Source: a bacterium
GTDB taxonomy: Bacteria > AUK180
Direction: 5' to 3'
Length of the DNA: 64,000 nt
Assembly: GCA_023144005.1 (NCBI GenBank)
Contig: JAGLGN010000022.1
Location: 62,001-126,000 of the forward strand
The notes under the pieces were generated by a model, which was not told where the DNA came from, did not search any database, and worked only from the letters and a program-made list of their open reading frames with translations. This document shows positions 1 to 64,000 of the stretch, one piece after another (the first letter of the stretch is position 1; the number at the start of each line of letters is the position of its first letter). The position numbers were made by a program, and so were the translations under genes.

Positions 1-434
1 GTCTTTTCTTCTTGTTTTTCCGCGAGATCCGCCTTTTTACTTTTTGCGGTGATCACTTCCTTTGGCGTTTCCCTTACCTCCGCTTTTACCGATGCGGCAT
101 TTTCTGTTTTCGCAACCGTGTAAGCAAAGTCGGGCGGGCCATGATATAAGGTCAAGAATGAAGCGATATCCTTCTTTTTCAATATTTCAATGTATTGCAT
201 CGCGTCCTTTTTCTCGGAGAATCTTCCATAACGGACCCTGTACCAAACGCCCTTTTCTCCCAAGTCTGTACGGACCATATGGACCGCATCCCGGTCCAAT
301 AATTTTGAGAGGGAATTCATCCTGGATTTTGCGCGTGCTTCGGTCTTGAACGAATCGGTCTGTAGAGAATAATCCGAATGTATCTGCAATAAAATACCAC
401 TGAATAAAAGGCAGAATAATATTATTTTTTTCAC
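1..434 (-). CDS. SPOR-domain protein, 3' part beyond window edge
   Basis: Reading leftwards from a GTG at 434, the frame stays open to the window edge. Residues 1-20 look like a signal peptide (KKIILFCLLFSGILLQIHS). Residues about 22-92 match a SPOR domain: the YSLQTDSF opening, the VWYRVRYGRF core and the EILKKKDI end. SPOR domains bind denuded septal peptidoglycan, so an envelope or division-linked role is inferred. After the domain the chain becomes rich in Lys, Glu and Ala, which resembles a linker. A stop codon lies three codons above the GTG, so this is essentially the only possible start. A sigma-70 promoter ends five bases before it, which suggests a leaderless message. No upstream Shine-Dalgarno sequence is visible. 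Confidence 0.75.
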   Translation of the reverse strand, partial: MKKIILFCLLFSGILLQIHSDYSLQTDSFKTEARAKSRMNSLSKLLDRDAVHMVRTDLGEKGVWYRVRYGRFSEKKDAMQYIEILKKKDIASFLTLYHGPPDFAYTVAKTENAASVKAEVRETPKEVITAKSKKADLAEKQEEK

Positions 435-439
435 TGTTG

Positions 440-468
440 ATTATACCACTATTATATGAAATATGCAA
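440..468 (-). promoter_or_regulatory. Sigma-70 promoter of the SPOR gene
   Basis: On the minus strand TTGCAT (468-463) is followed after 17 bases by TATAAT (445-440). The predicted transcription start falls on or next to the GTG at 434, so the transcript may have no 5' leader. Confidence 0.65.
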
Positions 469-536
469 CACTTTTGCGGTCATGGAAATTTAGATTTCTT
501 TGCAAATTCGCATAAAGTTTTGTATAATGAATTTCT

Positions 537-636
537 AGTGTCCTGATTCATGAAACACTGACAATGGCTGACGATATTTTTGCCGTATTCAAGGCGCGAG
601 CAACGCCGCATACCCACAGCGGTATGTAAGTAATTA
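537..636 (+). repeat. Truncated 5' copy of the MITE-like element
   Basis: About 100 bases starting AGTGTCCTGATTCATG match the first 100 bases of the full element that follows directly at 637. Both include the hairpin-forming CATACC/GGTATG block. Only the left portion is present, so the element has been partly duplicated or a second copy has inserted beside it. Confidence 0.7.
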
Positions 637-909
637 GTGCTCTGATCCATAAAGACGTTAACAATGACTGACGCTATTTTTGCTCGGTATTCAAGGCGCG
701 AGGAGCGTTGCATACCCACAGCGGTATGTAAGCAACGAGCAACGCAGAAGACAGAAAAAGAGCCTCAGCCCGAAGGGAATATTATCTTTGGTCAATTTCT
801 TCCTCTCTCTTCGCTTGCGGACCACAAAGGGTACGCCGTACTCATTGTTCGTTGGAATTGCCTCAAATCAGGGTATTTCATTGACATCGTATTTATGAAA
901 CAGTACACT
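637..909 (+). mobile_element. MITE-like element, copy A (273 bp)
   Basis: The element begins AGTGCTCTGATCCATAAA and ends TTTATGAAACAGTACACT. The two ends are imperfect inverted repeats of about 20 bp. The interior has no convincing coding frame and matches, in inverted orientation, the elements at 60792-61065 and 62172-62445. The flanks share only a TA dinucleotide (ATTA before, TAAA after), so a TA target duplication is possible but unproven. No transposase is visible in the window, so the element would be non-autonomous. Confidence 0.75.
881..909 (+). promoter_or_regulatory. Outward promoter at the right end of MITE copy A
   Basis: TTGACA (881-886) is separated by 17 bases from TACACT (904-909). 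The -10 box is the last six bases of the element. The predicted start lies about 10 bases before the ribosome-binding site of the operon at 927. Confidence 0.55.
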
Positions 910-926
910 AAAACATCGGAGGATTT

Positions 927-1982
927 ATGTTAAGATTCGCATTGTTAGGCTGCGGGCGCATTGGAAAACGGCACGCCGCCCTTTTAAAACAGATAGATGG
1001 GGCTGAACTTTCAGCTGTATGTGATATTATTGCGTCAAGGGCAGAAGAATTCGGTAAGAAGTACGGGATCCGGTATTATACAAGTATGGAAAAAATGGCA
1101 GAAGGTGAGAAGATAGATGTGGTGAGCATCTGTACTCCTTCAGGCCTGCATGCCGAACATTGCATGTATTTCGCGCCGCATACAGGGAATATTATCGTTG
1201 AGAAACCCATGGCGCTTAGGCTTGATGACGCCAAGGCGATGATAGAAGCCTGTGATGATAATCATACTCGATTATTCGTTGTCAAGCAGAACAGATTCAA
1301 TCTCCCCATCCTAAAGTTAAGGCAGGCAATAGAAGAAGGCCGCTTCGGGAAGATATACATGGCAACGGTAAGGGTTCATTGGCAGCGTCCTCAGAGATAT
1401 TACGATATGGATAAATGGCACGGGACATGGGCCATGGATGGAGGAGTTCTTACTAATCAGGCATCGCATCATATTGATATGCTTCAATGGGTACTAGGCC
1501 CGATCTCCGATATTTCCGCGATGACCGATACCTTCCTGCATCAGATAGAAGTAGAGGACACCGGAGTAGCCATTCTCCGGGCGGAATCCGGGGCCTTTGG
1601 CGTTATTGAAGCTACAACGAACACATCCCCACAGGACCTGGAAGGTTCTATCAATGTCTATGGTTCAAATGGGACCGTCGAGATAGGTGGATTCGCTATG
1701 AATAAGATCGTTACATGGAAATTTGAAGAACCCCAAACGGAAGATGAAACGATCATCGAAAAATTTTCCGTTAACCCTCCTGATGTGTACGGCTTTGGAC
1801 ATCGCGCCTATCTGGAGCATGTTCTCGAAGCTATTCAAGCCGAAAGAGCGGCTCTGATCGATGGAGCGGAGGGAATAAAATCCTTGAAGATAATTCACGC
1901 GATATATGAATCGGCGGAGACCGACAGAGTTATCAGTTTGGGCTCTGATGTAAGCCATAGTAAATTAGGGAGAAAAAAATGA
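927..1982 (+). CDS. Gfo/Idh/MocA-family oxidoreductase, WbpB/WlbA-like
   Basis: A predicted NAD(P)-dependent sugar-nucleotide dehydrogenase of 351 residues. The N-terminal Rossmann motif is GCGRIG (residues 8-13). The conserved EKP with its catalytic lysine is at 92-94. A WxGTW...DGG...NQASHHID stretch at 165-184 resembles the WbpB/WlbA branch, which oxidises the 3-position of UDP-N-acetyl-glucosaminuronate-type sugars. The next gene is the expected partner aminotransferase, so the pair probably makes a 3-amino sugar for a surface glycan; the exact substrate is inferred. A GGAGG ribosome-binding site precedes the ATG. The gene starts a five-gene overlapping operon and shares ATGA with the next gene. 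Confidence 0.85.
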   Translation: MLRFALLGCGRIGKRHAALLKQIDGAELSAVCDIIASRAEEFGKKYGIRYYTSMEKMAEGEKIDVVSICTPSGLHAEHCMYFAPHTGNIIVEKPMALRLDDAKAMIEACDDNHTRLFVVKQNRFNLPILKLRQAIEEGRFGKIYMATVRVHWQRPQRYYDMDKWHGTWAMDGGVLTNQASHHIDMLQWVLGPISDISAMTDTFLHQIEVEDTGVAILRAESGAFGVIEATTNTSPQDLEGSINVYGSNGTVEIGGFAMNKIVTWKFEEPQTEDETIIEKFSVNPPDVYGFGHRAYLEHVLEAIQAERAALIDGAEGIKSLKIIHAIYESAETDRVISLGSDVSHSKLGRKK

Positions 1983-3103
1983 AAGTACCGCTTTTGGATC
2001 TTAAGAGACAGTATAAATATCTGAAGAACGACATACTTCCCGGCTTGAATGAGTTGATGGAAGCGCAGACATTTATTCTCGGAGAGCCCCTTGGCCGTTT
2101 TGAGAGAGCAATAGGGGATTATTTTGAAACTGAGTACGCTTTGGGTGTCGCTTCGGGTACGGATGCTCTGATACTGGCTTTGGACCAGGCGGGTGTGAAG
2201 GCTGGTGATGAGGTCATTACGACCCCTTTTACCTTTTTTGCCACTGCGGGTGCTATCACGAGATTGGGTGCTATACCTGTATTTGTTGACATTAATCCCT
2301 CAACATATAATATGGATGTGAATCTCATCGCTGAGAAGATCACCCCAAAGACCAAGGCAATTCTGCCGGTACATCTTTTCGGCCAATCCGCCGATATGGA
2401 TTTCATTATGAAAGTCGCTCTTGAGCATGACCTGCAAGTGATCGAAGATGCCTGTCAGGCCATCGGCGCCACTTATAAGGGGAATAAAGTCGGCACGATC
2501 GGTGATTTCGGCGCCTTTTCGTTCTTTCCCTCCAAGAATCTGGGCTGTTTCGGTGACGGCGGGATGATCACGGTCAAGGATTATGACAACTATACGCGTC
2601 TTAAGGCGATGAGAATGCATGGCGAGACGAAAAAATATTCACATGATTTTGTCGGGTATAATTCACGGCTGGATTCTCTGCAGGCCTTCGTACTTGAGAA
2701 GAAACTTAAATACCTGAACAATTGGCATGAAATGAGACGAGATCATGCTCAAAAATACAATACGGCTTTCAAGGAAAGAGGATTGGATGAGTTCATTACC
2801 GCTCCATACGAATCTTCCGTGAATTATCATATATACAATCAATACACGATACGGACAAAACAGCGGGATGATCTCAAGGCCTTTTTGGATGAACAGGGCA
2901 TAGGAAATGCGATTTATTACCCTATCCCGCTGCACCTTCAGAAATGTTTCGAACATCTTGGATACAAAAGCGGAGACCTTCCCGATGCCGAAGCCGCTTG
3001 CTTGGAAGTTCTTTCGCTTCCTGTCTTTCCTGAGTTGACTTCAGAGGAGCAGGAAGCCGTTATTTGCGCTTTGGAAAGTTTCTTCAAGGGAAATGGTAAA
3101 TGA
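1979..3103 (+). CDS. DegT/DnrJ/EryC1-family sugar aminotransferase (WbpE-like)
   Basis: A PLP-dependent aminotransferase of 374 residues. The Schiff-base lysine is K186 in FFPSKNLGCFGDGG, and the PLP-binding aspartate is D157 in IEDACQ. The substrate-loop pattern PFTFFATAG is at 83-91. The family transfers an amino group from glutamate to a keto sugar nucleotide. Next to the WbpB-like oxidoreductase it most simply aminates that enzyme's 3-keto product. The start overlaps the upstream stop (ATGA) and the end overlaps the downstream start in the same way, which implies translational coupling. The precise sugar cannot be read from sequence. Confidence 0.88.
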   Translation: MKVPLLDLKRQYKYLKNDILPGLNELMEAQTFILGEPLGRFERAIGDYFETEYALGVASGTDALILALDQAGVKAGDEVITTPFTFFATAGAITRLGAIPVFVDINPSTYNMDVNLIAEKITPKTKAILPVHLFGQSADMDFIMKVALEHDLQVIEDACQAIGATYKGNKVGTIGDFGAFSFFPSKNLGCFGDGGMITVKDYDNYTRLKAMRMHGETKKYSHDFVGYNSRLDSLQAFVLEKKLKYLNNWHEMRRDHAQKYNTAFKERGLDEFITAPYESSVNYHIYNQYTIRTKQRDDLKAFLDEQGIGNAIYYPIPLHLQKCFEHLGYKSGDLPDAEAACLEVLSLPVFPELTSEEQEAVICALESFFKGNGK

Positions 3104-4029
3104 AATTCCTGGTTACCGGCGGCGCCGGTTTTATAGGCTCCACACTTGCCTTGGAGTTAACAAAGAAATATCCCGCGGCAACCGTTGTCGCCACTGATAA
3201 TTTCTGGTCAGGCAATTTCAAGAACCTCTTGGGTTTCACCGGCCAATTTCTTCCCTTTGAACTGGATTCAATGGAATTTATTTCTTTCCTTGAGTCTTCA
3301 GATTTTGATGCGGTATTTCATATGGGGGCGATCTCGGACACGACCGTGGAAGATCAATATCTGATGACGAGGGTCAATATACTGGCCTTCAAAAGGATGG
3401 TCAAGGTCTGTCTGAACAGGAATATCCCGCTGATCTATGCTTCCTCTGCCTCGGTGTATGGTAAAAAACCGGGCCCGAACAGATTAGAGGAGGGAAACGC
3501 TCCCGCAAATGTCTATGCCTTTTCAAAGATGATGATGGACAGATTGACATATGAGACCATTGCCATGGCGCCCTCTTTTCCGCTTGTCGGTTTGAGATTC
3601 TTTAATGTCTATGGTAAAAGGGAGGAGTCCAAGGGAAAATTCGCATCCATGGTCTATCAATTATCGGTGAAAATGATGAATGGCGAGAGCCCCAAGCTTT
3701 TTGAAATGGGAGAGCAGAAAAGGGATTTCGTTTATGTTAAAGATGTGGTGAATGGTATCATTTCTGCGTATGAATCAAAGAAGAACGGCGTATACAATCT
3801 CGGATGCGGAAAAGCCTATACCTTTAACCGGCTCGTGGAGATCATCAATGGTGTCCTGGGAACAGATGTGAAGGTCGAATATTTCAAGAATCCTTACGAT
3901 TTCTATCAGGATCATACAGAAGCTGCTCTTGATGAATCTATAAAGATCGGCTACGCTCCTAAGTGGCTTCCTGAGGAAGGAATAGCTGACCTCATTAAAG
4001 AGCTTCAAGATTCTTCAGAGTCTCAATGA
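3100..4029 (+). CDS. hldD: NAD-dependent epimerase, ADP-heptose 6-epimerase (HldD)-like
   Basis: A short-chain dehydrogenase/epimerase of 309 residues, the usual HldD length. TGGAGFIG is at 6-13, the catalytic serine region YASSASVYG at 113-121, and Y139xxxK143 follows. The stretch RFFNVYGKREESKGKFASM and the NGESPKLFEMGEQKRDFVYVKDVV region match the ADP-L-glycero-D-manno-heptose 6-epimerase pattern more closely than GalE. If correct, it supplies heptose for a lipopolysaccharide core or another glycan. HldD versus a related nucleotide-sugar epimerase is judged from motifs only. It is coupled to both neighbours by ATGA overlaps. Confidence 0.75.
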   Translation: MKFLVTGGAGFIGSTLALELTKKYPAATVVATDNFWSGNFKNLLGFTGQFLPFELDSMEFISFLESSDFDAVFHMGAISDTTVEDQYLMTRVNILAFKRMVKVCLNRNIPLIYASSASVYGKKPGPNRLEEGNAPANVYAFSKMMMDRLTYETIAMAPSFPLVGLRFFNVYGKREESKGKFASMVYQLSVKMMNGESPKLFEMGEQKRDFVYVKDVVNGIISAYESKKNGVYNLGCGKAYTFNRLVEIINGVLGTDVKVEYFKNPYDFYQDHTEAALDESIKIGYAPKWLPEEGIADLIKELQDSSESQ

Positions 4030-5480
4030 GCGTTGTCAGGGTAAGATTCGCGCCTTCACCGACAGGTTTACTGCATGTCGGAGGCGCGCGGACAGCATTA
4101 TTTAATTATCTTTTTGCCCGCGCTTGCGGTGGAACTTATATTTTAAGGATCGAGGATACGGATAAAGAGCGTTCCACGGAGGAATCGGTACAGGATCTTC
4201 TCAAAAGTCTGGAATGGCTGGGATTATCCTGGGATGAGGGCCCGGGCAAGGGCGGCGATCTTGGTCCTTATTTCCAGACAGAGCGTTTTGACCTCTACAA
4301 TGATCATATTGATAAATTACTGGAAGCCGGCTCGGCATACCCCTGCTTCTGTACCCCGGAAGATCTGGAAAGAGAAAGGGCGGATGCTTTGAAAAACGGG
4401 CAGACCCCAAAATACTCAGGGCGCTGCAGGGACCTCTCAAAGCGGGATATTCAGCAGAAGATCGATTCCGGCATTACTCCTTCGATCAGATTTAAGATAC
4501 CATTGGACGGAGAGATCGTATTTGAAGACCTGATACACGGCGCGACCCGTTTTGATCCTTCCTTGATGGGGGACTTCGTGATCAAGCGTTCCAATGGTTA
4601 CCCAACTTACAATTTCACATGTGTCGTAGACGATGCTCTGATGAAGATCACACATGTACTGAGAGGCGACGACCATCTTTCAAATACACCGAAACAGATA
4701 ATTCTTTATCAGGCATTAGGATTTGAATTACCGCTCTTTGGCCACCTTTCCATGATACTGGGTGAGGACGGTAGTCGTCTGTCCAAGCGCCACGGCGCCA
4801 CCTCAGTGGAGGAATTCAGGGAAAAGGGCTATCTTCCGGCGGCATTGACCAACTTTCTGGCTCTTTTGGGATGGTCTCCTCCCGATAGGGAAACCAGTGA
4901 AAATCCAGAACTGCTGACCATGGAAGAGCTCATCTCATTCTTTTCTTTGGATAGGGTTTCAAAGACCTCGGCGATCCTGAATCGCGAAAAACTTGATTGG
5001 ATGAACGGTGTATACCTGCGCGCGCTTAGTGATGAAGAAATAATTGAGCTTGTTCCGGAATTAAAACGATCTCACTTTTTCAAAGATGACGCCGATATGG
5101 TGCATAGATATATTTCCGCTACTCGCGACTACTATCATTTTCTTGGCGATGTAATTGCACGCATTGATGATTTCTCCCTTTGGGTGATCAATAAGGAGCT
5201 TCTTACTCCTTTTAAAACATCCGCCCATATACTTCTGGCAGAGAATTTCCTGACCCTGACGGCTGAAAAGGATTCCTTGTCGACAAATGATGCCGGCGGG
5301 CTTTTTAAGGAGCTGTCAAAACGGACGGAGCTGAAAGGCAAGGACCTTTATCATCCCATCAGATACATGCTTTCCGGTAAGGAGGAAGGGCCTGAGTTAA
5401 TACACTTTCTGACGGTACTTCCTCTGAAAGAGATACGCAGTAGAATTCAGAATTCACTTGAATTTCTGCGGGAAAGTTAA
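4026..5480 (+). CDS. gltX: Glutamyl-tRNA synthetase
   Basis: A class I aminoacyl-tRNA synthetase of 484 residues, normal for bacterial GluRS. The HIGH-type motif is H17-V-G-G20 and the KMSKS-type loop is R251-L-S-K-R255. A zinc-binding pattern like that of E. coli GluRS is present: C107, C109, Y130, C134. The enzyme charges tRNA-Glu in the cytoplasm, and in many bacteria it also mischarges tRNA-Gln. Whether this one is discriminating cannot be told. It is the fourth gene of the operon, with an ATGA overlap upstream, so a housekeeping gene here shares its transcript with glycan genes. Confidence 0.96.
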   Translation: MSVVRVRFAPSPTGLLHVGGARTALFNYLFARACGGTYILRIEDTDKERSTEESVQDLLKSLEWLGLSWDEGPGKGGDLGPYFQTERFDLYNDHIDKLLEAGSAYPCFCTPEDLERERADALKNGQTPKYSGRCRDLSKRDIQQKIDSGITPSIRFKIPLDGEIVFEDLIHGATRFDPSLMGDFVIKRSNGYPTYNFTCVVDDALMKITHVLRGDDHLSNTPKQIILYQALGFELPLFGHLSMILGEDGSRLSKRHGATSVEEFREKGYLPAALTNFLALLGWSPPDRETSENPELLTMEELISFFSLDRVSKTSAILNREKLDWMNGVYLRALSDEEIIELVPELKRSHFFKDDADMVHRYISATRDYYHFLGDVIARIDDFSLWVINKELLTPFKTSAHILLAENFLTLTAEKDSLSTNDAGGLFKELSKRTELKGKDLYHPIRYMLSGKEEGPELIHFLTVLPLKEIRSRIQNSLEFLRES

Positions 5481-5481
5481 G

Positions 5482-6216
5482 ATGCTCAAGATAATCGGCC
5501 GTAACGCCGTCTGGGAGAATCTCAATGCCGGCAATCGCGAAATAATTAAACTTGTAGTCCGCGAGAACACCTTTGGTGACAAGGTGCAGAAGATCATAGA
5601 ATTGGCTAAAGGCAGAGGAATAAAGATCGAATTTGTATCCCATAGGAATTTCGATTCACATTATTCTCCGCATTCCCAGGGTGTTGTCCTTTTCGGGGGG
5701 AAACGCAAATTCTTCTCTGTGGAAGAGATGCTTAAAAATGCCAGAAGTAATAATGAGCCGCCATTCATACTTCTTCTGGACCGTATACAGGATGTTAGAA
5801 ATCTTGGCGCCATAATTCGAACTGCCGCTGCTCTTGGGGTTCATGGCGTTATCATTCCTAAGCATGATTCGGCTAAGGTAACTCCTGAAGTGGAAAGGGT
5901 CTCTCAGGGGACTTTGAACCGCTTAATGATAGAGGAGACCGTTAATCTCAAAAGAGAGATCAAGATACTCAAACAAGAAGGCGTCACGATACTTGGCCTT
6001 GATATGTCGGGTGAACTGCCCCTCACCGATCATCAAAATGATAGCGATGGTATAGCTTTGATCATGGGTGGAGAGGCCCAGGGGATTCGGCCCGGCATCC
6101 TGAAAGAATGTGATCATATCGTGAGCATCCCAATGAAAAACGATGTCGAATCCTTAAATGTCTCTGTTGCCTTCGGTATTGCCGCCTTTTTTTTGAATAT
6201 CAGGGACGGTGGTTGA
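5482..6216 (+). CDS. rlmB: TrmH/SpoU-family RNA 2'-O-methyltransferase (RlmB-like)
   Basis: A SPOUT methyltransferase of 244 residues from the ATG at 5482, one base after the gltX stop. The three family motifs are clear: DRIQDVRNLGAIIRTAAALG, then IALIMGGEAQGI, then IPMKNDVESLNVSVAFGI. The N-terminal substrate-binding domain begins LKIIGRNAVWENL, as in RlmB, which methylates G2251 of 23S rRNA. An upstream ATG at 5458 is in frame, but it would overlap gltX by 23 bases and add residues absent from the family. A GGGAAAG sequence in the end of gltX can serve the start at 5482. Confidence 0.9.
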   Translation: MLKIIGRNAVWENLNAGNREIIKLVVRENTFGDKVQKIIELAKGRGIKIEFVSHRNFDSHYSPHSQGVVLFGGKRKFFSVEEMLKNARSNNEPPFILLLDRIQDVRNLGAIIRTAAALGVHGVIIPKHDSAKVTPEVERVSQGTLNRLMIEETVNLKREIKILKQEGVTILGLDMSGELPLTDHQNDSDGIALIMGGEAQGIRPGILKECDHIVSIPMKNDVESLNVSVAFGIAAFFLNIRDGG

Positions 6217-6269
6217 CAGTGTTGACAGTTTAAGGAGGGGAATATAGATGGATTCCCGATCCCTGATAT
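6197..6269. repeat. Long-span inverted repeat around a GGGACGGTGG element
   Basis: ATATCAGGGA (6197-6206) and TCCCTGATAT (6260-6269) are perfect 10-base arms. The left arm overlaps the 3' end of rlmB. Between them lies GGGACGGTGGTTGACA (6203-6218), which recurs at 39920 and, slightly altered, at 57042. It may fold in the rlmB transcript and act as its 3' end. No T-run follows. Confidence 0.5.
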
Positions 6270-6340
6270 AATCGGAGTAAACTTCATGACAATCCGAGTG
6301 GGAGCCCTTTTTTCTGCACTAACCTCGAATCTCTAGCCTC

Positions 6341-6360
6341 TATCTATGAATCAGAACACC
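6341..6360 (-). repeat. Solitary MITE end beside the rnpB promoter
   Basis: TCTATGAATCAGAACACC is close to the terminal inverted repeat of the MITE-like elements. No second end or element body lies nearby. It ends three bases before the rnpB -35 box. Confidence 0.55.
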
Positions 6361-6362
6361 AG

Positions 6363-6391
6363 TGGACAAATTCAAAGAAATATTGTAAACT
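6363..6391 (+). promoter_or_regulatory. Promoter of rnpB
   Basis: TGGACA (6363-6368), 17 bases, TAAACT (6386-6391). The predicted start, about 6398, falls at the base of the P1 helix of the RNase P RNA. Confidence 0.6.
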
Positions 6392-6395
6392 ATTC

Positions 6396-6719
6396 CGGTG
6401 GAAGACGATTGGCCGCTTTTTCTGTTTCGGCAGAATGAGAGGAAAGTCCGGACTTCGCAGAGCAGGCAGTCCCAATGGGATCCCGCAAGGGAGGAAAGTG
6501 CCACAGAAAATAAACTGCAGCGCATATCGGGTATTACCCGGCAATGGCTGTAAAGGTGAAAGCGCGTTATTCGCGGGAGGGTATGGGAACATATCTTCCG
6601 GTAAACCCCTGTCGAAGCAAGATCAAACATACGGCATTTGAGGGCTGCTCGTCCGAGCCGTAAGGTCGATCGCATAGATGAATGGCCATTAAAACAAAAT
6701 CCGGCTTACTCTTCCACCG
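6396..6719 (+). ncRNA. rnpB: RNase P RNA, bacterial class A type
   Basis: The catalytic RNA of RNase P, which matures tRNA 5' ends. The ends CGGTGGAAG (6396-6404) and CTTCCACCG (6711-6719) form a perfect 9-bp P1 helix. Universal core blocks are in order: GAGGAAAGTCCGGACTTC near 6439, GGAGGAAAGTGCCACAG near 6490, AGCAAGATCAAACATA near 6616, then GGGCTGCTCGTCCGAGCC. The strand ends TAGATGAATGGCCATT and ACAAAATCCGGCTTACTC. The length of about 324 nt is typical. Open frames on either strand here are artefacts of the RNA gene. Confidence 0.95.
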
Positions 6720-6743
6720 CATGATTCAATTATGGAGGGAAGA

Positions 6744-7016
6744 ATGGCTGATCACAACAGAAGAAGCTTGGTCAAGGTGGACGACAAAGAGATGACATTT
6801 CATGAATTTGAAAAAATGCTTTTCAATAAGGCTCTAACCGGAGAAGAGAAGATATGTTCTCATATCCTTACTGACGATAAAGAAAAGATCTTAAAAGAGA
6901 CACGGCTCTGGGAGATCGTTCATGTTCTGCTTGAGCAGATACAACAACACGATGAGTTCTCCGACAGATTGAGAGAAGAGATACGTAAGGTCATTTTTTC
7001 GGATTTTGATTTCTGA
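6744..7016 (+). CDS. Small hypothetical protein (90 aa)
   Basis: I do not recognise a family. The protein starts MADHNRRSLVKVDDKEMTF and is mostly charged and helical, with no signal peptide or membrane segment and one cysteine. The start at 6744 is chosen because GAGGGA (6735-6740) is a good ribosome-binding site for it. The in-frame ATG at 6732 has no such site. It lies 25 bases after rnpB and could be cotranscribed with it. Coding is supported by the ribosome-binding site and an ordinary amino-acid composition rather than by homology. Confidence 0.6.
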   Translation: MADHNRRSLVKVDDKEMTFHEFEKMLFNKALTGEEKICSHILTDDKEKILKETRLWEIVHVLLEQIQQHDEFSDRLREEIRKVIFSDFDF

Positions 7017-7051
7017 TCAGCATAAACGGAGGATAGAGGCCTATAGAGAGT

Positions 7052-7078
7052 TTGACAATTGACAATGGATAATTAAAA
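7052..7078. repeat. Simple-sequence tract of the TTGACAATTGACAATGGA type
   Basis: The tract resembles those at 41795-41820 and 48390-48423. All three sit just after the 3' end of a gene. It is built from near-identical ATTGACA/ACAATT units. Confidence 0.5.
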
Positions 7079-7144
7079 AATGAATAGAGAACAAGTGAGA
7101 AGAGGGTGGAGGCTAGTTGGGAAATGCATAATTGTAGAATGTCA

Positions 7145-7170
7145 TCGTATTTATGAATCAGAACACCAGT
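7145..7170 (-). repeat. Solitary MITE end overlapping a gene start
   Basis: The sequence CGTATTTATGAATCAGAACACC carries the terminal inverted repeat of the MITE family. The ATG inside it (7153) is the start codon of the DUF2007-like gene. Confidence 0.6.
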
Positions 7171-7395
7171 AAAATCTTCAAAGGCGGCTATACCGAAGCT
7201 GAGATCATCGCGGATCTTCTGCGGAGTCATGATATTGAGGTCTTCATAGAAAACGAGATATTAGGTACGGTTATGCCATGGGTATTGTCTCCAGGTGGAT
7301 GTGCCCCCGTGACTGTTTATGTTTCGGATGAATATTTGGCTTATGCAAAAGAGATCCTGAAGGGATTCGAAACCGACGCAGAAAATGCGGAATAA
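7153..7395 (+). CDS. DUF2007-like small protein
   Basis: An 80-residue protein. The pattern YTEAEIIADLLRSHDIEVFIENE, then VTVYVSDEYLAYAKEILKGF, matches DUF2007 (sometimes called a putative signal-transducing protein), a small ferredoxin-like fold often fused to or near regulatory proteins. Its function is unknown. Residues 1-6 (MNQNTS) are encoded by a MITE end, and no good Shine-Dalgarno sequence precedes the ATG. The family usually has only a few residues before the first strand, so the start is plausible. A 5' end replaced by the repeat is also possible. It is followed 11 bases later by the next gene. Confidence 0.7.
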   Translation: MNQNTSKIFKGGYTEAEIIADLLRSHDIEVFIENEILGTVMPWVLSPGGCAPVTVYVSDEYLAYAKEILKGFETDAENAE

Positions 7396-7406
7396 ATAGG
7401 GGGCCG

Positions 7407-8441
7407 ATGAAGCTTTTTCGCTTCCTGATTTATTTCCTTTTGATCGCAATGTTTCAAAATTGCAGCTTCCATGAAAAGTTTATAAATACCACAATTACCT
7501 ATTCCGGCGGAATCCAACGGGAATGTCAGCTGAAAACGGCCGAAGCATCCGAGGATGTACAGAACGAGGACTCTTTCTCTGCGGACCTGGTCTTCGCCCG
7601 CTTATATTCTGCGTTTAGAGTTCCGAAAGGTCTGGGAAGATTTCCCGACGGCGGCCGTATTAAGAGCCGCTTTGCCATAGTTTCATTATACAGTTACAGC
7701 TTGAGTGATACGGTGCCGGAACATTTGATGGACTTCGACCTTCCCAAGTATTGTTCATTGCCCGTCCGAGTACATCTGGATCTTCGGGGTGATGTCATCC
7801 TGGTAAATCCTAAAACAAATACCTTCCTATACAATATTTCCTCAAAAAAGAAGATCGAATTGGGCAGATTAGGAAATTCCGCCCGTCTCTCACCCTCGGC
7901 TGACAGGGTTCTTTATGCGATGGATGATAATTTGTCTATTCTGGATATCGAAACCCTGCAAAGTCAGACGATATTTGAAGATCGGTATGTCTGTGGATTT
8001 TCATGGTCGTTTGACGGCAAAAGCGTCTATTTCAGTGATAATGAGAAAAAGATGTCCCGCTATGATCTTGATACGCAAAAGGAGCAGATCGTTGATGAAG
8101 CCGAAGCTTGTGACCGGTACATGGGAAATCAGAGTCTGGCGGGCATTTTTGGATTTCTGCCATATTCCTTCTGGGGACACCCTACGCCATTGGAATTGAA
8201 TCCCGCCTCTTTTAGAAAATATAAGAAAGACCTTATCAGAAAATACGGCAACCGCCATTACCGCTATGCCATCATGGAAAGGATCATTCTCGAGGAAGGC
8301 TTCACTTCCGCAGAAGTGATGTACGGAAAAATGGTGGAGCACAGAAAATCGCTTGACCAATCAGGAAAGATCTATTACAATTACTATCTGGAAGAAATGA
8401 AAGAGTTCATGGATTCCAGAAAAGAAATGGAGAGTAAATAG
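7407..8441 (+). CDS. Exported protein with TolB/WD40-like propeller repeats
   Basis: A 344-residue protein with a hydrophobic N-terminus (MKLFRFLIYFLLIAMFQNCSF). The cysteine at 19 lies where a lipobox would be, but FQNC is a poor lipobox, so the lipid anchor is uncertain. The middle (about 125-230) has repeating units such as LSPSADRVLYAMDDNLSILDIETL and FSWSFDGKSVYFSDNEKKMSRYDLDTQKE, typical of TolB-type propeller blades. The C-terminal third is charged and helical. Propellers of this kind usually bind partners in the periplasm; the role here is unknown. AGGGGG precedes the ATG, and the gene probably shares a transcript with the DUF2007 gene. Confidence 0.65.
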   Translation: MKLFRFLIYFLLIAMFQNCSFHEKFINTTITYSGGIQRECQLKTAEASEDVQNEDSFSADLVFARLYSAFRVPKGLGRFPDGGRIKSRFAIVSLYSYSLSDTVPEHLMDFDLPKYCSLPVRVHLDLRGDVILVNPKTNTFLYNISSKKKIELGRLGNSARLSPSADRVLYAMDDNLSILDIETLQSQTIFEDRYVCGFSWSFDGKSVYFSDNEKKMSRYDLDTQKEQIVDEAEACDRYMGNQSLAGIFGFLPYSFWGHPTPLELNPASFRKYKKDLIRKYGNRHYRYAIMERIILEEGFTSAEVMYGKMVEHRKSLDQSGKIYYNYYLEEMKEFMDSRKEMESK

Positions 8442-8483
8442 TTTTCTCCAGCTTCATTCCACGTACTTAGTCATTTTCCCGCT

Positions 8484-8512
8484 TGACTTTTAGCCAACAA
8501 CCTAGTATAATT
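8484..8512 (+). promoter_or_regulatory. Sigma-70 promoter of the dtxR-feo operon
   Basis: TTGACT (8484-8489), 17 bases, TATAAT (8507-8512). The -10 box sits inside CTAGTATAATTAG, whose outer CTA and TAG are symmetric, so a metal-regulator operator could overlap it. That is only a guess. Confidence 0.75.
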
Positions 8513-8555
8513 AGTATAGAATAGAGAATGTAGATGAGACTACAAAGGAGTGAAT

Positions 8556-9230
8556 ATGCTTTCAGAGAGCCTTGAAGATTATCTTGAATCCATCTTGATA
8601 CTAAAATATTCAAACAACACTGTCAGAATTAAAGACCTGGTGGAATACCACAATGTGAAGAATTCTTCCGTGGTCAATGCCATGAAAAGCCTTTCTGCTT
8701 CGGGACATGTGAATTATGAGAAGTACAGACAGATCGATCTTACCGAAACAGGATTGTGTCAGGCATCACGGCTATATTCCAAGCACCGGAACATCGCAAA
8801 ATTCTTTGAAAGTGTTCTTAAAATACCTTCGGATAAAGCCAGGAAAATGGCATGCGAGATCGAGCATCACATGGAAATGAACCATGTTGAGAAACTTAAT
8901 TGCCTGACAACATACCTTCTGGAGAAGAATATACAGGAAAAATTTACATGCGCAAAATCATCATATGGATTAAATGGGAATGAAGCGACAACACCTTTGG
9001 TACTACATAAAGAAGATTTCAGCGGTGTCTTTGTCAACTTCTCAAAAAAGGCGGTACGCGAGCGCCTTGCATGGATGAAACTCAATAAAGGAGAACGCTT
9101 TACTATCACGAGGATATCATTAGATGGAAGTATTATTGAGATACATCATGGCGGCGGTTACCATTCCATAAGCAGAGATGATGCTGAGGTGATACAGGTT
9201 ATGGAGGATAATAATGAAACTATTAAGTGA
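8556..9230 (+). CDS. DtxR/MntR-family metal-dependent repressor
   Basis: A 224-residue regulator. The N-terminal winged helix begins MLSESLEDYLESILIL, with the recognition region VKNSSVVNAMKSLSASGHV. The metal-binding and dimerisation domain contains the ACEIEHHME segment (Cys, Glu, His ligands of the family). A C-terminal FeoA/SH3-like domain seems to follow (GERFTITRISLDGSIIEI). It lies directly before feoA and overlaps it by 17 bases, so it most likely senses ferrous iron and represses its own feo operon. Fe versus Mn specificity is not settled. The start at 8556 is preferred because AAAGGAG (8544-8550) is spaced correctly; a GTG at 8550 is the alternative. Confidence 0.9.
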   Translation: MLSESLEDYLESILILKYSNNTVRIKDLVEYHNVKNSSVVNAMKSLSASGHVNYEKYRQIDLTETGLCQASRLYSKHRNIAKFFESVLKIPSDKARKMACEIEHHMEMNHVEKLNCLTTYLLEKNIQEKFTCAKSSYGLNGNEATTPLVLHKEDFSGVFVNFSKKAVRERLAWMKLNKGERFTITRISLDGSIIEIHHGGGYHSISRDDAEVIQVMEDNNETIK

Positions 9231-9450
9231 TACACTTTCCGGGCATAGATTTTTAGTGCAGCAAATAGACGGGGGCTGTAATTCGGTGCGCCGTATCAGC
9301 GAGATCGGTATTCGCTGCGGGAGTACTTTAACTGTTATTTCCAATTCGGGCCGCGGACAGATAGTGGTGAAGATCGGAAATATTAAGATAGGCCTGGGTC
9401 AGGGAATGGCAAAAAAAGTATTAGGAGATGACCTTGGAAAAGAAGATTGA
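9214..9450 (+). CDS. feoA: FeoA, ferrous iron transport accessory protein
   Basis: A 78-residue SH3-like protein of normal FeoA length. The pattern is LVQQIDGGCNSVRRISEIGIRCGSTLTVI, followed by VVKIGNIKIGLGQGMAKKVLG. FeoA is a small cytoplasmic partner of FeoB needed for Fe(II) uptake. It overlaps both the regulator upstream and feoB downstream, so all three are translated together. GGAGG of TATGGAGGATAAT lies nine bases before the ATG. Confidence 0.92.
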   Translation: MKLLSDTLSGHRFLVQQIDGGCNSVRRISEIGIRCGSTLTVISNSGRGQIVVKIGNIKIGLGQGMAKKVLGDDLGKED

Positions 9451-11425
9451 TCTAAGGGTAGCATTATTTGGTAATCCTAATTCTGGAAAAACCACTATTT
9501 TCAATGCCTTAACCGGGTCACATCAGCATGTGGGGAATTGGTCAGGGGTTACGGTTGATTCGAAACTGGGAATGCTGAAGGGGGGCAAGGAAAGAGTGGA
9601 GCTTGTTGACCTTCCAGGTGCTTATTCCTTAACTCCGAATTCTCCCGATGAGGTAGTGGTCCGAGATGCTCTGATGTCCGGGACATTTGACTGTATCGTT
9701 TGTATCATAGATGCTAATAATGTCGAAAGAAATCTTTATCCTATGATCCAACTTCTGGAATTCTCCGACAAACCAGTGATCCTGGTCCTCAATATGATGG
9801 ATGAGGTTGAGAGTACCGGACACTTCTTTGATATCGAAAAGATAGCGGAGGCGTTAAGGGTGAAAGTGATCCCTGCAGCTGCTATTGACGGCAGGGGTAT
9901 TCCGGAATTGAGGGAAGCCATCATTTCTCCGCCGGAAGGAAACGATTTCAAATTACTCTACGACACCACCATTGAACGGCAGATCTGCCGAATTCTTCGA
10001 CTGAAAAGCTTTGAAGCAGATCATGAGGATGCGCATTGGACCGCTTTAAAAGTTCTGGAAAGAGATCCTCAGGTAATGAAGAGTTTGAAAAGCAAATCCT
10101 ACTTCAGCGATCTAAGAAAAATTCAAAATTCCTCTGACCGTGATCTAGGACGCCCATCGCCCGTTCATATAGGTGAATACCGGCACGGATTGATAAGGGG
10201 TCTGGTCGCGGAGTCCATAAAGCATACTGAGAAAAAGACTGACAATATTGAATTTGCTGATGCATTTGATCATGTAATAACAAATCCATGGGTGGGGATC
10301 CCGCTTTTCATTGTTATTATCTTTCTTATTTTCCAGCTGGTTTTCAAATTGGGCACTCCCCTTCAGGAGATGATAGGCGGTTTCTTCTCCTGGTCATCTA
10401 TTCATATAACACAATTCTTTGCTTCAATTTCTACCCCCGCATGGCTGACATCTCTCATTGTTAATGGGCTTATTGCCGGTGTCGGCGGTGTTCTGAGTTT
10501 TCTCCCTAATATCATGATACTCTTTTTTCTTATGTCATATCTCGAGGATACCGGTTATATGGCGCGTGCTGCTTTTGTTATGGACGGGGTTATGCATAAG
10601 ATGGGGCTTCACGGAAAATCCTTTATTCCCATGATCCTGGGTTTTGGATGTAATGTTCCTGCGATAATGGCGGCAAGAACCCTTGAAACGAGAAAAGACA
10701 GGATATTGACGGTCCTTGTGAACCCATTCATGTCCTGCTCTGCGAGATTGCCCATATATGTCCTTTTCGCCGGTGCCTTTTTTACCAAGCATCAGGGCTT
10801 TATCGTATTTTCGATATACATGATAGGCATCATTATTGCTGTTTTTTCCGCCCGTCTTTTTAAGGGCTTGTTCTTTAAAGAAGAGGATATTCCGTTGATC
10901 ATCGAACTTCCTCCTTTCCGAATGCCGAAACTTGTTAATTCCATTTTGCATATGTGGTTAAAGGCCCGGTCTTTCATATATAAAGCGGGAACTGTAATCG
11001 TTGCCGGCGTGGTGATCGTATGGTTCCTTTCCAGCGTTCCTTTCGGAGTGGAATACGCCAGTGAGGAAAGCTTCCTGGGCGTGATCGGCCGGGCTATCGC
11101 CCCGATCTTCCATCCTGCCGGCCTTGGTGATTGGAAGATAGTTGTCGCATTGATCTTCGGGATAATCGCAAAAGAAGAGGTCGTGGCTATTTTAGGGACA
11201 TTGCTTCCGACTGCCGGCCAAACGCTATCCGAAGCCCTTCATTTGTTTTTTACACCGGTGACCGCATTCGGGTTTATGATACTCACACTGGTGTATACCC
11301 CTTGCTTTGCCACGCTTGGCGTAATGAAGAAAGAGATAGGGTTGAAATGGACGATGTTCAGCGTGTTCTATGGACTCCTTCTGGGCTGGGTATTGGCAAC
11401 ATTGATAAATATTATTTTCAGTTGA
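9434..11425 (+). CDS. feoB: FeoB, ferrous iron transporter
   Basis: An inner-membrane Fe(II) permease of about 663 residues with a cytosolic G domain. GNPNSGKT (G1), DLPGAYS (G3) and the NMMD G4 motif are present, followed by membrane segments. The two Gate-type motifs include GFGCNVPAIMAARTLETRKDR and NPFMSCSARLPIYVLFAG. The protein is shorter than the E. coli one (773) but in the normal range. AGGAG at 9423-9427 abuts the ATG at 9428, but stands six bases before the TTG at 9434 (TTGGAAAAGAAG). I therefore prefer the TTG; the ATG adds two residues. It is the last gene of the dtxR-feoA-feoB operon. Confidence 0.95.
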   Translation: MEKKIDLRVALFGNPNSGKTTIFNALTGSHQHVGNWSGVTVDSKLGMLKGGKERVELVDLPGAYSLTPNSPDEVVVRDALMSGTFDCIVCIIDANNVERNLYPMIQLLEFSDKPVILVLNMMDEVESTGHFFDIEKIAEALRVKVIPAAAIDGRGIPELREAIISPPEGNDFKLLYDTTIERQICRILRLKSFEADHEDAHWTALKVLERDPQVMKSLKSKSYFSDLRKIQNSSDRDLGRPSPVHIGEYRHGLIRGLVAESIKHTEKKTDNIEFADAFDHVITNPWVGIPLFIVIIFLIFQLVFKLGTPLQEMIGGFFSWSSIHITQFFASISTPAWLTSLIVNGLIAGVGGVLSFLPNIMILFFLMSYLEDTGYMARAAFVMDGVMHKMGLHGKSFIPMILGFGCNVPAIMAARTLETRKDRILTVLVNPFMSCSARLPIYVLFAGAFFTKHQGFIVFSIYMIGIIIAVFSARLFKGLFFKEEDIPLIIELPPFRMPKLVNSILHMWLKARSFIYKAGTVIVAGVVIVWFLSSVPFGVEYASEESFLGVIGRAIAPIFHPAGLGDWKIVVALIFGIIAKEEVVAILGTLLPTAGQTLSEALHLFFTPVTAFGFMILTLVYTPCFATLGVMKKEIGLKWTMFSVFYGLLLGWVLATLINIIFS

Positions 11426-11441
11426 GTTAGTGCTCTTATTT

Positions 11442-11468
11442 ATGGATCAGAACACTGTTCTGATCCAT
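11442..11468. terminator. Perfect palindrome after feoB, two MITE ends head to head
   Basis: ATGGATCAGAACA and TGTTCTGATCCAT flank a single C, giving 13-base arms. Each arm is the MITE terminal repeat. It lies 17 bases after the feoB stop and is followed by CTTTTC, so it may act as a weak transcription end as well as being a repeat relic. Confidence 0.5.
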
Positions 11469-11737
11469 CTTTTCATTATTAACATATGCTTTTTTCACAT
11501 CATTTCATGATGTTCAAAAAGAAAGATAGTATATTATTTAATTGAGTTTTGATCCGTATTTGCTCTCATGTCATTTTTTGCGACGATACTCACCACGGCC
11601 ATCATTCATTAAAATCCCAAAACTCGTTAGCTTTCGCTCACTCAGACAATTGGATATTTTCGGCTTCGCCACCATTCATTCATGCCGTTAAAAATGTCAA
11701 TGTCGCTTAAACGGTTCAAAACTCTTTTGGGTTGGTC

Positions 11738-11862
11738 GCCCGGCGCTGCCGGGCTCCCGGTGAACGGATGCGGGAAGGAAATAAAGAAATAGTTAACATA
11801 TTTATGAATTAGAACACTTGCTCCTTTCGGAACTCTCGGTTGGGCGCACGGCTGCGCCGTGC
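11738..11862. repeat. Pair of related GC hairpins with a compensated base pair
   Basis: GCCCGGC/GCCGGGC with loop GCT (11738-11754) and GCACGGC/GCCGTGC with loop TGC (11846-11862) share a GGTTGG upstream block. One C-G pair in the first is A-T in the second, so the stem is kept while the bases change. Confidence 0.55.
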
Positions 11863-11936
11863 TCGAGTGTGGGGGAGAAACAGAGAAAAGAGAGTAGAAA
11901 AAAACGAATAGAAGGAAAAGGAAAGATAAGCACAGC

Positions 11937-12078
11937 CGTAACCTGAAAATCGCTATTTCGTTTAACACTTTAATTCTCCTGTTCCAATCATATCGTGCCG
12001 CACCCCAATCAAGATAGGGGACATGACGTACGCCGCCGGCGTTCGTCTGTCCCGATGTAAAAGTTCCAAGCAAAGAGT
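11937..12078 (-). repeat. Second dispersed repeat, copy 1 (about 145 bp)
   Basis: Read on the minus strand this contains TTGGAACTTTTACATCGGG, then GGCGTACGTCATGTCCC, then TTGGGGTGCGGC, and ends TTACGGCTGTGC. It is closely similar along its length to 27773-27917 on the plus strand. No coding frame is shared between the two copies beyond a short stretch. Confidence 0.8.
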
Positions 12079-12111
12079 TGACAGGAAGCGGAGCGTGTAA
12101 ACTCTTTGCCC

Positions 12112-12927
12112 CTAGAACCCCGTCATTACCTTCATGCGGGCTTCATGCTTCATCTCCGGAGTTGCGGAGAAACCCACTTCTTTATAAACCGGATTTTCCC
12201 AGTCCCCGTACATCGGATTGGGAAATACCAGGAATCGTGTCCCGAAAAGCTGCTGATTGTCCTTGACCAGCATTTTTCTTGCGGCAGCGTCTTTGTTTTC
12301 AAAGATATTCGTAAGATCGTTCAGATTGTCTCCCATGAGCAGTACGATCTCATGGTCTTTTTTAATAATATCTCGTCTGGGCTCTTTGCTTCTTTCCCGT
12401 GATCTGGTCATCACATGTTCATCATCCGCAAAGGGAAAACCCTTATCCTGAAGATTCTTCACGGTGGCGGCTTTAAGGTGATCTTTTCTGTTCGTGACAT
12501 AGAATACCACGCCGTCATTCGCTTCGATGTATTTACAGAATTCCAATGCCCCCGGCATTGCCAGAGCACGCGCGAAATTGCACCATTGATCCCATTGATC
12601 GGGGTAGCCGGAGCTTTGAATGATCATCTCGACCTGATAGGGAGTATTATCCAATACCGTTTCGTCTACATCAACAACTACCGCCAGCTTCTTGTTCCCT
12701 TCCCCGCATTTCTCCTTCTCCATATTGAATATCATTTTTCCCATGGCGAAGGTTTGATAGCATATTGCCGCATATTCTCCTGAGGTCTGCGTGTACATGA
12801 CGGCCAATTCAGTCGGGTTCCCTTTAATAACAGTTGCATTATCTCTATTGTCGTAGGAGAATTTGCATCCTGCAAAGAGTATAATAATAAAAGCTGTGAG
12901 CGCAATGATCCGAAGATGTGTTTTCAT
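12112..12927 (-). CDS. Class C acid phosphatase, lipoprotein e(P4)-like
   Basis: A 271-residue lipoprotein. The signal peptide ends in the lipobox LFAGC with Cys21 as the lipid anchor. The HAD nucleophile motif is D86-V-D-E-T90 in VVVDVDETVLDNTP. A VFYVTNRKD motif and an MGDNLNDL motif complete the HAD core. Families of this type hydrolyse 5'-nucleotides (NMN in the Haemophilus e(P4) case) and other phosphomonoesters at the cell surface, so a nutrient-scavenging role is inferred. AGGAG is spaced six bases before the ATG, with a good promoter upstream. It is a single-gene unit. Confidence 0.9.
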   Translation of the reverse strand: MKTHLRIIALTAFIIILFAGCKFSYDNRDNATVIKGNPTELAVMYTQTSGEYAAICYQTFAMGKMIFNMEKEKCGEGNKKLAVVVDVDETVLDNTPYQVEMIIQSSGYPDQWDQWCNFARALAMPGALEFCKYIEANDGVVFYVTNRKDHLKAATVKNLQDKGFPFADDEHVMTRSRERSKEPRRDIIKKDHEIVLLMGDNLNDLTNIFENKDAAARKMLVKDNQQLFGTRFLVFPNPMYGDWENPVYKEVGFSATPEMKHEARMKVMTGF

Positions 12928-12946
12928 GGTTGACTCCTGTATGGAG

Positions 12947-12974
12947 ATTATAACTTATTTCATTGAAAGTTCAA
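12947..12974 (-). promoter_or_regulatory. Sigma-70 promoter of the acid phosphatase
   Basis: On the minus strand TTGAAC (12974-12969), 16 bases, TATAAT (12952-12947). The ATG is at 12927. Confidence 0.75.
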
Positions 12975-12980
12975 AAAAGA

Positions 12981-13005
12981 GTTTTAATCGTGTAACGATT
13001 AAAAC
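12981..13005. repeat. Perfect 11-bp inverted repeat in a divergent intergenic region
   Basis: GTTTTAATCGT (12981-12991) and ACGATTAAAAC (12995-13005) are separated by GTA. It lies seven bases above the -35 box of the phosphatase, in the region between divergent genes. It could be a regulator site or a hairpin; there is no T-run to make it a terminator. Confidence 0.55.
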
Positions 13006-13011
13006 GTGTGA

Positions 13012-13075
13012 AGTGTGAAGTGTGAGGTGGGCAAGTAGAAGGTGATAGGATGATAGGTTTGTAGGTGGAGAAATA
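13012..13075. repeat. Simple-sequence tract (GTGAAGTGTGAAG type)
   Basis: Short near-repeats of GTGTGAA, followed by GGTGATAGGATGATAGG, give no coding frame. Inverted counterparts occur at 43659-43690 and 47050-47175. Confidence 0.45.
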
Positions 13076-13204
13076 GTGAAGAGAAAGAATAAGGGAAATT
13101 GTTATTTGATTTTCTTACGTTAAACATTACACATCACACGCGTTCTCCGCGTTTTGACTGGAAAAATATACAAGAAATTTGTATAATTCAGAATGGAGTT
13201 GATT

Positions 13205-13792
13205 ATGAAAGAGAAACGCTCATTTATTTCTGCTGTAATTACCGGCTTACTGCTTCTTTTGTTCTTGCCTGCCTGCGTTGTCTCACAGCATCCGCTTTCA
13301 CCGGTGGAAAAAGGCCGTACTCCGCATTGGTTCGAAGGCAGCTGGGAGCAGATCGACGGCGACGATGAAATAACTTTTTTAAGAGACAAGGCTTCCCGTA
13401 CCTATACAATGATCACTTCAGACGGGAAGGATACCAATCTTTGTCATCTGACCAGAGTGAAAGGCGGCTATATCGTAAATATAAAATACGATATATCAGA
13501 GGAAAAAAAGTTAAAGGAATCTGATGCCTTTGCGGATCTTAAGAGTGTTTACTTCTTTCTCTACATAAAAAGGAAAGGCAAGAAATTATATATGCATAAA
13601 TTGGAAACGAAGTACTTCGCCGACGCAATAAATGATAAGCGTTTGATAGGGGAAACTGAGGACAATGGAGAAGATGGCCTAGTAGTATTGAAGGATGTAT
13701 CCGGGAATATGAAAAAAGAGATCAATAAATATATTAAAAAAGGGATCCCAAGTGAGAAAATAGATGTATATATGGAGTCGAAAAATGAATAA
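13205..13792 (+). CDS. Hypothetical lipoprotein
   Basis: I do not recognise a family. The 195-residue protein has a signal peptide and the lipobox FLPAC. Its mature part is charged, with a WFEGSWEQIDGDDEITFLRDK opening that resembles small lipocalin-like or stress-type lipoproteins. The ATG at 13205 is chosen because GGAG (13195-13198) is correctly spaced; the in-frame ATG at 13193 contains that ribosome-binding site itself. A TATAAT lies at 13181-13186. The stop overlaps the start of the uridine kinase by eight bases, so this gene probably heads the udk operon. Confidence 0.7.
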   Translation: MKEKRSFISAVITGLLLLLFLPACVVSQHPLSPVEKGRTPHWFEGSWEQIDGDDEITFLRDKASRTYTMITSDGKDTNLCHLTRVKGGYIVNIKYDISEEKKLKESDAFADLKSVYFFLYIKRKGKKLYMHKLETKYFADAINDKRLIGETEDNGEDGLVVLKDVSGNMKKEINKYIKKGIPSEKIDVYMESKNE

Positions 13793-14393
13793 GCCCTTTA
13801 TTATAGGTATCGCTGGCGGAACCGGCTCCGGGAAGACCACGGTTGCCCGCAAGATCCACGAGATCATGAAACAGAACATGGTCGTTATTTATCAGGATTC
13901 ATATTACACCGATATGCGGGATATCCCTGTAGATGAAAGAAATTATGATCACCCGAATGCATTTGATACAGATCTTCTGATAACTCAGATAAAACAGTTA
14001 AAAAAGGGAGAGCCCATCGAGGTTCCCATATATGATTTTAAAACTCATAGCAGGAAAGAGAAGACCCAATCCCTGACGGTCGCGCCGGTCGTTGTTCTTG
14101 AAGGGATCCTCATCTTCCATTTCCCCGAACTTCGCGAACTGATGGATTTCAAGATCTATGTGGATACTCCGTCCGATATACGCCTTTCCAGAAGAATAAC
14201 GAGAGATATCAAAGAAAGAGGCCGTGATATGGATTCGGTAATGAAACAGTATCTCTCAACTGTCAGGCCTATGCATATTGAATTTGTGTCGCCTTCAAAG
14301 AAATTTGCCGATATAATCGTTCCTGAGGGCGGGTACAATGAGAGGGCGATCGATTTTATGGTCTCTTCGCTGAAACATAAATGGAATCTTTAG
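13785..14393 (+). CDS. udk: Uridine kinase
   Basis: A 202-residue NTP-dependent kinase of the pyrimidine salvage pathway (uridine/cytidine to UMP/CMP). The Walker A motif GGTGSGKT is at residues 11-18. NYDHPNAFD, PIYDFKTHSR and VVVLEGILIF are all characteristic of Udk, and a lid arginine region DIRLSRRITRDIKERGRD follows. The length matches the family. The start ATG at 13785 fits the family N-terminus; an in-frame ATG at 13764 would add seven unusual residues. It shares its transcript with the upstream lipoprotein gene. Confidence 0.93.
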   Translation: MNKPFIIGIAGGTGSGKTTVARKIHEIMKQNMVVIYQDSYYTDMRDIPVDERNYDHPNAFDTDLLITQIKQLKKGEPIEVPIYDFKTHSRKEKTQSLTVAPVVVLEGILIFHFPELRELMDFKIYVDTPSDIRLSRRITRDIKERGRDMDSVMKQYLSTVRPMHIEFVSPSKKFADIIVPEGGYNERAIDFMVSSLKHKWNL

Positions 14394-14402
14394 GAGAAAA
14401 CA

Positions 14403-14819
14403 ATGAGATATAAGAAGAAGGACGGAGCGATTGCTGCTATCTTCAATGACGGCGATGATCCTATCCGAGAATTGAATCGTATCGCAGAAGAAAGCGGTTC
14501 GAATCTAAGCATTATATCCGCCGTGGGAATGATAGAGAACCCGGAACTTGGTTTCTTTAACGGAAAAAGTTATGAGAGAAAGATATTTCGCGGATGTTTT
14601 GAATTGCTTGCTTATTCAGGCACTATTGTGAAGGGTGCCGAGGAGTATGCTGCGCATATTCATGCTATGATAGGAGATCATAAGCATAATGTCTACGGCG
14701 GACATCTTTTCTCGGGGAAAGTAAAACTCATGCATGAGATAGTCCTGGAAATATTACCTATGGAATTTACCAAAACCAAGAGCGATAGTCAAACGGGGTT
14801 AATGCTTTGGGATCTATAA
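14403..14819 (+). CDS. PPC (DUF296) domain protein
   Basis: A 138-residue single-domain protein of the plant-and-prokaryote-conserved (PPC/PCC) family. The family pattern is visible as ISAVGMIENPELGFF, then the metal-binding-like HIHAMIGDHKHNVYGGHL. Plant members carry AT-hooks and bind DNA; bacterial single-domain members form trimers and their role is unknown. GGAG of TAGGAGAAAACA precedes the ATG. The 3' end overlaps the next gene by 13 bases, so a link with that PP-loop enzyme is possible. Confidence 0.85.
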   Translation: MRYKKKDGAIAAIFNDGDDPIRELNRIAEESGSNLSIISAVGMIENPELGFFNGKSYERKIFRGCFELLAYSGTIVKGAEEYAAHIHAMIGDHKHNVYGGHLFSGKVKLMHEIVLEILPMEFTKTKSDSQTGLMLWDL

Positions 14820-15778
14820 GGGCCGCAATTCTATTTTCCGGCGGCCTTGATTCCCTTTTGGCATACAGGATCGTTGAGAAACAGGGAGTAGAAGCAATAG
14901 CTATCATTTTTGCTACCCCGTTTTTTCCACCGGACAAAGCAATCCATCTGGCAGAAGTAAACTCGCTGAAATTCAGAGTAATTGATATTTCCGATACCTA
15001 CTTGAAAGAGGTGCTCATTTCCCCCGAACATGGCTACGGCAAGAGGGTTAATCCCTGTATTGACTGTCATCTGTTCATGATCCGGGCCGTGGGCCGTCTT
15101 ATAGACCGGGGAGAATTTGATTTTCTGGTCACCGGTGAAGTGGTCGGCCAACGGCCCATGTCTCAAACGATGAGAGCGATCAAGGATATCGGAGTAAAGA
15201 GCGGCTTTGAGGAGCTGGTCCTCCGCCCCTTATCCGCCAAACTTCTGGATGAGACTTTAGCGGAAAAGAACGGCTGGGTCAAAAGAGAAGATCTTTTTGC
15301 GATAGAGGGGAGAAGCCGAGCTGTTCAAATAGAACTGGCAGATAAATACGGCCTCAAAAAATATTCTTCTCCAGCGGGCGGGTGTCTCTTGACCGATCCT
15401 GGATTTTCCCGTCGGGCACGAGTAATATTGGATCATTTTACGCCACCTGAGGCAATTTATTTTGAAGCGGTGAAATGGGGTCGGATTTTCCATATAGGAA
15501 CCTCTATTATTATTATCGGAAGGAATAAAAGCGACAATGATATGCTACGTTCATTAATTATCCCGGAAGCTGTGTTCTTTGAGACCATTAATGTGCCGGG
15601 TCCCGATGCTCTGCTTATCTCATATGAGGGCGAAGCCGATCCGAGTGCCTGTTTCCCGGTATTGGCTAGATACGCTGACGGGCCAACGGGTGCGGAGATA
15701 GTACTGGAATACACTTATAATGGTGTTTCAAAGAAGGTGTCCGTGAAGAAAAAACCGATAGAAATAAACCCCATTTGA
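14807..15778 (+). CDS. PP-loop ATPase, MnmA/ThiI-related sulfur-transfer enzyme
   Basis: A 323-residue enzyme. The PP-loop S11-G-G-L-D-S16 binds ATP for substrate adenylation. C84-I-D-C87 and C193 in AGGCLLTDP are placed like the catalytic and ligand cysteines of tRNA thiolation enzymes. The C-terminal part, from about 205, resembles the DUF814/NFACT-R-like module linked to such enzymes in some bacteria. I infer transfer of sulfur to tRNA or another nucleotide-containing substrate; the exact base is not known. The start lies inside the 3' end of the PPC gene. The cobalamin operon promoter overlaps its stop codon. Confidence 0.75.
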   Translation: MGSIRAAILFSGGLDSLLAYRIVEKQGVEAIAIIFATPFFPPDKAIHLAEVNSLKFRVIDISDTYLKEVLISPEHGYGKRVNPCIDCHLFMIRAVGRLIDRGEFDFLVTGEVVGQRPMSQTMRAIKDIGVKSGFEELVLRPLSAKLLDETLAEKNGWVKREDLFAIEGRSRAVQIELADKYGLKKYSSPAGGCLLTDPGFSRRARVILDHFTPPEAIYFEAVKWGRIFHIGTSIIIIGRNKSDNDMLRSLIIPEAVFFETINVPGPDALLISYEGEADPSACFPVLARYADGPTGAEIVLEYTYNGVSKKVSVKKKPIEINPI

Positions 15779-15803
15779 TATAGGGGTAATAAAAAGTTAT
15801 AAT
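15775..15803 (+). promoter_or_regulatory. Sigma-70 promoter of the cobalamin uptake operon
   Basis: TTGATA (15775-15780), 17 bases, TATAAT (15798-15803). Its -35 box overlaps the stop codon of the upstream gene, and the start falls just before the riboswitch. Confidence 0.75.
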
Positions 15804-15810
15804 CAGCAAT

Positions 15811-15962
15811 GTTTTGATTTATTAGAAGCCGATGAAAGAGGAATGCGGTGAAAATCCGCAGCTGTCCCCGCAACTGTATGGGATACGAAACCTTCATACC
15901 ACCGGAAACGGGAAGGGAAGGTGTAGGCCAGATTCCCAAGCCAGGATATTCTGATTCGGCTA
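15811..15962 (+). promoter_or_regulatory. Cobalamin riboswitch
   Basis: The conserved core is clear: GCGGTGAAAATCCGC at 15845-15859, then GCTGTCCCCGCAACTGTA. Further on CCACCGGAAACGGG and the B12 box AGCCAGGATATTCTG follow. GCCGA (15828-15832) can pair with TCGGC near 15956-15960 to close the element. A riboswitch of this type binds adenosyl- or hydroxocobalamin and lowers expression when the cofactor is plentiful. Translation control is likely, because the ribosome-binding site (CGGAGG at 15971-15976) follows within about ten bases and no terminator hairpin is visible. Confidence 0.92.
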
Positions 15963-15980
15963 TTACTGTACGGAGGATAC

Positions 15981-17729
15981 ATGAAAAAGGCATTTTTAAT
16001 TGCTTTATTGTTTGTTTGCCTGATCTCTGGAGCATTTTCATTTGAGATTATTGTCTCTGATTCACGGACCGATTCTATTTCAAATAAGATCAGATGGCCG
16101 GATGACCTGAAAGAGCTCGAGCCCGGGCTTGCCGGGTTGGATCCATCATTTTACGGTGAGGGAGGAGTTTTGTTTCTTTCCACTCCCGGACTTTCTTCGT
16201 CGCATACCTCGATTATTTTCAATTCATTGATAATTAATGATCCCGCAAACGGTACGGTAGACCTTTCGACCCTGCCCCCCTGGATGTTGGGGTTGGCGAA
16301 AATAATTAAAGATGACACATCTTCCGCGGCCGGGTCTCAGGGCCTTGGAGGTGCGCTGATCCTTTCGGGAAGGTCTCCACGCCTTCCAGGTATTGAGATC
16401 TTCATGGATGTGAATTCCTTTCGACTTACATCTTATCTCCCTGCGCATACCGCATTGGGGACAGTCGTTTTCTGGTATTCCTTAAAAGAGGGCGGGGATA
16501 ATAGGGCCAATAGCGCCCATCTTACGCAAGATCTGTCCCTGACCTTTGATCTCAAGGGACCATTGTATGTAGGAGTTTCCAGCAATCGGACAGATATGGG
16601 CACGCCCGGCCCTGTGCCGTCAGCCGAATATTATCAGGACGATTATACAGGGCCTACGTCACTTTATCCCGAAAATACATATTCAGGTGATGTCAACAGG
16701 ATCATTGTTTCTTATATGACAGAAACTTTCTCTTCGGACCTGCTCTTTGAAAGCAAATATCAGGAATACCTTTCATACTACTACGGCTCACCATATCTAT
16801 CCGTTCTTGAGGATGATTTTATTAAATTTTCCATTGCGGGTGAATTGCAAAGCCAAGGCGATCTGGCTTTGAAGGGAAATTTCGCGGTGGATTCTCAGAA
16901 TTATAACGGCAAAAAGCATTCGGCGGCACATATGACGCTTAATACTGTTTCCTCGCTCACAGGTTTAGGGCTGATGGTGAAATCCGATCAGGAATTGATA
17001 AGAAACAGGAATCATATCTCATGGAAATTCTATTGGCAGCCCCAACTGGAGGATATCGATCTGAATGCGTCGTTATCCTATGGTATCAAATTGCCTTCAT
17101 TGAATGATCTGTATTTTGATTACGGCGGCAATGAGCAGCTGCTTCCCGAAAGGGGATATTCATTATTTCTTTCTGCCTCTTATAAGGCATTTAATCTGGA
17201 GTATAAATACCTTGACATAGACAAAATGATACGATGGGTCGAAACCGATCCAATTAATTATCTCTACTCCGCCGAGAATTCCGAGCGTATCAGTAATCAT
17301 TCAGTGACCCTTGGCTTCCGGTATCAATTCAAAGATATCTGCATAGAGAATACCACGATATTAACGGCAGGCAAGCGTCATCAGGGAGATTTCGAAACAG
17401 TTAATGAGGACCTGTATCAGGGCCTCCTCAGGACACCGCTTTTCAAGAATGTTTCAAAAATAAGTTTTCACAGGGGGCGATTTTCGGCTATTCTGACGCA
17501 TCTTTACAAAAGTAGTGAGACGAATATTTATTACAATTCCATGGAAAAGATCCTTCCCGCCATGGGTGTTTCGGATTTCAAGCTCTCTTATGATATCGGC
17601 CACGGCGCAATCACTTTAGGCGTGAAAAATCTCTTTGATCTTAACGGAGCGATGGAATTCGGCGATTCGTTTTATGACGGGGACTATCCGATGAAACGCC
17701 GTACTTTCTTTGCTGAGTTCTCATTATGA
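15981..17729 (+). CDS. btuB: TonB-dependent outer-membrane receptor (BtuB-like)
   Basis: A 582-residue protein with signal peptide MKKAFLIALLFVCLISGAFSF. A plug-like region at about 40-135 includes LFLSTPGLSSSHTSIIFNSLIINDPANG and GSQGLGGALILSG. The remainder alternates polar and aromatic residues, as expected for a 22-strand barrel. NRTDMGTPGPVPSAEYYQDDYTG-type loops and the end FFAEFSL, with an aromatic before the last residue, fit an outer-membrane barrel. Cobalamin specificity is inferred from the riboswitch directly upstream and the BtuF-C-D genes downstream. The sequence itself is divergent from E. coli BtuB. Confidence 0.87.
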   Translation: MKKAFLIALLFVCLISGAFSFEIIVSDSRTDSISNKIRWPDDLKELEPGLAGLDPSFYGEGGVLFLSTPGLSSSHTSIIFNSLIINDPANGTVDLSTLPPWMLGLAKIIKDDTSSAAGSQGLGGALILSGRSPRLPGIEIFMDVNSFRLTSYLPAHTALGTVVFWYSLKEGGDNRANSAHLTQDLSLTFDLKGPLYVGVSSNRTDMGTPGPVPSAEYYQDDYTGPTSLYPENTYSGDVNRIIVSYMTETFSSDLLFESKYQEYLSYYYGSPYLSVLEDDFIKFSIAGELQSQGDLALKGNFAVDSQNYNGKKHSAAHMTLNTVSSLTGLGLMVKSDQELIRNRNHISWKFYWQPQLEDIDLNASLSYGIKLPSLNDLYFDYGGNEQLLPERGYSLFLSASYKAFNLEYKYLDIDKMIRWVETDPINYLYSAENSERISNHSVTLGFRYQFKDICIENTTILTAGKRHQGDFETVNEDLYQGLLRTPLFKNVSKISFHRGRFSAILTHLYKSSETNIYYNSMEKILPAMGVSDFKLSYDIGHGAITLGVKNLFDLNGAMEFGDSFYDGDYPMKRRTFFAEFSL

Positions 17730-18499
17730 AAAAACTTGCGTTAATCTGTATTTTGATCTTCGGCGTTTTGGGGTATTCGAGTGGAATTGTATCACTTGCT
17801 CCGAATATTACAAGAATGCTCATTGACCTGGGATTAAAAGAACAGATCATAGGCACTGTATCCTCGGGAAACACCTTTGCCGCCAATGTCGGTACCTTTG
17901 CCATTCCTGAACTGGAAGAGGTCCTTAGGCTGAAGCCCCGCTTGGTTTTCTATACGGGAATTATTCAAGAACCCTTAGGAAAAAAATTGAAGGACCTTGG
18001 CCTGGAAGGTAAACGCATATATATTTCCTCTGCCGAAGAATTGAGATCCGCCTATATGGAATTGGGATCGATCACAGATACTGAAACGAAAGCGCACCAG
18101 ATCATCCTTCAAATTGATCGAACGCTCTCGGCTTTTAAGATCGGCAGTCCGCTGAAGGTGATCCTTCTTCTCTGGTCGCGGCCGTATTACTCCTGCGGGC
18201 CGGAAACATTTATAGGTGAACTGATCTCTGTTTCCGGTATGGAGAATGTATCGCAAGTATCCAAAGGGCGCTATGCTATCATTTCCGCAGAGACATTGAT
18301 AAGATCCCGTCCGGATATTATCATAATATGTGCTGAAGATCATGACGCGGTAAGAAATCTACTTCTGAAAGATCCGGTTATCAAGGGGAGCGGCTTGATC
18401 GATAATCTCAGAATAATTGTTATAGAAGAAGCTGCGAAGGTGCTTCAGCCCTCGCTTGATGCGCTTGAGGTCTGGGAAAAGCTCTTGAATGAGATCTAA
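17726..18499 (+). CDS. btuF: Cobalamin ABC transporter substrate-binding protein
   Basis: A 257-residue periplasmic binding protein with a signal peptide (MKKLALICILIFGVLGYSSG). The BtuF/FhuD-type fold is shown by IVSLAPNITRMLIDLGLKEQIIGTVSSG at the mature N-terminus and LKPRLVFYTG. The KVILLLWSRPYYSCGPETFIGELISVSGMENV region belongs to the second lobe. Its start overlaps the stop of the receptor gene (ATGA), and its end overlaps btuC by 11 bases. The cargo is inferred from the riboswitch. Confidence 0.9.
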   Translation: MKKLALICILIFGVLGYSSGIVSLAPNITRMLIDLGLKEQIIGTVSSGNTFAANVGTFAIPELEEVLRLKPRLVFYTGIIQEPLGKKLKDLGLEGKRIYISSAEELRSAYMELGSITDTETKAHQIILQIDRTLSAFKIGSPLKVILLLWSRPYYSCGPETFIGELISVSGMENVSQVSKGRYAIISAETLIRSRPDIIIICAEDHDAVRNLLLKDPVIKGSGLIDNLRIIVIEEAAKVLQPSLDALEVWEKLLNEI

Positions 18500-19433
18500 T
18501 ATATTCAGAATTCTCTTCTATCTTTGCTTTCTTGCTCTCATCCTCTTATGTCTTTTTTGGGGGCTCTCCGCCGGAGAAGGCTATATACTCCTTGCCGTGC
18601 GGCTCCCGAATCTTCTGGTCGCGCTTATTTCCGGCGCGTCATTAGGCCTTGCGGGGGCGTTGTCGCAGATGATCTTCAGAAATCCATTGGCGGATCCGTA
18701 TATATTGGGCGTCTCCGCCGGTTCATCGGCAGGTATCTCTCTTGCCTTCCTTACAGGCGCATATACGCTTTTAGGATATTTTTCTATATTCATTCTATCC
18801 TTTTCCGGCGGCATCTTCGCTCTTCTGGTAATATTTTCGGTCTATTCCGCTTCCCGTAGAAAGGATACGGTGATATTGCTTCTTTCCGGAGTGATCTTCG
18901 GCTACATAGCGGTGTCTCTTACCTCATTGATCCTGTCGAATCTGGAAGGCAATATTATTTTTTCCCTGACCGAGTGGCTCTTTGGAACCACCGCATTCTT
19001 TGATATGACGATCATAGGTATCTTTGCCCTTCTTCTTTTAGTGGTGATCATTATATCCCTGATGCGGCATCGTTCATTGGACCGTATGTATCTTTCAGAC
19101 AAGAAGATGCTTTCCCTGGGAGAGGACCCCATCGCCAATAGAAAATTCTTTTTCTTTCTCATAGCTCTGCTGGTTTCATTTTCGGTTTCCGTTACGGGGA
19201 TCATCGGCTTTTTGGGCTTGATCGCTCCCCATATCGCCCGTCGCCTGAAGGGATCAAATGCTAAGTCCATGATCCCGTTGTCTGCCATTACGGGAGCATT
19301 TCTTCTTACCGCCGCCCATTTGCTTTCACTGATAGTGAAGGGGATCAGAGTCCCTGTCGGTATAAGCATCTCGCTTATGGGGGGGATATATTTTATCATT
19401 CTGCTGAGGAGGGGATATGCTTCTGAGATTTGA
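18489..19433 (+). CDS. btuC: Cobalamin ABC transporter permease (FecCD family)
   Basis: A 314-residue inner-membrane permease with about 9-10 hydrophobic segments. The family signatures are VRLPNLLVALISGASLGLAGALSQMIFRNPLADPYILGVSAGSSAG (split here as the VRLPNLL and NPLADPYILGVSAG motifs) and FLGLIAPHIARRL near 240. These match BtuC/FecD. The start overlaps btuF and the end overlaps the ATPase gene by 17 bases. Confidence 0.94.
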   Translation: MRSNIFRILFYLCFLALILLCLFWGLSAGEGYILLAVRLPNLLVALISGASLGLAGALSQMIFRNPLADPYILGVSAGSSAGISLAFLTGAYTLLGYFSIFILSFSGGIFALLVIFSVYSASRRKDTVILLLSGVIFGYIAVSLTSLILSNLEGNIIFSLTEWLFGTTAFFDMTIIGIFALLLLVVIIISLMRHRSLDRMYLSDKKMLSLGEDPIANRKFFFFLIALLVSFSVSVTGIIGFLGLIAPHIARRLKGSNAKSMIPLSAITGAFLLTAAHLLSLIVKGIRVPVGISISLMGGIYFIILLRRGYASEI

Positions 19434-20085
19434 TAAGGTACATTTGAAGAGGGGCGGCTTTACTTTTTTTCTGGACAGAATATTCCCGGATTCAGGTATG
19501 ATCGGCTTAGCGGGTCCGAACGGCAGCGGGAAGAGTACTTTAATGGATCTCGCCACCTCCATCGTGAAGCCGTCTTCAGGTATAATTTATTACGATGAAG
19601 ATAAATTGAGTACCATTGCCACGAATTGTTTCCCCGATATTTTTTCCTGTATGTATGCCGGTGAAGAGCCCTTCGGCGGGTTTTCAGGCGCGAAATATAT
19701 TGATATTCTCTCCTCGATCCCCGAAGCTTCAGCCGCCGCGGCGGAAAGATTTCCCGTTATCCGGCCTTTTCTGCACCGTGATATCCGAGAATTGTCCCGT
19801 GGTCAATGGGTATCATTGCTTCTTTCCTCATTACTTATCGTTTCCAGCCGGATTTTATTTATCGACGAATACATGCTCTTTCTTGACCCCTATCACCGGG
19901 AATTATGGACGGATCATCTGAAAGATCACGCAAAGACAGCGCCGGTATTCATTATCACACATGAAACAGGATTCCTTTATGAGAAATGCGATAATGTTCT
20001 TGGCCTGAAGAACGGCCGTGAGATGTTCTGGGAAAAAGCCTCCGCTCTTGACGGCTCAATACTCAAAGACCTCTATCACCCCTGA
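19417..20085 (+). CDS. btuD: Cobalamin ABC transporter ATPase, with divergent signature motif
   Basis: A 222-residue ABC ATPase. Walker A is GPNGSGKST and Walker B with its catalytic glutamate is ILFIDEY. The switch histidine is in IITHE. The ABC signature, normally LSGGQ, is ELSRGQW here, so the first glycine of the motif is replaced. The chain is slightly short because the region between Walker A and the signature is compact. Its position, overlapping btuC, makes it the partner of that permease. The divergent signature may lower ATPase activity without abolishing it. Confidence 0.88.
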   Translation: MLLRFDKVHLKRGGFTFFLDRIFPDSGMIGLAGPNGSGKSTLMDLATSIVKPSSGIIYYDEDKLSTIATNCFPDIFSCMYAGEEPFGGFSGAKYIDILSSIPEASAAAAERFPVIRPFLHRDIRELSRGQWVSLLLSSLLIVSSRILFIDEYMLFLDPYHRELWTDHLKDHAKTAPVFIITHETGFLYEKCDNVLGLKNGREMFWEKASALDGSILKDLYHP

Positions 20086-20090
20086 AAACC

Positions 20091-20119
20091 TTGCGAAACT
20101 GAAAAAAATAGTGTAAAAT
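20091..20119 (+). promoter_or_regulatory. Promoter of the BMC-gmk-coaBC operon
   Basis: TTGCGA (20091-20096), 17 bases, TAAAAT (20114-20119). The predicted start is about 12 bases before the start codon at 20138, and GAGG at 20128-20131 is the ribosome-binding site. Confidence 0.65.
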
Positions 20120-20137
20120 GAAAAAGCGAGGTCTATT

Positions 20138-21004
20138 ATGGATAATAATGCGTTAGGATTCGTTGAAGCTAAGGGCATCACAGGTGTGGTCGAAGCCCAG
20201 GACCGTCTTCCGAAAACAGGGAATATCCAATTTCTAAATCTTTTACCTATCGGCGGCGGTCATGTGATCACCGTATTTAAAGGCGGCTTGGCCGAATTGC
20301 AATATGCCCTGGATTCAAATTATGATCCCGAGAAGAAGCATTCTTCAATATACATGGCAAAGGTTCTTGAGGGTCCCCATCCTGAGATCCTGGATATTGC
20401 CTCTGATAATGTTCCCGATAAGAGAGCTGCTCTACAGGGCTCTGCCATGACTATCATTGAAACGCGCGGCTATGTGTCAATGGTCATTGCCGCTGATACC
20501 GCATTAAAGAGCGGTGATGTGTCCGTTTCCAATTGGCTTTCTATTGGCGGCGGCATTTCTGCTGTCGTTCTTCGTGGCGATGTTGCTTCATGCCGTTCCG
20601 CAATGGAAAACGCTACCGCTGCGGTCGCTGAAGAGTACAGGTACGCATCGGTTATCATAGAGAATCCGCATGAGCAGATCGATCTCAAAACTCCCGTATT
20701 TTCATCAGTCAGATTAAAAAAGGGCTCAGGCAATTTCATCAAAGGTACTGCTACCGGGCTGGTGGAGACACGCTCATTCGCAGCATTGATATTTGGTCTG
20801 GACCGCGGTCTGAAGTACGGCGATACGAAACTTTCATCTGTACATAAGGTCGGTTCAACATATATCTCAGGTGTCTTCAAGGGTGAGGTCTCCGAGATAC
20901 AGTCCAGTGTCAAGGCCGCTTCGGAGGGAATCAATATGGTGAAATCCACCGAGGGTTCGCTGATCCTGCCCAATTCCCATGAGGATGTCCACAGGATAGT
21001 CTGA
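20138..21004 (+). CDS. Protein of three tandem BMC (microcompartment shell) domains
   Basis: A 288-residue protein made almost wholly of three PF00936-type BMC domains. Domain 1 (5-86) begins ALGFVEAKGITGVVEAQD. Domain 2 (103-184) begins AMTIIETRGYVSMVIAAD. Domain 3 (205-288) begins ATGLVETRSFAALIFGLD. Each has the pore-loop position of PduA-type proteins (PIGGG, SIGGG, KVGST) and the [VF]xGx strand after it, and each ends near an NPHE/NSHED/GPHPE motif. BMC-H proteins have one domain and form hexamers; BMC-T proteins have two and form trimers. Three domains would allow a two-chain pseudohexamer, which is my inference. No microcompartment enzymes or pentamer genes lie nearby. It has its own promoter and shares TGATG with gmk. 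Confidence 0.88.
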   Translation: MDNNALGFVEAKGITGVVEAQDRLPKTGNIQFLNLLPIGGGHVITVFKGGLAELQYALDSNYDPEKKHSSIYMAKVLEGPHPEILDIASDNVPDKRAALQGSAMTIIETRGYVSMVIAADTALKSGDVSVSNWLSIGGGISAVVLRGDVASCRSAMENATAAVAEEYRYASVIIENPHEQIDLKTPVFSSVRLKKGSGNFIKGTATGLVETRSFAALIFGLDRGLKYGDTKLSSVHKVGSTYISGVFKGEVSEIQSSVKAASEGINMVKSTEGSLILPNSHEDVHRIV

Positions 21005-21630
21005 TGCTGCCGGAAAAAGAATATTCATATGAAGCAGGTTTTTTAGTCGTTCTGACCGCCCCGTCCGGTGCGGGTAAAACCACCATACGAGAGGGAGTTC
21101 TCAAATCCCATCCAGAAATAATGTATTCAATTTCGGCTACGACCCGTCCCAAGCGGGATGATGAGAGCGACGGACAGGACTATTTCTTTGTTTCCCAGGA
21201 TAAATTTGTGGAAATGATAGAGAATGATGAAATGATCGAATGGGCAAAGGTGCATGATCATTATTACGGCACCCCAAAGAATTTCATTAAGGAAAATATA
21301 CGGAAGGGTTTAATAATTATCATGGATATCGATGTTCAGGGCGGAGTGAATATCAAAAAGCGTTTTCCCGACGCTGTCTTCATCTTTGTACTACCTCCTT
21401 CTTTTGAGGAGCTGGGACAGCGGTTGATAGAAAGGGGTACCGATACCATGGAAACGATTAAATTACGGGTAGAGAACGCTCGTAAGGAGATCGGCCTCAT
21501 GTACAATTACAATTACATCATTGTGAACGATGATATTAATCTGGCGATCCTTGAAACGGAATCCATTATCATTGCCGAGAAGTGCCGTGTTTCAAGAAAT
21601 GTTGACTTTTATAAAGAGTATTTGAAATGA
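21004..21630 (+). CDS. gmk: Guanylate kinase
   Basis: A 208-residue enzyme that phosphorylates GMP to GDP. The P-loop is A19-P-S-G-A-G-K-T26. The GMP-binding segments are SATTRPKRDDESDGQDYFFV and EWAKVHDHYYGTP. VDVQGG-type DIDVQGGVNIKKRFPD is present. The length is normal. In many bacteria gmk lies beside coaBC with rpoZ between them. Here rpoZ is absent from that place, and the upstream slot, often held by yicC or remA, holds the triple-BMC gene. Start and stop both overlap the neighbours. Confidence 0.95.
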   Translation: MLPEKEYSYEAGFLVVLTAPSGAGKTTIREGVLKSHPEIMYSISATTRPKRDDESDGQDYFFVSQDKFVEMIENDEMIEWAKVHDHYYGTPKNFIKENIRKGLIIIMDIDVQGGVNIKKRFPDAVFIFVLPPSFEELGQRLIERGTDTMETIKLRVENARKEIGLMYNYNYIIVNDDINLAILETESIIIAEKCRVSRNVDFYKEYLK

Positions 21631-22787
21631 AAATAGTAATTGGTATCACTGGCTCCATTGCTGCTTATAAAACCAATACAGTGATCCGTGATCTGGTGAA
21701 GAAGGGTCATTCGGTCGCGGTGATACTTACGGAGTCTGGAATGAAGTTCACATCCCTTCTAACCCTTAATACATTCGCAACAGAAGGTGTTTATACTGAT
21801 ATATTCGACGAAACTATTGAACAGCCAATTCACATCCGGCTTGCCGGATGGGCTGACCTGTTGTTGATCGCGCCCTGTTCGCTGAATACGATATCAAAGA
21901 TGAGCTCCGGCATTGCGGACAACCTCTTATTGGCCACCTATTTTGCATTCAGAGGCCCGGTTATGATAGCTCCCGCTATGAATGACCGTATGTATGAAAA
22001 TCAGGTGAATAGAAGAAATTTACAAAGAGTTATGAAAGACGGAGTGATCCAGATCCCGCCAAGATACGGGGATCTTGCTTCATATGATTCCGGACGCGGT
22101 CCTATGGCGCAGCCCGAAGTAATAGTTGAAGAAGTTGAAAATCATATGAATTACTCCTCCGATCTTGCTGGAAAGAAAGTCCTGATCACCGTTGGGGGGA
22201 CGATGGAAAATATCGATCCTGTCAGGGTCATATCCAACCTTTCCACAGGCAGTATGGGTTATGAGACCGCTTTGGCTTTTTATAGAAGGGGTGCTGAAGT
22301 CACCTTGATCACATCCGTTGTCCGGCCCGTTCCTTCTGATATTGCGATCATCAAAGCGCTTTCTTGCGCGGATTTTTTCAAGGCGGTGAAGGCCGAGTTT
22401 AGTTCCACGGGTATCTTCATTTCCGCCGCGGCGATCTCTGACTTTATCCCTGTGGAAAATAAGCAGAAGATAAAGAAGAAAGATTTTACAGGGAAATTGG
22501 CCTTTAAAAAGGCGAACGACATACTCGCATGGGTATTGAAAAATCGTAAAAAGAGACAGAAGATCATCGGTTTTGCCGCCGAAACAGATCTTTCAAAGAA
22601 TAATATAGAAGAGAAGATGAGATCAAAAGAAGTGGATATCCTCTTTGTCAATCTTATTTCCAACCGATCGGGTTTTGGTGATAAGCCCGTTACCGGGAAG
22701 ATAATATCTGGAAAACGCATAATTGAGATGGAGGGGATTACTAAGGCAAAAGCGGGGCAATTGCTCTGTGACCTTGCGCAAGGATAA
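21627..22787 (+). CDS. coaBC: Phosphopantothenoylcysteine decarboxylase/synthetase, catalytic Cys replaced
   Basis: A bifunctional CoA-biosynthesis enzyme of 386 residues. The CoaC half has the flavin motif GITGSIAAYK, the active-site H69 in IHIRLAGWADLL and the P116-A-M-N119 motif. The CoaB half begins near 184 (VLITVGGTMENIDPVR), with ISNLSTGSMGYETA and a KIKKKD motif. The substrate clamp that reads ACGDxGxGRM in E. coli reads A151-S-Y-D-S-G-R-G-P-M160 here, so the conserved cysteine (C158 in E. coli) is a serine. All other active-site residues I can locate are present. It is coupled to gmk by a 4-base overlap. Confidence 0.94.
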   Translation: MKIVIGITGSIAAYKTNTVIRDLVKKGHSVAVILTESGMKFTSLLTLNTFATEGVYTDIFDETIEQPIHIRLAGWADLLLIAPCSLNTISKMSSGIADNLLLATYFAFRGPVMIAPAMNDRMYENQVNRRNLQRVMKDGVIQIPPRYGDLASYDSGRGPMAQPEVIVEEVENHMNYSSDLAGKKVLITVGGTMENIDPVRVISNLSTGSMGYETALAFYRRGAEVTLITSVVRPVPSDIAIIKALSCADFFKAVKAEFSSTGIFISAAAISDFIPVENKQKIKKKDFTGKLAFKKANDILAWVLKNRKKRQKIIGFAAETDLSKNNIEEKMRSKEVDILFVNLISNRSGFGDKPVTGKIISGKRIIEMEGITKAKAGQLLCDLAQG

Positions 22788-22789
22788 GA

Positions 22790-24082
22790 ATGGACCGCAA
22801 TAAACCGCTTCCCGAGATCATGCGCCCATCAAGCCTTGATGAGGTAGTGGGGCAGGAACACCTGACATCAAAGGATTCACATTTTAGAAAGATGATCGAG
22901 AGCGGGGATTTCCAATCCTTTGTGATGTGGGGCCCTCCGGGAGTTGGAAAAACCACGATCGCACGCATCATCTCTTCCGATGAACATCTTGATTTTTATC
23001 ATTTTTCCGCGGTGTCAACAGGTATTCCCGGTCTGAGAAATATTTTAAAAGGTGCCGATTCTATCCTGAAAGCGCATAAGCGTTTAGTGGTATTTATTGA
23101 CGAGATCCATCATTTCACAAAAACCCAGCAGGATTTTCTTCTTCCGTATCTTGAGGATGGAACGATCACTTTGATCGCCGCGACAACCGAGAACCCCTCA
23201 TTCCAATTGAATAACGCTTTGCTTTCAAGGCTCAGCGTCTTTGTTCTGAACCCGCTTTCCAAGGAAGATATTCTTACAATCGTAGAGCGTGCGGTGCAGG
23301 GAATAAAGAACTGGTCTTTAAAGGATATCACGGTAACCGAGGAAGCAATGAAGGAGCTGATCAATCTTTCAGGCAAGGATGCCAGGGTGTCATTAATGAT
23401 CCTGGAGGGAGTTGTCCGCTCCACATCTGAAGAAAAAATTTCCGCGGAAATGATACAGGAAATGGTCAAAGCCACTACGCTGAGATACGATCGCCAGGGC
23501 GAAGAGCATTACAATCAGATCTCAGCTCTGCATAAATCCCTCAGGGGATCAGATGTTGACGCTTCCGTATATTGGGCCAAGAGAATTCTTATGTCGGGTG
23601 AGGACCCCCGTTTTTTACTGCGACGGCTCATAAGGTTCGCTTCGGAAGATGTAGGCTTGGCGGACCCGAATGCCTTGACTTTTGCTGCCGCTGCCAAGGA
23701 ATCATATCTCTTTCTGGGTATTCCCGAAGGAGAGCTTGCCATCCTTCAGCTCGTTATATACCTGGCGCTTTCCCCGAAGTCCAATTCGTCCTATATCACC
23801 GAGAAGAAAACCGCCAAGCTTATCAAAGACACTGGTTACCTTGAGGTTCCGCTGCATATAAGAAATGCCCCCACCGGATTGATGAAGGATTTGGGTTACG
23901 GCTCCAGCTATGAGTATTCTCATGAATTCCCTCAGGGCATCAACGGGCAGGAATACCTTCCGGATGAGATCTCAGGGAAAAGACTGTATGAACCCGGAAA
24001 TCGTGGATTTGAAGAAAAATTATCTCGAAGAATACAAGAGATACGAAAAATAAAGGAGCGTCTGAAGAATGAAAAGAATTAA
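22790..24082 (+). CDS. rarA: Replication-associated recombination protein A (MgsA/RarA)
   Basis: A 430-residue AAA+ ATPase acting at stalled replication forks. N-terminal LPEIMRPSSLDEVVGQEHL is diagnostic. Walker A is GPPGVGKT (48-55), Walker B is VVFIDEIHHF, and sensor 1 is LIAATTENPSFQLNNALLSR. The C-terminal tetramerisation domain includes YWAKRILMSGEDPRFLLRRLIRFASEDVGLADP. The length is typical. It begins three bases after coaBC, and its 3' end overlaps the next gene by 14 bases. Confidence 0.95.
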   Translation: MDRNKPLPEIMRPSSLDEVVGQEHLTSKDSHFRKMIESGDFQSFVMWGPPGVGKTTIARIISSDEHLDFYHFSAVSTGIPGLRNILKGADSILKAHKRLVVFIDEIHHFTKTQQDFLLPYLEDGTITLIAATTENPSFQLNNALLSRLSVFVLNPLSKEDILTIVERAVQGIKNWSLKDITVTEEAMKELINLSGKDARVSLMILEGVVRSTSEEKISAEMIQEMVKATTLRYDRQGEEHYNQISALHKSLRGSDVDASVYWAKRILMSGEDPRFLLRRLIRFASEDVGLADPNALTFAAAAKESYLFLGIPEGELAILQLVIYLALSPKSNSSYITEKKTAKLIKDTGYLEVPLHIRNAPTGLMKDLGYGSSYEYSHEFPQGINGQEYLPDEISGKRLYEPGNRGFEEKLSRRIQEIRKIKERLKNEKN

Positions 24083-25556
24083 TGTCCTACTGTTTATATT
24101 TATCTTTGCCGTCCTTTCCTTCGGCAGCGTGCTGAATATTTTTTATTCATATGATTGCGATCATTGCGAGATCCTCTTAAAGGGTGAACTTCAGGAATTG
24201 CTTCATGAATTCGATCCCGAATACCGATATTATGAGGTTACCAACAAGAAGAACATGGACATCCTTTATGAACTGGAAAGAGTAATTGACCGGACAGCGG
24301 AAGATTTCCCGGAGGTATTCATTGGTTCCGAGCTGTATTACGGAGAAGAGCTGGGATCGGATGAATTTATTGAACTCGTGGGAAGTTCTCCCTTAACACC
24401 TCCGGAACTTCAGGCGATCATGGATCGCGGGACCTTTACAAAAGAGCCTTCCTGGACGAAACCTTCCGATACTGCGGCAGCGGATACAGCAATAGCAAAG
24501 GTGTATATGGCATATTTCTATGCCCAGGGCTGTTCTCACTGCAGAAAGACAGATAAGATGCTTGAAGTGATGAAGCAGACCTATCCCCTTGAGGTGGATT
24601 ATTTCGAATTACCTGAGCATATTCTCCTTTTAGAGGCAATGGAAGAGCGCTTCGAGATACCCGAAAAGAACAGATTGGGTTATCCTAAAATATTTGTCCG
24701 CGACCGTATATTTTTTGAGGATGAGGTTGAACCCGGTCCAATATCAGAATATATTGAAGCTCTCACAACAGAAACCACACCTTGGTGGCGGAATATTGAT
24801 ACGCAAAAGGATGCCAAGAAAAATATCCTGAACCGTTTTGGAAAGTTCAGGCTGAGTGCAGTTATAATCGGTGGTCTTATAGATGGAATTAACCCTTGTG
24901 CCTTTACCACTATTTTGTTCTTCATCTCCTTTCTTACCTTGATAAAGCGCACAAAAAAAGAGGTTCTTATTACAGGGATATCCTTTTGCATCGCTATCTT
25001 CCTGTCATATCTGCTTATCGGCATCGGACTTGTCGCTGTTCTGCGGTCTCTGAATTTTATTGAGGTACTCTCAAAGATCCTTTATGTGGTTATGGGCATT
25101 ATTGTCCTGGTCTTCGCGGTGCTGTCTTTCTATGATTATTTCAAGTTCAAAGCCGGCAAAAGCGGTGAAGCCATCCTTCAGCTTCCGGACTACCTGAAGA
25201 AAAAAGCCCATAATATCATTAGAAAAGGAAAGAGCGCCAAGAATATCTGGATATCTGCATTTATAACGGGAATCTTGATATCACTTGTGGAGTTCGCATG
25301 TACAGGGCAGGTATATCTGCCCACGATAACCTTCGTCATGAAGGTTCCTGAACTGAGAATTAGGGCATTTCTCTTTCTTGTCATATACAATCTCTTTTTT
25401 ATTCTTCCTCTGATCGTGGTTTTCCTTCTTGCATATCTGGGATTTTCCTCACAGACCTTCAATAATACTTATAAAAAATTGGGTCCTTCCGTTAAGGTAA
25501 TTACCGGCGTATTCTTCCTGATACTGGGCGGTATGCTTATATATCTTTCTCTATGA
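24069..25556 (+). CDS. Double thioredoxin-like plus CcdA/DsbD-type membrane protein
   Basis: A 495-residue predicted thiol-disulfide protein. After a signal-like segment come two thioredoxin-like modules. One has C30-D-H-C33 in FYSYDCDHCEI, the other C155-S-H-C158 in FYAQGCSHCRK. About six membrane segments follow from 260. They carry C277 in GINPCAF and C411 in FACTGQVYLP, the pair of cysteines that relays electrons through CcdA/DsbD proteins. A cytoplasm-to-periplasm reductant path ending on its own two thioredoxin modules is inferred. The substrate is unknown. It overlaps rarA at the 5' end and the LpxH-like gene at the 3' end. Confidence 0.82.
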   Translation: MKRINVLLFIFIFAVLSFGSVLNIFYSYDCDHCEILLKGELQELLHEFDPEYRYYEVTNKKNMDILYELERVIDRTAEDFPEVFIGSELYYGEELGSDEFIELVGSSPLTPPELQAIMDRGTFTKEPSWTKPSDTAAADTAIAKVYMAYFYAQGCSHCRKTDKMLEVMKQTYPLEVDYFELPEHILLLEAMEERFEIPEKNRLGYPKIFVRDRIFFEDEVEPGPISEYIEALTTETTPWWRNIDTQKDAKKNILNRFGKFRLSAVIIGGLIDGINPCAFTTILFFISFLTLIKRTKKEVLITGISFCIAIFLSYLLIGIGLVAVLRSLNFIEVLSKILYVVMGIIVLVFAVLSFYDYFKFKAGKSGEAILQLPDYLKKKAHNIIRKGKSAKNIWISAFITGILISLVEFACTGQVYLPTITFVMKVPELRIRAFLFLVIYNLFFILPLIVVFLLAYLGFSSQTFNNTYKKLGPSVKVITGVFFLILGGMLIYLSL

Positions 25557-26260
25557 TCGACATTACAGGCAAAAGAGCTTTAATCGTTTCCGATATACAT
25601 TACGGAATTAAAAATTCCCTTGGCAGTTCACGCTTCCTGCAATTTCTTGATGATCTTCCTGAATGTGACATTTTAATACTGCTCGGAGATATCTTTGATC
25701 TTCTTTTCAGCTCTGTTGAAAATAGGTTCGGCATCAATGGCCCCGTTCTGAAGCGTTTGTCCGCAATGAACATCCCCGTGTATTTTATTCCCGGCAACCA
25801 TGACTCCTGGGGATCTGAAGTTCTTGAGAAATATTCGATCCGGGAATGTCCCCGGGGTTTGGGTTTATCGCAGAACGGCAAGAGATTTTTTTTACATCAC
25901 GGAGATGGCTTTAATCCTTCGGATATAGGCTACAGGGCATTAAAAGGCTTATTGCGCCAAAGGTTTTTGGTCCGGCTGGGGAGTTCGCTTGTATCACCGA
26001 GTGCCATTCTGAGATCAGCAATGTATGTTTCGCGAACATCTCCCCTGAAGGGGCACAGCATGCAGGAGGTAGATGCCATGGCCGCCACAGCTTTTCAACT
26101 GGCGGAGAAGTACCATCTCCACGGAATTATTCTGGGTCATTCCCATTTTCCAGAATTGAGGGTCCAAAAAGGTGTTGTGTACGCCAATTCAGGCGATTGG
26201 ATACGGAATTTCTCATACCTTACCCTTGAGAAAGGCCTCGTTGAATTGCATTTCGCATAA
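25553..26260 (+). CDS. Metallophosphoesterase, UDP-2,3-diacylglucosamine hydrolase (LpxH)-like
   Basis: A 235-residue calcineurin-type phosphoesterase. The metal ligands are D14-x-H16, G45-D-I-F-D49 and G81-N-H-D84, followed by HHGDGFNP and GHSHFPELR. The GDGFNPSD and GYRALKGLLR regions resemble the LpxH/LpxG-related branch, which removes UMP from UDP-diacylglucosamine in lipid A synthesis. Other members of this fold have different substrates, so the assignment rests on length and motif spacing. It is the last gene of the operon that starts with the triple-BMC gene. Confidence 0.78.
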   Translation: MIDITGKRALIVSDIHYGIKNSLGSSRFLQFLDDLPECDILILLGDIFDLLFSSVENRFGINGPVLKRLSAMNIPVYFIPGNHDSWGSEVLEKYSIRECPRGLGLSQNGKRFFLHHGDGFNPSDIGYRALKGLLRQRFLVRLGSSLVSPSAILRSAMYVSRTSPLKGHSMQEVDAMAATAFQLAEKYHLHGIILGHSHFPELRVQKGVVYANSGDWIRNFSYLTLEKGLVELHFA

Positions 26261-26265
26261 TATAT

Positions 26266-26293
26266 TTGCAAACTTCCACGATTTTGTTATAAT
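26266..26293 (+). promoter_or_regulatory. Sigma-70 promoter of the PSP1 gene
   Basis: TTGCAA (26266-26271), 16 bases, TATAAT (26288-26293). The ATG is at 26324. Confidence 0.75.
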
Positions 26294-26323
26294 AACTTCA
26301 AGATCAAATAAGGAAAAACGAAG

Positions 26324-27634
26324 ATGAAATTATATTTCGGCAGATGGAAAGGAACCTTTGACTTTGTTATGTTTTTTGCCAAGAGAGAGATCAATCTCAG
26401 GGAAAATGATGAAGTGCTGGTGAAAACATACGATGGGATTTGGGCAGCCACCGTTATCGATCACCCTTTGTATCTCGATCAAATACCAGACACCCCTGTC
26501 TTTCATGGATATATCGGCAATCAGGAAAAGAAGATCATAGAACACAATGTTGATATCGAAAGAGAAGCTCAGGAAAAGGTGATCGACTTTTTTGGAGAAA
26601 GGGATATCAAATTGCATATTACCGGCGCTGAATCCAACTTCAATAGGACAAAGCTCATCATCTACTATGAAAAGAAAGAGGATCTGCCGGATTTCGATAT
26701 GTACAGGGCTGATATCGAAGAGAGCCTGAAAGTGGATATAGAATTCGTGCCCAAGATAAAAACAAGTTGCTGCCTGACATTCCGCTTTACACAAGACTTC
26801 GCTTACGCGGATTGTACCAAGATATACCGGAAGGGTCAGAAGGTAGTTGTAAAGGCCGAAGATGGCCTTTGGATAGGGACTTTTCTCCAAAGCGGATGTT
26901 CTCACAAGGATACAAAGAAGAGAAATGAGGTCAGGGTTCTGGGTGTAGTTGACAAGGCCTTGGAGATAGTCATAGAGAAGGTCCGTGAAAACGAGATCAA
27001 TGCTTACGAATCCTGCCGGGAGCTTGTTGAGCAGGATAAATTGAAGATGAATCTCCTCCGTGCGGAGTTCTCCTTATCCGAAAGAAAGGTCTTTTTCTAC
27101 TATACCGCCGAAGGCCGTGTGGATTTCAGAAATCTTGTGAAGCAATTGGCCGGGACATTGAAAAAACGCATCGAAATGCGTCAGATAGGAATAAGGGATG
27201 AACTGCGGACCTTTCCCACTATCGGCATTTGCGGGCAGAAGACTTGCTGTTCCAGATTTCTGCATCGCTTTGACCCCGTGGTCTTGAAGATGGCGAAATT
27301 ACAGAATCTTGATATAAACACCGAGAAGATCACCGGCTTGTGCAATCGCCTTCTATGTTGTCTCAGGTACGAGTATCACAATTATTCCGATTTTATTGAG
27401 AAGATAAATACACTTCCTAAGAGATTCATGTTCAAGGGTGATAATAAGGAAGCTGAAGAGGTTGAGGTCGTCGGCTTTAATCCCATAAAGGAAACCGTAA
27501 TCCTGAAAACCAGGTCAAATGTCCGTCAAAACGCTCCTTATGAAGACCTGAAAGCATCCTTGACCAAAGATAATGTCATCGATTCCCGCACTCCCATCGA
27601 TGTTCCCAAAGACGATAATAGAAAAGAAAAATAG
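26324..27634 (+). CDS. PSP1/RicT-like protein with duplicated N-terminal half
   Basis: A 436-residue protein, against about 275 for ordinary RicT/YaaT. The C-terminal 290 residues match the family: RKGQKVVVKAEDGLWIGTFL, then RAEFSLSERKVFFYYTAEGRVDFRNLVKQLA. The cysteine-rich core GICGQKTCCSRFL and GLCNRLLCCLRYE follows. The N-terminal 145 residues repeat the first half in a divergent form (ENDEVLVKTYDGIWAATV, then KLIIYYEKKEDLPDFDMYRADIEESLKV) without the cysteine core. In Bacillus, RicT acts with RicA and RicF in mRNA maturation and binds 4Fe-4S clusters. A monocistronic unit with its own promoter is likely. Confidence 0.85.
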   Translation: MKLYFGRWKGTFDFVMFFAKREINLRENDEVLVKTYDGIWAATVIDHPLYLDQIPDTPVFHGYIGNQEKKIIEHNVDIEREAQEKVIDFFGERDIKLHITGAESNFNRTKLIIYYEKKEDLPDFDMYRADIEESLKVDIEFVPKIKTSCCLTFRFTQDFAYADCTKIYRKGQKVVVKAEDGLWIGTFLQSGCSHKDTKKRNEVRVLGVVDKALEIVIEKVRENEINAYESCRELVEQDKLKMNLLRAEFSLSERKVFFYYTAEGRVDFRNLVKQLAGTLKKRIEMRQIGIRDELRTFPTIGICGQKTCCSRFLHRFDPVVLKMAKLQNLDINTEKITGLCNRLLCCLRYEYHNYSDFIEKINTLPKRFMFKGDNKEAEEVEVVGFNPIKETVILKTRSNVRQNAPYEDLKASLTKDNVIDSRTPIDVPKDDNRKEK

Positions 27635-27933
27635 AGGTTCGAGGCTGGAGGTTGGAGATGGATTCTTCAGTCGCTAACGCTCTTTCAGAATGCCATTCAA
27701 AGAAGTGTGGAGAGTGGTTTCGTATGATTATAACGAGGCGAAGAGTGTACAATTGTTTCACAATTTTCAACTCTCCGCTTGGAACTTTTACATCGGGACA
27801 GACGAACGCCTGCGGCGTACGACATGTCCCATATCTTGTTTGGGGTGCGGCGTGATATGATTGTGACAGGAAAATTAATGAGTTAATCGATATAACTATT
27901 TTTCGTTTACGGATGTGCGTAACGTGTACCGCC
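27635..27933. other. Intergenic repeat region after the PSP1 gene
   Basis: This is 299 bases between convergent genes. Apart from the 145-bp repeat it holds a GATTCTTCAGTCGCTAACGC-type stretch of the kind often seen in bacterial intergenic repeats. I see no gene in it. Confidence 0.5.
27773..27917 (+). repeat. Second dispersed repeat, copy 2 (about 145 bp)
   Basis: The sequence starts GCTTGGAACTTTTACATCGG and ends TTTACGGATGTGC. It is an inverted counterpart of 11937-12078. The last third, read on the other strand as GCACATCCGTAA, also occurs alone near 46983, 59008 and 62000. Confidence 0.8.
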
Positions 27934-28863
27934 TCAGGAATTTCCGTATTTGAACATATTTTCCAGAGACATCAAAGATCCTTCGATCATTTCTTCAGAA
28001 AGAATGACCTCCTTATGCATATTCTTCAAAGAAAGATATATATGCCTTAGGGTGAACATCTTCATATTTGAACATATTATTCTGGGTTGAGCTGGAAAAA
28101 ACTCCTTGTCAGGGAAATCTCTTCTTAAACGCAGGATCAATCCCTCTTCGGTGCCGATGATAAATTGCTTGAGTGGGCAATCGGCAACGAAATTGATCAT
28201 ACCGCCCGTCCCCAACAGATGATCGGAAAGATCACACACTTCTTCGTTCGCTTCGGGATGCGTCAAAACGATGGCGTCCGGATACTCCTTTTTGATCCTT
28301 CTCAGATCCCTTGCTTTGATATACTCATGAACTCTGCAGAATCCGTTAAAAAGGATGAATTCCTTTTCAAGCACCTGATTTTTTACAAACCGGCCTAAGT
28401 TTATATCGGGAAGGAATATGATCTTATTCGCGGGAAAATTTCTGGCCACGCTTACCGCATTGGCGGAAGTGCACACGGCATCAACTTCCATTTTGGTCTC
28501 AACATTCGTATTGATATAGGCTATTACAGCCGCACCAGGATTCTGCTCCTTCAACTGCCGCACCTTCCGGGCATCGATCATATCCGCCATTGGGCATCTT
28601 GAATCGGGTACCGGATGTAAAACTGTTTTTGAAGGGGCAAGGACTTTTGCGGATTCCGCCATGAACGAAACGCCGGCGAAAACGATCACATCTTCTTTGA
28701 CCTCCGCCGCTTTCTCAGAGAGATCAAGTGAGTCTCCGAGTATATCAGCGATGAGCTGGATCTCCTCAGGCTGATAATTATGGGCAAGGATGACCGCATT
28801 ACGTTCTTTACGCAGGCGGTCTATTTCCTTAAGATAAAAACTATTGTCGCGATCTTCTTTCAT
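27934..28863 (-). CDS. nadA: Quinolinate synthase A
   Basis: A 309-residue 4Fe-4S enzyme that condenses iminoaspartate with dihydroxyacetone phosphate in de novo NAD synthesis. The opening VILAHNYQPEEIQLIAD is diagnostic. Cluster ligands are placed as in the family: C90 in DSRCPMAD, C176 in GFCRVHEY and C264 in ICSNMKMF. No nadB or nadC lies in the window, so the rest of the pathway must be elsewhere. The start ATG has a TTGACT-17-GATAAT promoter close behind it, and GGAG of ATGGAG-type spacing on the minus strand (ACTCCAT). Confidence 0.95.
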   Translation of the reverse strand: MKEDRDNSFYLKEIDRLRKERNAVILAHNYQPEEIQLIADILGDSLDLSEKAAEVKEDVIVFAGVSFMAESAKVLAPSKTVLHPVPDSRCPMADMIDARKVRQLKEQNPGAAVIAYINTNVETKMEVDAVCTSANAVSVARNFPANKIIFLPDINLGRFVKNQVLEKEFILFNGFCRVHEYIKARDLRRIKKEYPDAIVLTHPEANEEVCDLSDHLLGTGGMINFVADCPLKQFIIGTEEGLILRLRRDFPDKEFFPAQPRIICSNMKMFTLRHIYLSLKNMHKEVILSEEMIEGSLMSLENMFKYGNS

Positions 28864-28870
28864 ATGGAGT

Positions 28871-28899
28871 ATTATCGAAGAAAAAGCTTAAAAAGTCAA
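28871..28899 (-). promoter_or_regulatory. Promoter of nadA
   Basis: On the minus strand TTGACT (28899-28894), 17 bases, GATAAT (28876-28871). The predicted start is at the 5' end of nadA, within a few bases of its ATG (28863), so the leader is very short. Confidence 0.6.
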
Positions 28900-28920
28900 G
28901 GAAAATTTTAAGAAAACTAT

Positions 28921-29628
28921 CTACTTACTTCGTTTTTCCGCATATGCCAAGAGATTCTTGTCTAAAAAACGCGGGATGGAGCGGAACTGTATCTTGAAAA
29001 GTATTGCTGATATGAGGAAATTGAGGCGTTCCGCAAACCACTTTTTTGAAAGAATGCCGTAAGAGGGTGCGAAAAGTTTGTAATTGCCTGAGAATGGAGA
29101 TGCATCTAGAAGCTGCATTAAACTATATTCGGTATATCCTGTTTTGTGTGTGATATCGATATATCTTGAGTAGATACCCAGAAGTGATCCCATATTCGGC
29201 GTTCTGAAAATTGCCCGGCCATGGGTTTTTAAGCTGCCGAAAACCAGTTCTAAGAGTTCGGGTGCAAGATCTTCCTGAATATGTTCAAGAATGTCATAGG
29301 AAATGATCAGATCGAAAGCATTCCTGTTCTTTCCGAGAAAATCAATGGCAGAATCCTTTTCCAGCCGTACGCTATCCGGTAGTGTCTTTTCTGCCGCTTC
29401 CAATTGAGAGGAAGAGATATCTACGCCGGTAAGAGAGGTGAAACCCAGATAACAAAGGTATCGCAAAAGTATTCCCTGCCCGCATCCGAGATCCAGTATT
29501 TTTATGGAGCGGTCCAGATCCTTTAGGAACCAAAGCTCGCTTTTGTAGCTACTCCTTATGAATGTGCTTTTGCTTTCCCTATTAAGGCGCGAATAATGTT
29601 TTCCGTACAGATCATTGTTATTTTTCAT
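28921..29628 (-). CDS. Class I SAM-dependent methyltransferase
   Basis: A 235-residue enzyme. Motif I is ILDLGCGQGILL, followed by the acidic motif II TGVDISSSQLEAA and FDLIISYDILEHI (motif IV). The order and spacing resemble UbiG/Coq3-type small-molecule methyltransferases. The C-terminal part (RTPNMGSLLGIYSRYIDITHKTGYTEYSL) resembles enzymes that act on glycans or lipids, but I cannot set a substrate. It is separated from nadA by 57 bases that include the nadA promoter, so the genes are probably transcribed independently. Confidence 0.8.
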   Translation of the reverse strand: MKNNNDLYGKHYSRLNRESKSTFIRSSYKSELWFLKDLDRSIKILDLGCGQGILLRYLCYLGFTSLTGVDISSSQLEAAEKTLPDSVRLEKDSAIDFLGKNRNAFDLIISYDILEHIQEDLAPELLELVFGSLKTHGRAIFRTPNMGSLLGIYSRYIDITHKTGYTEYSLMQLLDASPFSGNYKLFAPSYGILSKKWFAERLNFLISAILFKIQFRSIPRFLDKNLLAYAEKRSK

Positions 29629-29811
29629 TTTATCCTGAATATTATCAAGGATTTTGCGGTAAATGTCAAGCTCCGGTCGGATCAGAAACTCATATGATGG
29701 CCCGGGAATGTGCTCCGTATTCTATTTCATGGAGAGATGTTTCCTCAAGTATTTAAGCATTGCTGGAATTTCTTGCCTCAATTGTGAATAGAAATAAGAT
29801 AGTACGCAAGT

Positions 29812-29841
29812 TTGACAAAAATGCCGAATTTCTGATATAAT
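29812..29841 (+). promoter_or_regulatory. Promoter of hppA, extended -10
   Basis: TTGACA (29812-29817), 18 bases, TGATATAAT with TATAAT at 29836-29841. A TG one base before the -10 box makes it an extended -10 promoter. Confidence 0.75.
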
Positions 29842-29869
29842 TAAGACGGTTCGAGACAAAGGAGAATAT

Positions 29870-32110
29870 ATGGATCCAAAGATTCTGTTCTATTTAGCAC
29901 CGGTGGGTTCCGTTGTGGGACTCATTTTTGCGTATATTTTATATAGATTATTAATGAAGCAAGATCCCGGCGACAAGGATATGCAGCGCATCGCCGAACA
30001 TGTTCAGCTCGGCGCCAAGGCATATCTTAAAAGCCAGTATAAGATCGTTGCCATTGTTTTTGCCATAGTTTTCGTGATATTTGCTGTTCTTGCATATATT
30101 CTTAAAGCCCAGAATCCATGGATCCCCTTTGCTTTTGTAACCGGAGGATTCTTCTCCGCATTATCAGGATACTTGGGTATGATGACGGCTACATATGCCT
30201 CTAATCGTACGGCTGCCGGTGCCAGGACATCATTGAACAAGGGCCTGCAGGTGGCATTCCGATCGGGTGCCGTTATGGGTCTTGTCGTGGTAGGGCTTGC
30301 ACTTCTGCATATCTCGATCTGGTTCGTGGTACTGAAAATATTTATCCCGGGCGGCGAACATCAATTGGCGATCATTACGACCACTATGCTTACCTTTGGA
30401 ATGGGAGCTTCTCTTCAGGCATTATTTGCCCGTGTTGGCGGCGGGATCTTTACTAAAGCCGCTGATGTCGGTGCCGACCTTGTTGGCAAAATAGAAGCCG
30501 GCATCCCCGAGGATGACCCAAGGAATCCCGCTACGATCGCCGATAATGTGGGTGATAATGTGGGTGATGTCGCGGGAATGGGTGCCGATCTATATGAGTC
30601 ATACACAGCTTCTATTCTTGCCTCCTGCGCCCTGGGTGTTGCGGCAGGATACGGCCTCGGAGGGGTTTTGGTACCCATGGTGATCGCGGGTATCGGTGTC
30701 CTGATATCCATTATCGGCATCTTCATGGTCAAGTCATCCGAGAGTGCGAGCCAGAAGGTTCTTCTGAAGGCACTTGGAAGGGGAGTGAATACAGCCACTA
30801 TTTTAACCCTGATCGCCTCGTTCGGCGTACTTTATATGTTCAGGGATTCTTTCGGATCGAAATATCTGGGGATATTCTTTTCGCTGATCACGGGATTGTT
30901 GGCGGGATGGCTTATTGGAAAGGTTACCGAGTATTATACATCCCATGAATATTCTCCTACAAAGAACGTTGCGGATCAATCCGAAACAGGCGCGGCTACG
31001 GTGATCATTTCCGGTATTGCATTAGGTATGCAATCCACCGGTTATCCTGTTATCATAATTGCTGCGGGAATACTAATGGCATACGGATTCGCGGGCGGTT
31101 TCGGCTCCTCCGCGTATGCAATGAGCCAAGGCCTTTACGGTATCGGCCTCGCTGCCGTCGGCATGCTTTCTACTCTCGGAATAACGCTTGCAACGGACGC
31201 CTATGGCCCCATTGCCGATAATGCAGGCGGCAATGCGGAAATGACACATCAGAAGCCGGAGGTCCGTAAGAGGACCGATGCCCTGGATGCTCTCGGCAAT
31301 ACGACCGCAGCCACGGGAAAGGGCTTTGCTATCGGCTCTGCCGCCTTGACGGCGATGGCTCTCCTGGCTTCATATATCGAACAGATCAAAGCAGGATTTC
31401 TGCATATGCAGGGTAGGGCCGCGGAGATCATTATTGACGGCATTCCCAAATTAGTAGCTGAAACCACATTGCCCGATTGGGTAAGATATTATGATATTAC
31501 GCTGATGAACCCGAGGGTTCTGGTCGGCATATTCCTTGGCTCGATGCTTACCTTTGTTTTTTGTTCGCTTACCATGAAGGGAGTCGGCAGAGCGGCAGGC
31601 AAAATGGTCGAAGAGGTCCGCAGGCAATTCAGGGACATCAAAGGCATACTGACAGGGGAAACGGAGCCCGATTACGCGAGATGCGTTGAGATCAGCACGA
31701 TAAGCGCTCAAAAAGAAATGATATTCCCCTCCTTACTGGCGATACTGGTCCCTGTTGCTACCGGCTTGCTATTGGGAGTTCCCGGCGTGATGGGACTTCT
31801 TGTCGGAGGACTTTCTACGGGGTTTGTTACCGCGGTATTTTTGAACAATGCCGGCGGTGCCTGGGACAATGCCAAGAAATACATCGAAGAGGGCAATCTC
31901 GGCGGCAAGAAACTTGAGGACGGAAGTAAAAATCCAAGGCATGCTGCCGTAGTTATCGGTGATACCGTGGGTGACCCGTTCAAGGATACATCAGGACCTT
32001 CTCTTAATATCCTGATCAAATTGATGTCAATGGTCTCTGTCGTATTCGCCGCTTTCATCATTGCGTACGGGGATCTGCTTCAGAAATTGATAGTCCTGTT
32101 TACTAAATAG
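29870..32110 (+). CDS. hppA: Membrane-bound pyrophosphatase, predicted K+-dependent
   Basis: A 746-residue ion-pumping pyrophosphatase with about 16 membrane segments. The substrate-binding signature [22 protein letters not shown] (190-211) and [21 protein letters not shown] (225-245) are intact. At the position that is Lys in K+-independent enzymes, this one has Ala480 in G476-N-T-T-A-A-T-G-K-G485. That predicts K+ dependence. Whether it pumps protons or sodium cannot be decided by eye. AAAGGAG precedes the ATG. It is probably a single-gene unit, since glyA has its own promoter. Confidence 0.95.
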
Positions 32111-32158
32111 TTTGCTCAAGGAAGGCAGTATTTCTCGCGAAATTTCAAGGTGATTTTC

Positions 32159-32186
32159 TTGAAAATACATTAAATAATGTTATAAT
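32159..32186 (+). promoter_or_regulatory. Promoter of the glyA operon
   Basis: TTGAAA (32159-32164), 16 bases, TATAAT (32181-32186), with TG one base before it. The ATG is at 32215 with ACGGAGG upstream. Confidence 0.75.
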
Positions 32187-32214
32187 AAACAATTATTATG
32201 AAACGGAGGCCCTT

Positions 32215-33462
32215 ATGAACGAAGAACTGAAAAAAACAGACCCTCAGATCTATGAGACGGTATATGCTGAGACGAAGCGTCTGGCGTTCAATCTGGAACT
32301 TATTGCTTCTGAGAATTTTGTTTCCGAGGCGGTTTTACAGGCCCAAGGCTCTATAATGACAAATAAATATGCAGAGGGATATCCCGGAAAAAGATATTAC
32401 GGCGGTTGTGAATTCGTCGATGTTGCTGAGAACCTTGCCATTGAGAGAGCCAAAGAGCTTTTTGGCGCGGATCATGTCAATGTTCAGCCGCATTCCGGCT
32501 CTCAGGCAAATATGGCGGCGTATTTTACCCTTATCGAACCGGGTGATACGATCATGGGTCTCGACCTTTCACACGGTGGACACCTTACCCACGGCCATCC
32601 TTTGAGTTTTTCCGGTAAATATTACAATGTTGTTCCTTACGGGGTTTCCAAAGACACCGAAACCATTGATTACGATGAGGTATTGAGGATCGCGAAAGAG
32701 TCAAAGCCCAAGCTGATCATGACCGGCGCCTCTGCTTATCCGAGGACACTGGATTTTAAGAAATTCCGTGAAATAGCCGATGAGGTCGGTGCTTATCTCG
32801 TTGCGGATATCGCTCATATCGCCGGCCTGGTCGCAACGGGGCTTCACCAGTCCCCGATCCCTTATGCCGATATAGTTACCACTACTACACATAAAACGCT
32901 GCGTGGGCCCAGAGGCGGAATGGTCATGTGCAAAGAAGAACATCAGAAAGAACTTGACCGTATTGTGTTCCCCGGGATACAAGGCGGCCCGTTGATGCAT
33001 GTTATCGCGGCTAAGGCCGTGGCCTTCAAAGAAGCATTGGATCCGTCTTTCAAGGAGTATCAGAAGAAGGTACTTGAGAATGCCAATGCCCTCGCAAATT
33101 CTCTGGAAGAAAAAGGCCTCAGGATCGTGGCGGGGGGCACTGATACGCATCTGATGCTTGTGGACCTCACTCCGATCGATCTTTCGGGAAAGAGAGGGGA
33201 GAAAGCCCTTGAAAAAGCCGCCATCACAGTAAATAAGAATACGATACCTTTTGATCCGCGTAAACCCTTTATTGCGTCGGGGATCAGATTGGGAACACCA
33301 GCGGTAACCACAAGAGAAATGGGGCCCGAAGAGATGAAAGAGATCGCTTCCCTGATATTCAGAGTGCTTGAAGACAGAAAGAATCCCGAGAATCTTGAAG
33401 CCGTTAAAAATGATGTTGAGGAGCTTTGCAAGAAGTTTCCCTTATATACAGGACGCATGTGA
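32215..33462 (+). CDS. glyA: Serine hydroxymethyltransferase
   Basis: A 415-residue PLP enzyme that interconverts serine and glycine with tetrahydrofolate. Diagnostic motifs are [21 protein letters not shown] and [15 protein letters not shown] with the PLP lysine K227. The length is normal. It is the first gene of an operon with acpS, two lipoproteins and the protease-barrel gene. The threonine-to-glycine genes at 37721-39910 could supply its substrate. The stop overlaps the GTG start of acpS. Confidence 0.96.
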
Positions 33463-33824
33463 AAGTGATCCCCGGTGTAGATATAGTTTCGGTCAAAAGG
33501 ATTAAAAAGGCCTTTAGCGACCCCTCTCGGCTGAAGCGAATGTTCACTCCCGCGGAGATCGAATATATACGCTCACACAAAGAGACTGCCAAGATCACCG
33601 CCGGGCGCTTCGCGGCGAAGGAGGCGATCTATAAATGCCTGTCACCGCTGGGGATCGAATTTGAATATGATCAGATCTCTGTCATAACGGACCGCGACAA
33701 AGGCCCAAAAGTGATCGCCGAGACCCCCGAGCTCAAAGAGAAGCTTTCGGGGAAAAAATTGAGCATCTCCATCTCACATGAAAATGAGTTTGCGGTGGCA
33801 TTCTGTGTTTTATATGAAGAATAA
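33459..33824 (+). CDS. acpS: Holo-[acyl-carrier-protein] synthase
   Basis: A 121-residue phosphopantetheinyl transferase. D8 in [12 protein letters not shown] and E55 in [11 protein letters not shown] are the Mg2+/CoA ligands of the family. [12 protein letters not shown] and [15 protein letters not shown] complete the pattern. The GTG at 33459 fits the family N-terminus and overlaps the glyA stop (ATGTGA). An upstream in-frame ATG at 33426 would add 11 residues outside the family, so it is rejected. The enzyme uses CoA, which CoaBC helps to make. Confidence 0.9.
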
Positions 33825-34143
33825 CATCATTGCGATCCTCATTCTGCTTCTGTCATCCCTCTTCTTTTCATGCGCCGGTAATATAGTGAAGCAGGAAAAT
33901 ACATATGCCATGAAAATGATGGGGAAGGGTATCCTGAAAGAAGCGGAATTTCGTTTCAGACAGCAGATCGCAGAAGATCCGGATAATTGGGCTGCTCATA
34001 ATAATCTCGGTGTATGTTTGGAAGAACAAGGATTCCATAAAGAGGCGCTGGCGGAGTATGAAACCGCGCTTTCCATTATCGGGGCAAACAAGGGCGTTGA
34101 ATATAATTATAATAATTTACTGGAGGAGCTTGAGGATGAATAA
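33814..34143 (+). CDS. Small lipoprotein with one TPR pair
   Basis: A 109-residue protein. The signal peptide [18 protein letters not shown] ends with the lipobox FFSC. The mature part (EAEFRFRQQIAEDPDNWAAHNNLGVCLEEQGFHKEALAEYETAL) is a pair of tetratricopeptide units. The ATG at 33814 gives the signal peptide directly; an ATG at 33778 would put 12 charged residues before it. It overlaps acpS at the 5' end and the next lipoprotein gene at the 3' end. A scaffold role at the outer membrane, perhaps for the large protease-barrel protein, is inferred. Confidence 0.75.
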   Translation: MKNNIIAILILLLSSLFFSCAGNIVKQENTYAMKMMGKGILKEAEFRFRQQIAEDPDNWAAHNNLGVCLEEQGFHKEALAEYETALSIIGANKGVEYNYNNLLEELEDE

Positions 34144-34813
34144 GGCTGCGAAGATACTTCTGATCCTTATGCTTTCTCTATTGGCATCCTGTTTTCATTA
34201 TGTGAATTACAGTTTTAATAAAACCTCCGCTCCTGATAGAAACCCCGATTCAGTAGGTGAGATATTGATCTTGAAACCCCGCATTAATACCGACCTTGAT
34301 GATGATGCGGCAGATGAGTTGATAAGTGAAGATGTGATAGGAACCGCCGCCGACATTCTGGATGAACTTAAATTTCCTCACAAAAACGGTGAGTTGGGAT
34401 TTACGGTAAGCATGGAGAACAGGAAGAAAATGGACATGACCTGGGATGATATCACCGTGGAAAACGACCAGGCAAAGGGCAAATATCTCTTCACCCTGCT
34501 TGATTTTAACACTACTCGAATTGCGGGATATGTTTATAAGAGAGTTTATGACCCTACATTCAATTCCTATTATTACCGTGAAGTCTTCGAAGAAAAAATG
34601 GTATTCAATATTCGCGTTCAGATCTTCCTGCATGATTTTGATAAAAAGGAAACCGTTTTTGAAAAGAGTTTTTCAAATTCAGAGGAATTTTCAAAGGACA
34701 CTCCTCCTGTGGAGGAATACATCATGAAACTTTATGGTGATTATCTGAAGAGTTCCTTTGATGAGTTCCGTCCCAAAAAATATAAAGTAAAGAGATACTT
34801 GATTGGATATTAA
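34136..34813 (+). CDS. Hypothetical lipoprotein
   Basis: I do not recognise a family. The 225-residue protein begins MNKAAKILLILMLSLLASCF, a signal peptide with lipobox LASC. The mature part has alternating charged and aromatic strands (TTRIAGYVYKRVYDPTFNSYYYREVFEEKMVFNIRVQIFLHD). This is reminiscent of small beta-rich outer-membrane lipoproteins. It overlaps both neighbours by 8-11 bases, so it is translated together with the TPR lipoprotein and the protease-barrel protein. Confidence 0.72.
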   Translation: MNKAAKILLILMLSLLASCFHYVNYSFNKTSAPDRNPDSVGEILILKPRINTDLDDDAADELISEDVIGTAADILDELKFPHKNGELGFTVSMENRKKMDMTWDDITVENDQAKGKYLFTLLDFNTTRIAGYVYKRVYDPTFNSYYYREVFEEKMVFNIRVQIFLHDFDKKETVFEKSFSNSEEFSKDTPPVEEYIMKLYGDYLKSSFDEFRPKKYKVKRYLIGY

Positions 34814-37601
34814 AAAAACTTTGACACTTATTTTGCTGGTACTCATAGCTGCAACGGTGTTTGGCTTCGGGAAGAATAAGATCCATTACAAGACATTTGA
34901 CTGGTTCATCAAGGAATCCGAGCATTTCAAAGTGTATTACTACAATGCTGATGAAGTGAGATTGCTTGAGATCGTCGAAATGCTGGAGAGCGCTTATAAG
35001 AATCATTCGGAGTACCTGCAGGTACAGCTGAAGGACAAAGCACCGGTAATACTTTATGAAACACATCGTGACTTTGAACAAACAAATATCATTTCAGGTT
35101 TTCTCCCTCCGCAGGTAGAAGGATTTTCCGAGCTGCTCATGAATCGCCTCGTAGTTCCCATAGATTCCCCCAATGATGAATTGGAAGCGTTGATATGGCA
35201 CGAACTCACACATATTTTCCAATACAGGATCTTCCGCTCGTCCATACTCACCAAAGAACCGCCGATGTGGTTCATGGAGGGCCTTGCGGAGCATATGAGC
35301 AATCGATGGGATATGAAAGGGGAAATGGTGCTTCGTGATGCTATAATGAACAATCATTTCTATACCCTTCAACAGATGGAGCATTTTTATTACACTCCCA
35401 ATGTCTACCAATGTTATAAAGAGAGCCAGTCATTCATCGATTGGTTCGTTGAGACATACGGTGTTGATAAATTGAGAAAAATGATAAGGTATCTTCGCAG
35501 GCCCGGGCAATTCAATTTAAATCAGGTCTTCAAGAAGACCGTCGGACTGTCCTACCGCCAGATAAATGACAAATGGTATGGAGACCTTAAAAAGAAATAC
35601 TGGCCCACCATAAAGGAGCTTGAATCTCCCGATATAGATTACTCCCCGCCCATCTTTGAGGACATGTTCTATGATGAAACATGGCTTCAGCCGGTATTCT
35701 TTCCTTCAGGAGCAACTCTGGCCGGGATCACTACAAAGAACGGGAAACTGGATATCTACATTTTTTCAAGAGAAGATCAAGAATCTAAAAAGGACAATAA
35801 ATACCATGAGAAGGTGATCAAGCGCCTGACACCCATGACAACAAATGCCTTTGAATATCTTATAGTAGAAGAGAACTCGCTTAATATCTCTCGCGATGGC
35901 CGTAAATTAGCGGTGTTTGCCCGTGACGGCAAATCCGATGTGCTCCTTATTTTCAATATCTTCAACAAGTCATTTAAGAAAATAAGATTTGAAAGTGTGC
36001 TTAAACCAAGGCACCCCTTCTTTATGGATTCTGATTCGATCTTTTTTACTGGCGAGCAGGATGGCGGCCGTGAAGTTTTCTTCTATGACATTGAAAGCGG
36101 CGGCCTGGAAAAGATCACGGATAAAAAGGGCTTTATCAATTTTGTGAACTACGATCATAATACCGGGTTGTTATATTACTCGAGACGTATCAGCGGCCTT
36201 GACAAACTCTTTTCCTATGACCTTTCCAATGATGAGGAAACTCAGTTGACCTTCGGCCTCGGAAATGATGTTGAACCCTCTTTATCTCAAGACGGCACAC
36301 GCATTGTGTTTACATCCGACCGTGTGCATGATATCCCCAATCTTTTTATATACGATAATAAAACTCGGCTGTCCACTCAGATAACCAATACATTAGGCGG
36401 AAACTTCATGGCGGCTTTCTCTCCCGACGGCAAGGATATCGCCTTTACTTCCTTCTACGACGGCGCGTATAAAACTTATGTCAAACCCATCAGTGCTTTA
36501 GGAGAGTTCTCGAAATTCAATGAAACTCCCCCCGAAGAGATAGAAAAGCCGACGACCGAAGAATTCCCGAATGTCAGTTTCTTAAAGAATGTCAAGAAAT
36601 ATAATTTGCAATTGAAGGCGACCAATGTCTCTTCCTATATCACATATGAGAACGGCATTCTGGAGAATTACTCGAATATTACACTTTCAGATATGCTCGG
36701 TGATCTGCGCATTGAGATCAATATTGATGCGATACGGCAGTTCAATAATTTTTATGCTTATGTCTTCATGCAGCGCTATCGTTTGAATTGGGGTGTGGTG
36801 ATCTTTAATCAGCGGGAAGATTACTACTTCTGGGATCCGGACTCTTTTGGCTCCAAGGGTCAATACGGCGCCGCCCTGATAGGCATTTATCCGCTTTCCA
36901 AATACCGACGCCTCGAGGCGGAGGTACAATACGGTTTGAATTATTGGGACATCCTCTTTCAGAATCTCTACGGCTTCCCGGCGGAAAAACGGGTTTTGGC
37001 TACTACACTTACATTCATCTCGGATACCACTACTCCGGGATTCTTCTCATATAACGGCGGTAACCGCTTCCTCTTGTCTTTTAGCAGAGGCTTCCCTCTC
37101 TCAGAGAATTATTATGATGTGATGAATGTACGCGCGGATTTTATGAAATACTGGAAGTTGACATTCCGCAGCACAATGGCGTTCCGTTTTTACGGATACT
37201 CGTCTTTCGGCGCGGATAAGGACTATGTTTACCTTGGCGGTATCGGTTCCATCCGCGGGTACTATCCGATGTCTATTTACGGCAATAACGCTTTCTTCGC
37301 CAACCTTGAGCTGCGAATCCCCTTCATTGATATTATCAGATTCGCCGGTCTTTTTGACCTGTATTATATCCGTGGGCTTTTCTTTGTGGATGTGGGCGAT
37401 GCCTGGCTCGGTGATTCTTTCCACGGCATTTCCGAGGAGAACGGACAGTACCGTTTTGATGATCTGCAGGGCTCGCTGGGCTTCGGCATTCGATTCCGCT
37501 GGGGATACTTCGACCTAATGTTCGATTTTGCCAAGAGATGGGACCTCTATAAGGTCTATCCTAAAACATACTTTCAGTTCAATATCGGTTCGGATTTTTA
37601 A
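34803..37601 (+). CDS. Peptidase MA-like gluzincin fused to propeller and outer-membrane barrel
   Basis: A 932-residue protein starting at TTG 34803 with signal peptide LTLILLVLIAATVFGF. The metalloprotease domain has H133-E-L-T-H137, with E163 in the MEGLAEHMS segment as the likely third zinc ligand. Residues about 285-570 form TolB-type propeller blades (PSLSQDGTRIVFTSDR, FSPDGKDIAFTSFY). From about 600 to the end is a barrel with a BamA/D15-type GGIGSIRGYYPMSIYGNNAFFANLELRIPF segment and a terminal FNIGSDF. A surface or periplasmic protease anchored by its own barrel is inferred. The operon is glyA-acpS-lipoprotein-lipoprotein-this gene. Confidence 0.85.
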   Translation: MDIKKTLTLILLVLIAATVFGFGKNKIHYKTFDWFIKESEHFKVYYYNADEVRLLEIVEMLESAYKNHSEYLQVQLKDKAPVILYETHRDFEQTNIISGFLPPQVEGFSELLMNRLVVPIDSPNDELEALIWHELTHIFQYRIFRSSILTKEPPMWFMEGLAEHMSNRWDMKGEMVLRDAIMNNHFYTLQQMEHFYYTPNVYQCYKESQSFIDWFVETYGVDKLRKMIRYLRRPGQFNLNQVFKKTVGLSYRQINDKWYGDLKKKYWPTIKELESPDIDYSPPIFEDMFYDETWLQPVFFPSGATLAGITTKNGKLDIYIFSREDQESKKDNKYHEKVIKRLTPMTTNAFEYLIVEENSLNISRDGRKLAVFARDGKSDVLLIFNIFNKSFKKIRFESVLKPRHPFFMDSDSIFFTGEQDGGREVFFYDIESGGLEKITDKKGFINFVNYDHNTGLLYYSRRISGLDKLFSYDLSNDEETQLTFGLGNDVEPSLSQDGTRIVFTSDRVHDIPNLFIYDNKTRLSTQITNTLGGNFMAAFSPDGKDIAFTSFYDGAYKTYVKPISALGEFSKFNETPPEEIEKPTTEEFPNVSFLKNVKKYNLQLKATNVSSYITYENGILENYSNITLSDMLGDLRIEINIDAIRQFNNFYAYVFMQRYRLNWGVVIFNQREDYYFWDPDSFGSKGQYGAALIGIYPLSKYRRLEAEVQYGLNYWDILFQNLYGFPAEKRVLATTLTFISDTTTPGFFSYNGGNRFLLSFSRGFPLSENYYDVMNVRADFMKYWKLTFRSTMAFRFYGYSSFGADKDYVYLGGIGSIRGYYPMSIYGNNAFFANLELRIPFIDIIRFAGLFDLYYIRGLFFVDVGDAWLGDSFHGISEENGQYRFDDLQGSLGFGIRFRWGYFDLMFDFAKRWDLYKVYPKTYFQFNIGSDF

Positions 37602-37622
37602 GAAGTTCCGTAAGCTTGGATA

Positions 37623-37649
37623 CGGCAGTTCGCTGCTGCGCTGTTTTTT
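37623..37649 (+). terminator. Probable intrinsic terminator after the protease-barrel gene
   Basis: CGGCAG (37623-37628) and CTGCTG (37633-37638) pair across a TTCG loop, with one G-T pair. CGCTG then separates the stem from six T residues (37644-37649). The gap between stem and T-run makes it imperfect. Confidence 0.5.
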
Positions 37650-37720
37650 AATAATGTAAACAACGGAAGGCCGCCGCTTTGGATTTTCAGGCAGCTTTCT
37701 GATACTAATAGGTGTGAAAA

Positions 37721-38680
37721 ATGAAGAAGATCTTAGTAACCGGCGCTGTCGGTCAAATTGGTTCCGAACTCACAATGACGCTTAGAAAGCGTTATGGTGC
37801 GGAAAATGTTGTTGCAGCAGGCAGGAAGACAAAACCCTCTGCGGAATTGAGGGATTCCGGCCCATTTGAATTCATAGAAGTGACCGATTATGATGCGGTC
37901 AATGCCGTGGTGAAAAAATACGATGTGGGAACCATATACCATCTTGCCGCCATTCTTTCCGCAGTTGGCGAGGCCAAGCCCCAATTGGCATGGAAGGTCA
38001 ATGTTGACGGTGTTATGGTGATGCTTGAGCTCTCAAGGGAATACGGATGTGCTCTGATGGTCCCAAGTTCTATCGGCGCCTTCGGACCTTCAACTCCGAA
38101 AGACGGCACGCCTCAGGATACAATACAGCGCCCGACCTCAATGTATGGCGTTACAAAGGTTTCCGGCGAGATACTCTGTGACTATTATTACACAAAATAC
38201 GGCGTGGATACCAGAGGATTGCGTTATCCCGGACTCATTTCTCATGTTGCCCTTCCAGGCGGCGGTACTACCGATTACGCCGTGGATATTTATTATAAGG
38301 CATTGGAAGATAAGAAATATGAATGTTTCTTAAGCGAAGGCACGCGGATGGATATGATGTATATGCCCGATGCTATCGACGCTGCCATCGACCTAATGGA
38401 GGCTGATCCTTCAAATTTAGAACATAGGAACGCTTTCAATGTGACGGCGATGAATTTCACTCCGAAGGAGATCGCGCAAAGCGTCAAGAAGGTTATTCCA
38501 GACTTTGAGATATCCTATAAAATTGACCCGGTGAGACAGGGTATCGCGGATTCATGGCCCAATTCCATGGACGATTCAGCTGCCAGAAAAGAATGGGGCT
38601 GGGATCCAAAGTTCGGCCTTGAAAAAATGACGGAAGATATGTTGAAAAATCTGTCAAAAAAATTGAATATCAATTATTAA
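37721..38680 (+). CDS. SDR-type L-threonine 3-dehydrogenase
   Basis: A 319-residue NAD-dependent epimerase-like dehydrogenase. The Rossmann motif is VTGAVGQIGSEL. The catalytic serine lies in VPSSIGAFGPSTP, and the YGVTKVSGE motif gives Tyr and Lys. The R-Y-P-G-L-I-S segment and GGGTTDYAVDIYYKAL match the SDR threonine dehydrogenase family rather than sugar epimerases. It oxidises threonine to 2-amino-3-ketobutyrate, which the next gene cleaves to glycine and acetyl-CoA. The kbl gene follows nine bases later. A short unassigned sequence with a possible terminator precedes it. Confidence 0.9.
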   Translation: MKKILVTGAVGQIGSELTMTLRKRYGAENVVAAGRKTKPSAELRDSGPFEFIEVTDYDAVNAVVKKYDVGTIYHLAAILSAVGEAKPQLAWKVNVDGVMVMLELSREYGCALMVPSSIGAFGPSTPKDGTPQDTIQRPTSMYGVTKVSGEILCDYYYTKYGVDTRGLRYPGLISHVALPGGGTTDYAVDIYYKALEDKKYECFLSEGTRMDMMYMPDAIDAAIDLMEADPSNLEHRNAFNVTAMNFTPKEIAQSVKKVIPDFEISYKIDPVRQGIADSWPNSMDDSAARKEWGWDPKFGLEKMTEDMLKNLSKKLNINY

Positions 38681-38689
38681 GGAGGATTT

Positions 38690-39910
38690 ATGTCAACCGA
38701 AAAACTTTGTAAAATATTAAAAGCCCATGTTGATGGCCTGAAGTCAAAGGGTGTCAGCAAGGGTAATGAGATGGTCATCATGAAGACCATCCGTGCTGCA
38801 GGCAGCAAAGGCCCCAGATACCATATCCAGGGCTATGGCGAGAAGGAATTTTTAAAAATGAATTCAAATTCCTATTTGGGAATGTCATTACTTCCCGAAG
38901 TCATTGAGGCGGAAGAGAAGGCCTCCCGTGATTTCGGTGTCGGCCCCGGCGCGGTACGATTTATCAGCGGAACCTATATAAATCACATTGAGCTGGAAAA
39001 GAAACTGGCCGAATTCCACAAAAGGGAGTCGGGCATGATCTTCTCCGCGGCTTATGTTACATCTATGAGCGTTATCGCCCCCCTGACCACAAAAGAAACG
39101 ATCGTCATCAGTGATGCATTGAATCATAATTGTATCATCAATGCCATGCGTATGTCCCGCCCGGCAGGCAAGGGCATATATAAGCATAATGATATGGAAG
39201 ATCTTGAAAACCATGTCAAGGACAGCATCGGCAAAGCGAAACGGCTTCTGGTCATTACCGACGGTATCTTCTCTATGAGAGGCGATCACGCACCTCTTGG
39301 CAAGCTTGTCGAGGTCTGCAAAAGATATGAAGATAAATTCGAAGAAGGCATCATTACGATCATCGACGATTCACACGGTGTCGGCGCTTTCGGAAGGACC
39401 GGCCGTGGAACAGAAGAATATACAGGCGCAAAAGTGGACCTGATCATCGGTACATTGGGAAAGGCCTTCGGCGTCAACGGCGGATATGTCGTCGGCGAAG
39501 ATGCGATCCTGAAATACTTCAGAGAAACCTCACCGATGTACATCTACTCCAATCCGATAACACCATCTGAGGCCGCAGCAGCCTTGAAAGTGCTTGAGCT
39601 TACCGATAGTCCCGAAGGGATCAAAAGATTGGAATATTTGAGGAAACTTACAGCAAAATTCAGACAAGGATTGACTGACGCAGGCTTTGAGACCCTGGAA
39701 GGCGAACATCCGGTCGTTCCTCTGATGGTCAGAGATACACAGAAGACCTCAGATATCGTGTCTTTCCTGGTGGATAATGGCATTATAGCTACCGGCCTGA
39801 ACTTCCCCGTCGTTCCCAAGGGAGACGAGGAGATCAGATTCCAGATAGCCGCCGACCATACGGAAGAGGATATCAATTATGCTCTGGAGATCTTAGGTAA
39901 ATTCGAATAG
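38690..39910 (+). CDS. kbl: 2-amino-3-ketobutyrate CoA ligase (glycine C-acetyltransferase)
   Basis: A 406-residue PLP enzyme of the alpha-oxoamine synthase family. The PLP lysine is K258 in GTLGKAFGVNGGY, and D226 lies in IIDDSHGVGAFG. The opening MNSNSYLGMS and the SGTYINHIELEKKLAEF segment are usual for Kbl. With the dehydrogenase just before it, it completes threonine degradation to glycine and acetyl-CoA. AAGGAGG precedes the ATG. The gene is about 10 residues longer than E. coli Kbl, which is in range. Confidence 0.95.
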   Translation: MSTEKLCKILKAHVDGLKSKGVSKGNEMVIMKTIRAAGSKGPRYHIQGYGEKEFLKMNSNSYLGMSLLPEVIEAEEKASRDFGVGPGAVRFISGTYINHIELEKKLAEFHKRESGMIFSAAYVTSMSVIAPLTTKETIVISDALNHNCIINAMRMSRPAGKGIYKHNDMEDLENHVKDSIGKAKRLLVITDGIFSMRGDHAPLGKLVEVCKRYEDKFEEGIITIIDDSHGVGAFGRTGRGTEEYTGAKVDLIIGTLGKAFGVNGGYVVGEDAILKYFRETSPMYIYSNPITPSEAAAALKVLELTDSPEGIKRLEYLRKLTAKFRQGLTDAGFETLEGEHPVVPLMVRDTQKTSDIVSFLVDNGIIATGLNFPVVPKGDEEIRFQIAADHTEEDINYALEILGKFE

Positions 39911-39918
39911 ATAAAATT

Positions 39919-39975
39919 GGGGACGGTGGTTCACAAAGTTAACAAATTCAAACATCGTCCCTGATTACCGTCCCC
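39919..39975. repeat. GGGACGGTGG repeat with terminal inverted arms
   Basis: GGGGACGGT (39919-39927) and ACCGTCCCC (39967-39975) are perfect 9-base arms. The same core GGGACGGTGGTT occurs at 6203 and, altered, at 57042; a partial inverted copy lies at 62151. Confidence 0.6.
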
Positions 39976-39990
39976 GATTAGGAGAGAGTT

Positions 39991-40320
39991 ATGGACTGGA
40001 CAAGAGAGCTTGATGCTTCAATTACCGTATGTGATGCCGAGGGAAATATCGTATATATGAACGATAAAGCAAAGGCGACCTTCAAGAAATGGGGCGGTGA
40101 TCTTGTGGGTAGTAATTTGAAGGATTGCCACAATCCCAATTCATGGGAGATCATAAAGAAATTAATAGCACATGATGAAAAGAATATTTACACAATGGAA
40201 AAAGAGGGGATAAAGAAATTGATCTACCAGGCACCATGGTATAATGACAAGAAGGTCGCGGGATTGGTCGAACTTTCTCTTGAGATACCTTTCGAAATGC
40301 AGCATCGTGTAAGGGATTAA
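39991..40320 (+). CDS. Stand-alone PAS-domain protein
   Basis: A 109-residue protein consisting of one PAS fold. ITVCDAEGNIVYMNDKAKATFKKWGGDLVGSNL is the classical N-terminal PAS stretch. The pattern ends YQAPWYNDKKVAGLVELSLEIP. There is no kinase, cyclase or HTH domain, so it could be a sensor that acts through a partner. TAGGAGAG precedes the ATG. It is followed 37 bases later by a small membrane protein on the same strand, which could be its partner; this is only an inference from position. Confidence 0.85.
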   Translation: MDWTRELDASITVCDAEGNIVYMNDKAKATFKKWGGDLVGSNLKDCHNPNSWEIIKKLIAHDEKNIYTMEKEGIKKLIYQAPWYNDKKVAGLVELSLEIPFEMQHRVRD

Positions 40321-40357
40321 GAAGATTGGACCCGGTAATTGAATGGGGCAACAATAA

Positions 40358-40867
40358 ATGAATGAAGAAAAACAAATTTATGAGCAAGGCAAGGAATCGT
40401 TTCCTGCTTGGTGGATCATTTTAGAGAATCTTGGATTTCTATTGAACTGGGGGCTTGGTTTTATCATCCTGCTTCCTTTCAGGTTCAAAGGTCTCCCGGC
40501 AGCTTCATTGATCTATCTTGCAGTTTTGCTCACCTTTCAAATCCTTCTGAAAAAGCATAATTGTACTTCATGTTATTATTATGGAAAATGGTGTCATTTA
40601 GGATGGGGCAAGTTTACATCGTGGTTTTTCACAAAGGATTCCGGCAAACCCGATCTCGGAATGAAATTAGCCATTTCTTATATCCTGCAACTTCCAGTGC
40701 TCCTTATCGCTGGCCTCATCGCGGGATTTTTATACGAATTCACTATACAATACATTATATTGCTTGCGATATTTGCTGTTCTGAATATTTCACAAGCACT
40801 GCTAAGAAAGCCCAGCTGCAAAAGATGTAAAGCCCGATTCGGCTGCAAGGGCAGTGCGGCACGCTAA
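40358..40867 (+). CDS. Four-helix membrane protein with two cysteine clusters
   Basis: I do not recognise a family. The 169-residue protein has two pairs of hydrophobic helices (about 16-67 and 105-150). After each pair there is a cysteine cluster: CTSCYYYGKWC (C-x2-C-x6-C) and CKRCKARFGC (C-x2-C-x5-C). The arrangement looks like an internal duplication with both clusters on the same side of the membrane. They may bind metal or form disulfides. The neighbouring PAS gene is on the same strand. Confidence 0.65.
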   Translation: MNEEKQIYEQGKESFPAWWIILENLGFLLNWGLGFIILLPFRFKGLPAASLIYLAVLLTFQILLKKHNCTSCYYYGKWCHLGWGKFTSWFFTKDSGKPDLGMKLAISYILQLPVLLIAGLIAGFLYEFTIQYIILLAIFAVLNISQALLRKPSCKRCKARFGCKGSAAR

Positions 40868-40980
40868 ACAAGGCAAATCAGGAGTTCACAGAGTCACAAT
40901 TTTTAGGTTGAGAAAGAGGGAAGTAAGCAATAGCAAATTCAGAGGATAAATTACAATTTACATATCTCAGGAGAAGATAT

Positions 40981-41009
40981 TTGAAAATCTCTGTCAAAAC
41001 AAGTAAGAT
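40981..41009 (+). promoter_or_regulatory. Promoter of the acetoacetate-decarboxylase-like gene
   Basis: TTGAAA (40981-40986), 17 bases, TAAGAT (41004-41009). The leader to the ATG at 41104 is about 88 nt. I see no recognisable riboswitch in it. Confidence 0.6.
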
Positions 41010-41103
41010 ATTGTTGCTAGAGTGATATATGTTTCTCGTGCTCGCATCTTCCTGTGTGCATTGCGGCAGGGGAGCAGTGTCGTTATATAAAAGGAGGAAA
41101 ATT

Positions 41104-41760
41104 ATGGCATATCCGGAAGTTCCATGGATCGTAAAGGGTGAGAATCTATTGTTGGCGGCAAGCTATCTTATGCCGGTAAAATATATCGAAGCGCTTGTTC
41201 CCAGGCAATTCAAAATAGTCAGAGTTCTGCCAAATACGACATTAGGTGTTGTTACTTTCAATAAATTCGGGGAAGGTTCTGAACTCGAATATTTTGAGAT
41301 CTACTGTTCTCCGGCCCTTGTTTCTTATAAAGACCGAACAGGATTCTATATTAAACAGATGTTCGTTGATAATAAAAAGGCATTTATCGGAGTCAATGAA
41401 GCATCGGGAATTGAAAAGGAAATGGCTGATTTTCACTGGGACAAGGATAGGAAGGAAATCTCAGTAGATCAAAAAGATCATAATATCTGCAAGATCAATT
41501 ACAAGGCGCTTGGTACTCCATTACTTAAAACAACATTGCACCCGAAGGGAATGGGAATGAATCCGGAGGCAATTATTAATTACAAGGGCATATTCCGCGG
41601 TAAACTCGGATTTGCGAAATTCAGGATAGAATCAGCTGATAACAGCAATATGAAATTATTCGTGAATAAAAAGCCGATATTGTCGGTGTGCCTGGATAAA
41701 TGGGATGCCGAACTCCTTCATATCTTGAACAGGGAAGAATATAAAAGCAGTGAACAGTGA
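41104..41760 (+). CDS. Acetoacetate decarboxylase-family protein
   Basis: A 218-residue protein. VKGENLLLAASYLMPVKYIEALVP and the KFGEGSELEYFEIYCSPALVSYKDRTGFYIKQMFVDNKKAFIGVNE stretch (quoted in parts) fit the ADC-like fold (PF06314). Such proteins include true decarboxylases, which use a lysine, and enzymes of other chemistry. I cannot confirm the catalytic lysine by eye. AAAAGGAGG at 41090-41098 decides the ATG at 41104; longer frames open upstream but have no ribosome-binding site. No other ketone-metabolism gene is near. Confidence 0.7.
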   Translation: MAYPEVPWIVKGENLLLAASYLMPVKYIEALVPRQFKIVRVLPNTTLGVVTFNKFGEGSELEYFEIYCSPALVSYKDRTGFYIKQMFVDNKKAFIGVNEASGIEKEMADFHWDKDRKEISVDQKDHNICKINYKALGTPLLKTTLHPKGMGMNPEAIINYKGIFRGKLGFAKFRIESADNSNMKLFVNKKPILSVCLDKWDAELLHILNREEYKSSEQ

Positions 41761-41794
41761 ATAGTGAACAATTAAGAAATGAACAATGTTCAAT

Positions 41795-41820
41795 ACAATT
41801 GACAATGGACAATTAAAAAT
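41795..41820. repeat. Simple-sequence tract of the CAATTGACAATGGACAATTAA type
   Basis: Near-identical to tracts at 7052-7078 and 48390-48423. It lies 35 bases after the gene at 41104 and is rich in AATTG units. Confidence 0.5.
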
Positions 41821-41877
41821 ACGGGGTTATAGGAGAAAAAGCAACACCAGAGGAATTGAGAATAGGCATCAGAGCGA

Positions 41878-43554
41878 TCAACGATAGTAGCGGTTACAGG
41901 AACAGTTCAGTCCAAGTTTATTAAATATGGCAGTAGCTCTTTTCAGGAAGGTTTCGGCACTTTTGACATTGTTGATCTCTTTTAGAAAGGATGCAAAATA
42001 GCAATATGCGTTTGCCACAAGGTATCGATCTTTCACTTGCCGGAATAGCTCGATAGACTTTCTGTACAAAATCTTAATATCACCCTTTTTAATAGCGTCC
42101 TTGTAGGAATGTTTCAGCTTCTCTGTCTCAATGCGTGCTTGCAGCAGAACCGCCTCACCCTGTAAACGCTTAAAATTATGGTCCTTTGATTGTTTCAGCG
42201 CCATATATGTGTCTATCGACAACTTTTTCAGGAGTGGTTCGCGGCGATTATTCGTGAGTCGGAGTTCCTTCAATCCCAATTTCATACAAGCGATACTTAC
42301 CATTATTGGAATGTCGGCAGTATTCAATTCTTGTGCGATTTCTTCTGCTTCGGAAAGGAATGAGCGTGCCGTGCTGAGTTCTTGCTTTTCTATATGCAAT
42401 TCCCCAAGGCGGATAAGTATTTCCGCTCCCAGCCCCGGCTTTTTCATTTCCCGGGTCATACTCAGCGCCTTTGATAAGTTGTCTTCGGCTTTTTTATACT
42501 TCGCCATCATAAGATATAGGTAACCGATGCCAAATTGATTGATGCCAACACCGTATTTATCACCCAATTCTTCACATATTTTCATCGACTTGGAATAATA
42601 GCTTAGACCCGCTCTATGATCTTGAAGTATTTTATATTGAATGGCAGTATTATGTGTGCTCATTGCCAGACCTCTTTTGTCACCTATCTTCAAGAAGATC
42701 TCCGCCGCTTTCTTATAATGGGCCGCTGCTTTTTTCGGATCATTCTGATTGCGGCAGATCCCTCCAAGATTATGATACACCATTGCCTGACCCTGCAAAC
42801 CCTCGGAATTCTTGAAAATCTTCAGAGCTTTCAGGAAGTACTCTGTAGCTGTTTCGACTTGTCCCAATTGCTTATTGGAGAAGCCGAGATTGATATAATT
42901 GTATGCAATTGCCTGAATATCACCGGTTTTCATCTGTATCTCAAGTGCATTCTTATAATACCGGATAGCCGTTTTATAATCGTTTTGATTCTGATGACTG
43001 AAACCGATATTCAAAATAATTAGGGACAGCTCATTCTGAAGATCGAGTCTTCTATAAATGGCTCGTGCTTTTTTATAGTATTTCAGGGCTTTTATATTTT
43101 CACCGAGAATACAGTGCACGCGGCCGATATTGTTCAGATTCGACGCTTGTCCCTCATAATCCTTTATATCTCCTTGGATTTCTAAGGATTCCTCATAATA
43201 TTTCAGCGCTTTCGAATAGTCCGAAAATGCCCTGTGAGCGTAACCGATATTAGCCAGGCAAGACGCTATGCCTTTCCGATCTCTCAGTTTCCTAAAAATT
43301 ACCAATGCTTTTTCCGCCTCAACCATCATTTCCCGATAATTGCTTGAAGAGAAGTAGATGCTGCTGAGCGAGGATATACAATCAGCCGTAAGCTTGTTGT
43401 TTTTCACTTTCTCAGCTGCCGCTACTGCTCGCTTGATATCATCTAATGCCTCGCCGGTCCTTCCTGTGAGGTCAAAAACCTTTGCCCTGCTGTTCAAGGC
43501 ATTTACGAAAAGTTTAATGTCCGGCGCTCGATCTTTATCTATTTCCATCATCAT
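41878..43554 (-). CDS. TPR-repeat protein (558 aa)
   Basis: A cytoplasmic protein made of about 12 tetratricopeptide units, e.g. SLSSIYFSSSNYREMMVEAEKAL, NIGYAHRAFSDYSKALKYYEESLEI, NLGFSNKQLGQVETATEYFLKALKI. It has no signal peptide and no other domain. The repeats match those of the C-terminal region of the cyclase at 49879 and the protein at 59178, which suggests a family of partner-binding scaffolds in this genome. A promoter (43590-43617) precedes a seven-codon mini-ORF whose stop overlaps this start (ATGATGATG). Confidence 0.85.
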   Translation of the reverse strand: MMMEIDKDRAPDIKLFVNALNSRAKVFDLTGRTGEALDDIKRAVAAAEKVKNNKLTADCISSLSSIYFSSSNYREMMVEAEKALVIFRKLRDRKGIASCLANIGYAHRAFSDYSKALKYYEESLEIQGDIKDYEGQASNLNNIGRVHCILGENIKALKYYKKARAIYRRLDLQNELSLIILNIGFSHQNQNDYKTAIRYYKNALEIQMKTGDIQAIAYNYINLGFSNKQLGQVETATEYFLKALKIFKNSEGLQGQAMVYHNLGGICRNQNDPKKAAAHYKKAAEIFLKIGDKRGLAMSTHNTAIQYKILQDHRAGLSYYSKSMKICEELGDKYGVGINQFGIGYLYLMMAKYKKAEDNLSKALSMTREMKKPGLGAEILIRLGELHIEKQELSTARSFLSEAEEIAQELNTADIPIMVSIACMKLGLKELRLTNNRREPLLKKLSIDTYMALKQSKDHNFKRLQGEAVLLQARIETEKLKHSYKDAIKKGDIKILYRKSIELFRQVKDRYLVANAYCYFASFLKEINNVKSAETFLKRATAIFNKLGLNCSCNRYYR

Positions 43555-43574
43555 GAGTATTTACGAAAAGTCAT
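43551..43574 (-). CDS. Seven-codon leader ORF coupled to the TPR gene
   Basis: From the minus-strand ATG at 43574 the frame reads MTFRKYS and stops in TGA overlapping the ATG of the TPR gene (CATGATG). AGGAAGGG precedes it. It would make translation of the TPR gene dependent on ribosomes that finish the leader. No sequence conservation supports it, so it is a weak call. Confidence 0.3.
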   Translation of the reverse strand: MTFRKYS

Positions 43575-43589
43575 TACCCTTCCTGCAAT

Positions 43590-43617
43590 ATTCTATCAAA
43601 TATTCTCTTTCTGTCAA
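43590..43617 (-). promoter_or_regulatory. Sigma-70 promoter of the TPR gene
   Basis: On the minus strand TTGACA (43617-43612), 16 bases, TAGAAT (43595-43590). Confidence 0.65.
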
Positions 43618-43725
43618 AAAAACGCTCTAAAGAAGCTTGTTCTAAGTTCGCAAGGGCTCACCTACAAACCTATCACCTTATCATCCTACAACCAGGCGAT
43701 CTATTCATTGACCTTGAACAATGTT

Positions 43726-43744
43726 CTCCGCGTCACACGCGGAG
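43726..43744. terminator. GC hairpin just upstream of the tetR promoter
   Basis: CTCCGCG (43726-43732), loop TCACA, CGCGGAG (43738-43744). No T-run follows, so it is a weak terminator or a structural element. The TTGACA of the tetR promoter starts six bases later. Confidence 0.4.
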
Positions 43745-43749
43745 GGCAG

Positions 43750-43778
43750 TTGACAGCGCTGAATAAATATGTTATGAT
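43750..43778 (+). promoter_or_regulatory. Consensus promoter of tetR
   Basis: TTGACA (43750-43755), 17 bases, TATGAT (43773-43778). Confidence 0.8.
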
Positions 43779-43798
43779 GTTAGTGAGTGATAACTAAC
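43779..43798. promoter_or_regulatory. Probable TetR operator over the tetR transcription start
   Basis: GTTAGT and ACTAAC flank GAGTGATA. The arms are perfect 6-base inverted repeats, and the site follows the -10 box with no gap. A dimer bound here would block its own promoter. Confidence 0.7.
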
Positions 43799-43807
43799 GG
43801 AGGAACA

Positions 43808-44392
43808 ATGGAGCTGACCGCAAGACAAAATGAAATAGTTGACAAGGTATTAGAGATAATGGCAAAGGGTGGTATTCAATCCGTAACTACGCGGAATATC
43901 GCTGAAGCCGTAGGTGTGAGTGAGCCTGCGCTGTACAGGCACTTCAAGGATAAGCAAGAGATACTTTTAGCGCTTTTGGACAGGTTCATGGATATCGAAA
44001 AAGAAATAATAGGCGACCAGGACTCACAAAGCTGTGAGCAGGGCAGATGTGCGATCCGCCAGATCTTCGGTGGCCATATAGAGCTTTTTTACGGGCAGCC
44101 GCATCTCGCATCGCTGATCTTCTCCGAGGAATTATTTCTGAACAATGAGGTTCTCTTGAAAAAAATGCTGGAGGTAATGGATTTCATCAAGGACGGCCTT
44201 TTGAAGATACTTAAGAGGGGAGTTGCCGCAGGGCATATCCGTGATGATATTCCGATAGAGCATATTGTACATATTTACCTGGGATCTTTACGGCTCTTAG
44301 TGACAAGATGGCACCTCTCGGGATACAAATTCGACCTTAGAGAGGCGGGCAATCAATTCTGGATGTCATTCATTAAATTGATATTTGCTTAG
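43808..44392 (+). CDS. TetR/AcrR-family regulator
   Basis: A 194-residue repressor. The HTH is IQSVTTRNIAEAVGVSEPALYRHFKDKQEILLALLDRF, which fits the family consensus well. The C-terminal ligand domain is unassigned. The ATG at 43808 is chosen because GGAGG lies six bases before it. A longer frame from GTG 43787 would run through the operator. The palindrome over the start point implies autoregulation. The next gene downstream is convergent, so any other target must lie elsewhere. Confidence 0.9.
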   Translation: MELTARQNEIVDKVLEIMAKGGIQSVTTRNIAEAVGVSEPALYRHFKDKQEILLALLDRFMDIEKEIIGDQDSQSCEQGRCAIRQIFGGHIELFYGQPHLASLIFSEELFLNNEVLLKKMLEVMDFIKDGLLKILKRGVAAGHIRDDIPIEHIVHIYLGSLRLLVTRWHLSGYKFDLREAGNQFWMSFIKLIFA

Positions 44393-44412
44393 TATTTATT
44401 AATCAGAACACT
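44392..44412 (-). repeat. Solitary MITE end between convergent genes
   Basis: AGTATTTATTAATCAGAACAC matches the MITE terminal repeat. It overlaps the stop codons of both tetR and the convergent gene at 44411. Confidence 0.55.
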
Positions 44413-46201
44413 ACTTGAAGAGATCCTTCAACCCTTCGTCCAATGCCTCTTTTTTAAGTGTCTCCATATAGGCACTCGCTTTGTTCTCAATGTCCGTGGA
44501 GATATTATCTAAAACTTCCTGTCTTTTAGAAACATCGATTATGCTCTTGAGCGGTTCCGCGGTCTTTCCCAGAAGATCATAGCTTTCAGGGATATTTTTC
44601 TCATACCAGTCATTGAAAAGACCTTCGGCATAGGTTGCCGCTTCTTTCTTTTTATTTTCAAATTCCTTCTTTATACTTTCTCCGATCTTTGTATCAAGAT
44701 CGCTGTTCGCCTTGATATTCCACTTGTCATTTTCATTCTTTGCGGATGTTTTCAGATAAAAGGAATCGATCTTGCTCACAGTATTGTAGATGGCGCCGCC
44801 GCCGGAAAAAGTCACATCATGCAGGTCGGCTTCAAGGGATATACCCTTTTCGATCGCGAATGAGTACTTCAGTTTGTAATTGACCAGGCCGCTCTTCAGG
44901 GTAATAACATTCAGGTCGATATCACTTACAGCGAAATTCTTGGCATTGATCTCTCCATAAAAATTCTCGTCATCCCAATAGGTGTTTATATTGATCTCAT
45001 AATCCGCGTCCTTTCCTTTCAGCAGCACTTCCGACAGGTCGTTGATCTCCTGATTAGACGAGGTTATATTACTCAGCTCTCCCGTGAAATTGATACTCTC
45101 CGTAATTATTTCAACACCTCCCTTTCTTATCCAGAAGTCCGGCGCGGCTGATTCCAAAAGAAAGGCAAAATCAGTGGAATTATCTTCTTTTTCCTTCTCC
45201 TCCTTTTCATCCTTGGCCTTGAAATATTTCTTTCTGAAGGCATTGAATTTTTCATAGAGGGCATAGAATCTCTCATATTTTCCAATGAGTTCCTTCGCCG
45301 CGAATACCTTGGATAAAGAGGGGACTTGGTCCATGAAAAATCCCATATCGTTCATAATGATGGTTTTATAATTGTTCTTTATATTCAACACATATTCTTC
45401 CATCCCTTCTTTTGTTTTGACGACCGATTGCTTTGTTGAATTTGCTCTCTTTACAATTTCATTTATATCGTTTTTTAATGAAACGATCTCCTTTCTCTTC
45501 TGATCGATCTCTTGGATCAGTACGAGTATTTTTTTGGCATCCTTCGCATTATAGGCATCATCGATCCTTTTCCCGAGGTCTTTGAGCTCTTTCTGCAGAG
45601 TATCTATTTGTGCGATGGGTTTTTCGGAATCGGCTTTGATTCCCTTGATATCTTCGTTGATCTGCTTGATCTCTTCTTTAAATACCAGGATCTCCGCTTC
45701 TTTTTTGCCGATGTATTCACCCCATATTTTTATGATCTGTGCTTTCAGATCTTCCTTTGCCTTTTCTGTCTTTGCTTCCCGTATTTCTTCCTTTGCTTCC
45801 TTCTCTTCTTTTCTGTCAGCAAGGATCTTTTGATACTCGTCGAGCTTGTCTTCCGGTATCTTTTCGTCAAACGCCAGAGAGAAACTCAGGTCATTCAAAA
45901 CGAATGAGCGTCTGATAAAATGGTTGAACGATATCTCTGCATTTATTTCTTTTGCCACGAAAGAGTACTCGACGGCATTCTTGTCAACTACCGCTATTCT
46001 ACTTATTTTTACATTCAGGGGAGTCCAGTATACAAGGGAGACTTCCACAGGTGCGTCAAAGGCCAATTCAAGGCCGCTTTCTATGCTTTTACGCAGAAGA
46101 TAGGATGTCTTCCCATAGGCAAAAACCAGCCCGAGCACAACCAATATCAATAAGAACAATTTGAACCATCTGATCTGTGATGCGGCTTTTTTGGTTTTCA
46201 T
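44411..46201 (-). CDS. TIGR03545-like envelope protein
   Basis: A 596-residue protein of a family that I match to TIGR03545, known from diderm bacteria and paired with TIGR03546. It has one N-terminal membrane helix (WFKLFLLILVVLGLVFAYG) and a long charged coiled coil (about 110-310). A beta-rich C-terminal half resembles AsmA-like proteins (SGLVNYKLKYSFAIEKGISLEADLHDVTFSGGG). It probably spans the periplasm. ATG 46201 is chosen because GAGG lies at good spacing; the GTG at 46207 overlaps that site. The partner gene ends eight bases upstream. Confidence 0.78.
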   Translation of the reverse strand: MKTKKAASQIRWFKLFLLILVVLGLVFAYGKTSYLLRKSIESGLELAFDAPVEVSLVYWTPLNVKISRIAVVDKNAVEYSFVAKEINAEISFNHFIRRSFVLNDLSFSLAFDEKIPEDKLDEYQKILADRKEEKEAKEEIREAKTEKAKEDLKAQIIKIWGEYIGKKEAEILVFKEEIKQINEDIKGIKADSEKPIAQIDTLQKELKDLGKRIDDAYNAKDAKKILVLIQEIDQKRKEIVSLKNDINEIVKRANSTKQSVVKTKEGMEEYVLNIKNNYKTIIMNDMGFFMDQVPSLSKVFAAKELIGKYERFYALYEKFNAFRKKYFKAKDEKEEKEKEDNSTDFAFLLESAAPDFWIRKGGVEIITESINFTGELSNITSSNQEINDLSEVLLKGKDADYEININTYWDDENFYGEINAKNFAVSDIDLNVITLKSGLVNYKLKYSFAIEKGISLEADLHDVTFSGGGAIYNTVSKIDSFYLKTSAKNENDKWNIKANSDLDTKIGESIKKEFENKKKEAATYAEGLFNDWYEKNIPESYDLLGKTAEPLKSIIDVSKRQEVLDNISTDIENKASAYMETLKKEALDEGLKDLFK

Positions 46202-46209
46202 ATCCACCT

Positions 46210-46734
46210 CTACTGCACTTCGAGATTCGACCCAAGCTTTGCTATCTTGGATATGATCGAGAGCTTCATAAACGCTTTGTAGAATTTGCTATCAATTATT
46301 TTGGGCTGGAGTTTTTCCCTATAAAGCTTCACCAGCCATTTAAAGAGAAAATAGAAAAGCAATAGTCCCGGTATGAAGATCACGGTGAAGCCGATAACTA
46401 CACTATTATAAAATTTTGTCATATACCATACCGGATCATTGTAGAGCGTTGTCCATAGTTCTTGAAGGCCTGAACCCGATAGAAGAACTGTGCCCACCTT
46501 ATCCGCCAGAGGGTGGAGGAATGGCGGAATAAAGACGAACAAGATCAAAAACGATGTATAAGCCGGCAGATTTATCTTGAACACAAAAAGGATCAGAAGT
46601 AAGAGGGCAAGCCATTGTATCGTGCCTGCCGGGTATTGGCCCATCAGTAATCCCAAAGAAAACCCCAATGCTAGCGCGGAAGGGGATGTATTCGAATTCA
46701 ACGCTTTGAAAAATTTCAATATGAGCTTCAGCAT
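46210..46734 (-). CDS. TIGR03546-like small membrane protein
   Basis: A 174-residue protein with about four hydrophobic segments and a charged C-terminal tail. SALALGFSLGLLMGQYPAGTIQWLALLLLILF resembles the DUF2062-like core of TIGR03546. Its function is unknown. It is the first gene of a pair with the TIGR03545-like protein, in the order and spacing known for this family. AAAGGAG precedes its ATG. A TTGATT-16-TATAAT promoter lies about 80 bases upstream. Confidence 0.78.
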   Translation of the reverse strand: MLKLILKFFKALNSNTSPSALALGFSLGLLMGQYPAGTIQWLALLLLILFVFKINLPAYTSFLILFVFIPPFLHPLADKVGTVLLSGSGLQELWTTLYNDPVWYMTKFYNSVVIGFTVIFIPGLLLFYFLFKWLVKLYREKLQPKIIDSKFYKAFMKLSIISKIAKLGSNLEVQ

Positions 46735-47245
46735 AATTACTCCTTTACGGGAGGTCGTTCGGGAGCTAAGGATTCTCTCTTATTCCTTTGCTTCCCGGAT
46801 TCCTCCGATGGCAGAATTATACCATAAGCGAAGCGAGAATCAAAGAACTGTAAAAAGTGGACCCAGGGCCCAGTGACCCTGTGGAACACGCTTCGCAGTG
46901 CACCCAGGTACAAGTAGACCCAGTGGAACAGAGGGGAAGGGATAAGGCACAAGTGTGTAAGGGAAGGGGAAACACACCCGTAACCGGAAAATCATTTAGA
47001 TAAGAATTTTTTGTGTTCCATCCTTTAATTGTTCATTGTACTTATCCACTTTACACTTCAGACTTCACACTTCAGACTTGCTGAGCAAGCTCAGCATTGC
47101 TTGTGCACTTGTCCCCTGTCCCTTGTCAATTGTATTTCCCCACTTTACACTTCACACTTCACACGTTACACGCCGTTCACCGCAGGCGGACGGTTGATTA
47201 TTTGTAATTATGTATTGAATGAAGTATAATTGCCATGGTGGTATT
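46735..47245. other. Gene-free stretch of mixed repeats and simple sequence
   Basis: After the promoter region this holds a GTGGACCCAGGTACAAGTGGACC-type block (46855-46950) also present at 61917-61985. The isolated end of the 145-bp repeat (CACACCCGTAACCGGAAAATC near 46976-46996) follows. Then comes a CACTTTACACTTCAGACTTCACAC tract (47050-47175) around the palindrome TGCTGAGC-AA-GCTCAGCA (47079-47096). I see no gene in it. Confidence 0.6.
46816..46843 (-). promoter_or_regulatory. Promoter of the TIGR03546/03545-like pair
   Basis: On the minus strand TTGATT (46843-46838), 16 bases, TATAAT (46821-46816). The leader is about 75 nt. Confidence 0.65.
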
Positions 47246-48355
47246 ATGTTAAGAAATTATTGGTTGGACGTATTTACTGGTAAAACTTGGGAGGAATTCC
47301 TGAGAAATGGCGCTAATGTTGCCGGTTTTAGATTGCCCAGAAGAAATTATGCGAAACGCATCAGGCCCGGTGATCATTTGCTCTGCTACATTTCCGGTAT
47401 TTCACGAATAATCGGAATTGTGGAAGTTCTTTCAAAGATGTATATCGATGAAACCCCGATCTGGTCGGATTCGGTATTCCCGGTCAGATTTAAAGTAAAA
47501 CTTATTTACAAGCTCATGCCGGAGGCCGCTGTTCCGATAGAAACCTTGAAAGATGAATTAACCATTTTTAAGCATTTGGCCACACCCAATGGATGGACCG
47601 CTTATTTCAGGGGATCTCCCAGCCAATTCAATGATGCGGATGGGAAGAAAATGTTGCTGGCTGTCAAAAGCGCTTTTGAAAAGCCGATAAAACGGAAGTT
47701 CGATAAGGAGCAGTATAAGAAAAGCACGAAGCAATATGATTCAAAGAAGGACAGTTATACACTTCCGACCGAGGAAACCGTTCCGAAAAAGAAGACCGTT
47801 AAGACACCGCAGAAGAGTAGTAATATATCTCACGAAGAAATGCAAATATTGCTTATAAATCTGGGAGCAAAACTCGGCCTGAAGGTATGGGTCCCTTTGG
47901 AAGATAGAAACAAGTCATTTAAGGGAAAGGCATTAAGCTCCGTACTCAATTTGCTTGATGAATTGCCGATCAATTTCGATGAAGTTACAAACAGGGCGAT
48001 CGAGCTCATTGATATTATCTGGCTGAAAGATGATTCTATTGTGGCGGCATTTGAAGTAGAGAATACTCCCGCGATCTACTCCGGCCTGCTGAGAATGTCC
48101 GATCTGATCAGTATGCAGCCGAATATTGATATCAATTTATTTATAGTCGCTCCCGGTGAAAGCTATGACAGCGTTCTTTGTGAGATAAATCGGCCCACAT
48201 TTTCCAAACTCAAGATACCGCTCAAGAAGGCCTGTAGATTTATTTCTTATTCAAAACTGCAGAATGAGATAAAAGCGCTCGGCAAAAAGATCTCTATGAT
48301 CAAGTACGAAGGATTCCTTGACTTTATCGCGGATAGTTGCGAGATGGATGACTGA
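47246..48355 (+). CDS. EVE-domain protein with PD-(D/E)xK-type nuclease domain
   Basis: A 369-residue protein. The N-terminal EVE/PUA-like domain (about 1-120) reads RNYWLDVFTGKTWEEFLRNG, then RIRPGDHLLCYISGISRIIGIVEV, the surface that binds modified bases in related proteins. A lysine-rich linker (145-190) follows. The C-terminal domain (about 200-345) has D256 in LIDIIWLKDD and E270-V-E272 in AAFEVENTPAIYSGLLRMSDL, as in restriction-type nucleases. The role inferred is a modification-dependent restriction or other anti-phage enzyme. GGTGG precedes ATG 47246; an ATG at 47219 lacks a ribosome-binding site. It stands alone among unrelated genes. Confidence 0.75.
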   Translation: MLRNYWLDVFTGKTWEEFLRNGANVAGFRLPRRNYAKRIRPGDHLLCYISGISRIIGIVEVLSKMYIDETPIWSDSVFPVRFKVKLIYKLMPEAAVPIETLKDELTIFKHLATPNGWTAYFRGSPSQFNDADGKKMLLAVKSAFEKPIKRKFDKEQYKKSTKQYDSKKDSYTLPTEETVPKKKTVKTPQKSSNISHEEMQILLINLGAKLGLKVWVPLEDRNKSFKGKALSSVLNLLDELPINFDEVTNRAIELIDIIWLKDDSIVAAFEVENTPAIYSGLLRMSDLISMQPNIDINLFIVAPGESYDSVLCEINRPTFSKLKIPLKKACRFISYSKLQNEIKALGKKISMIKYEGFLDFIADSCEMDD

Positions 48356-48374
48356 TCGTTCGTGCGGCGAACGA
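48356..48374. terminator. Stem-loop after the EVE nuclease gene
   Basis: TCGTTCG (48356-48362), loop TGCGG, CGAACGA (48368-48374). It begins at the base after the stop codon. There is no T-run, so termination is uncertain. Confidence 0.45.
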
Positions 48375-48389
48375 AGTACGACTTACAAA

Positions 48390-48423
48390 CAATTAACAAT
48401 TGAAAATGGACAATTGACAATTA
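48390..48423. repeat. Simple-sequence tract (CAATTAACAATTGAAAATGGAC type)
   Basis: Third member of the AATTG tract set (7052, 41795). It lies 35 bases after the stop of the EVE nuclease gene. Confidence 0.45.
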
Positions 48424-48519
48424 GGAGATAGAATACAAAGAAATTCTCATCTCAAAAGATCTCTCTCAACCTGTGACATTGAACTTGCGAACTTGTGAAC
48501 TCTCCCTACGCCGCGTTGA

Positions 48520-49623
48520 TTATAGGGTTTGCTCCGCCGCTTTTTTATATTCGTTCACGAGGGAGTCGATCAATTCTTTTACAGAAACTATCTTTTTTAT
48601 CCTGAACGCATTTGCACCGGCAAACGCGAAACCGTCCTTGAAAATACCCTTTTTCGCATTATGTAACGCCTTAGCAATGCAGTAGGGTACTTCTTTGAAG
48701 TTACATGTTTCAAGGCATTTCACCGGACAGGTTACCGGAGAGTTCCGCCCATGTTCAACATCATCAAGAAATTGATTTTTTATTGCTCTGCCGGGAAGGC
48801 CCACAGGGCTGTTAATTATGGTGAGATCCTCTTCTTTGCAGTTGATATAGGCTTTTTTGAATTCGGGCGAGGCATCGCATTCATCGGTCGCAACGAATCT
48901 GCTTCCCATTTGAACCCCGTCAGCACCGGCTTTGATAAATTTGAAAATATCCTCACCTGAGAAAATTCCGCCTGCCACGATCACAGCGATCCTCTGTTTA
49001 AGCTGTTCTCCGTAGTTCTTTACTATCGGAAGTATTTTTTCAAGAAGTGTTTCAAGTTTGTTTTCCGGTTTTTCCAGATCCTCTCTTTTGAAACCGAGAT
49101 GTCCGCCAGCCAAAGGCCCTTCGATGACCAATCCGTCAGGCAGCCGGTTATATTTCTTTGCCCAGTATCGGAGTATGACAGATGCCGCTTTTGGGGATGA
49201 TACGATCGGCAAAAATGCTATGGGGCCTTTTTCAGATCTTGCGGAAAGAATGCTTTCGGGAATATCAAGAAACAGTCCTGCTCCCACTAATATCATATCA
49301 ACTTTTTCTTCAACCGAAATACGAAGATGTTCTGTGAAATCGGTAAGAGCCCGCATGATGTTGATCCCGATAATGCCGTTGGAATTGCCCTTGGCTTTTC
49401 TGATCTCATCTCTCATAAGTTGCGGGTCACGCCCTTTGTTGTTGAAAGGGTCATCCCAATCCATATTCATACCCACGGAAGATAATATTCCTACCGCGCC
49501 TGTGTTGGCTACGGCGGAAGCGAGATTTGCCATTGAGATGCCCAGGCCCATACCGCCTTGAATAATAGGTAAGCGTGAAACAAGATTTCCGATCTTTAAC
49601 TTTGGTAATTCGAATGCGCACAT
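48520..49623 (-). CDS. Nitronate monooxygenase-family flavoenzyme with cysteine cluster
   Basis: A 367-residue TIM-barrel FMN enzyme. LPIIQGGMGLGISMANLASAVANTG is the family N-terminus. VIEGPLAGGHLG and VIVAGGIFSGEDIFKFIKAGADGVQMGSRFVAT are the phosphate-binding and FMN-binding parts. The C-terminal stretch C-P-V-K-C-L-E-T-C-N-F-K-E-V-P-Y-C has four cysteines, as in a subgroup of these enzymes; whether it binds iron or zinc is not known. Members oxidise nitronates or act as enoyl-ACP reductase II. Substrate cannot be chosen here. AAAGGAT precedes the ATG. Confidence 0.85.
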   Translation of the reverse strand: MCAFELPKLKIGNLVSRLPIIQGGMGLGISMANLASAVANTGAVGILSSVGMNMDWDDPFNNKGRDPQLMRDEIRKAKGNSNGIIGINIMRALTDFTEHLRISVEEKVDMILVGAGLFLDIPESILSARSEKGPIAFLPIVSSPKAASVILRYWAKKYNRLPDGLVIEGPLAGGHLGFKREDLEKPENKLETLLEKILPIVKNYGEQLKQRIAVIVAGGIFSGEDIFKFIKAGADGVQMGSRFVATDECDASPEFKKAYINCKEEDLTIINSPVGLPGRAIKNQFLDDVEHGRNSPVTCPVKCLETCNFKEVPYCIAKALHNAKKGIFKDGFAFAGANAFRIKKIVSVKELIDSLVNEYKKAAEQTL

Positions 49624-49730
49624 AATTGTTAATCCTTTTCTTTGAACATTTTCATTGAATGTATTACAATATTTCCGATCACTGCGTTCCTTGTTTCAAC
49701 ACTTCTTTCAAAAATAGTTCAACAGGATTG

Positions 49731-49759
49731 ACTATACCTTATAATGATCGATTTGTCAA
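49731..49759 (-). promoter_or_regulatory. Consensus promoter of the nitronate monooxygenase gene
   Basis: On the minus strand TTGACA (49759-49754), 17 bases, TATAGT (49736-49731). The leader to the ATG at 49623 is about 100 nt. Confidence 0.75.
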
Positions 49760-49828
49760 TAATAACTGTATTTGACGCGCCCTTTGACCTTAATGACTTG
49801 ATCTTCAACTATCTTCATTACCACGAAG

Positions 49829-49856
49829 TTGAAATAATAGTGAAATAGGATATACT
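49829..49856 (+). promoter_or_regulatory. Promoter of the cyclase gene
   Basis: TTGAAA (49829-49834), 16 bases, TATACT (49851-49856). It is divergent from the nitronate monooxygenase promoter. The ATG is at 49879 with CGAGGTG upstream. Confidence 0.65.
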
Positions 49857-49878
49857 TTAAAGTATCGCGAGGTGTTTG

Positions 49879-52800
49879 ATGAGTACTACGGAATTTCGCC
49901 CCTTCCTCCCATTCAGTTTCAAGATAAGCCGCCAACTTCTTGAAGATGCTCAAGGATCACTGCTCTTCGCTGATATCTCAGGTTTTACCAGGATGAGCGA
50001 GCGCTTGGCAAGGCACGGCCATGCCGGAACAGAAACTCTTACCAATATCCTGAACGGGTATTTTGATAAAATGATAGGTATTGTCAGAAAGCATCAAGGC
50101 AGGGTTCTGAGATTTACCGGTGATGCGGTCCTGGTCTATTTCCAGGCGGATGATATTGCTCTGAAGGCTGCGGAAGAAATGATGAACGGAATGAAGGAAT
50201 TCAAAGATATCCAAACCGACCATGGGAAATTCAGTCTTCATATGAAAACCATAATCTCAACGGGAAAATGGCACGAATTCTTTCTTGGAAATTCACAAAG
50301 GCAGGAACTTTTCATGTGCGGCAAATTGATAAAAAAGCTTGCCGCGGAAGAGGATATCGCAAAAAGGGGCGAGATCCGGATCATCCGGGATAACGAAAAA
50401 CAGAAGCCTATTCAAGGCTTTGACCGGCTCGACATCCCTTCTCCGAAAGCACTTCTTCCCGAAGGCGTTGAGAAGATCATCAGTAAGGGACTTTACGGCG
50501 AGAACAGATCCGTCGCTTGCGGATTCTTGAAGATCTCGGGATATGATGAGTCCTCCCCTGATTTTCAATATCTTAATACTATTTTTAATATTGTTTTGGA
50601 CAAGGTTCACCGCTACGGAGGAACCGTTCAGCTCATAGATAATATCACATCTCATGGTTTCAAGTTGATGATACTCTTTGGTGCTCCCATCGCGATAGAA
50701 GGCATGGTGAAACGCTCTGTTCTCAGCCTGATGGAGATCACAAAGGAGCTGAAGAAACTTGCCGATATTAAATTTCAGGCGGGTATGGACCAGGGGTATG
50801 TATATGCCGGGATCATAGGTAATGAATGGAGGCGTATATATACCGTTATAGGAGATACCGTGAACACTGCGGCAAGATTGATGGGCTCTGCCGGCGATGG
50901 CGAACTCATCATCTCCGAGAACATGCGCCGCATTCTGAAGAAGGATTTTGATTTCATCGCCCACGATCCGGTTAAGGTCAAGGGCAAGCGCCGCAATCTC
51001 AAGAGATTTTCTCCTGTGAAAAAGCAGGATCTTCAGCAGGAAAGATCGGAATTTGTCGGAAGGAAAAGTGAGATAGATTCCCTGGTGGGATTCCTCACCT
51101 CCAAGGGCGATATTGCTGTCATAAATGGAGAAGCGGGAATAGGAAAAACGGCCATCGCAACAGAATATGCCGCAATAATGAAGGAAAAGGGATACAATAT
51201 ACTATGGGGAAGTACAAATGACCTTCGGCCGTCTTATTACACTATTACTTCGATCTTAGTCAAGAATTCAGGAATAAACGAATACGATCCCCCTTCACTA
51301 AAAAAACAGAAATTCAAGGAACATATTTTTAAATTAATAAGAAAGAAAAGAAAAGGTGTGAAGAGCCACCCGCTTTATTCAAAAATAACCTTACTTGGTG
51401 AGATCTTTCTTGGGCTGAATTATCCTAAGTCCACATTCCGAAACCTTCCGAATAATTTAAAAGCGGATAATCTCTTAAATGCTCTTGAAGAGTATTTTAC
51501 CGTTTTCAGGAAATCCTTCCTTCTTGTTCTGGAAGACCTTCATTTCGCTTCAGCGGAGGAGGTTTCCCTACTTGAAAAACTTTCTGCTAAGATCATAAGA
51601 AATTCGGAGATAGCGGGAAAGATACTTGTGATCAAGCGGCCGCGCTTGGCGCAATTCTACATCCCTGAAGATATCAGAGGTATTGCTTTGAATATCACCG
51701 GCCTGGAAAGATCAGATGTGAAACAGTTCATTGTCAAGATGCTGAAAAATCACCCGTTAAGCGGAAAATTGACAACATATATAATTGCCAAAACCGAGGG
51801 CAATCCATTCTATCTCGATCAGTATCTGCAGTATTTGAAGGAGAAGGGATATATTCAGCTTAAGAATGAAAAATGGGTTACCTCAAAGGAATTCTCGATC
51901 GATTCCCTGCCTGAAAATGTTTTCTCAATGATAATGGCCAGGATTGACCGTCTTGGCGAAAAGACCAAGGAAAGTTTGCGAATAGCCAGCGTAGTAGGAT
52001 TAGAGTTTAAGAAGGATGTGGTGGAAAGCATACTTAGGGCTCCCGTTAACTCTGCTTTGCTGCAAAGCCTGGATGAAAAACTGACCTATATGAAGAGCAT
52101 TATTGAACTGGAGTACATTTTTTCACACGCTATAATCAGGGATGTCATATATGATTCTATTCTGAAAAGGAAGCGTACTAACATTCATAAAGAAATTGCA
52201 GAAATCCTTCTTGAGAAATCTCCTGCTGAAGCCGAAGTATCGGAACTTGCAGCCTATCACTTCTTAAGGGCTGATGAATTTGAGAAGGCGCTGCAATACT
52301 CTTTGATGGCTGCCGAATATGCTAAGCAAAGCTTTCGAAATGATGATGCCCTCGGTCATTTCGCTGATGCGGAAAATCTGGTGAAAAGAAAATTCCCTGA
52401 CAAGCTTGATGAGATGTTCCGGATAAAGACCCAAAAAGGAGAATTATTGTCCCTGCGTTCGCTCGCCGACGCTGCGGAGAGATCATATAAGGAGGCTCTG
52501 GCATTGGCTAAGGGGCTCAAGGATACAAGAAAAGTGCTGGCTTCCTGCTTTAACCTGATCATGTTCAATATTAATCAGGGTAAGTACAAAGAAGGATTGA
52601 AAATATGCGTTGAGGCGAAGAAATATATAAATGGAAAAGAAGACAAAATGCTGAAAGCCAGGATCTTCGTGAGTGAGGCTCAGTTATACTACTTCACCGA
52701 TCAATATGATAAGCAGTTTGAATCTCTGGATATCGTTGAGGGGCTTATTGATATGAATTCCCCTTCACTTGTACTCTGCACCTACATTTCAAATAGGGGG

Positions 52801-54234
52801 ATGTATCTGGAGAACCTCGGGAAATTGCGGGAATCCAAAGAGGCATATCAGACCGCCCTGATCATTGCGAGGAAGCTAAACTCAATGAATAATGTCGGCT
52901 CAAATTTATCAAATATCGGAGTCATTCATTGCAAGATGGGTGAGATGGAAAAGGGGATGGAGCACTTTCAAAATGCTTTGAAAATATTCCGCCGAATAGG
53001 TGATAATCGTTTTCAGGCAATGGTGCTCAATAATATCGGGCTGATACACAGTAATTGCGGTAACTTGAAAAAGTCCATGGAGGTTCAATTGCAGGCCTAC
53101 CGCCTGCGGAGAAAATCCAATGATAAATACAGTTTGGCGATGAGTTTGTATAATCTTGCGGATCTCAATAATTCATTGGGAAACTACACTAAGGCCAAGG
53201 AGCAATTTGAAAGATCACTAATATTATGTGAGGAGATCGGCCATAAATACGGCATTAATTATATCTATATGAATATGGGAGCTCTGGAATTTCATCTGGG
53301 GCATACTGAAAAAGGGATCGAATATTATCACAAAGCACTTGAACTTAACAGTGAGCTTGGCAATGAATCGGGAATCGGAACATGCTACGGAGGATTGGGT
53401 GAGATATATTGGGAGCTCGAGGAGCTTCGTGAAGCAGAGGATTTTTATTCTAAGCAGGTCGAGATCGATAAGAAGATCGGTAAGAAATTTGATATTCTGA
53501 TCGGTTCTCACCGTCTGGCGGTAGTAACATTTTTTCAGGGTAGGGTGGAAGAAGCTCTGGCCTTTATTAATGCCGCATTGGATAGATCCTCGGGGACGAA
53601 ATCTCCGACATTCTACATTACTGCTTTGCTTTCAAAGGCCGAGATGATTTCTTACCTGGGTGATCACTCGAAGGCGAGGAATCTATATGAAGAAGCTCTT
53701 TCCATAGCAAGAGAGAATAACCTGGATCGGTCGATCTCCTTAATACAAGTCCTACTTCTTGAAGAAACGTTCTTTAGCAATAAGGAATCAGAGATCGAAA
53801 AGCTAAAAACTCTGGTCTTCAGATCCCGCAGGATCTCATATCAAAGATACAGGTCTATCGGAAGGTATTGGGAGCATAGGGGAGAATTCAAAAAGGCGAT
53901 AATGTATTTTAATAAAGCCCTCTCTGAAAAGGGCCTTAAGTTATATCGGAAAAGGACAGATATCGAGCTGTGCCTTGCCGGTGTGTGTTTGAAGAGCAAA
54001 GATAGAAGAGGTACCCGTACGCATATTTCAAAAGCGGGAAAATATACGGAGAAATACGAGCTCAACCTGAATCAATGGACCATTCTGGCGTATAAATACT
54101 TTCTGGATGGAAAATCGGAGAGTTTATCCGCTGCGGAGAATGCCTTTAAAGATCACCTTAAGAATATCCCGGGCAAATATCAGAATTATTTAAAAAAGAA
54201 ATTCAAGAGTCTTTGCGAAGGAAGGATTACTTAA
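49879..54234 (+). CDS. Soluble-adenylyl-cyclase-like protein: two cyclase domains, NTPase, TPRs
   Basis: A 1451-residue cytoplasmic protein. Cyclase domain 1 (about 25-200) has both metal aspartates, D32 in FADISGFT and D82 in FTGDAVLVYF, but lacks the Asn-Arg pair. Domain 2 (about 208-380) has the transition-state pair N329 and R333 in GDTVNTAARLM, but lacks the metal aspartates. This complementary division is the one known for mammalian soluble adenylyl cyclase. A P-loop NTPase follows (GEAGIGKT, 417-424). The C-terminal 600 residues are TPR units. It probably makes cAMP or cGMP. The ATG at 49879 follows CGAGGTG. Confidence 0.9.
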   Translation: MSTTEFRPFLPFSFKISRQLLEDAQGSLLFADISGFTRMSERLARHGHAGTETLTNILNGYFDKMIGIVRKHQGRVLRFTGDAVLVYFQADDIALKAAEEMMNGMKEFKDIQTDHGKFSLHMKTIISTGKWHEFFLGNSQRQELFMCGKLIKKLAAEEDIAKRGEIRIIRDNEKQKPIQGFDRLDIPSPKALLPEGVEKIISKGLYGENRSVACGFLKISGYDESSPDFQYLNTIFNIVLDKVHRYGGTVQLIDNITSHGFKLMILFGAPIAIEGMVKRSVLSLMEITKELKKLADIKFQAGMDQGYVYAGIIGNEWRRIYTVIGDTVNTAARLMGSAGDGELIISENMRRILKKDFDFIAHDPVKVKGKRRNLKRFSPVKKQDLQQERSEFVGRKSEIDSLVGFLTSKGDIAVINGEAGIGKTAIATEYAAIMKEKGYNILWGSTNDLRPSYYTITSILVKNSGINEYDPPSLKKQKFKEHIFKLIRKKRKGVKSHPLYSKITLLGEIFLGLNYPKSTFRNLPNNLKADNLLNALEEYFTVFRKSFLLVLEDLHFASAEEVSLLEKLSAKIIRNSEIAGKILVIKRPRLAQFYIPEDIRGIALNITGLERSDVKQFIVKMLKNHPLSGKLTTYIIAKTEGNPFYLDQYLQYLKEKGYIQLKNEKWVTSKEFSIDSLPENVFSMIMARIDRLGEKTKESLRIASVVGLEFKKDVVESILRAPVNSALLQSLDEKLTYMKSIIELEYIFSHAIIRDVIYDSILKRKRTNIHKEIAEILLEKSPAEAEVSELAAYHFLRADEFEKALQYSLMAAEYAKQSFRNDDALGHFADAENLVKRKFPDKLDEMFRIKTQKGELLSLRSLADAAERSYKEALALAKGLKDTRKVLASCFNLIMFNINQGKYKEGLKICVEAKKYINGKEDKMLKARIFVSEAQLYYFTDQYDKQFESLDIVEGLIDMNSPSLVLCTYISNRGMYLENLGKLRESKEAYQTALIIARKLNSMNNVGSNLSNIGVIHCKMGEMEKGMEHFQNALKIFRRIGDNRFQAMVLNNIGLIHSNCGNLKKSMEVQLQAYRLRRKSNDKYSLAMSLYNLADLNNSLGNYTKAKEQFERSLILCEEIGHKYGINYIYMNMGALEFHLGHTEKGIEYYHKALELNSELGNESGIGTCYGGLGEIYWELEELREAEDFYSKQVEIDKKIGKKFDILIGSHRLAVVTFFQGRVEEALAFINAALDRSSGTKSPTFYITALLSKAEMISYLGDHSKARNLYEEALSIARENNLDRSISLIQVLLLEETFFSNKESEIEKLKTLVFRSRRISYQRYRSIGRYWEHRGEFKKAIMYFNKALSEKGLKLYRKRTDIELCLAGVCLKSKDRRGTRTHISKAGKYTEKYELNLNQWTILAYKYFLDGKSESLSAAENAFKDHLKNIPGKYQNYLKKKFKSLCEGRIT

Positions 54235-54236
54235 CA

Positions 54237-54252
54237 AGGCATTCTTCTGCCT
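54237..54252. terminator. Short bidirectional hairpin between convergent genes
   Basis: AGGCA (54237-54241), loop TTCTTC, TGCCT (54248-54252), then ATTTT on the plus strand. It lies between the convergent stops of the cyclase and the SGNH gene. The stem is only 5 bp. Confidence 0.4.
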
Positions 54253-55285
54253 ATTTTGATTGATTATCCAATAGTGATCTGACATGCTCCTTAAGATGCT
54301 TTGAAAAAGATAGGTTTCCTTGTACATTCGGATGAAAAGTTGCATCCAACTCCCCTGGTTTGGGAATATGCAATGTAGATGTTATTCCGTTATCTTCGGC
54401 GATTTTTGAAAGTCGTGTGAATTGTTCATGAAAATGTTCTTTTTTTCCAAAAGCGCCATCAGAGCTCATAAGAAAATTACCAAGGAATACTATGCTGACA
54501 TTAAAATCTTTCCTGAAATGATCTAGGAGAAAGGAGAATCGCCTACCTGCTTCGTTGAATTGCTTGGGATTATCACAGAAAAATCTGTATGATCCTTCTC
54601 CTTGAGAGTCTCTGTCGAATATTTCGTCCTTTGTTCTTCTATCAAGGTTCCAAGTGTACAACAGATTTGCAAGGGGAGAAGAGATCGCAAGCCTCGGCAT
54701 GATCTCTTTGACCGGTTCGATGATCTTGTAGTTGTTCCCTCCATCTGTCAGTGTAATTGTAGGCAGATATCCGCTTCCGTCCAAGAGTTGAAGAGTGTCG
54801 TTGCCAAGAAAAAACACAATGATAATATTTGAACCTCTCAGAATGCCGGCGGTTCTGGCGATTTGATAGTATTGTGCGGGTGAAGCTCCCGTAACTCCCA
54901 TATTGTAAAGGTAGATGTCGCCACTGTCTCTGTTTACAATTGATGTTGCAAGGTCCTTATCTGCCACAAAACAGTCCAATTGAGAATCCCCGAGAACGAA
55001 AAAAGGTATTTCACCTTCAATGCTCCGGAGATTCCTGTTTCCGTAAGGGCCCGTTCGGACAGTAGCCTCTTTTGCGTCTTTATTGTAATTTCGGTTGTGC
55101 TTCAATCCTGCGATCTTATCGTTTACATAAAGGCCATAACCGTCATCCCCTCTGTTGAAACCGCTTGCAGCCCAGCGGATCCGTAATTGCATATCCATGG
55201 CGAGAGTAATGAGAATTATTAGGAAAAACAGGAAGAGAGGAATTTTGATCAGAATAGTGCTTAGGATTTTTCTTTTACTCTTCAT
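54251..55285 (-). CDS. Membrane-anchored SGNH/GDSL-type hydrolase
   Basis: A 344-residue protein. An N-terminal helix (KIPLFLFFLIILITLAMDM) anchors it, and the rest is predicted periplasmic. The SGNH blocks are FVLGDSQLD (Ser), NMGVTGASP (Gly), FFLGNDT (Asn), and DATFHPNVQG (Asp and His). The wide spacing is usual for members that remove acyl or acetyl groups from glycans or lipids, but the substrate is unknown. A very short intergenic gap separates it from the convergent cyclase. The lipid kinase gene follows upstream on the same strand after 59 bases. Confidence 0.78.
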   Translation of the reverse strand: MKSKRKILSTILIKIPLFLFFLIILITLAMDMQLRIRWAASGFNRGDDGYGLYVNDKIAGLKHNRNYNKDAKEATVRTGPYGNRNLRSIEGEIPFFVLGDSQLDCFVADKDLATSIVNRDSGDIYLYNMGVTGASPAQYYQIARTAGILRGSNIIIVFFLGNDTLQLLDGSGYLPTITLTDGGNNYKIIEPVKEIMPRLAISSPLANLLYTWNLDRRTKDEIFDRDSQGEGSYRFFCDNPKQFNEAGRRFSFLLDHFRKDFNVSIVFLGNFLMSSDGAFGKKEHFHEQFTRLSKIAEDNGITSTLHIPKPGELDATFHPNVQGNLSFSKHLKEHVRSLLDNQSK

Positions 55286-55344
55286 ATCGATAGTTTAATG
55301 TATTGCAGGGCAAAAAATAGATATTTGAAATCTCGATAACCAGA

Positions 55345-56250
55345 TCATTTTACCGGGGGAACTATGGGAGCAAGGATGCTTAAATAATGCGGAATAATGG
55401 AAATGTCCAGCCTCTTGGCGCAGAAGAGCTCTCCGTCACGCTGAAAATCTGTGAATTTATCGCTGAGGATCGAAATATTCTTTCCTTTATACTGCTTGAC
55501 ATGTTTTTTTATCTTCATGTGCTGACCGATATAGAGAAGCGGAAATAGAGTAAATAACTTGAATTTCGACATACCGTGTATCACTATGACATTCAACAAT
55601 CCGTCATCAAGCACTGAATCGGGTGAGATCATCATTCCATTGCCGAAAAACCTGCCATTGGCAACGGCGATTATACTGGTCTGCTCGAATTTATGCCTCT
55701 GTCCGTCGACTGATAGGATCAGGTCTTTATATTCATGATACTTGAGTGCGTGATAGAATCCCGAGGCATAACCATGTTTCCCCTCAAGAAGACGGATTAC
55801 ATCCGCGTCGATACCGCACCCCATAACATTCAAAAAACTAAAATCATTTACCTTTCCGATATCGATCGGCCGCGCCACATAGCTCTTCATTTTCTTCAGG
55901 CACTTGAACGGATTCTTCTCCAGCTTCAATCCCAAAACGAAATCATTTCCGGAGCCCGCCGGGATAAGCCCCAGATCCACATGAACTCCTGTCATGCCGT
56001 GAATAACTTCATTATGCGTTCCGTCTCCCCCTACCGACACAATGGTTTTTACCCCGTCCTTGATCGCTTCTTTGGTAAGCTTCGTGGCGTGTTGAGGTCC
56101 ATTAGTTATCTCGATACGGTCCAGGACATCTTCAAAATGCTCATGTATCAGATCTATGAATTTCTTAAGTTTAGCGGGTTTTTTAATTCTTCCCGCATGC
56201 GGATTAATGATAAATCTCCAGGATCTTGGAAGCCCGGATCGCTTATTCAA
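55345..56250 (-). CDS. Diacylglycerol kinase-family lipid kinase (DagK/YegS-like)
   Basis: A 301-residue enzyme. The DAGKc opening FIINPHAGRIKKPAKLKKF, the nucleotide-binding VSVGGDGTHNEVIHGM and GLIPAGSGNDF motifs are intact. Such enzymes phosphorylate diacylglycerol or related lipids at the membrane. The start is TTG at 56250, with AGGGGAG upstream on the minus strand; no ATG fits the family N-terminus. It may be cotranscribed with the SGNH hydrolase that follows. Confidence 0.88.
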   Translation of the reverse strand: MNKRSGLPRSWRFIINPHAGRIKKPAKLKKFIDLIHEHFEDVLDRIEITNGPQHATKLTKEAIKDGVKTIVSVGGDGTHNEVIHGMTGVHVDLGLIPAGSGNDFVLGLKLEKNPFKCLKKMKSYVARPIDIGKVNDFSFLNVMGCGIDADVIRLLEGKHGYASGFYHALKYHEYKDLILSVDGQRHKFEQTSIIAVANGRFFGNGMMISPDSVLDDGLLNVIVIHGMSKFKLFTLFPLLYIGQHMKIKKHVKQYKGKNISILSDKFTDFQRDGELFCAKRLDISIIPHYLSILAPIVPPVK

Positions 56251-56397
56251 TTGTTAAATCTCCCCTTTATCGTTATTCTAAGATAATTTTGATTGAATGT
56301 CAAAATATTTATATCATATCTCTCAATCACTCGCTCACTCACTTGAATAGCGCCTGTGATTTTGGCATACTACAGTATAACAGTATCGGAGGGTTGG

Positions 56398-57036
56398 ATG
56401 AAGAAGTGGATTTGCATTTCCCTTTTACTTATTACGGGCTTTCTTTTTAACGGATTTTGCGCAGAAACCATTGAAATTGAAATAACAGAAGTTCCCTATG
56501 TGCAGCCGTATGCGTTTTTAGGGATCACCTTTGAAACGGGCGGGCAGCGCAGTGTCGGATTGACAGCTGATGCGGATTCTCAGATCGATCCAAAGGAGAT
56601 GAACTTCTCCATCTGGATGATGTCGGCCAGGCATAATCAGGACTTTCAATTTCAAACGCACCTTGGCTATCGGGGAATAGACATCACAGAGCTTCAGGTA
56701 GAAAATCTTGCAAGCATATCAGGATTTGAGATCTTCCTGGGCGGAAGATTCTTCCCGAGATATCCTACATTTTCACTGAGCAGACTACCGGTTCGCCTTA
56801 CCCTTTCTGTGCTGGGAGGCCTTTCGATGCTCGGTAATAATTTCAACTTTGGAATGATTATAAGCGCTGGCCTTATCATCACTTCGGGGGACAGCCCTAC
56901 CGGGATAACCATGGAAATCGGCTACCGGCCCGGTAATACATATATACATGAACCCGATTATTCATCCTCAAATCAGATATCCCTTACGATAGAAGCGTCA
57001 TGGATATTCAGGATAGGATTTCTTTTTGCTCCTTAG
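56398..57036 (+). CDS. Small exported beta-rich protein, probable outer-membrane barrel
   Basis: A 212-residue protein. MKKWICISLLLITGFLFNGFCA is a signal peptide. The mature part has alternating-hydrophobicity strands (YAFLGITFETGG, FQTHLGYRGIDI, LTLSVLGGLSML, GMIISAGLIITSG) and ends WIFRIGFLFAP. An eight-strand barrel is a reasonable reading, with no family recognised. GGAGG lies before ATG 56398; longer frames from 56356 lack a ribosome-binding site. It stands alone. Confidence 0.7.
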   Translation: MKKWICISLLLITGFLFNGFCAETIEIEITEVPYVQPYAFLGITFETGGQRSVGLTADADSQIDPKEMNFSIWMMSARHNQDFQFQTHLGYRGIDITELQVENLASISGFEIFLGGRFFPRYPTFSLSRLPVRLTLSVLGGLSMLGNNFNFGMIISAGLIITSGDSPTGITMEIGYRPGNTYIHEPDYSSSNQISLTIEASWIFRIGFLFAP

Positions 57037-57040
57037 CATT

Positions 57041-57069
57041 GGGGCCGGTGGTAGACAAAGTAGACATTT
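57041..57069. repeat. Divergent GGGACGGTGG-type element
   Basis: GGGCCGGTGGTAGACAAAG differs at a few bases from those at 6203 and 39920. It lies immediately after the small barrel gene, in line with the other copies that follow genes. Confidence 0.5.
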
Positions 57070-57220
57070 GCTTCTGATGTAAAGGTGTGAAACCGCGATT
57101 ATTTCTTAATTGCGGGTCCGCTATTGTTGAATTTCAGCCTCAAATCCTTTCATTTTACCTCAATAGATGCTATAATGTCGCGTTATCTATTGAATTTCAA
57201 TCGGTAAACAGGAAATAAAT

Positions 57221-58918
57221 ATGACAGATCTAAATCAATTTGAAGCCCTCGGACTCGACGAAAGGTCCTTGATGGCACTTGACAAAAAGGGGTTCGAAGA
57301 ACCCACACCAATTCAAAAAGAAGTAATACCAATACTTTTAAAAAATGAGGTCGATGTTATCGGCCAAGCGATGACAGGAACAGGGAAAACAGCCGCATTC
57401 GGGCTCCCCATCATTGAGAATCTTGATATGGGGGTTACTCATGTTCAAGCGATCATTCTTACTCCGACAAGGGAGCTCGCGATACAAGTTGCGGAAGAGA
57501 TATACTCCCTTAGAGGCGGCCGCAGATTCAAGGTACTTCCCATATACGGCGGACAGAGCATTTCGGGACAGCTCAGAAGACTCAAGAGCGGTGTTGAGAT
57601 AGTAGTCGGCACGCCCGGCAGGGTACTGGATCATATCGGAAGAAAAACATTGGACCTCAGCAAGATATCATTTCTTGTTCTGGACGAGGCTGATGAAATG
57701 CTCAATATGGGATTTATAGACGATATCGAGACCATCATTGAAGCTACGAACGATACCAAGAGAGTTGCGCTGTTCTCCGCTACAATGCCCGCCAGGATCA
57801 GGCAATTGTCAAAGAAATATATGGGAGAGACAAAACTGATAAGAGTTGAAAACAAGCAGCTGACAACAGATCTTACCGAGCAGATATATTTCGAGGTGAA
57901 TAAAAGGGATAAACTGGAAGCGCTCTGCAGGATCATAGACCTTGAGAATGAATTCTACGGGTTGATCTTCTGCAGGACCAAGGTGGCGGTTGATGAGCTT
58001 GCGAATAGATTGATCGACAGAGGCTACAATGCCGATGGGCTGCACGGAGATATTTCACAGCAGATGCGGATAAGGATCCTGGATAAATTTAAAGAAAAAC
58101 GCACCATGATCCTGGTGGCAACGGATGTAGCGGCCAGAGGGCTGGATGTACAGGACTTGAGTCATGTTATTAATTATTCCCTTCCTCAGGACCCCCTGTC
58201 GTATATTCACAGGATAGGAAGGACCGGCAGGGCCGGCAAGACAGGAACCGCCATAACATTTATTACCCCGGATGAATACAGGAAATTATCCTATATTAAG
58301 AGAGAGGCCAAGACAGATATTCAAAAAGGTACGCTTCCTGAAGTCGAAGAGATAATCGATCTTAAGAGAAACAATATTATTACAAAGATCGATGCGGCGG
58401 TTAAGGAAGAAACCGGCATATTGTATAAGAAAATGGCACAGCAGCTTCTTCAGGAGAATTATCCGGAAGATGTCATCGCGGCTATTATTAAAATGACATA
58501 CTCGGATGAGCTTGACGCAAGCAATTACACTAAGATGAGGGCCGGGAGAAAGGACCGCGGTATAGAGGGAGAAGGCAAGACGAGAGTTTTTGTCTCACTT
58601 GGAAAAAAAGATGGCTATACACCGAAAAAAGTAGTGGAATTCATCAAAAATTCAATAAAGATCAAAGACCGTTTTATCGACGATGTTACCGTAATGACAG
58701 ATTTTTCCTTTGTAACACTTCCTTATCAGGATGCCGAAGAGATCATTGCCCTCTTCAAGAAGAAAGCCAAGGGAAAACTTCCGCTTATCACGAAGGCGAA
58801 TAAGCCTTCAGGCGGCGGCAACTCCAGAAAGAACTTCAAAGGCAAGAAAAGCTACAAAGGAAAACGCGAAGGTAAAAGGAGCTTTAAGGGCAGGCCCGCG
58901 AGAAAGCGAGACAAATAG
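57221..58918 (+). CDS. DEAD-box RNA helicase (CsdA/DbpA type)
   Basis: A 565-residue ATP-dependent RNA helicase. The Q motif is followed by A50-M-T-G-T-G-K-T57, TPTRELAIQ, TPGRVLDH, LVLDEADEML, FSAT and HRIGRTGRAG. A C-terminal RNA-binding domain of the DbpA/CsdA type (TRVFVSLGKKDGYTPKKVVEF) is followed by a basic Gly/Lys/Arg-rich tail. It probably assists ribosome assembly or cold-shock RNA turnover. AGGAAAT precedes the ATG. A TATAAT lies at 57170-57175. Confidence 0.95.
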   Translation: MTDLNQFEALGLDERSLMALDKKGFEEPTPIQKEVIPILLKNEVDVIGQAMTGTGKTAAFGLPIIENLDMGVTHVQAIILTPTRELAIQVAEEIYSLRGGRRFKVLPIYGGQSISGQLRRLKSGVEIVVGTPGRVLDHIGRKTLDLSKISFLVLDEADEMLNMGFIDDIETIIEATNDTKRVALFSATMPARIRQLSKKYMGETKLIRVENKQLTTDLTEQIYFEVNKRDKLEALCRIIDLENEFYGLIFCRTKVAVDELANRLIDRGYNADGLHGDISQQMRIRILDKFKEKRTMILVATDVAARGLDVQDLSHVINYSLPQDPLSYIHRIGRTGRAGKTGTAITFITPDEYRKLSYIKREAKTDIQKGTLPEVEEIIDLKRNNIITKIDAAVKEETGILYKKMAQQLLQENYPEDVIAAIIKMTYSDELDASNYTKMRAGRKDRGIEGEGKTRVFVSLGKKDGYTPKKVVEFIKNSIKIKDRFIDDVTVMTDFSFVTLPYQDAEEIIALFKKKAKGKLPLITKANKPSGGGNSRKNFKGKKSYKGKREGKRSFKGRPARKRDK

Positions 58919-58954
58919 AGAAGATTGTTCAAAAGTTGAAATGTTCAAAAGTTC

Positions 58955-59052
58955 CAGGTTATGCTTCGCAGATCACAAGGAACAAGTGCACAAGTGTGTA
59001 AGGGAAAAGGAAATACATCCGTAACCGGAAAATCATTATTTCGTTTACCCCA
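58955..59052. repeat. Shared intergenic block ending in the 145-bp repeat terminus
   Basis: CTTCGCAGATCACAAGG, CACAAGTGTGTAAGGGAA and ACATCCGTAACCGGAAAATC follow in order. The same pieces occur at 46890-47000 and 61912-62035. Confidence 0.55.
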
Positions 59053-59128
59053 TTAATTTACTCTCGCAAGAAACATCTGAAAAATTTGACATAATCGCAT
59101 CCTTCGCTTACAATATCCATAAGTGATT

Positions 59129-59155
59129 AGTGCTCTGATTCACAAATACGATGAC
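59129..59155 (+). repeat. Solitary MITE end upstream of the TPR gene
   Basis: AGTGCTCTGATTCACAAATACGATG is nearly identical to the left end of MITE copy A. It lies about 25 bases before the ATG of the TPR gene. Confidence 0.55.
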
Positions 59156-59177
59156 TGGGACTATGGAATACTGAAAT

Positions 59178-60716
59178 ATGGATATGAAAACAGCATTAGA
59201 TAAAAAATCATTAGACGATTTGATGTTCAGGGCAGTGATCGGAAAAACGGCGATCGAGTCAGTAATTGGGAAACCGCAGGATGCTTTGGCATCTATTTCC
59301 AAAGGGATTAAGTTTTCGCAAAAGATAAATGCCCGGAAAAAAGAAGCGGATTGTCTCATTTCGCAGAGCTCGGTCTGGAAATCAATAGCAAAATACAAAA
59401 ATATGCAAAAATCAGCACATACTGCGATGAAGATATTTTCTGATCTTAACGATATTGTTGGCAAGGCCAATTGTATCAAAGATCTCGGCTATGCGGAAAG
59501 CAGATTAGGCAATTTCCATGATTGCCTTGAGCACTACAAGGAAGCATTGAAATTATTGGACACTTGTGATGCAGAAGAGGGCAAAAGTAGTCTGCTAAAT
59601 AGTATGGGTCTGACAGAGGCGCATCTGGGGCATTATGAAGAATCCATGAAATGCTTTAGACAGGCATTGAAAATTGCTCAGGATATGAATGGTCGGCTGC
59701 TGGAATCTAATATCATCTGCAATATGGCTGATGTTGAATACAAGATGGGGAATTATTCCGGGTCACTTGAACTCTTCAGGAGCGTTCTTCCTGCGATTAA
59801 AGAAATGGGAGATGTTAAAAGCCTTGCGACATCTTTAAACGAGATAGGCCTGATCGAGATCAAGAGGGAGAACTTTTCTGCCGCCCTGAAGTATTTGGAG
59901 AAGGCCCTGCGCCTTCGTGTTGATTCAGGAGATATTGAAGGTGAGGGGATAAGCGTCAATTCAATCGGATTTATCTACTTCAACAAATGTGATTATACAA
60001 AAGCCAGAAAATATTTTACGCGGTCTTTGAAGATCAGGGAAGAGATCGGTAATTTGATCGGACAGGCATACAGTTTACATAATCTTGGTTCAATTGACGA
60101 TGTTTTCGGTGATTATAACCAGGCAAAGAGCAGAAAAAAACGATCTTATGTGATCTTTAAGCAGATAGGCAATCCATCAGGTGAATCGCACACACTGAAC
60201 AGCTTGGGCGTATTGGAGATGGATTGGGGTAATTATGCCTCGGCTGAAAGATATTTCAGAAAATCATTGGCCCTCGCGAGGAAACTGGGAATTAAAGATC
60301 TGCAGCGCCGTACCCTTCTAAATATTTCTGAGCTGTATCTTCTCATGTTCGATCCGGTGAAAGCAAAGGTAGAGTTGGAACAGGTGGAGCTACTTACGAA
60401 AGAAGTAAATTCTAAAATGGCAGCCTTGGCTTATGCGATGCTTTCTATTCGATTAGAAGTATTTGCGCAAGGGTTGAATTCGAAGATTTCAAAGGAATTC
60501 AATGAAGTAATATCAGAATTCGACTCGCTCGGAAAACCGCTTTTGACCGGTGCGGCTCATTATAACCTGGCCTGGGCTGCTTTCAATTCTCAGGCGGGAT
60601 CTTCCCAGAGAGGGGATCTCTATCGGATATCATTACAGAAAGCAGAAAAGATTTTCAAACGGATAAAAGCGAAAAAGTGGCTGGATAAGCTTGCCGCAAT
60701 CCGATTAGTGGATTAA
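59178..60716 (+). CDS. TPR-repeat protein (512 aa)
   Basis: A cytoplasmic protein with about ten tetratricopeptide units, such as DLGYAESRLGNFHDCLEHYKEALKL, SMGLTEAHLGHYEESMKCFRQALKI, EIGLIEIKRENFSAALKYLEKALRL. It has no signal peptide. Its C-terminal segment (EKIFKRIKAKKWLDKLA) resembles that of the protein at 41878. It is homologous in style to the TPR part of the cyclase. No clear Shine-Dalgarno sequence precedes the ATG at 59178. A solitary MITE end is close upstream. Confidence 0.82.
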   Translation: MDMKTALDKKSLDDLMFRAVIGKTAIESVIGKPQDALASISKGIKFSQKINARKKEADCLISQSSVWKSIAKYKNMQKSAHTAMKIFSDLNDIVGKANCIKDLGYAESRLGNFHDCLEHYKEALKLLDTCDAEEGKSSLLNSMGLTEAHLGHYEESMKCFRQALKIAQDMNGRLLESNIICNMADVEYKMGNYSGSLELFRSVLPAIKEMGDVKSLATSLNEIGLIEIKRENFSAALKYLEKALRLRVDSGDIEGEGISVNSIGFIYFNKCDYTKARKYFTRSLKIREEIGNLIGQAYSLHNLGSIDDVFGDYNQAKSRKKRSYVIFKQIGNPSGESHTLNSLGVLEMDWGNYASAERYFRKSLALARKLGIKDLQRRTLLNISELYLLMFDPVKAKVELEQVELLTKEVNSKMAALAYAMLSIRLEVFAQGLNSKISKEFNEVISEFDSLGKPLLTGAAHYNLAWAAFNSQAGSSQRGDLYRISLQKAEKIFKRIKAKKWLDKLAAIRLVD

Positions 60717-61086
60717 TTCAGGCGTGATATTTTTGAAAATATTTGGAAAATGTGATACCATTTGCCGGGAATATACAGGCCCGTAGATTTTAGTGTGCTG
60801 TTTTATAATGACATTGACCCTGGAATATTTAGTTTTGAGTCAATTCCAATGAACGATGAGTGCGGCGTACCCTTGGTGGTCCGTGAGCGAAGAGAGAGGA
60901 AGAAATTGACCAAAGATGATATTCCCTTCGGGCAGATGCTCTTTTTCTGTCTTCGGCGTTGCTCGTCCCTTACATACCGCGCTGGGTATGCGACGGTCCT
61001 TGCGCCTTGAATACGGAATAAAAATAGCATCAGCCATTGTTAATGTATTTATGAAACAGAACACTTAGTACCCATAGGAGGAAATG
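60717..61086. other. Gene-free stretch occupied by MITE copy B
   Basis: Between the TPR and DUF4476 genes I see only the 274-bp element and short flanks. GGAGG at 61077-61081 is the ribosome-binding site of the next gene. Confidence 0.7.
60792..61065 (-). mobile_element. MITE-like element, copy B (274 bp)
   Basis: Ends AGTGTGCTGTTTTATAATG and TTTATGAAACAGAACACT are imperfect inverted repeats. The interior matches copy A in inverted orientation (CGTACCCTTGGTGGTCCGT, then GATGCTCTTTTTCTGTCTTC). Flanks TTTTA and TTAGT both carry TTA beside the element if its first and last bases are excluded, so a short target duplication is possible. Confidence 0.75.
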
Positions 61087-61893
61087 ATGAGAAAAACTTT
61101 TACTTATCTGCTTATAGCAATGTTCTTATGCGCATCATTGGGATTTGCTGAAAGCGTTTCACTTGATATGGATGTTGACGATTCAAGTGTGGGGGTCAAG
61201 ATAAATATCGATGAAGATGTCAACCTCGATGGTGACAGCACTGTCAAAACGACGGTCAAAAGCACTATTTCAGAGGAGACAAATGATTTTAAGCTGATCT
61301 ATGAGAAAACCAAGAATGGAGCAACAACTTTAAAGATACTGGCACCCGAGAATGCAACTGCACAGATATTCACGGAAAGCAAGATCAAATTTCATTCAGC
61401 AAAAATACCTACCGTCAAATCGTTGCCCGGTGGAAAATATTACATCATCAAGATCACCAACGGGGACAAGAAGTTCATCAAGAAATTCGAAGCCAAGAAA
61501 GGCATGGCAGCCAAATTGTGGGTCAAATCCTTGGGCGGTAAGCCGGCCGATGTTTCGGTAAAAGTTTCAGTGAAAGAAGAAATAAAGGTTCAGTCCGTTT
61601 CAGATTGTGAAATGGATTCCTCGGATTTTGACGAATTGCTTTCTCAACTCGTGAGTGAGGATTTCAGCGATGACAAGAAAAGTATTCTCCAGACCGCTGT
61701 GAAGGGCAATTGTTTTTCGATACATCAGGTAAAGCTCCTGCTTCTTTCATTTGATTTTGAGGATGACAGGATCGAAGTCGCAAAACTTCTTTATCCTACC
61801 ATATCCAATAAGTCCCAACTATTCAAGATATATACCGTCTTTGAATTCTCATCGTCAAAGGATGAGTTCAAGGAATGGTTGAAAGAACAGTAA
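61087..61893 (+). CDS. Exported DUF4476-domain protein
   Basis: A 268-residue protein with signal peptide MRKTFTYLLIAMFLCASLGFAES. The middle is beta-rich and lysine-rich. The C-terminal 90 residues (MDSSDFDELLSQLVSEDFSD, then KGNCFSIHQVKLLLLSFDFEDDRIEVAKLLYP) match DUF4476, seen in exported proteins of unknown role in Bacteroidota and other diderms. ATG 61087 is preferred to 61084 because GGAGG (61077-61081) is then five bases away. MITE copies B and C flank the gene on both sides in the same orientation. Confidence 0.82.
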   Translation: MRKTFTYLLIAMFLCASLGFAESVSLDMDVDDSSVGVKINIDEDVNLDGDSTVKTTVKSTISEETNDFKLIYEKTKNGATTLKILAPENATAQIFTESKIKFHSAKIPTVKSLPGGKYYIIKITNGDKKFIKKFEAKKGMAAKLWVKSLGGKPADVSVKVSVKEEIKVQSVSDCEMDSSDFDELLSQLVSEDFSDDKKSILQTAVKGNCFSIHQVKLLLLSFDFEDDRIEVAKLLYPTISNKSQLFKIYTVFEFSSSKDEFKEWLKEQ

Positions 61894-61916
61894 AGATAGA
61901 GGTTAGAGGTTTTGCT

Positions 61917-62037
61917 TCGCAGAGCACAAGTGACGCGCTGCGCAGTGGACCCAGGTACAAGTGGACCCAGTGGAACAGAGGGTAAGGAAAAATGAAACAC
62001 ATCCGTAACCGAAAAACCTTTATTTCGTTCCTTTGAT
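61917..62037. repeat. Shared intergenic block (CCAGGTACAAGTGGACCC type)
   Basis: GCAGTGGACCCAGGTACAAG, ACCCAGTGGAACAGAGGG and ACACATCCGTAACCGAAAAA run in the same order as at 46890-47000. It ends with the terminus of the 145-bp repeat and TTTATTTCGTT. Confidence 0.6.
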
Positions 62038-62171
62038 TAAAACCATCCGCAAAAATATAGAAACCCGGAACTATCAGCCTACGGGACGGCAGGTTGAATA
62101 TTTTAACTTAATACCTCCGATTTAGACAAATAAGTTGGTTGAAAAATTCACCACCTCCGTCCCTGGAGAAT

Positions 62172-62445
62172 GGTGTTCTGAGTCCTAAATACGATAACAA
62201 TGGATTACTTAGATTTGAGCCAATTCCAACGAACAATGAGTGCGGCGTACCCTTGGTGGTACGCTAGCGAAGAGAGAGGAAGAAATTGACCAAAGATGAG
62301 ATTACCCTTCGGGCTGAAGCTCTTTCTATGTCTTCTGCGTTGCTCATCGCTCACAGACCGCGCTGGGTATGCAGCGTTCCTCGCGCCTTGAATACGGAGC
62401 AAAAGAGCATCAGCCATTGTCATCTTATTTATGACTCAGATCACC
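62172..62445 (-). mobile_element. MITE-like element, copy C (274 bp)
   Basis: Ends GGTGTTCTGAGTCCTAAATA and TTTATGACTCAGATCACC are inverted repeats with two matching changes relative to copies A and B (AGTC/GACT). The interior matches copy B over its length with scattered substitutions. No TA flank duplication is visible. Confidence 0.75.
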
Positions 62446-62686
62446 TGGGTGGGTGGAGGGAGAATGGGTGTAGAACCAAACGGAAACGTTCTCCACACCT
62501 CTTCGAATGTTATTGTAATTTCTCTGTCATCCCGATGCTACGCAGCAGACTTCATCTTCTCTTGATACTATTTCTCCTTACTGAGTTTGTGACTTCAGGA
62601 TCCCCAATTACATCGGGGTTCGGGAATCTATCTGGATCTCAAACTTGCGATATTCACCTTTTCAACCACCGGCCCCATAACATAAT

Positions 62687-62714
62687 TTGGGAAAACAGGA
62701 AAAAATTGTATAAT
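62687..62714 (+). promoter_or_regulatory. Promoter of the lptF-ABC operon
   Basis: TTGGGA (62687-62692), 16 bases, TATAAT (62709-62714). GCCCGC-AT-GCGGGC (62728-62741) lies in the leader. Confidence 0.6.
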
Positions 62715-62761
62715 ACATTCCGGAAAGGCCCGCATGCGGGCAAGCAGCATGAAGGAGAAAT

Positions 62762-62821
62762 ATGATCCCTGTTTCCGTAAAAAAAGTCGCTGAGACGAAC
62801 TCCGAGATGATTTTGGTGTGA
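62762..62821 (+). CDS. Possible leader peptide upstream of lptF (19 aa)
   Basis: MIPVSVKKVAETNSEMILV is encoded from an ATG with AAGGAG at correct spacing, and stops 13 bases before the lptF start. A hairpin of GCCCGC arms lies in the leader before it. A regulatory short ORF or a small real gene are both possible. No homology supports either. Confidence 0.4.
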   Translation: MIPVSVKKVAETNSEMILV

Positions 62822-62834
62822 GGGAAGGAACATC

Positions 62835-63917
62835 TTGAAGATAATCGAGCGCTATCTGATTTCCCAAAGCCTCAAGACCTTTGCCTTCGGCTTGGCCTTG
62901 TTTTCTACAGTTCTGATCATTTCAAAGGTTCAGGAACTCCTCTCTCTTATTCTGAACAAGGGCATCAGTCCGTATATTATTCTGAAACTGCTTTTTTTTC
63001 TAATGCCTGCCCTTTTGTCCATTGCCATACCGATGTCCTTTATCCTTGGAGTGATACTCTCAATCGGGAGATTGACCGAGGGCAAAGAGATCCTTGCGAT
63101 GAAGACGATGGGTATAGGGAAATGGCAGATCATCAAGCCCTATTTTGCCTTTTCTTTGCTTCTGATCATCTTCAATATGCTCTTTAATGTATTTCTCGTA
63201 CCTGAATCCAATAAGATGTATGTGAAAACGCTTTTCAATACCATGACCAAGAAGGTACAGCTGATAATCAATGAGAAGGAATTCAATACGATCGGAAGAA
63301 ATGTTGTCCTCTACACCGAGGAATATGACCGCCATAATAATGACCTCAAGGGTGTAAATTTGAGATTGAAGGAAAATGATGGAACTCTCTTTCTTTTTGC
63401 GAAAAAAGGAAAATTCTACTCTGATCCCGATAATTATCAATACAGTTTTATCATGCAGAACGGCAGCTTCTCAAAGGAATTGAGAACGGGGAGTTTTTTC
63501 AAGGGAGAATATGATGAATTATCGGTGAATCTGGATCTCTCCTCATCGATCAATAATAATGAGATAACCAATTTCGATAGAAGAAGTCTTGGCTTGAAGG
63601 AGCTGAGGAAAAGGATATCAATGGAGAGTAGCCCTATGATGAAGAGGAAACTTCAAGTGGAGCTGTATAAAAAATTCTCTCTTCCCTTGGCGATCTTAAG
63701 CCTCTTCGGGCTTTCTTTCTATCTTGCTCTGGAAATAAAGGTCGGCAGCCGCGCCATCGGAATATTTGCGAGCATTGTTCTGATCTTCGGTTACTATCTC
63801 GTAATGCTTGTCGGCTTCAGTTTTGGAGAGAAGGGGACCCTGCCGCCGCTTTTGGCCGCCAATCTACCCAATATCATATTTGGAGTTCCTTCCATCTGGG
63901 GGTTATTCAGATCATGA
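62835..63917 (+). CDS. LptF/LptG-family permease
   Basis: A 360-residue inner-membrane protein of the lipopolysaccharide export permease family. The opening MKIIERYLISQSLKTFAFGLALFSTVLIIS and the AIPMSFILGVILSIGRLTEGKEILAMKTMGI stretch (quoted in parts) are the usual LptF/G transmembrane pattern. A periplasmic jellyroll follows (about 130-255), with three C-terminal helices (LPLAILSLFGLSFYLALEIKVGS). Start codon TTG at 62835, with GGGAAGG upstream. LptF versus LptG cannot be told. It overlaps the next ABC gene by four bases. Confidence 0.88.
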   Translation: MKIIERYLISQSLKTFAFGLALFSTVLIISKVQELLSLILNKGISPYIILKLLFFLMPALLSIAIPMSFILGVILSIGRLTEGKEILAMKTMGIGKWQIIKPYFAFSLLLIIFNMLFNVFLVPESNKMYVKTLFNTMTKKVQLIINEKEFNTIGRNVVLYTEEYDRHNNDLKGVNLRLKENDGTLFLFAKKGKFYSDPDNYQYSFIMQNGSFSKELRTGSFFKGEYDELSVNLDLSSSINNNEITNFDRRSLGLKELRKRISMESSPMMKRKLQVELYKKFSLPLAILSLFGLSFYLALEIKVGSRAIGIFASIVLIFGYYLVMLVGFSFGEKGTLPPLLAANLPNIIFGVPSIWGLFRS

Positions 63918-64000
63918 TCAAGATCAAAGATCTCCAAAAAACATATGTGATACATAAGCTTTTTGACGGTTTTAATATTGTCGGAAAAAAGAAGGTTCCC
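63914..64000 (+). CDS. ABC-transporter ATPase, 5' part cut by window edge
   Basis: Only 29 codons are inside the window: MIKIKDLQKTYVIHKLFDGF and a further nine residues. The KIKDLQKTY start is the usual A-loop region of ABC ATPases, with Tyr11 as the base-stacking residue. Its ATG overlaps the lptF-like stop (ATGA). An ATPase following a permease gene suggests a transport partner. Whether it is LptB, another exporter or a different ABC protein needs the rest of the gene. Confidence 0.6.
   Translation, partial: MIKIKDLQKTYVIHKLFDGFNIVGKKKVP

What the first reader, a model, noticed from the sequence alone, without database searches (positions are those of the whole stretch)
20138..21004. A stand-alone shell protein with three tandem BMC domains
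All 288 residues are accounted for by three BMC domains, each with a recognisable pore loop and ending. Known classes have one (BMC-H) or two (BMC-T) domains per chain. Three per chain would let two chains build a pseudohexamer, with three different pores on one tile. No pentamer gene, aldehyde dehydrogenase or other microcompartment enzyme lies in the window. Instead it has its own promoter and leads an operon with gmk and coaBC, so a link with nucleotide or CoA supply is possible. I have not been able to search whether triple fusions are already catalogued.
Basis: partly seen in the sequence, partly recalled or inferred. Interest (0 to 1): 0.85.

Follow-up and report, generated by a model that had tools for sequence, protein, structure and literature searches.

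The report
Three-domain microcompartment shell protein
The gene encodes a natural protein made of three shell domains fused end to end, a form not in the published list of bacterial microcompartment tiles; it occurs in three groups of uncultured bacteria, and in some of them it is the only facet protein found, so two copies probably build one hexagonal tile.

Summary
Window 20138-21004 encodes 288 aa with three PF00936 domains, each above Pfam's cut-off alone. It is intact and under strong purifying selection: a same-genus copy differs at 19 bases, 18 of them silent.

It is not isolated. The genome holds a full metabolosome locus on another contig, with BMC-H, BMC-T, two BMC-P, aldehyde dehydrogenase, a PduS-like protein and RpiB, plus a third BMC-P elsewhere. 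The triple gene is therefore a satellite shell gene, most like the SPU type.

Triple proteins occur in 12 genomes of three groups: four in the window's phylum, six Sumerlaeota (one split across contigs) and two in an unnamed family. Domains match in the same order between groups, which suggests one ancestral fusion. In three Sumerlaeota genomes the triple is the only PF00936 protein, beside three BMC-P.

AlphaFold2 gives three BMC folds (pTM 0.85), part of which superposes on BMC-T. Two chains per pseudohexamer is the best reading, but assembly is untested. The gmk-coaBC link is confined to this family. Published schemes list one or two domains per chain.

The parts
20138..21004 (+). Triple-BMC shell protein gene (288 aa)
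   Evidence: one open frame, three PF00936 hits above cut-off; orthologues
20147..20398 (+). BMC domain 1 (residues 4-87), pore loop IGGGH
20441..20689 (+). BMC domain 2 (residues 102-184), pore loop IGGGI
20747..20998 (+). BMC domain 3 (residues 204-287), pore loop VGST
20213..20215 (+). Lys26, putative tile-edge lysine of domain 1, invariant in all 8 aligned triples
   Evidence: equivalent to PduA K26 by alignment and family knowledge
20507..20509 (+). Lys124, putative tile-edge lysine of domain 2, invariant
20813..20815 (+). Lys226, putative tile-edge lysine of domain 3, invariant
20690..20746 (+). Flexible linker between domains 2 and 3 (residues 185-203)
   Evidence: pLDDT below 50 at residues 189-197
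20091..20119 (+). Promoter-like site upstream of the gene (consensus match only)
21004..21630 (+). gmk, guanylate kinase; its start codon overlaps the stop of the triple gene by one base
21627..22787 (+). coaBC, overlaps gmk by four bases

Best explanation
The gene encodes a facet tile of a bacterial microcompartment shell. Three non-identical BMC domains are fused in one chain (shown). The three domains probably sit side by side as three consecutive positions of a hexagon, so that two chains close a pseudohexamer with two-fold symmetry and one central pore lined by two copies each of three different loops (inferred). The tile would be built into the shell of the metabolosome encoded elsewhere in the genome, an SPU-like compartment with aldehyde dehydrogenase, a PduS-like electron carrier and RpiB (inferred). 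It is made from a separate housekeeping operon, so its supply is not tied to the main locus (inferred from position). The protein most likely descends from one ancestral fusion of BMC-H-like genes (supported by domain order, not proven).
For: Three PF00936 hits above cut-off. Nearly all substitutions between two congeners are silent. Triples occur in three groups, with D1-D1, D2-D2, D3-D3 the best pairing in all six comparisons between groups (bootstrap 0.62-0.998). In three Sumerlaeota genomes the triple is the only PF00936 protein, beside three BMC-P. AlphaFold2 of the window protein: pLDDT 84.7, pTM 0.85; of a Sumerlaeota triple: 82.5, 0.81. About 180 residues of each superpose on a solved BMC-T-fold chain (8ui2_A, TM 0.82 and 0.85 by target length, rmsd 2.4). 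The edge lysine is invariant in each domain. Every triple-bearing genome that was checked has BMC-P genes, and the window's genome has a full metabolosome locus.
Against: No oligomer was modelled or measured. The AlphaFold2 alignments hold only six sequences. Foldseek superposes two domains at most, so the third domain's place in the ring rests on pTM alone. All three domains of the window protein lack the Arg of the PRPH edge motif. The 'only facet protein' genomes are draft MAGs. Nothing shows that the triple and the main-locus shell proteins meet in one shell.
Confidence: 0.7

Rival explanations
1. It is a BMC-T in disguise: two domains form the usual trimeric pseudohexamer and the third domain hangs off the ring, capping the tile or recruiting cargo.
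For: About 180 residues fit BMC-T chains well. The D2-D3 linker is long and low-confidence. D3 of the window family is the most diverged domain in the tree.
Against: All three domains keep the edge lysine and the core BMC residues in every lineage. pTM is 0.85 for the whole chain. In three genomes no other PF00936 protein is found to complete facets.
Confidence: 0.15
2. It is not a part of the metabolosome but forms its own sheet, tube or scaffold, perhaps holding Gmk and CoaBC.
For: Conserved overlap with gmk and coaBC in three genera. The gene lies away from the main locus.
Against: The gene neighbours differ in the other two groups. gmk-coaBC stay together without the triple in G002. Triple-bearing genomes checked also carry BMC-P.
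Confidence: 0.1
3. Assembly or gene-calling artefact: a BMC-T fused to a neighbouring BMC-H by a missing stop.
For: Adjacent BMC-H genes are common in other genomes.
Against: Uninterrupted three-domain frames in 11 genomes of three groups.
Confidence: 0.01

Closest known systems
BMC-H (single PF00936 hexamer protein, e.g. EutM, PduA, CcmK)
   Same: Each domain has the BMC fold, an edge lysine and a GGG-type or GS pore loop; single domains match EutM, PduA and CcmK chains.
   Different: Three non-identical domains in one chain, so a ring would hold fixed heteromeric positions.
BMC-Ts (two PF00936 domains, e.g. PduT, H. ochraceum BMC-T1)
   Same: Linear fusion of unpermuted BMC domains; a two-domain stretch superposes on it.
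   Different: Three domains, 288 aa instead of about 180-200; two chains rather than three would fill a ring.
BMC-H tandem fusion, PDB 6ner (engineered)
   Same: Best sequence match in the PDB; a fusion of BMC-H domains.
   Different: Two near-identical domains, from an entry titled 'Synthetic Haliangium ochraceum BMC shell'.
SPU (sugar phosphate utilisation) BMC loci of Sutter et al. 2021, PMC8217296
   Same: The genome's main locus has AldDH, RpiB (PF02502), BMC-T, BMC-H and BMC-P, with three BMC-P in the genome; a DeoC aldolase lies elsewhere.
   Different: DeoC is not in the locus, and the shell set includes the triple protein, which the catalogue's class list lacks.

Membership tests
BMC shell protein superfamily (PF00936) | PF00936 match above the curated cut-off | tested here: met
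   three stretches, each above 24.5 bits on its own
BMC-H | One PF00936 domain per chain | tested here: not met
   three domains
BMC-H | Homohexamer | not testable with these tools
   No oligomer prediction or experiment available
BMC-T (Ts, Tsp, Tdp) | Exactly two PF00936 domains per chain | tested here: not met
   three domains in this protein and in all orthologues
BMC-T (Ts, Tsp, Tdp) | Linear, unpermuted domain order (Ts) | tested here: met
   each domain matches the profile from position 1; strand-helix order is the standard one in each domain
BMC-T (Ts, Tsp, Tdp) | Trimer forming a pseudohexamer | not testable with these tools
   Three domains would need two chains; not modelled
Satellite BMC locus (Axen 2014 PMC4207490, Sutter 2021) | Shell gene away from a main locus that holds BMC-H and BMC-P in the same genome | tested here: met
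   triple on contig C15, main locus on C33
SPU-type main locus | RpiB-type PF02502 and DeoC PF01791 shared by all subtypes, with AldDH | tested here: inconclusive
   RpiB and AldDH in the locus; DeoC only on another contig

The most novel reading that the evidence does not exclude
A further kind of hexagonal shell building block (three PF00936 domains per chain, two chains per tile) exists in at least three bacterial lineages. In some Sumerlaeota it is the only facet protein, so a whole shell could be built from one triple-domain protein and pentamers, with the order of three different subunits around the pore fixed by fusion.
Probability: 0.5. Interest if true: 0.8.

Novelty: new variant of a known kind. 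Interest (0 to 1): 0.68.

Why it matters
The accepted scheme of facet proteins counts one or two BMC domains per chain (PMC8217296, PMC9052549). A natural three-domain class would add a two-fold symmetric tile and a natural way to fix the order of different pore loops, which shell engineers want. The Sumerlaeota genomes with a triple and pentamers only would make a small system for testing how few parts a shell needs.

Tried and rejected
Frameshift or artefact: rejected, intact orthologues in three groups. Link with nucleotide or CoA supply: not supported, since neighbours differ outside the family and gmk-coaBC persist without the triple. Viral origin: the scan of viral contigs found no relative. 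Plasmid carriage: among the matches listed, the two that cover most of the query lie on pairs of separate BMC genes. Candidate long frames in G240, G096 and G158 turned out to hold two-domain BMC-T proteins or neighbouring single-domain genes. Literature: searches for triple or three-domain BMC proteins returned nothing relevant; subscription papers and supplementary tables were not searched, so an unremarked catalogue entry cannot be excluded.

Full report
What is there. The frame at 20138-21004 encodes 288 residues. Pfam finds only PF00936, three times, and each third of the protein passes the curated cut-off on its own. An HMM built here from BMC sequences places the domains at residues 4-87, 102-184 and 204-287. 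NCBIfam gives only sub-threshold hits, the best to CcmO, EutM, PduT and CsoS1. The closest solved sequence is an engineered tandem BMC-H (6ner), followed by natural two-domain and one-domain shell proteins.

Selection. The copy in a same-genus genome differs at 19 of 867 bases; 18 are silent third positions and one changes Ile to Val. This is the pattern of a gene kept by selection.

Genome context. The genome (2.67 Mb, 96% complete) has three PF00936 genes: this triple, one BMC-H and one two-domain BMC-T. It has three BMC-P genes. BMC-H, BMC-T and two BMC-P lie on contig C33 with an aldehyde dehydrogenase, a PduS/RnfC-like protein and an RpiB. A DeoC aldolase is on another contig. RpiB and DeoC are the enzymes shared by SPU compartments (PMC8217296), but DeoC lies outside the locus here, so the type assignment is likely rather than shown. 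The triple is a satellite shell gene of this genome.

Relatives. In the window's phylum (7 genomes held) the triple is in 4 of the 5 genomes of the window's family, at 100, 53 and about 45% identity in the others, always directly before gmk-coaBC with overlapping start and stop codons. In the fifth, G002, gmk-coaBC are preceded by a transposase-like gene, read from its sequence. In the sister family two genes that look like yicC and remA precede gmk in one genome, and yicC in the other. So the triple probably arrived upstream of gmk in the ancestor of the family, and G002 probably lost it. A scan of public genomes found more triples in Candidatus Sumerlaeota; a search of 40 genomes of that phylum gave six in all, one of them split at a contig end. 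A search of 386 genomes found a third group, two genera of one unnamed family. The triples whose surroundings I read lie among genes that are not microcompartment genes, different in each group.

One origin. When the domains of different groups are compared, D1 with D1, D2 with D2 and D3 with D3 is the best of the six pairings in all six comparisons, with bootstrap over columns between 0.62 and 0.998. The tree groups all D2 domains (0.94, with the long-branched D3 of the window family inside), D3 of Sumerlaeota and the unnamed family (0.87), and D1 of the window family and the unnamed family (0.95); the clade of all D1 has weak support, 0.29. A single fusion is the simplest reading. In the tree the D1 and D3 domains lie near the two adjacent BMC-H genes of Opitutales, which suggests fusion of neighbouring BMC-H genes; this is a suggestion only.

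Sole facet protein. In G041, G042 and G071 the only PF00936 hits in the whole genome are the three domains of the triple, while each genome has three BMC-P genes. These are draft MAGs, but three agree. If true, the triple must fill the facets alone.

Structure. AlphaFold2 gives three BMC folds with pLDDT 84.7 and pTM 0.85 for the window protein and 82.5 and 0.81 for a Sumerlaeota triple. Two-domain stretches superpose on a BMC-T-fold chain at 2.4 A (8ui2_A), with TM-scores of 0.82 and 0.85 by target length; nothing among the listed matches aligns over three domains. The linker between D2 and D3 is poorly predicted. The lysine that in PduA lies at the tile edge (K26, from family knowledge) is invariant in all three domains of all eight aligned triples. 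Pore loops differ by position: GGGH, GGGI and GST in the window protein; a KVGS motif marks D3 in most triples. A two-chain ring would have one pore lined by these loops, not three pores.

Novelty. The 2014, 2021 and 2022 classification papers give one or two PF00936 domains per chain. Text searches found no description of three. The open-access library is incomplete and supplements were not read, so I call it a new variant of a known kind, not described in what I could search.

Noticed in passing
L035:5998-6885, L036:4140-5027, L080:1459-2346, L081:1498-2379, L082:1498-2370: Triple-BMC proteins in Candidatus Sumerlaeota; in G041, G042 and G071 the triple is the only PF00936 gene found, beside three BMC-P genes.
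   Followed up: yes
L142:1465-2772 (own genome contig C28): The genome's only DeoC hit is a 435-aa frame with about 210 extra residues at its N-terminus that match no Pfam family, next to an enolase-like gene; possibly a compartment cargo.
   Followed up: partly
L011:1477-1800 (own genome contig C2): The third BMC-P gene lies alone, directly before genes that read as ymdB and miaA; shell genes of this genome are scattered into housekeeping operons.
   Followed up: partly
window 15981-20085: Directly upstream of the triple gene lies what looks like a corrinoid or iron-chelate uptake set (outer-membrane receptor, binding protein, permease, ATPase); only the ATPase was tested (PF00005). The upstream genes differ in G003 and G004.
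   Followed up: partly
L143:567-1466: In G002 a transposase-like gene sits where the triple gene stands in its relatives, directly before gmk (identified by eye).
   Followed up: partly
L037:6022-6591, L041:5998-6567: Opitutales carry adjacent BMC-H pairs whose members fall near D1 and D3 of the triples in the domain tree, a possible source of the fusion.
   Followed up: partly
window 20470-20973 (-): A 167-aa antisense frame overlaps the triple gene; probably a by-product of codon usage.
   Followed up: no
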